Shown piece after piece: positions 1 through 10,024 of a stretch of 10,024 nucleotides of DNA; within the stretch, counting starts at the first letter, position 1; the number at the start of each line of letters is the position of its first letter. The notes below the pieces were generated by a model. That model searched no databases, was not told the origin of the DNA, and worked only from the letters and a program-made list of their open reading frames with translations. Made by a program: the position numbers and the translations under genes. Source of the DNA: Pavlovales sp. CCMP2436 (lineage: Eukaryota > Haptophyta > Pavlovophyceae > Pavlovales); contig MU631344.1 in the NCBI GenBank assembly GCA_026770615.1, forward strand, positions 30,031-40,054, written 5' to 3'.

Positions 1-10
1 ATAGATATAT

Positions 11-43
<33 letters not shown>

Positions 44-105
44 TATATAGATAGATATATAGAGAGAGATAGATAGATATATAGATATATAGATATATAT
101 ATATA
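1..105. repeat. AT/GATA microsatellite
   Basis: Almost uninterrupted alternating AT with interspersed GATA units and a short GAGAGA run. No coding content. It sits at the window edge upstream of the phosphatase gene. Confidence 0.95.
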
Positions 106-159
106 TGATACGGCCTGCTGCGGCGCAGTTGGTTGTCCAATCAAAAGGAGATGAATACG

Positions 160-262
160 GAGAATCACATCATAATCATAATCATCACAACGACGATTAT
201 TATAATAATAGTAGTAGTAATTATGATGATGATGATGATGATGATGATAACAAATACAACGA
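160..262. repeat. ATC/ATA/GAT trinucleotide microsatellite
   Basis: Imperfect trinucleotide runs (CATAAT, AATAAT, AGT, then nine GAT-type units). Open frames across it encode only homopolymers such as poly-Asp or poly-Ile/Met and are not credible genes. Confidence 0.9.
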
Positions 263-269
263 CAATGAG

Positions 270-415
270 AACAACCCCAATAACAACACTACTCCTCTTG
301 CTACCTATGCACGCGTGCGCTGCTGGAGCATAACAACACTAGTCATGTTACTACTCATGATAACAACCCTCACAACAACACTACTCCTTCTAATGCATGC
401 GTGCGCTCCAGCATG
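270..415 (+). repeat. Diverged direct repeat upstream of phosphatase exon 1
   Basis: The segment 270-331 recurs as 363-415. Both share ACAACCC, then an AACAACACTACTCCT core, then GCGTGCGCT, then AGCAT. The second copy runs into the proposed first exon at the bases just before and including its ATG. The first copy has no open frame behind it. This is the same kind of exon-edge duplication seen in the introns of both genes. It leaves open that an intron acceptor (CTCCAG ending at 411), not a transcription leader, precedes this exon. Confidence 0.6.
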
Positions 416-459
416 TCGGCTGCTTCCGCTTCGCTCGACGCGGCGGCTGCGGAAGCCGG
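413..459 (+). CDS. Phosphatase exon 1 (proposed start exon)
   Basis: ATG at 413 opens MSAASASLDAAAAEA, then GG at the donor GG|GTACCC, followed by a long T/C-rich stretch. The two leftover bases plus the first base of exon 2 make a Gly codon, so the join is phase-compatible. Base composition shifts sharply to GC here, as in the other exons. There is no conserved motif, so the support is composition, phase and donor only. An acceptor CTCCAG at 406-411 means it could instead be an internal exon. Confidence 0.45.
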
Positions 460-3400
460 GTACCCTTTTTTTCCTTTTTCTTTTTTTTGCTCGTCCTCAC
501 TGCGGTACAGGGATGAACTCGTTCCAAATTTAGACCTATGATTATTATTGTGATGATAATGAACTGCTACGCCCAATTATCATCGCACGTGCCGAGTCTG
601 CACAAATACAACGAGGCAGCAATTCAAGAACGCAGCCGACCCAGCTAGTGTACTTACGCGCAAGTGTACTTTGGTGCAGAATGAGGCCATCCCAGAGTCC
701 CTCCCCCCCCTCCCCTTTCTCCCCCTCCCTCTTTCTCCCCCTCCCGTCCGGACGCAGCACCCTCCCGCCCTCAGACGATTTGACTCGGACTCCCTCTGCC
801 CGTCATTTCTGAACCTTATATTTCTGATAGGGATTCAAGTTGGGCGTCTAACTGTTCTGAATGTTGTGCTGGTCTGAGCGCTACGTCGCCCATTGCCTGC
901 TTATATATTCGAATCTTTTGTGTTCTGAATAAGATGACGATTGAAGCGACTCTTCGCAGGTGCCGAGCAGATCATTATCATTATCATCATCATCGTTATT
1001 ATTATTGTCGTTGTTGTTGTGGTTGTGGTTGATCATTTTGTAAACCCATATGTATATATGTATATATGTATATATGTTTATATAGCCAGTGTGGGGTTCC
1101 GATATTTATATATGTATACATATACATGTACATGTACATATACATATATATACATGTACATGTACATATATATATACTGTACATATACATGTTGCTCAAG
1201 GCTGCTGCATTCTTTCCTTTTCTTTACATATTTTTGGTTATTTACCATTAATCATTTACCATTTACCATTTATTATCTATCATTTATCATTTTTTCTTTC
1301 TTTTTTTGCTCCAGCCTGCCTGCGGGCACCTCTGCCGGTCGCTCTGCGGTGGTGAGGGCCTTGGCGCAGCGCGACGCTGTGCGGACGCAGATGGGCGTGT
1401 CGGCAGTAAGCGGCAAGACAGACGCTTTGCAGATGGTAATGTTCCAAGTGATCGAAATCTAAAGCTCTGTGAAAAATCGCAATTAGACGGACGCGCTGCG
1501 GATGGCGATGATTAGTTGTTGCTGCTGTTTTGTTGCTGTTACTGCTCTTGCTGTTACTGTTGCCAATGTGGATATTATTCTCATTCCTCTGTCTCTTCTT
1601 CTCGTTGCTATTATTAACATTAATATTCTGATTCCTATCGTGATCGTTGTGATTATGATGATTGTTAACAGTCATATTGTTATCCTTCTTATGATGCTAG
1701 GTCCAGCGCGCGCCGCCCCCGCCACCGCTGCCCGCACTGCACGCAGGCTCTGTCCGCGCACAGCCCCCCGCTGCTTCTGCCTCTCTCCCTCTCTCCGCCG
1801 CGCTGTCCGGGCAGCAGGTGCGCGCTCTCTCTCTGCGCGTGGAAGGAGCCTCCGAGGCGTCTCCCGGCCGAAGGGGCGCAGACCGCATGGAGGACAGGAC
1901 AGGTGTGTGCGCCTGCGGCTGTGGGTGGGTGGGTGTGGGTGGGTGGGTGTGGGTGCGTGGGGCGCAGACCGTATGAGGAGACGTTTTTTCTTTTCTTCTC
2001 CTCTTCTTCTTCTTCTTCTTCTTCTTCTTTCTACCACTAACTGTTTATGCGTTGCCATTGCTGTTCTTCCTCAGTCCTGCGCTGCCACCGAGACGCCTCC
2101 GAGCGCCCCAGCCTGGTGCTGCTCCTCGACGGGCACGGGGGAGAGGCCTGCGCCGAGCACTGCGCACTCGCCATCCCTACCGCCGTCGTGAGCCGGCTGC
2201 AAGCCAACAGCGCCAACGGCAACACCGACTCTTCCCCCATGGCAGGTGCGCTGTCCGCGGACCAACTCTGCCTGGACGCGCTCAAATTCGCATTCGCCAC
2301 GGCGCACTCTGACTGGTAATCATTCTCACAATCCTACTCACACTCAAACTCACAATAATGCTCACAACCGTACTGCTGCTGCTGCTGTTGCTGCTCATCG
2401 TAGTCATCATCATAAAGCCTGATCCGCATTCGCCTCGGCGCACTCTGGTTGGTGATCACACTCATAACCATCACCATAATCAATACTCATAAAAACAGGA
2501 ACAAACTTAATAATGATATTAATTATGATAGCAATAATGATATTAATAATGATATTAATAATGATAGTAATAATCAATACGAACAACAACAACAACAATG
2601 AGCACACAGAAAAGCATTCACAATCACAATCACAAAAAAGAACAACAGTCACAACCATCATCACAACCATTGTAACAAACTAATTGTAATTTACCATCAT
2701 CACAACCATTGTAAGTTACCATTGTTCTTAACTATTGTAACTAACTAATTGTAATTTACCATCATCACAACCATTGTAAGTTACCATTGTTCTTAACCAT
2801 TGTAACAAACAAATCATCATAATAACTCATCATAACAATACCGCGCGCAGGCTTTCGAGTGCGCGCTGCGACGACTCGGGTTGTGCCGCCATCGCCTGCC
2901 TCCTCACCGACGGGGGCGGCACAGGGGGGGCGAAGCTGCACGTGGCGTGCGCGGGCGACTGCTTCGCCATGCTCGTGCGCGACGGGGAGGCGGTGCGCGT
3001 CTCCACGGCGCACGTGGCGGAGGAGCGGGCGGAGCGGGCGGCGGTCGAGGCGCGCGGCGGGAGTGTGACGTGCGGCAAAGACGGTCAGCTCTTCTTCTTA
3101 TTTCACCTTTTCCCCATTTTTTTCTCATTGTGATTCTTATGGCTGTAATAGCAATCATTGTCAGGGTCCCATTCTTCCCAAAAACTCCGTGCGCATTGGC
3201 GACTTACACACACACACACGTGCGCGCGCACGCGCACACGCACACACCACTTGCAGGTCCTGTCGAAGGCGTAGGGCTGCGCGGGCTGGCTGTTGCTCAT
3301 ATGATTGTTCTGCGTGTTTGGAGAGTAGGCAAGATGCTAATTCTATATTACATATACATATTGGAGAGTAGGCAAGATGCGCGTGGCGGGGCGCATCCAG

Positions 3401-3715
3401 CTCTCGCGCGCGCTGGGCGACCGCGCGCTGCAGGCACTCGGGCTGACGGCAGAAGCCGAGCTGCTGAGCGTGCAGCTGCAGCCGGGGAGGGACCTGCTCC
3501 TGGTGGTCGGCTCGGACGGGCTGCTCGAGAAGATGAACGAAGCGGACATCGCGAGGGCCGCGTGCGCCACCGTCCGCACGGCCGACCTCATCGCGCGCAG
3601 GCTTGTCTCCGACGCGATTGCCAAGGGCACGGAGGACAACGTCAGCGCCGCCGTGCTCGTGCTCAGCTGGATCGGGCAGGTGCCCACCGCCAGCGGCGCG
3701 GCCGCGCGCGCGTGA
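413..3715 (+). CDS. PP2C-family (PPM) serine/threonine protein phosphatase, six exons
   Basis: Mg/Mn-dependent protein phosphatase that removes phosphate from Ser/Thr of target proteins. Proposed exons are 413-459, 1315-1435, 1701-1902, 2075-2315, 2851-3083 and 3372-3715. The joins have phases 2, 0, 1, 2 and 1, which all keep the frame, giving 1188 nt including TGA, or 395 residues. Family motifs appear in order: GADRMEDRT (M119-T123), LLLDGHGGE (D142), DDSGCAA (S213-G214), VACAGDCF (G239-C241, where most relatives have GDS), GRIQLSRALGD (S293-D298), VVGSDGLLEK (D330) and AKGTEDNVSAAV (D370-N371). The expected metal ligands D121, D142, D330 and D370 are present, so the enzyme looks active. 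No transmembrane segment is seen. About 118 residues of Ala/Pro-rich sequence precede the catalytic core and could be a regulatory or targeting extension. The family call is firm. Exon 1 and the start of exon 3 are the weakest parts. Confidence 0.9.
460..1314 (+). other. Phosphatase intron 1, repeat-rich
   Basis: This 855-bp stretch has no credible coding. It contains a polypyrimidine block (699-760, C/T-rich), a 9-bp AGTGTACTT direct repeat (about 650-670), an ATC/ATT/GTT trinucleotide tract (970-1031), and a tract of TATATG and TACATGTACA units (1048-1192) that is rich in palindromes. It ends in the T/C-rich acceptor TTTTTGCTCCAG at 1303-1314. A weak resemblance to the exon 2 acceptor edge (TTGCTC-AAG then GCTGCTGC) lies at about 1191-1210. 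Confidence 0.6.
1315..1435 (+). CDS. Phosphatase exon 2
   Basis: Begins after a strong polypyrimidine acceptor (TTTCTTTTTTTGCTCCAG) and ends ATG|GTAATG. It encodes an Ala/Arg-rich segment ending QMGVSAVSGKTDALQM. The frame is open, and both ends match the phases of the neighbours (2 in, 0 out). The GVSAVSGK stretch faintly recalls the first strand of PP2C domains, but the better match to that strand lies in exon 3. The donor edge is echoed 69 bp downstream. Confidence 0.6.
1416..1441 (+). repeat. Exon 2 donor edge, original of the 1485-1510 ghost
   Basis: The real edge 1416-1441 and the intronic copy 1485-1510 agree at 20 of 26 ungapped positions, offset 69. In the exon frame the real copy reads T-D-A-L-Q-M and the ghost T-D-A-L-R-M. 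The donor GT is GC in the ghost. Confidence 0.75.
1485..1510 (+). repeat. Ghost of exon 2 donor edge in intron 2
   Basis: Copy of 1416-1441, described there. It lies within intron 2 (1436-1700), which otherwise holds a CTG/GTT-rich and ATT-rich low-complexity tract (1514-1690). Confidence 0.75.
1701..1902 (+). CDS. Phosphatase exon 3 (MEDR motif)
   Basis: Ends ATGGAGGACAGGACAG|GTGTGT, giving GADRMEDRT, the first metal-site motif of PP2C. The frame is open back to 1701, directly after TGCTAG at 1695-1700; the TAG is also a stop in this frame. Alternative acceptors in the same phase are CAG ending at 1814 or 1817, behind a CTCTCTCC tract. They would trim a Pro/Ala-rich leader and leave VRALSLRVEGASEASPGRR, which fits the first strand of the domain. 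The 3' end is firm. The 5' end is uncertain. Confidence 0.8.
1903..2074 (+). other. Phosphatase intron 3 with ghost, G-rich tract and CTT run
   Basis: Contains repeated GGGTGGGTGT (1920-1959), able in principle to form a G-quadruplex; a ghost of the exon 3 edge (1959-1980); then TTTTTTC and a (CTT)n polypyrimidine tract (1983-2031) before the acceptor CTTCCTCAG at 2074. Confidence 0.75.
1959..1980 (+). repeat. Ghost of exon 3 donor edge (1873-1894)
   Basis: GGGGCGCAGACCG is identical at 1873-1885 and 1959-1971, offset 86. It is followed by C/T, a shared ATG, and AGGA with one missing base. In the exon frame the first difference (CGC to CGT) is silent. The ghost lacks a GT donor. Confidence 0.8.
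2075..2315 (+). CDS. Phosphatase exon 4 (DGHGG motif)
   Basis: Starts after CTTCCTCAG and ends GACTG|GTAATC. It encodes LRCHRDASERPSLVLLLDGHG and onward to FATAHSDW. The GTC made across the junction joins MEDRT directly to V-L-R-C, as PP2C proteins require. DGHGG carries the bridging metal ligand D142. Confidence 0.92.
2289..2322 (+). repeat. Exon 4 donor edge, original of the 2425-2458 ghost
   Basis: These 34 bp run from the last 27 exon bases through the donor and recur at 2425-2458 with 30 of 34 identical positions and no gaps, offset 136. Confidence 0.9.
2425..2458 (+). repeat. Ghost of exon 4 donor edge with intact GT donor
   Basis: 30 of 34 bases match 2289-2322. In the exon frame it reads A-F-A-S-A-H-S-G-W against A-F-A-T-A-H-S-D-W in the real exon, and keeps TG|GTGATC at the donor position. 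Read-through from the real exon meets TAA at 2317, so this cannot simply extend exon 4. Confidence 0.9.
2681..2797. repeat. 65-bp tandem minisatellite
   Basis: A block starting TAATTGTAATTTACCATCAT at 2681 repeats at 2746 (period 65) with about 52 identical bases per copy. A partial related unit (CCATCATCACAACCATTGTAA) precedes it at 2656, and a partial one follows to about 2810. Confidence 0.9.
2851..3083 (+). CDS. Phosphatase exon 5 (SG and GD motifs)
   Basis: Begins after CCGCGCGCAG and ends AAAGACG|GTCAGC. The split Trp codon joins HSD-W to LSSARCDDSGCAAIACLL. The exon carries the conserved SG turn, the VACAGDCFAMLVRDGEAV strand pair (Cys where Ser is usual), the HVAEERAERAAVEARGG segment that matches the DH...E..R...GG region, and SVTCGKDG. 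Confidence 0.92.
3084..3371 (+). other. Phosphatase intron 5 with CA/CG repeats and duplicated acceptor
   Basis: Polypyrimidine run near 3085-3125, alternating purine-pyrimidine tract of CA and CG units (3205-3247, Z-DNA-prone), a false acceptor CTTGCAG at 3250-3256 followed by an in-frame stop, then two copies of the acceptor block. Confidence 0.8.
3318..3337 (+). repeat. Exact duplicate of exon 6 acceptor edge
   Basis: Twenty bases at 3318-3337 are identical to 3361-3380, which contain the exon 6 acceptor AGTAG|GC and the first bases of the exon. The 43-bp offset is not a multiple of three. Use of the upstream copy would shift the frame of everything after it. Confidence 0.95.
3372..3715 (+). 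CDS. Phosphatase exon 6 (catalytic C-terminal half)
   Basis: Begins GC-AAG-ATG after GAGAGTAG, completing a Gly with exon 5, and ends at TGA 3713-3715. It carries RVAGRIQLSRALGD, the SDG metal site (D330) and GTEDN (D370). The acceptor lacks a clear pyrimidine tract, but it is the in-phase AG that retains the K-M-R-V-A-G lead-in. The last nine residues are Ala-rich. Confidence 0.93.
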
Positions 3716-3839
3716 GCGGTTCGCTTGGAGGCCCATAGAGTGGCCCACTCGGCGTAACTAGATGGTATTATGGCCTGGAAGTGATGGTACTGAGCTCGCA
3801 GATGTTATTAAACTGCGCTTAAATTTCATTTGGCAGGTC

Positions 3840-3883
3840 AATAAAATAGTTACTAGTTAGTTAGTTAAGGTGCTACTAATAAA
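3840..3883 (+). promoter_or_regulatory. Possible polyadenylation signals of phosphatase gene
   Basis: AATAAA occurs at 3840-3845 and 3878-3883, 125-165 bp after the stop. The flank is AT-rich, with TTAGTTAGTTAA between them. Whether this organism uses AATAAA is unknown. Confidence 0.35.
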
Positions 3884-3987
3884 GTTTAATAACAAACACG
3901 TCTAAAATTTGAGAGGGGCGATGTCATTGCTGATGATTGTAATAGTAAAAGTAATGGTAGTGAGAGTAGTAATAGTTAACAAAATAA

Positions 3988-4311
3988 TCCGACTACATCT
4001 TCAAGTACGCTGCTGCTCTCGCGCCGCAGTACGTCGCCCTCGCTGTCACAGATATCGACCAGTATATTTCCAATCGGAAATAACGCTGGGCGGGACATGT
4101 GATGCGCATGGACATGTCAAGACTTCCTCGCATGTTCATGACATCGTGGGGGGTCAACGCACCGCGACGCAACGGGCGACCGCTGATCTCCTACGGACAC
4201 GACCTAACTCGCGAGCTCAACAACGTCGGCTTCAACCTTGACGGGCAAGCAGTCGGCGTCCGTCCGATTCTCAGCGCTCGGAAGCAGAAGGAAAGTCGGC
4301 TAGACCCCTGA
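3988..4311 (+). pseudogene. Broken C-terminal fragment of a retroelement reverse transcriptase
   Basis: Reading frame 1 gives an open stretch from 3988 ending DIDQYISNRK, an in-frame TAA at 4081, then RWAGHVMRMDMSRLPRMF followed by MTSWGV and RRNGRPLISYGHDLTREL and a TGA at 4309. The R-W-x-G-H-V-x-R-M ... R-L-P-R ... W ... G-R-P pattern is the tail that follows the polymerase domain in many non-LTR retrotransposon proteins. The TAA sits where that family usually has a hydrophobic residue (R-L-R-W), so a single-base nonsense change is likely. No polymerase catalytic motif lies upstream; the preceding bases are stop-rich. This is a 5'-truncated, inactivated copy between the two host genes. Confidence 0.75.
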
Positions 4312-4351
4312 GCCTATTGAACCAGCTTTTTGGCCTATTTAATAGGCTGCG

Positions 4352-4384
4352 GTCGGCACGCTGTAGCCGACGCACCTCGCGTCG
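4352..4384. other. Two overlapping, mutually exclusive hairpins
   Basis: GTCGGC (4352-4357) pairs with GCCGAC (4366-4371). CGACGC (4368-4373) pairs with GCGTCG (4379-4384). The arms share CGAC, so only one can form at a time. Perfect 6-bp arms with loops of 8 and 5. Confidence 0.5.
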
Positions 4385-4442
4385 GACACCCATGGTCACC
4401 ACACATTGCCGTAGACGCCACGACATGGAGATAGCCAGGATT

Positions 4443-4461
4443 CAATCTGACAATCAGATTG
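4443..4461. other. Perfect 8-bp hairpin
   Basis: CAATCTGA (4443-4450) and TCAGATTG (4454-4461) are exact complements around the loop CAA. It lies between the retroelement tail and the small ORF at 4529. Confidence 0.6.
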
Positions 4462-4528
4462 GCGATGCGACCTCCCGGTGGCCGATTATGACCTGGGGAA
4501 TTCAAAGAAAAAATTTGAAATTTTCAGC

Positions 4529-4693
4529 ATGGCAGACGCTGACCCTACGTCGCTGCCGCTCGAGCCTGAGCCGCTCGCCGAGGGGCCGCTTGACATCGGA
4601 GACTCGACGAGCTGTATCACCTGCACCTCGGCCACGCAGGAGGCTATGGCGAGGTTTTCGCTCGCTCCCCACGACGCTCAAAGCACCAACTGA
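4529..4693 (+). CDS. Small uncharacterised ORF, 54 codons
   Basis: ATG at 4529 (context TTCAGCATGG) opens MADADPTSLPLEPEPLAEGP and continues acidic, with Thr/Ser/Cys (SCITCTSATQ), to TGA at 4691. The frame is also open upstream to 4478. No domain recognised. It sits between the palindromic direct repeats and may be a remnant of the same mobile element. It could be chance. Confidence 0.25.
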   Translation: MADADPTSLPLEPEPLAEGPLDIGDSTSCITCTSATQEAMARFSLAPHDAQSTN

Positions 4694-4730
4694 CTCGTGC
4701 CTATTCTGAAATTTGCCTATTCAATAGGAA

Positions 4731-4906
4731 TGTTTTTTTAGTTAAAATATTAATTTAATTAGTAATATTTAATTAGTTATACAGAATGAGGCTTTTTCTT
4801 TGCCTCTTGTGACTCTACCCTCCAAAGCTCAGCTCCGGAGAACGAACTATTATGTGGCTAGATTGCTAAGACTGAGACGGACTGACGGTGTGTACTGTGT
4901 GACATC
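4731..4906. other. AT-rich spacer, nothing recognised
   Basis: A T run, then a TTAAT/TTAGTAATATT block (4740-4783), then unremarkable sequence with no repeat or gene-like signal. Confidence 0.6.
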
Positions 4907-5341
4907 ATGATGAGTGACGAGGCCATGCGCATGAACGGCGAGGAATCGCGTCGAGCTTTTGGTGACGAGGTAGATCACGAGGGCAATCAGTGCAATCACA
5001 AACGCAGCTGCCTCCCGTATGATCAACGCGAGATCGTCGACCTTAGCAGAGATAGCGTCGACCTTGGTTGTGAGCGAGCCGATCGGGTGGCGACACGCGA
5101 ATCGATAAAGTTGATGGCACCAGACGATGCGCCGACCGCTGCAACAACAACGGTTGAAACAACGCCCACAAAAGACAGGAGCTGCTCCACAGTTACCGTG
5201 GTTGAACTCGTCAGCAGCACGCGCGAGGCAGCACGTCCCGCCACGCGCGTGACACGGACAAGAGGCAGCGGGAGCGCGCCAGCCGGCGCCGAAGCGGCAG
5301 CACGCGGCGGCAGGACGCGCGTTATCCTCCGCACCGGCTAA
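4907..5341 (+). CDS. Uncharacterised 144-codon ORF (strand uncertain)
   Basis: Uninterrupted plus-strand frame from ATG to TAA, starting MMSDEAMRMNGEESRRAFGD. It is hydrophilic, acidic at the N-terminus and Arg/Ala/Gly-rich at the C-terminus. I recognise no family. The opposite strand of the same DNA gives a more protein-like reading in two frames (hydrophobic stretch, heptad-like linker, second hydrophobic stretch), so this ORF may be the shadow of a decayed antisense gene. Neither strand can be preferred with confidence. Confidence 0.3.
   Translation: MMSDEAMRMNGEESRRAFGDEVDHEGNQCNHKRSCLPYDQREIVDLSRDSVDLGCERADRVATRESIKLMAPDDAPTAATTTVETTPTKDRSCSTVTVVELVSSTREAARPATRVTRTRGSGSAPAGAEAAARGGRTRVILRTG
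4940..5334 (-). pseudogene. Possible frameshifted two-helix membrane protein remnant
   Basis: Minus frame from 5334 contains VEQLLSFVGVVSTVVVAAVG then ASSGAINFIDSRVATR. A one-base shift near 5085 continues as IGSLTTKVDAISAKVDDLA, then LIIREAAAFVIALIALVIYL and VTKSSTRF. That is a hydrophobic helix, a polar heptad-like linker and a second hydrophobic helix, arranged as in small hairpin membrane proteins. There is no ATG in the minus frame and a stop lies just before 5334, so it is at best a fragment. Purely an inference from the reading pattern. Confidence 0.3.
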
Positions 5342-5653
5342 CGCCGGGTATCAATCGGACAGCCCCAAACCCGCCTCGCCAAATAAGACCCTCTAAAATC
5401 TGAACGTCGTCGCGCTTACACGCTTGGAGTCGACTGCTTCTGTGACAGAATGTCTGCAACCCACTGCCTGCTGCCCCCCTTTCTTATAGCAAGTCATAGT
5501 TTAAAAATCTGTCTTTCGAAGTTCAAAGTAAGAAATGGACATCTATCTTGGGCAGCGCTGTATTGGGGATTGGAAATCTAAGGGGGTTTCTTGCATCGAA
5601 CAAAGTGGGCCAGACGAAGGAAGCTCATTGAGTTAGTTATGTCATGAAATTGG
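5342..5653. other. Intergenic spacer, nothing recognised
   Basis: Mixed-composition sequence without an ORF of note, tandem repeat or RNA-gene signature that I can support. Confidence 0.6.
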
Positions 5654-5657
5654 TATG
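5654..5657. repeat. Putative target-site duplication, left (TATG)
   Basis: TATG abuts the left inverted repeat and recurs at 5959-5962 immediately outside the right one. Confidence 0.6.
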
Positions 5658-5958
5658 CCCAAGGGTGGACTCAAGTTATAGCTTCAGGCCCCGGGCGGGC
5701 CCCGCCGGCTAGGCGAATAAAATAATTGGGCTCTTTTTCAAGATTTTTAGGTCTTAAAAAAAGATTGGGCGTTAATCAAGTTTCTACAGGCTAAAAAGAT
5801 GCGCTCGGGCTAACGCTTAGATAAGCGAACACGGTGGCTTGCGTCTAAGCCCCGCCGCCACGCAGTCAGCCGTAGGCCGACTGCCAAAATAATCTAGTTT
5901 TCAAGATAATAATAGTGACCGTATTATCCGTATACAGCTAGTCGGGTCCACCCTTGGG
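5658..5958. mobile_element. MITE-like element with 13-bp terminal inverted repeats
   Basis: CCCAAGGGTGGAC at 5658-5670 is the exact reverse complement of GTCCACCCTTGGG at 5946-5958. TATG precedes the left end (5654-5657) and follows the right end (5959-5962), as expected of a 4-bp target-site duplication. The 301-bp interior has no ORF, so it is non-autonomous. It contains a GC-rich block (5690-5712), a CGCTTA/TAAGCG hairpin (5814-5827) and a 10-bp-arm hairpin with one mismatch (5862-5884). CCC...GGG ends with a 4-bp duplication recall piggyBac-type elements, but that family inserts at TTAA, so I leave the superfamily open. Confidence 0.75.
5862..5884. other. Hairpin inside the MITE-like element
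   Basis: GCAGTCAGCC (5862-5871) faces GGCCGACTGC (5875-5884) around a GTA loop; nine of ten positions pair. Confidence 0.5.
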
Positions 5959-5962
5959 TATG

Positions 5963-6901
5963 CCCTTTTACCGCCGCGGGAGCGCAGTCTCTACGCCCAG
6001 GTGGCCCCGGGTGTCAGCATCTGAGCGTCACTCTGTTGAGCTCTAGCGTCACCTTGCGGTGGTAGTTGCCTAGATTTCATCGCGCGCGCGCGGCTGCAGC
6101 AGATGCGGTCGGAGTGGGCGATGCGTGCGTTTGGTCATGACCGTCCCTCCTCATCGTCTAAACTTATTTTGAATGGAAATGGGATGAGCCTCTTTCCAAG
6201 GACTATGCCCTAGTATTTCTTGGCCCTCGGAAAGAAGTGCGTTCGGGGCCTCTTTCCGGCAACCGCAGCCAGTAGTGATATTGCGGATAACGGGCAGGAC
6301 CCCGCGGGCCCCTGCCCTAAGTTATGCCCTGCTGGTAGAATAATAGTCCAGTTTGCCGATTTATTATCTATTAACGGCCGTGTTGTCCCTGGCAGAATTT
6401 TTGGTAAATCACATCTAGTTTTCTTTTATTCCTACAGCTAACTACTCAATCGTAAATAGCGCCGAAATAGAAAGTCATGCGCCGAGAAAAAACCGCTAAG
6501 TGTCCGATCTCAAGTGAAATCATTGATGTAGGGAGTTGTATTGATGTAGGGAGTTTCGTAAATCTCAGTAAAGTCGGTTACTGCGTTTAAGCTACGTGGA
6601 TTATTCCACTATTTGTAACTGCAAGAAAGCCCATGGGTTTGAGAGCTTAAGACAGCTTCAAGCGACTCCCGAGCGCCCTTTTTCGAGGTCGAGAAATATT
6701 TTTTTCAGGGATCGAGAGCCAGATTCTAACCCACACGACTCTGCCTGCTGCTCCATCTTTCCATCACAATGCAAGTACTGTCGTACACGTATTTTGAAAA
6801 TTATCAATTAAATAATCAGTGTGCCGCTGCACGCAGCATTGGAGCCCGATCCTATCTAGAGACTTCTTCAGAGCATGGGTGCGCACATTCTAACTGTCAT
6901 A
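5963..6901. other. Convergent intergenic region, mostly featureless
   Basis: Holds a (CG)n run near 6080-6091, a GGGCAGG/CCTGCCC hairpin around a CCCGCGGG core (6292-6317), a CCTCTTTCC repeat (6189-6197 and 6248-6256) and the 18-bp tandem at 6522-6555. The 73- and 71-codon plus-strand frames at 6220-6441 and 6596-6811 show no recognisable protein. Confidence 0.6.
6522..6555. repeat. 18-bp tandem duplication
   Basis: ATTGATGTAGGGAGTT occurs at 6522-6537 and exactly again at 6540-6555. Confidence 0.9.
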
Positions 6902-7141
6902 TCACTCGTCGCCTTCCATGATCTCGACGGGCGTCACGGCCATCTCCGCCTCCTCCGCAGGCTCCGCCTCCGCCACGCCGTCGGTGGCCATGAGCGCGGT
7001 GATCCGCCGGGCGAAGGCCGCGGGGTCCGCGATCTCGTAGCCGGACGTGACGGCGGCCACCTCGTAGAGCAGCTGCGCGTACTCGCGCGTGGCCTCGGCG
7101 CCCGGCTGCGTCTTGACGAGCAAGTCCAGCTGACGCACCAC
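6902..7141 (-). CDS. HSP90 last exon (C-terminal dimerisation domain)
   Basis: Acceptor ATAATCAG|GTGGTG at 7142-7143; stop TGA at 6902-6904; 79 codons. VVRQLDLLVKTQ continues AILELNPTHP of the previous exon as in the family, then LLYEVAAVTSGYEIADP and AAFARRITALM, then an acidic tail ending MEGDE. Confidence 0.93.
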   Translation of the reverse strand: MVRQLDLLVKTQPGAEATREYAQLLYEVAAVTSGYEIADPAAFARRITALMATDGVAEAEPAEEAEMAVTPVEIMEGDE

Positions 7142-9732
7142 CTGATTATCAATTTATTAGTTTTTAAGTATTATTGACGCGTGTATTTTAAGTATATGTA
7201 TCCTGCTTCTTCCCCTTCATCTTGATCGAGTCAAACGTGCGCACGAACTGCGTTTCGTCAGGGGGCAGATCTAGTTCTAAGACTGCTCGCTACATTTCAA
7301 GGATTTAGTTCGTGTTCGCGTTGCTCTCAGATGTAAAGAAACAGACTGTAGTGGAGTGTTGTAATCTGTAGTCTTACCGGGTGTGTGGGGTTGAGTTCGA
7401 GGATTGCAGTGGACGCCCCGCCCGGCATGCCGTCCAACTCTTCCGACTGACCCATCGCCACTGCCTGTTTGGGGGGGAGGGGGTGGGTTGAGGAGAGGGA
7501 GAGAGCGAAGGTAAAGCTAGGGCTAGGATGTTCGTTGAGGGCCTAGTCAGCTATGGCTAGGGGTGGTAGAAAAAGCAGAAGCAGAATTACCTGTGCGCGC
7601 ATGAACCTCTCCATCTGCGGGCTCATGCCCCACTGCGGCTGCACGATGGCGGCGGGCGACGAGCGCAGGCGGCGCGAGAGCTCGACCTTGTCCACCTTGC
7701 TGCCCAGAGTCTCCTTCAGGAACGTCAGAGTCGAGGCGAGTGTGGCCTGTAAAAAAAAGAAAAGAAAAAGTGGTTAAGTCTTTTTTGTTTGGGCATCGCC
7801 AGGGAAGAAGAGATGAGATAGAAAACAAAAATAGAACAGCAACTGCAAAAAGAATAGAAAACAGAAGCAAATCTTAGAATTGACCTGGCTCTTGTCGAGT
7901 TTGCTTTAGAAGAAGGAATACGAAAGTGGGGAAGGGGGAGGAGGGGAGAGAGAGAGGGGGGGAGAGAGAGAGAGGGAGAGAGGGAGAGCAGTCACCTGGC
8001 TCTGGTCGTTTGTTTCTTTCTCCTCCTCCGACTCCTCGCCCAGGTCCGCGTTCTGCAAGGGAGGGAGGGGGGAGGGGGAAAGGGGGGGGAAAGGGGGGGA
8101 TTGAGGGATCAGTGTGGGTTATGATTGTACCGATTAGAAAGTGCCCACCAAGGCAGAGGGGTGTGTGCGTGCGCGTGTGTAATATGGGGGGTAGAGGGGG
8201 GCGATCACCTGCTTGGTTGCGTCTACCACTGGGGTGGGGGGGAGAGGAGGGGGGGCATATATGACAGCAATCCTTCTTGCTTATTTGGAATACAATTTCT
8301 TATATTTTTATGAATCTTATGACAACAAATGATGGTGAATTTTATGGCAAGAAGCATGGCGTGCCTGTTTCGCTGCGTCGACGACGGGCAAGTCTTTGAA
8401 CTCACCGATTCCCTGCAGCGCGATCTCGTCCACTGAGTCGAGTGCGTACAACACCTTTTTAACAAGAAATGTAGAATACAATAAGGTATTATTAGTTAAC
8501 ATTATTGAAAGCGTACAGCACCTGTGACGTTCAAATAGATGAGATACAATAAATATATTGTCAGCTATATTGATCTCATACAGATACATCATAGTTGCAC
8601 GTTAGTTACATGATGAGTCGAGCGCGAACGTCATCTGTGATTTTAAATTTTCATCGGCGAGTAATAGTTATATTATTAAAGAAGATAGGCCTCGACTTTA
8701 AATATTAATTATTAATCGGGAGACGCTAAAAACCCAAATCAATAAGAATGTTGGAATTTGGCCCGTGCGCCCTAGAACTGCAAGTCGGGGACGTTCAAAA
8801 AAGGAGGCCTTACACAAATCGATTTTAAACATTAAATTTCAAATGTTTAATTCTCAAATTAAATAATTCAAACAAGAGGGGGGGGCACCTCGTATCCTTT
8901 TGCGGTGAGCGCCTCGAGGACGGGACTGCCCTCCAGCGCCGCCTTGCTCGTGCCCGCCACGTAGTAGACCTGTGGCAATTATATATATTAAGAGTGAGGC
9001 AGAGGAATGTTGCAATATAGGTCAGTCACTCCCGCTCATTCCCACTCCTCAATTAGCATATCCGAAGAATTCGATTTGAAAGGCCGCACCGATGCGTTGA
9101 CCCTCGCATGCCATGCCCGTAAGCCTTCGGGCTGCAAGTCGGGGGACGATAAAAGAACTAAAAAAAAGGCCGCACCTGCTTCTGCCCCTCCGGCATCCTG
9201 GAGACGTACGCCTCCAGCGAAGTGAGCGCACCCGCCTCCATCACCTCCGCCTGATTGTAAAATCAAGATGAACACACATATAATATGAATACAAATACAT
9301 GATTAGCAATCATAATAGTTTTTAATAGTTCTTACAGAGCGTATCCCTTACTCGCCTCCGCCTGCACCGCGAGAAAAGAGAGATAGTCACATCACTTAGC
9401 AATGACAAACAGCAAACGTCACAGTTTAAGTTCGAGGGTGACAGCAGCAGCAGCAGCAGCAGCATCAGCAGCAACAGTATCAGGAGGGCGTAGCACTGTT
9501 ACAGCAGCAACAGCAGCAACAGGAGGGCGTAGCAGGGCGTAGCACTGCTACAGTCGTTATGAACCGACGACAATAAGGGGTCTCGAGCGGAATAAATTAT
9601 AAATAAGTAGCGCACCTCGCTGCCAGCTTCCACCGACTTTGCCTTTGCGAGTGCGACGGCGTTGCGCGAGGACGAAAAGCGCGCCAACTTCAGAAGGGCG
9701 TCCTTGTTGTCCCGGTCCTCAATCAGACCCAC
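6902..9732 (-). CDS. HSP90-family chaperone, 3' half of gene (partial)
   Basis: ATP-driven dimeric protein-folding chaperone. Minus-strand exons, 5' to 3': 9732-9616, 9250-9176, 8969-8889, 8454-8365, 8052-7996, 7746-7591, 7464-7378 and 7141-6902. All join in phase 0 and give about 300 residues. In order they match the end of the middle domain (VGLIEDRDNKDALLKLARFS, SLEAYVSRMPEGQK, VYYVAGTSKAALEGSPVLEA, KGYEVLYALDSVDEIALQ) and the C-terminal dimerisation domain (KVDKVELSRRLRSSPAAIV, GMSPQMERFMRAQ, AILELNPTHPVVRQL, LLYEVAAVTSGYEIADP). The N-terminal ATPase domain lies beyond 10024. The short acidic tail ends PVEIMEGDE: not the cytosolic MEEVD, not an ER KDEL. The compact tail and the K-Q-N-A-D-L-G region look more like organellar (plastid-type) HSP90, but location cannot be settled here. 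About 20 extra residues lie before SLEAYVSRM compared with usual family length. Confidence 0.93.
7142..7377 (-). other. HSP90 intron before last exon
   Basis: Contains a coding-like island at 7202-7265 (minus D-E-T-Q then FVRTFDSIKMKGKKQ) which is not needed by the protein and resembles the start of the last exon. The donor is CCG|GTAAGA at 7376-7377. Confidence 0.75.
7202..7250 (-). repeat. Probable ghost of last-exon acceptor edge
   Basis: On the minus strand ACGCAG|TTCGTGCGCACG gives F-V-R-T-F-D, against CAG|GTGGTGCGTCAG giving V-V-R-Q-L-D at the real acceptor, offset 106. Fifteen of the first 24 bases match and a CAG acceptor is kept. There is no GT donor at the end (CAG|GATACA). It is more diverged than the other ghosts. 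Confidence 0.5.
7378..7464 (-). CDS. HSP90 exon ending AILELNPTHP
   Basis: 29 codons between AAACAG|GCAGTG and CCG|GTAAGA. MGQSEELDGMPGGASTAILE followed by LNPTHP matches the M....ILEINPDHP stretch of HSP90 C-terminal domains. Confidence 0.92.
7465..7590 (-). other. Short HSP90 intron with C-rich acceptor tract
   Basis: 126 bp. On the minus strand it ends in a CCTCCCCC...AAACAG tract; on the plus strand this is a G-rich run (7469-7487). No exon-edge ghost was found here, although a GGGCTAGGATG/ATGGCTAGGGGTGG near-repeat is present. Confidence 0.7.
7591..7746 (-). CDS. HSP90 exon with MERFMRAQ motif
   Basis: 52 codons between TTTTTACAG|GCC and CAG|GTAATT. ATLASTLTFLKETLGSKVDK, VELSRRLRSSPAAIV, QPQWGMSPQMERFMRAQ: the most diagnostic HSP90 segment in the window. 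Confidence 0.96.
7747..7995 (-). other. HSP90 intron with purine tract and exon-edge ghost
   Basis: Right after the donor (minus) lies a pyrimidine tract seen on the plus strand as GAGAGAGGGGGG-type repeats (7926-7989). The ghost at 7882-7910 follows, then AAAAGAAAAG-type sequence on the plus strand, giving the pyrimidine-rich acceptor. Confidence 0.8.
7883..7897 (-). repeat. Ghost of donor edge of exon 7996-8052
   Basis: Plus-strand ACCTGGCTCTTGTCG at 7883-7897 matches 7994-8008 at 14 of 15 positions, offset 111, with similar TTTGxTTxTTT following after a 2-base shift. On the minus strand it reads GAC-AAG-AGC-CAG|GT against GAC-CAG-AGC-CAG|GT in the real exon, so the GT donor is retained. 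Confidence 0.75.
7996..8052 (-). CDS. HSP90 acidic linker exon
   Basis: 19 codons, NADLGEESEEEKETNDQSQ, between CCTTGCAG and CAG|GTGACT. It corresponds to the variable acidic stretch that follows the VDxxKE motif in HSP90 proteins. Confidence 0.85.
8053..8364 (-). other. HSP90 intron with GC donor and micro-exon candidate
   Basis: If the full-length exon is used, the donor is CAG|GCACGC. The acceptor side has a long pyrimidine tract (plus GGGGGAGGGGG and similar, 8056-8099). The interior carries the VDATKQ ghost at 8209-8228 behind a second strong pyrimidine tract and CCCCAG. Confidence 0.7.
8209..8228 (-). repeat. Ghost of VDAAKQ exon edge, possible micro-exon
   Basis: CCCCAG|TG-GTA-GAC-GCA-ACC-AAG-CAG|GTGATC on the minus strand reads V-V-D-A-T-K-Q when joined after a single G. 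The real edge at 8365-8384 reads V-V-D-A-A-K-Q. Here both acceptor and GT donor look good. Splicing from a GTGAGT donor at 8404-8405 (exon 8454-8406) to this 20-nt piece is in phase, but would drop G-E-F-K-D-L-P. Confidence 0.7.
8365..8454 (-). CDS. HSP90 exon VLYALDSVDEIALQ to VVDAAKQ
   Basis: Acceptor GTTAAAAAG|GTGTTGTAC. 30 codons, VLYALDSVDEIALQGIGEFK then DLPVVDAAKQ, keep the normal family spacing between D-E-x-A-x-Q and the acidic linker. The donor would be CAG|GCACGC, a GC donor. The alternative end is 8406, at a textbook G|GTGAGT, continuing into the 20-nt piece at 8209-8228. I prefer the long form because it preserves family length. Confidence 0.8.
8511..8552 (-). repeat. Ghost 1 of exon acceptor edge (VLYA)
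   Basis: Plus GCGTACAGCACC (8511-8522) against GCGTACAACACC (8444-8455), offset 67. TACAATAA is also shared 68 bp apart (8477 and 8545), so the copy extends into intron sequence. On the minus strand GTCACAG|GTG-CTG-TAC-GCT reads V-L-Y-A, as the real GTG-TTG-TAC-GCA does. Confidence 0.8.
8615..8639 (-). repeat. Ghost 2 of exon acceptor edge (ALDS)
   Basis: Plus GAGTCGAG is identical at 8435-8442 and 8615-8622. 15 of 20 bases match over 8435-8454 and 8615-8634, offset 180. On the minus strand ATCACAG|ATGACGTTC continues GCG-CTC-GAC-TCA, A-L-D-S, as in the real exon, then a stop four codons on. Confidence 0.75.
8761..8793. repeat. Sequence shared between two HSP90 introns, copy 1
   Basis: GCCCGT...GCC...CTGCAAGTCGGGG-ACG matches 9115-9148 with six mismatches and one gap. 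Each copy lies on the donor side of its intron. Confidence 0.7.
8889..8969 (-). CDS. HSP90 exon VYYVAGTSK
   Basis: 27 codons, VYYVAGTSKAALEGSPVLEA then LTAKGYE, between GCCACAG and GAG|GTGCCC. Matches the I-Y-Y-L-x-G...S-P-x-L-E-x-x-x-x-K-G-Y-E block of HSP90 middle domains. Confidence 0.94.
9079..9110 (-). repeat. Ghost of donor edge of exon 9176-9250
   Basis: AAAGGCCGCACC is identical at 9079-9090 and 9165-9176, offset 86. This is the intron side of the donor, with GTGCGG on the minus strand. Beyond it CCCTC and GCAT blocks of the exon recur with gaps (to about 9110). The ghost keeps a GTGCGG donor but not the reading frame. Confidence 0.75.
9115..9148. repeat. Sequence shared between two HSP90 introns, copy 2
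   Basis: Partner of 8761-8793; CTGCAAGTCGGGG is exact in both (8778-8790 and 9132-9144). Confidence 0.7.
9176..9250 (-). CDS. HSP90 exon SLEAYVSRMPEGQK
   Basis: 25 codons, AEVMEAGALTSLEAYVSRMP then EGQKQ, between ACAATCAG and CAG|GTGCGG. It matches the SLxEYVSRMKEGQK signature. The first residues (VMEAGA) resemble the end of the previous exon (SVEAGS). Confidence 0.93.
9251..9615 (-). other. HSP90 intron with CAG repeat and weak ghosts
   Basis: Contains a 14-bp echo of the acceptor edge of exon 9176-9250 (CTCGCCTCCGCCTG at 9351-9364, 12 of 14 matching 9240-9253, including CAG|GCGGAGG on the minus strand). Also GGGCGTAGCACTG units and CAG repeats. The donor GAG|GTGCGC is at 9614-9615. Confidence 0.7.
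9441..9555. repeat. CAG/CAA repeat with GGGCGTAGCACTG units
   Basis: An interrupted (CAG)n at 9441-9477, then CAGGAGGGCGTAGCACTGTTA, CAGCAGCAACAGCAGCAA, a second AGGAGGGCGTAGCA, and GGGCGTAGCACTG again (9535-9547). It lies within intron sequence, so it is probably not a polyglutamine tract. Confidence 0.85.
9616..9732 (-). CDS. HSP90 exon VGLIEDRDNKDAL (first in window)
   Basis: 39 codons between CTGTGTAG|GTGGGT and GAG|GTGCGC. VGLIEDRDNKDALLKLARFS matches the LGIIEDxxNRxxLxxLLRF block of HSP90 middle domains. The tail AVALAKAKSVEAGSE has no counterpart in typical members and may be an insertion. Confidence 0.93.
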
Positions 9733-9800
9733 CTACACAGCATTATTCGTGATCGTTATTTATATGAACATTGGTTCATTATTCCTGATGATTATGGGGC

Positions 9801-9839
9801 AGGGCGTCCTTCTTGTCCCGGTCATCGATCAGGCCCACC
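9801..9839 (-). repeat. Ghost of exon 9616-9732 acceptor edge
   Basis: 39 bp match 9695-9733 at 35 positions without gaps, offset 106. On the minus strand it reads VGLIDDRDKKDAL against VGLIEDRDNKDAL; all four differences are at third codon positions. A C/T-rich tract precedes it, but the acceptor AG has become TG, so it cannot be spliced as a normal exon. Confidence 0.92.
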
Positions 9840-9900
9840 AAAAGAAGGGGGGGGGGTTTGGTCGTGTCGTCTCTGTCCGCAAGCAGCTGGCATTTTTTTA

Positions 9901-9939
9901 CTAGGGCATTTCTTTGCTAGAGCGTTTCTTTGCTAAAGC

Positions 9940-9940
<1 letters not shown>
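9901..9940. repeat. 16-bp tandem repeat
   Basis: CTAGGGCATTTCTTTG, CTAGAGCGTTTCTTTG, then CTAAAGCG running into T: two and a half units. Confidence 0.9.

Positions 9941-10024
<84 letters not shown>
9941..10024. repeat. 84-base T homopolymer at window edge
   Basis: Uninterrupted T to the last base. Read on the minus strand it is a poly(A) followed by HSP90 intron. It could be the tail of a retroposed copy lying beyond the window, an expanded T tract, or an assembly end. Confidence 0.95.

Follow-up and report, generated by a model that had tools for sequence, protein, structure and literature searches.

Diverged copies of exon edges inside introns of Pavlovales sp. CCMP2436: probable traces of intron growth by local duplication

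Duplicated splice junctions in known systems

A duplication that carries splice signals with it has been described in the potato RdRp gene (Ma et al. 2016, PMC4974935), where an intron-exon boundary was duplicated in tandem and a new intron resulted. The segment copied there ran from the 3' part of an intron into the following exon; the splice signals were inherited, and ten bases differ between the copies. The same paper describes the Rogers-type gain of introns, in which an exon segment containing AGGT is duplicated. Introners, in turn, are repeated elements that give rise to introns, in some cases with target repeats of 3-9 bp (Gozashti et al. 2022, PMC9860276). Within the haptophytes, intron counts vary, which raises questions about gain and loss (D. 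lutheri genome paper, PMC8379373). Among the papers listed by searches of titles and abstract openings, mostly outside subscription journals, none describes genome-wide exon-edge copies, the potato gene aside, a scope that leaves their absence from the literature unproven.

The present analysis deals with copies of exon edges inside introns of Pavlovales sp. CCMP2436, an Arctic haptophyte alga. As in the potato gene, splice signals and exon edge are copied together; unlike it, where one new intron arose in one gene (PMC4974935), copies are found here in 25 of the 80 introns sampled (window and rest of the assembly, anchored test), and it is existing introns that appear to be lengthened. The likeness to the Rogers-type gain, as summarised in that paper, is that a tandem duplication supplies splice sites; the difference is that the segment here includes or adjoins an existing junction and that no new intron position is seen. 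With introners (PMC9860276), these copies share an altered intron content genome-wide, but the spacers searched here are unique and the repeats measure about 10-60 bp.

Sequence and gene models

The window, that is, the whole stretch of 10,024 nucleotides analysed, corresponds to C38:30031-40054 of the assembly that was searched (119 Mb, 703 contigs). The published CCMP2436 assembly amounts to 165.4 Mb and was built from Illumina data with AllPaths-LG (PMC9756366), and the 119-Mb contig set is presumed to derive from it. The letters of the window include no N, and none lies between its copies.

A PP2C-type phosphatase is modelled on the plus strand (413..3715), with six exons (413-459, 1315-1435, 1701-1902, 2075-2315, 2851-3083 and 3372-3715) and five introns; PF00481 is listed for P0153, a protein that matches it. 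On the minus strand, the 3' part of an HSP90 gene (6902..9732, PF00183) is modelled with eight exons (9732-9616, 9250-9176, 8969-8889, 8454-8365, 8052-7996, 7746-7591, 7464-7378 and 7141-6902), and a Pavlovales sp. CCMP2436 protein matches this part with 100 percent identity, 57 percent of the query being covered. The seven introns between these exons are all in phase 0, and an eighth is partial because the sequence beyond the window consists of N. The window thus holds 13 introns: five of the phosphatase, seven complete ones of HSP90 and the one leaving the window. HSP90 intron 7 contains an open frame (peptide at about 7200-7270); when it was compared with solved structures, the only hits were weak ones of repeat type, to a designed PPR protein.

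Exon-edge copies in the window

Two tests were applied to the 25 junctions of these introns. The anchored test is ungapped, is fixed on the splice site and is judged against dinucleotide-shuffled introns (200 shuffles, with a repeat of 300); it finds copies with p<=0.01 at 9 of the 25 junctions, spread over 9 of the 13 introns, and all nine outscore the best edge of every other window intron tried. Gapped local alignment against 300 shuffles reaches its floor (p=0.003) at 5 of the 25 junctions and gives p=0.010 at junction 1436. The claim of the earlier note that 10 of the 13 introns contain a same-strand copy of a flanking junction is confirmed by these results, nine by the anchored test and the tenth by the gapped test alone (p=0.003, with a non-significant anchored p=0.11). 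The two candidates it had called weak are still weak, at 1201 (p=0.09, anchored test, 200 shuffles) and at 7224-7250, on the minus strand, 106 bp from the acceptor edge 7118-7144 (p=0.07, unsupported), and intron 7465-7590 shows no edge copy by the window tests. Inverted copies are found at none of the 25 junctions by the anchored test, which upholds the statement that the copies share the orientation of their source; that they all lie on the intron side is a consequence of the region searched. The reported distances of 43, 69, 86, 86, 106, 111, 136, 156 and 180 bp are reproduced, while the one of 67 bp (8521) rests on reading by eye and a second one of 106 bp belongs to the weak candidate at 7247. 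The distance of 111 bp occurs twice, at 9361 and 7884.

Within the phosphatase, the donor edge 1416-1441 has a copy at 1485-1510, 69 bp off, which reads DALRM versus DALQM (anchored p=0.010 and p=0.003). The tenth copy, at 1959-1979 in intron 1903-2074, repeats the exon end 1873-1894 at a distance of 86 bp with a one-base gap. By the anchored test, the donor edge 2286-2328 is repeated 136 bp away at 2422-2464, a similarity that a repeat finder extends to 2483 (76 percent over 62 bases), and the acceptor edge 3361-3380 has an exact 20-bp copy at 3318-3337, 43 bp off and separated by a spacer of 23 bp.

In the HSP90 gene, the anchored test finds copies of three acceptor edges, all on the minus strand. 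The edge 9695-9733 is repeated at 9801-9839, 106 bp off, and the two agree at 34 of 38 exon bases; a run rich in pyrimidines lies ahead of this copy, which has TG in place of AG. The edge 9241-9253 is repeated at 9352-9364 (111 bp), and 8434-8456 at 8614-8636 (180 bp). For this last edge, a weaker second copy can be read by eye at 8511-8525, 67 bp off, as ACAG followed by GTGCTGTACGC. On the donor side, likewise by the anchored test and on the minus strand, the exon end 8365-8388 is repeated 156 bp away at 8209-8232 (PVVDATKQ versus PVVDAAKQ), where the outer donor is GC and that of the inner copy GT, and the edge 7987-8008 is repeated 111 bp away at 7876-7897.

Dispersed repeats in the copy-bearing introns

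The remaining window case, at 9089/9175, had been described as an exon-edge copy; its distance of 86 bp stands, but it includes one exon base only and is a 12-bp direct repeat (9079-9090, minus strand) of 9165-9176 at the start of the donor. Between the two lies a copy of a dispersed, retroposon-like 3' end (9088..9160, plus strand; 631 candidate places, 40 of them scored), with an A-rich tail and a 5' side shorter than in other copies, and the repeats probably represent a target-site duplication. The segment 9079-9176 thereby resembles a retroposon insertion with target-site duplication. It is the only case in the window in which such repeats flank a dispersed element, so that this known process covers one of ten window cases, the other spacers searched being single-copy. 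Among 11 other copies of the retroposon, a crude search found flanking repeats of the 12-bp type in just two. Outside the window, two pieces of the retroposon 3' end lie between the 38-bp copies of locus L051 discussed below, with scores of 52 and 42 against a shuffled maximum of 23.

A second dispersed repeat occupies 817..901 (plus strand; 544 candidate places, 40 scored) in phosphatase intron 1. Among these 40 scored of 544 candidates, no repeat falls in introns 2-5. The HSP90 stretch 7142-8460 and the 67-bp spacer of the 9801-9839 copy (9734-9800) match only themselves in the 119-Mb assembly. Judged by these three results, the spacers searched are not introners. A single mobile element was likewise rejected as the source of all copies, because in the window just one of them adjoins a dispersed element.

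Copies elsewhere in the assembly

The sample outside the window was drawn from loci L001-L065 of the same assembly; several of these 65 are partly or wholly N. Genes were modelled with a small home-made finder, partly trained on the window. Its splice profiles were kept fixed and a GC penalty was applied, in place of a self-training procedure that had drifted to GC donors; only some of the outside models are backed by protein matches, among them CCT1 (L055) and an HSP90-family gene (L064, PF00183). A total of 55 loci were run, leaving out L002 and L043 (overlap with the window), L033-L036 and L038-L040 (all N) and L062. Introns shorter than 60 bp, with N, without GT or less than 5 points AT-richer than their exons were discarded, which left 67 usable introns with 128 junctions. 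Anchored copies at p<=0.01 occur at 18 of these junctions, in 16 of the 67 introns, where about 1 in 128 is expected, although simple or short-tandem repeats account for 5 of the 18 (two in L012, one each in L026, L030 and L065). An additional locus, L059, is absent from the counts because the predictor called its copies exon; by their translations, L059 probably encodes an Aurora-like kinase and L051 an aminotransferase.

Two controls were run on window and rest together. Inverted copies are found at 5 of 153 junctions, all five outside the window, where the frequency (5/128) is somewhat above chance, and pseudo-edges placed 70 bases inside the exon give 0 of 68. Taken with the 9 of 25 junctions in the window, the 18 of 128 elsewhere place the frequency of copies above that of shuffled introns, the control proposed in the earlier note, and they support its suggestion of a genome-level process. 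In the paralogue pair L012/L026, a copy-bearing intron stretch, Ala-rich and repetitive, is nearly identical in two separate contigs; comparing the two revealed no site that cleanly lacks a junction copy.

Age series and divergence of the copies

The exon parts of the copies range from exact to 75 percent similarity (window 8209-8232). At the young end, the last 48 exon bases of L059 are present twice more, at spacings of 79 and 78 bp with about 30 intron bases between, near-identical and head to tail without foreign sequence. Locus L051 carries a 110-bp tandem pair, whose copies agree at about 93 percent of the 60 intron bases displayed. A different intron of this locus holds an exact 38-bp copy, in which an exon end and its GT are repeated at a distance of 242 bp. 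The copies at 2422-2464 and 3318-3337, the 110-bp pair of L051 and those of L059 clearly contain exon and intron sequence in splice-site register. Around old copies such as 9801-9839, the spacer is not recognisable as the other half of a tandem unit.

Codon positions were tallied in 20 of the 27 hits, leaving out those that were repetitive, unsupported or without exon part (L012 twice, L026, L065, L030, L009 and L014). The 62 differences fall on positions 1, 2 and 3 in the numbers 12, 13 and 37, respectively. The third-position share of 60 percent exceeds the rough expectation for a neutral inner copy of about 45 percent (0.4545; p=0.017), as if one copy had been constrained; sequencing error, in comparison, should fall evenly over codon positions.

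Junction preference and copy ends

Local direct duplications are not confined to junctions, so that strict junction-specificity does not hold: introns have 0.81 direct pairs per kb, intergenic DNA 0.45 and exons 0.14, compared with 0.01 for shuffled sequence. The preference for the edge itself was profiled with a 36-base probe slid across the junction, success meaning that it beats all 60 shuffles (1/61 by chance). At the junction, 8 of 36 donors and 10 of 40 acceptors succeed. Towards the exon, the counts are 10/32 and 2/32, respectively, at 18 bases, 4/31 and 1/30 at 36 bases, and 1/40 and 1/41 for 54-72 bases pooled; towards the intron, 18-90 bases pooled, they are 9/123 (7 percent) for donors and 16/114 (14 percent) for acceptors. 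The profile indicates a duplication process that works through the whole intron, with a peak at the edge that is roughly two- to fourfold. Part of this peak can be explained by slower decay of the exon copy, and junctions are partly just the places where duplications stay visible, because similar ones sit inside introns.

Where the copies end was counted in the 16 hits whose exon part measures 13 bases or more, with a probe that covers 14 intron bases. Similarity ends 0-2 bases into the intron in 10 of them and reaches 4-13 bases in the other six. Sharp ends are also found in young copies, namely the 38-bp copy of L051, which is exact and stops directly after AG/GT, and that of L061 (27 of 29 exon bases). 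The tandem cases enter the intron further, by about 30 bases in L059 and at least 60 in the 110-bp pair of L051. In old copies the sharpness is exaggerated, since the intron halves decay in both, which does not apply to the exact L051 copy.

Which edges are spliced

The protein P0153, from a 3,731-bp JGI contig, is identical to the phosphatase model over exons 1-5 and continues into intron 5. Because it crosses four introns and then reads into the fifth, a cDNA origin may be assumed. At introns 1-4 its exons are joined at the outer edges, which means that the inner copies in introns 2-4 have been removed. The CCT1 protein agrees with P0033 at 342 of 344 residues, and both differences fall at one exon start. 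That start reads NI in the assembly and YF in P0033, and the exon follows a copy-bearing intron.

Origin of the copies

The reading preferred here, to which we assign a probability of about 0.68, combines frequent local duplication with occasional insertion and target duplication across junctions, after which the outer copy is spliced and the intron grows. Short local duplications would be frequent in non-coding DNA, with copies about 40-240 bp apart; some events would be plain tandem duplications and others target duplications around an inserted piece, for example a retroposon end. When such an event falls across a splice junction, the intron would receive an additional copy of the exon edge together with its splice site. 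The outer copy would still be spliced, because it alone continues into the exon; the protein would remain unchanged, the intron would be longer and the inner copy would decay afterwards. The mutational mechanism, the order of events and the view that the inner copy is neutral are all inferred. This reading agrees with recurrent local duplication at splice junctions as proposed in the earlier note, and in its favour count the excess over shuffles, the graded age series, the two events tied to retroposons, the richness of introns in local pairs, the offset profile, the third-position excess and the match of P0153 to the outer edges. Against it count the intron-side ends within 0-2 bases in 10 of 16 copies, young ones included, which random breakpoints would not favour, the third-position share above the neutral expectation, the unrecognisable spacers of old copies, the excess of inverted copies outside the window, the home-made gene models and the target repeats in only 2 of the 11 other retroposon copies.

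That third-position share would also be compatible with a coding source, such as a diverged second version of the gene (haplotype, homeologue or paralogue) mixed in by recombination or by the assembler, which we regard as unlikely. Most of the excess is carried by four copies (8209-8232, 9801-9838, L027 and the donor copy of L055), in which 19 of 22 differences are at third positions, and the NI/YF exon start in the otherwise identical CCT1 protein also fits a second version. It could lie outside the 119 Mb searched, given the 165.4 Mb of the published assembly (PMC9756366). In those 119 Mb, however, searches with junction plus copy, with spacers, with the HSP90 and phosphatase regions and for the HSP90 family revealed no such source, and no second HSP90 or phosphatase DNA is seen in this assembly with its N stretches (40 candidates scored in each of two of the searches, for the phosphatase out of 544), so that exchange with a diverged paralogue is left unsupported. 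Of the three other HSP90-family loci (C80, which is L062, C60, which is L064, and C151), the two that were read, L062 and L064, encode visibly different HSP90 proteins. Exact copies and plain tandem arrays also argue against a second version, as do the codons of the 20 tallied copies, of which 26 are synonymous and 28 changed, and the comparison with relatives at two HSP90 edges and one CCT1 edge, where the changed residues sit in the inner copies. An artefact of assembly or consensus is very improbable. It would accord with the Illumina and AllPaths-LG origin of the published assembly (PMC9756366), with the CCT1 oddity and with the N stretches in sampled loci, which may be gaps or withheld sequence; nevertheless, the differences are codon-structured, the ages are graded from 0 to about 25 percent divergence, no N separates the window copies, and the copy-bearing stretch shared by L012 and L026 is nearly identical on two contigs, Ala-rich and repetitive though it is.

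The copy ends bear on a different process, in which a copy of the exon edge ending at the splice site is inserted, together with filler, at the exon-intron boundary, so that intron growth is coupled to splice sites. Breaks or nicks at AG/GT, splicing intermediates or introner-like insertion would start the repair and set the intron-side ends at the junction. The 10 of 16 ends within 0-2 bases are the best hint of it, in a small sample, and the exact L051 copy ending after AG/GT and the junction peak of the offset profile point the same way; but 6 of 16 copies extend 4-13 bases, the tandem cases of L059 and L051 far more, the spacers searched are single-copy, unlike introners, and decay exaggerates the older sharp ends. 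Such coupling therefore seems to us quite doubtful. A retention of the inner copies for use as decoy or alternative splice sites is highly improbable: several of them still show GT or AG where the edge was copied (8208, 7884 and 9361 in the window; L055, L064 and L051), but others have lost the site (TTG at 9839, GC at 1505, GA in L027), just 4 of the 11 distances first reported are multiples of three, and P0153, with its outer edges at phosphatase introns 1-4, gives no apparent sign of their use.

Implications for intron evolution

The mechanism is likely an ordinary one: duplications and insertions arise locally and are tolerated, since it is the outer copy that is spliced. The unusual feature would be the frequency with which their traces stay visible in the introns of CCMP2436, the one genome analysed. 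The copies also carry a warning for gene finders, as in the putative kinase L059 the predictor took them for coding sequence. If growth were coupled to splice sites, introns would preserve a legible fossil record of how they grew. The lengthening of introns and the origin of spare splice sites are usually inferred, because their traces vanish quickly; since 25 of 80 introns here keep copies that range from exact to decayed, both the rate and the mechanism of intron growth become measurable in one genome.

Repeated exon edges in single genes

An exon end is present in three copies, spaced 79 and 78 bp apart, in the kinase gene of locus L059 (810-1014), which is Aurora-like according to a reading of its translation, and the extra copies were taken as coding by our home-made gene finder, a predictor trained partly on the window. 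At the start of a CCT1 exon (locus L055, 3229 on the reverse complement), the 8-mer AACATTGT recurs 43 bp upstream. The assembly encodes NI at this exon start, whereas the transcript-like CCT1 protein P0033 carries YF, a pair that is also found in relatives.

Another kinase gene is represented by two copies, L012 and L026, located on separate contigs. Several of their intron stretches are almost identical, whereas the kinase exon is more divergent and contains indels. Within the HSP90 gene (window 6902-9732), all seven introns between the eight model exons are in phase 0.

Dispersed and inverted repeats

The window contains two dispersed repeats. One of them, at 9088-9160 and in loci L043-L054, resembles the 3' end of a retroposon with an A-rich tail; its window copy has a shorter 5' side than the other copies, and there are 631 candidate places genome-wide, 40 of which were scored. 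The second lies in phosphatase intron 1 (817-901) and, among the 40 places scored of 544 candidates, shows identities of up to 96 percent and more than one copy close together within several records. Additionally, a long T run closes the window (9941-10024), and is followed by N in the assembly. Between the two genes, an inverted repeat can be read directly at 5652-5670 and 5945-5964; its arms, GGTATGCCCAAGGGTGGAC and the complement of that sequence, are separated by roughly 300 bp, and it resembles a small inverted-repeat element.
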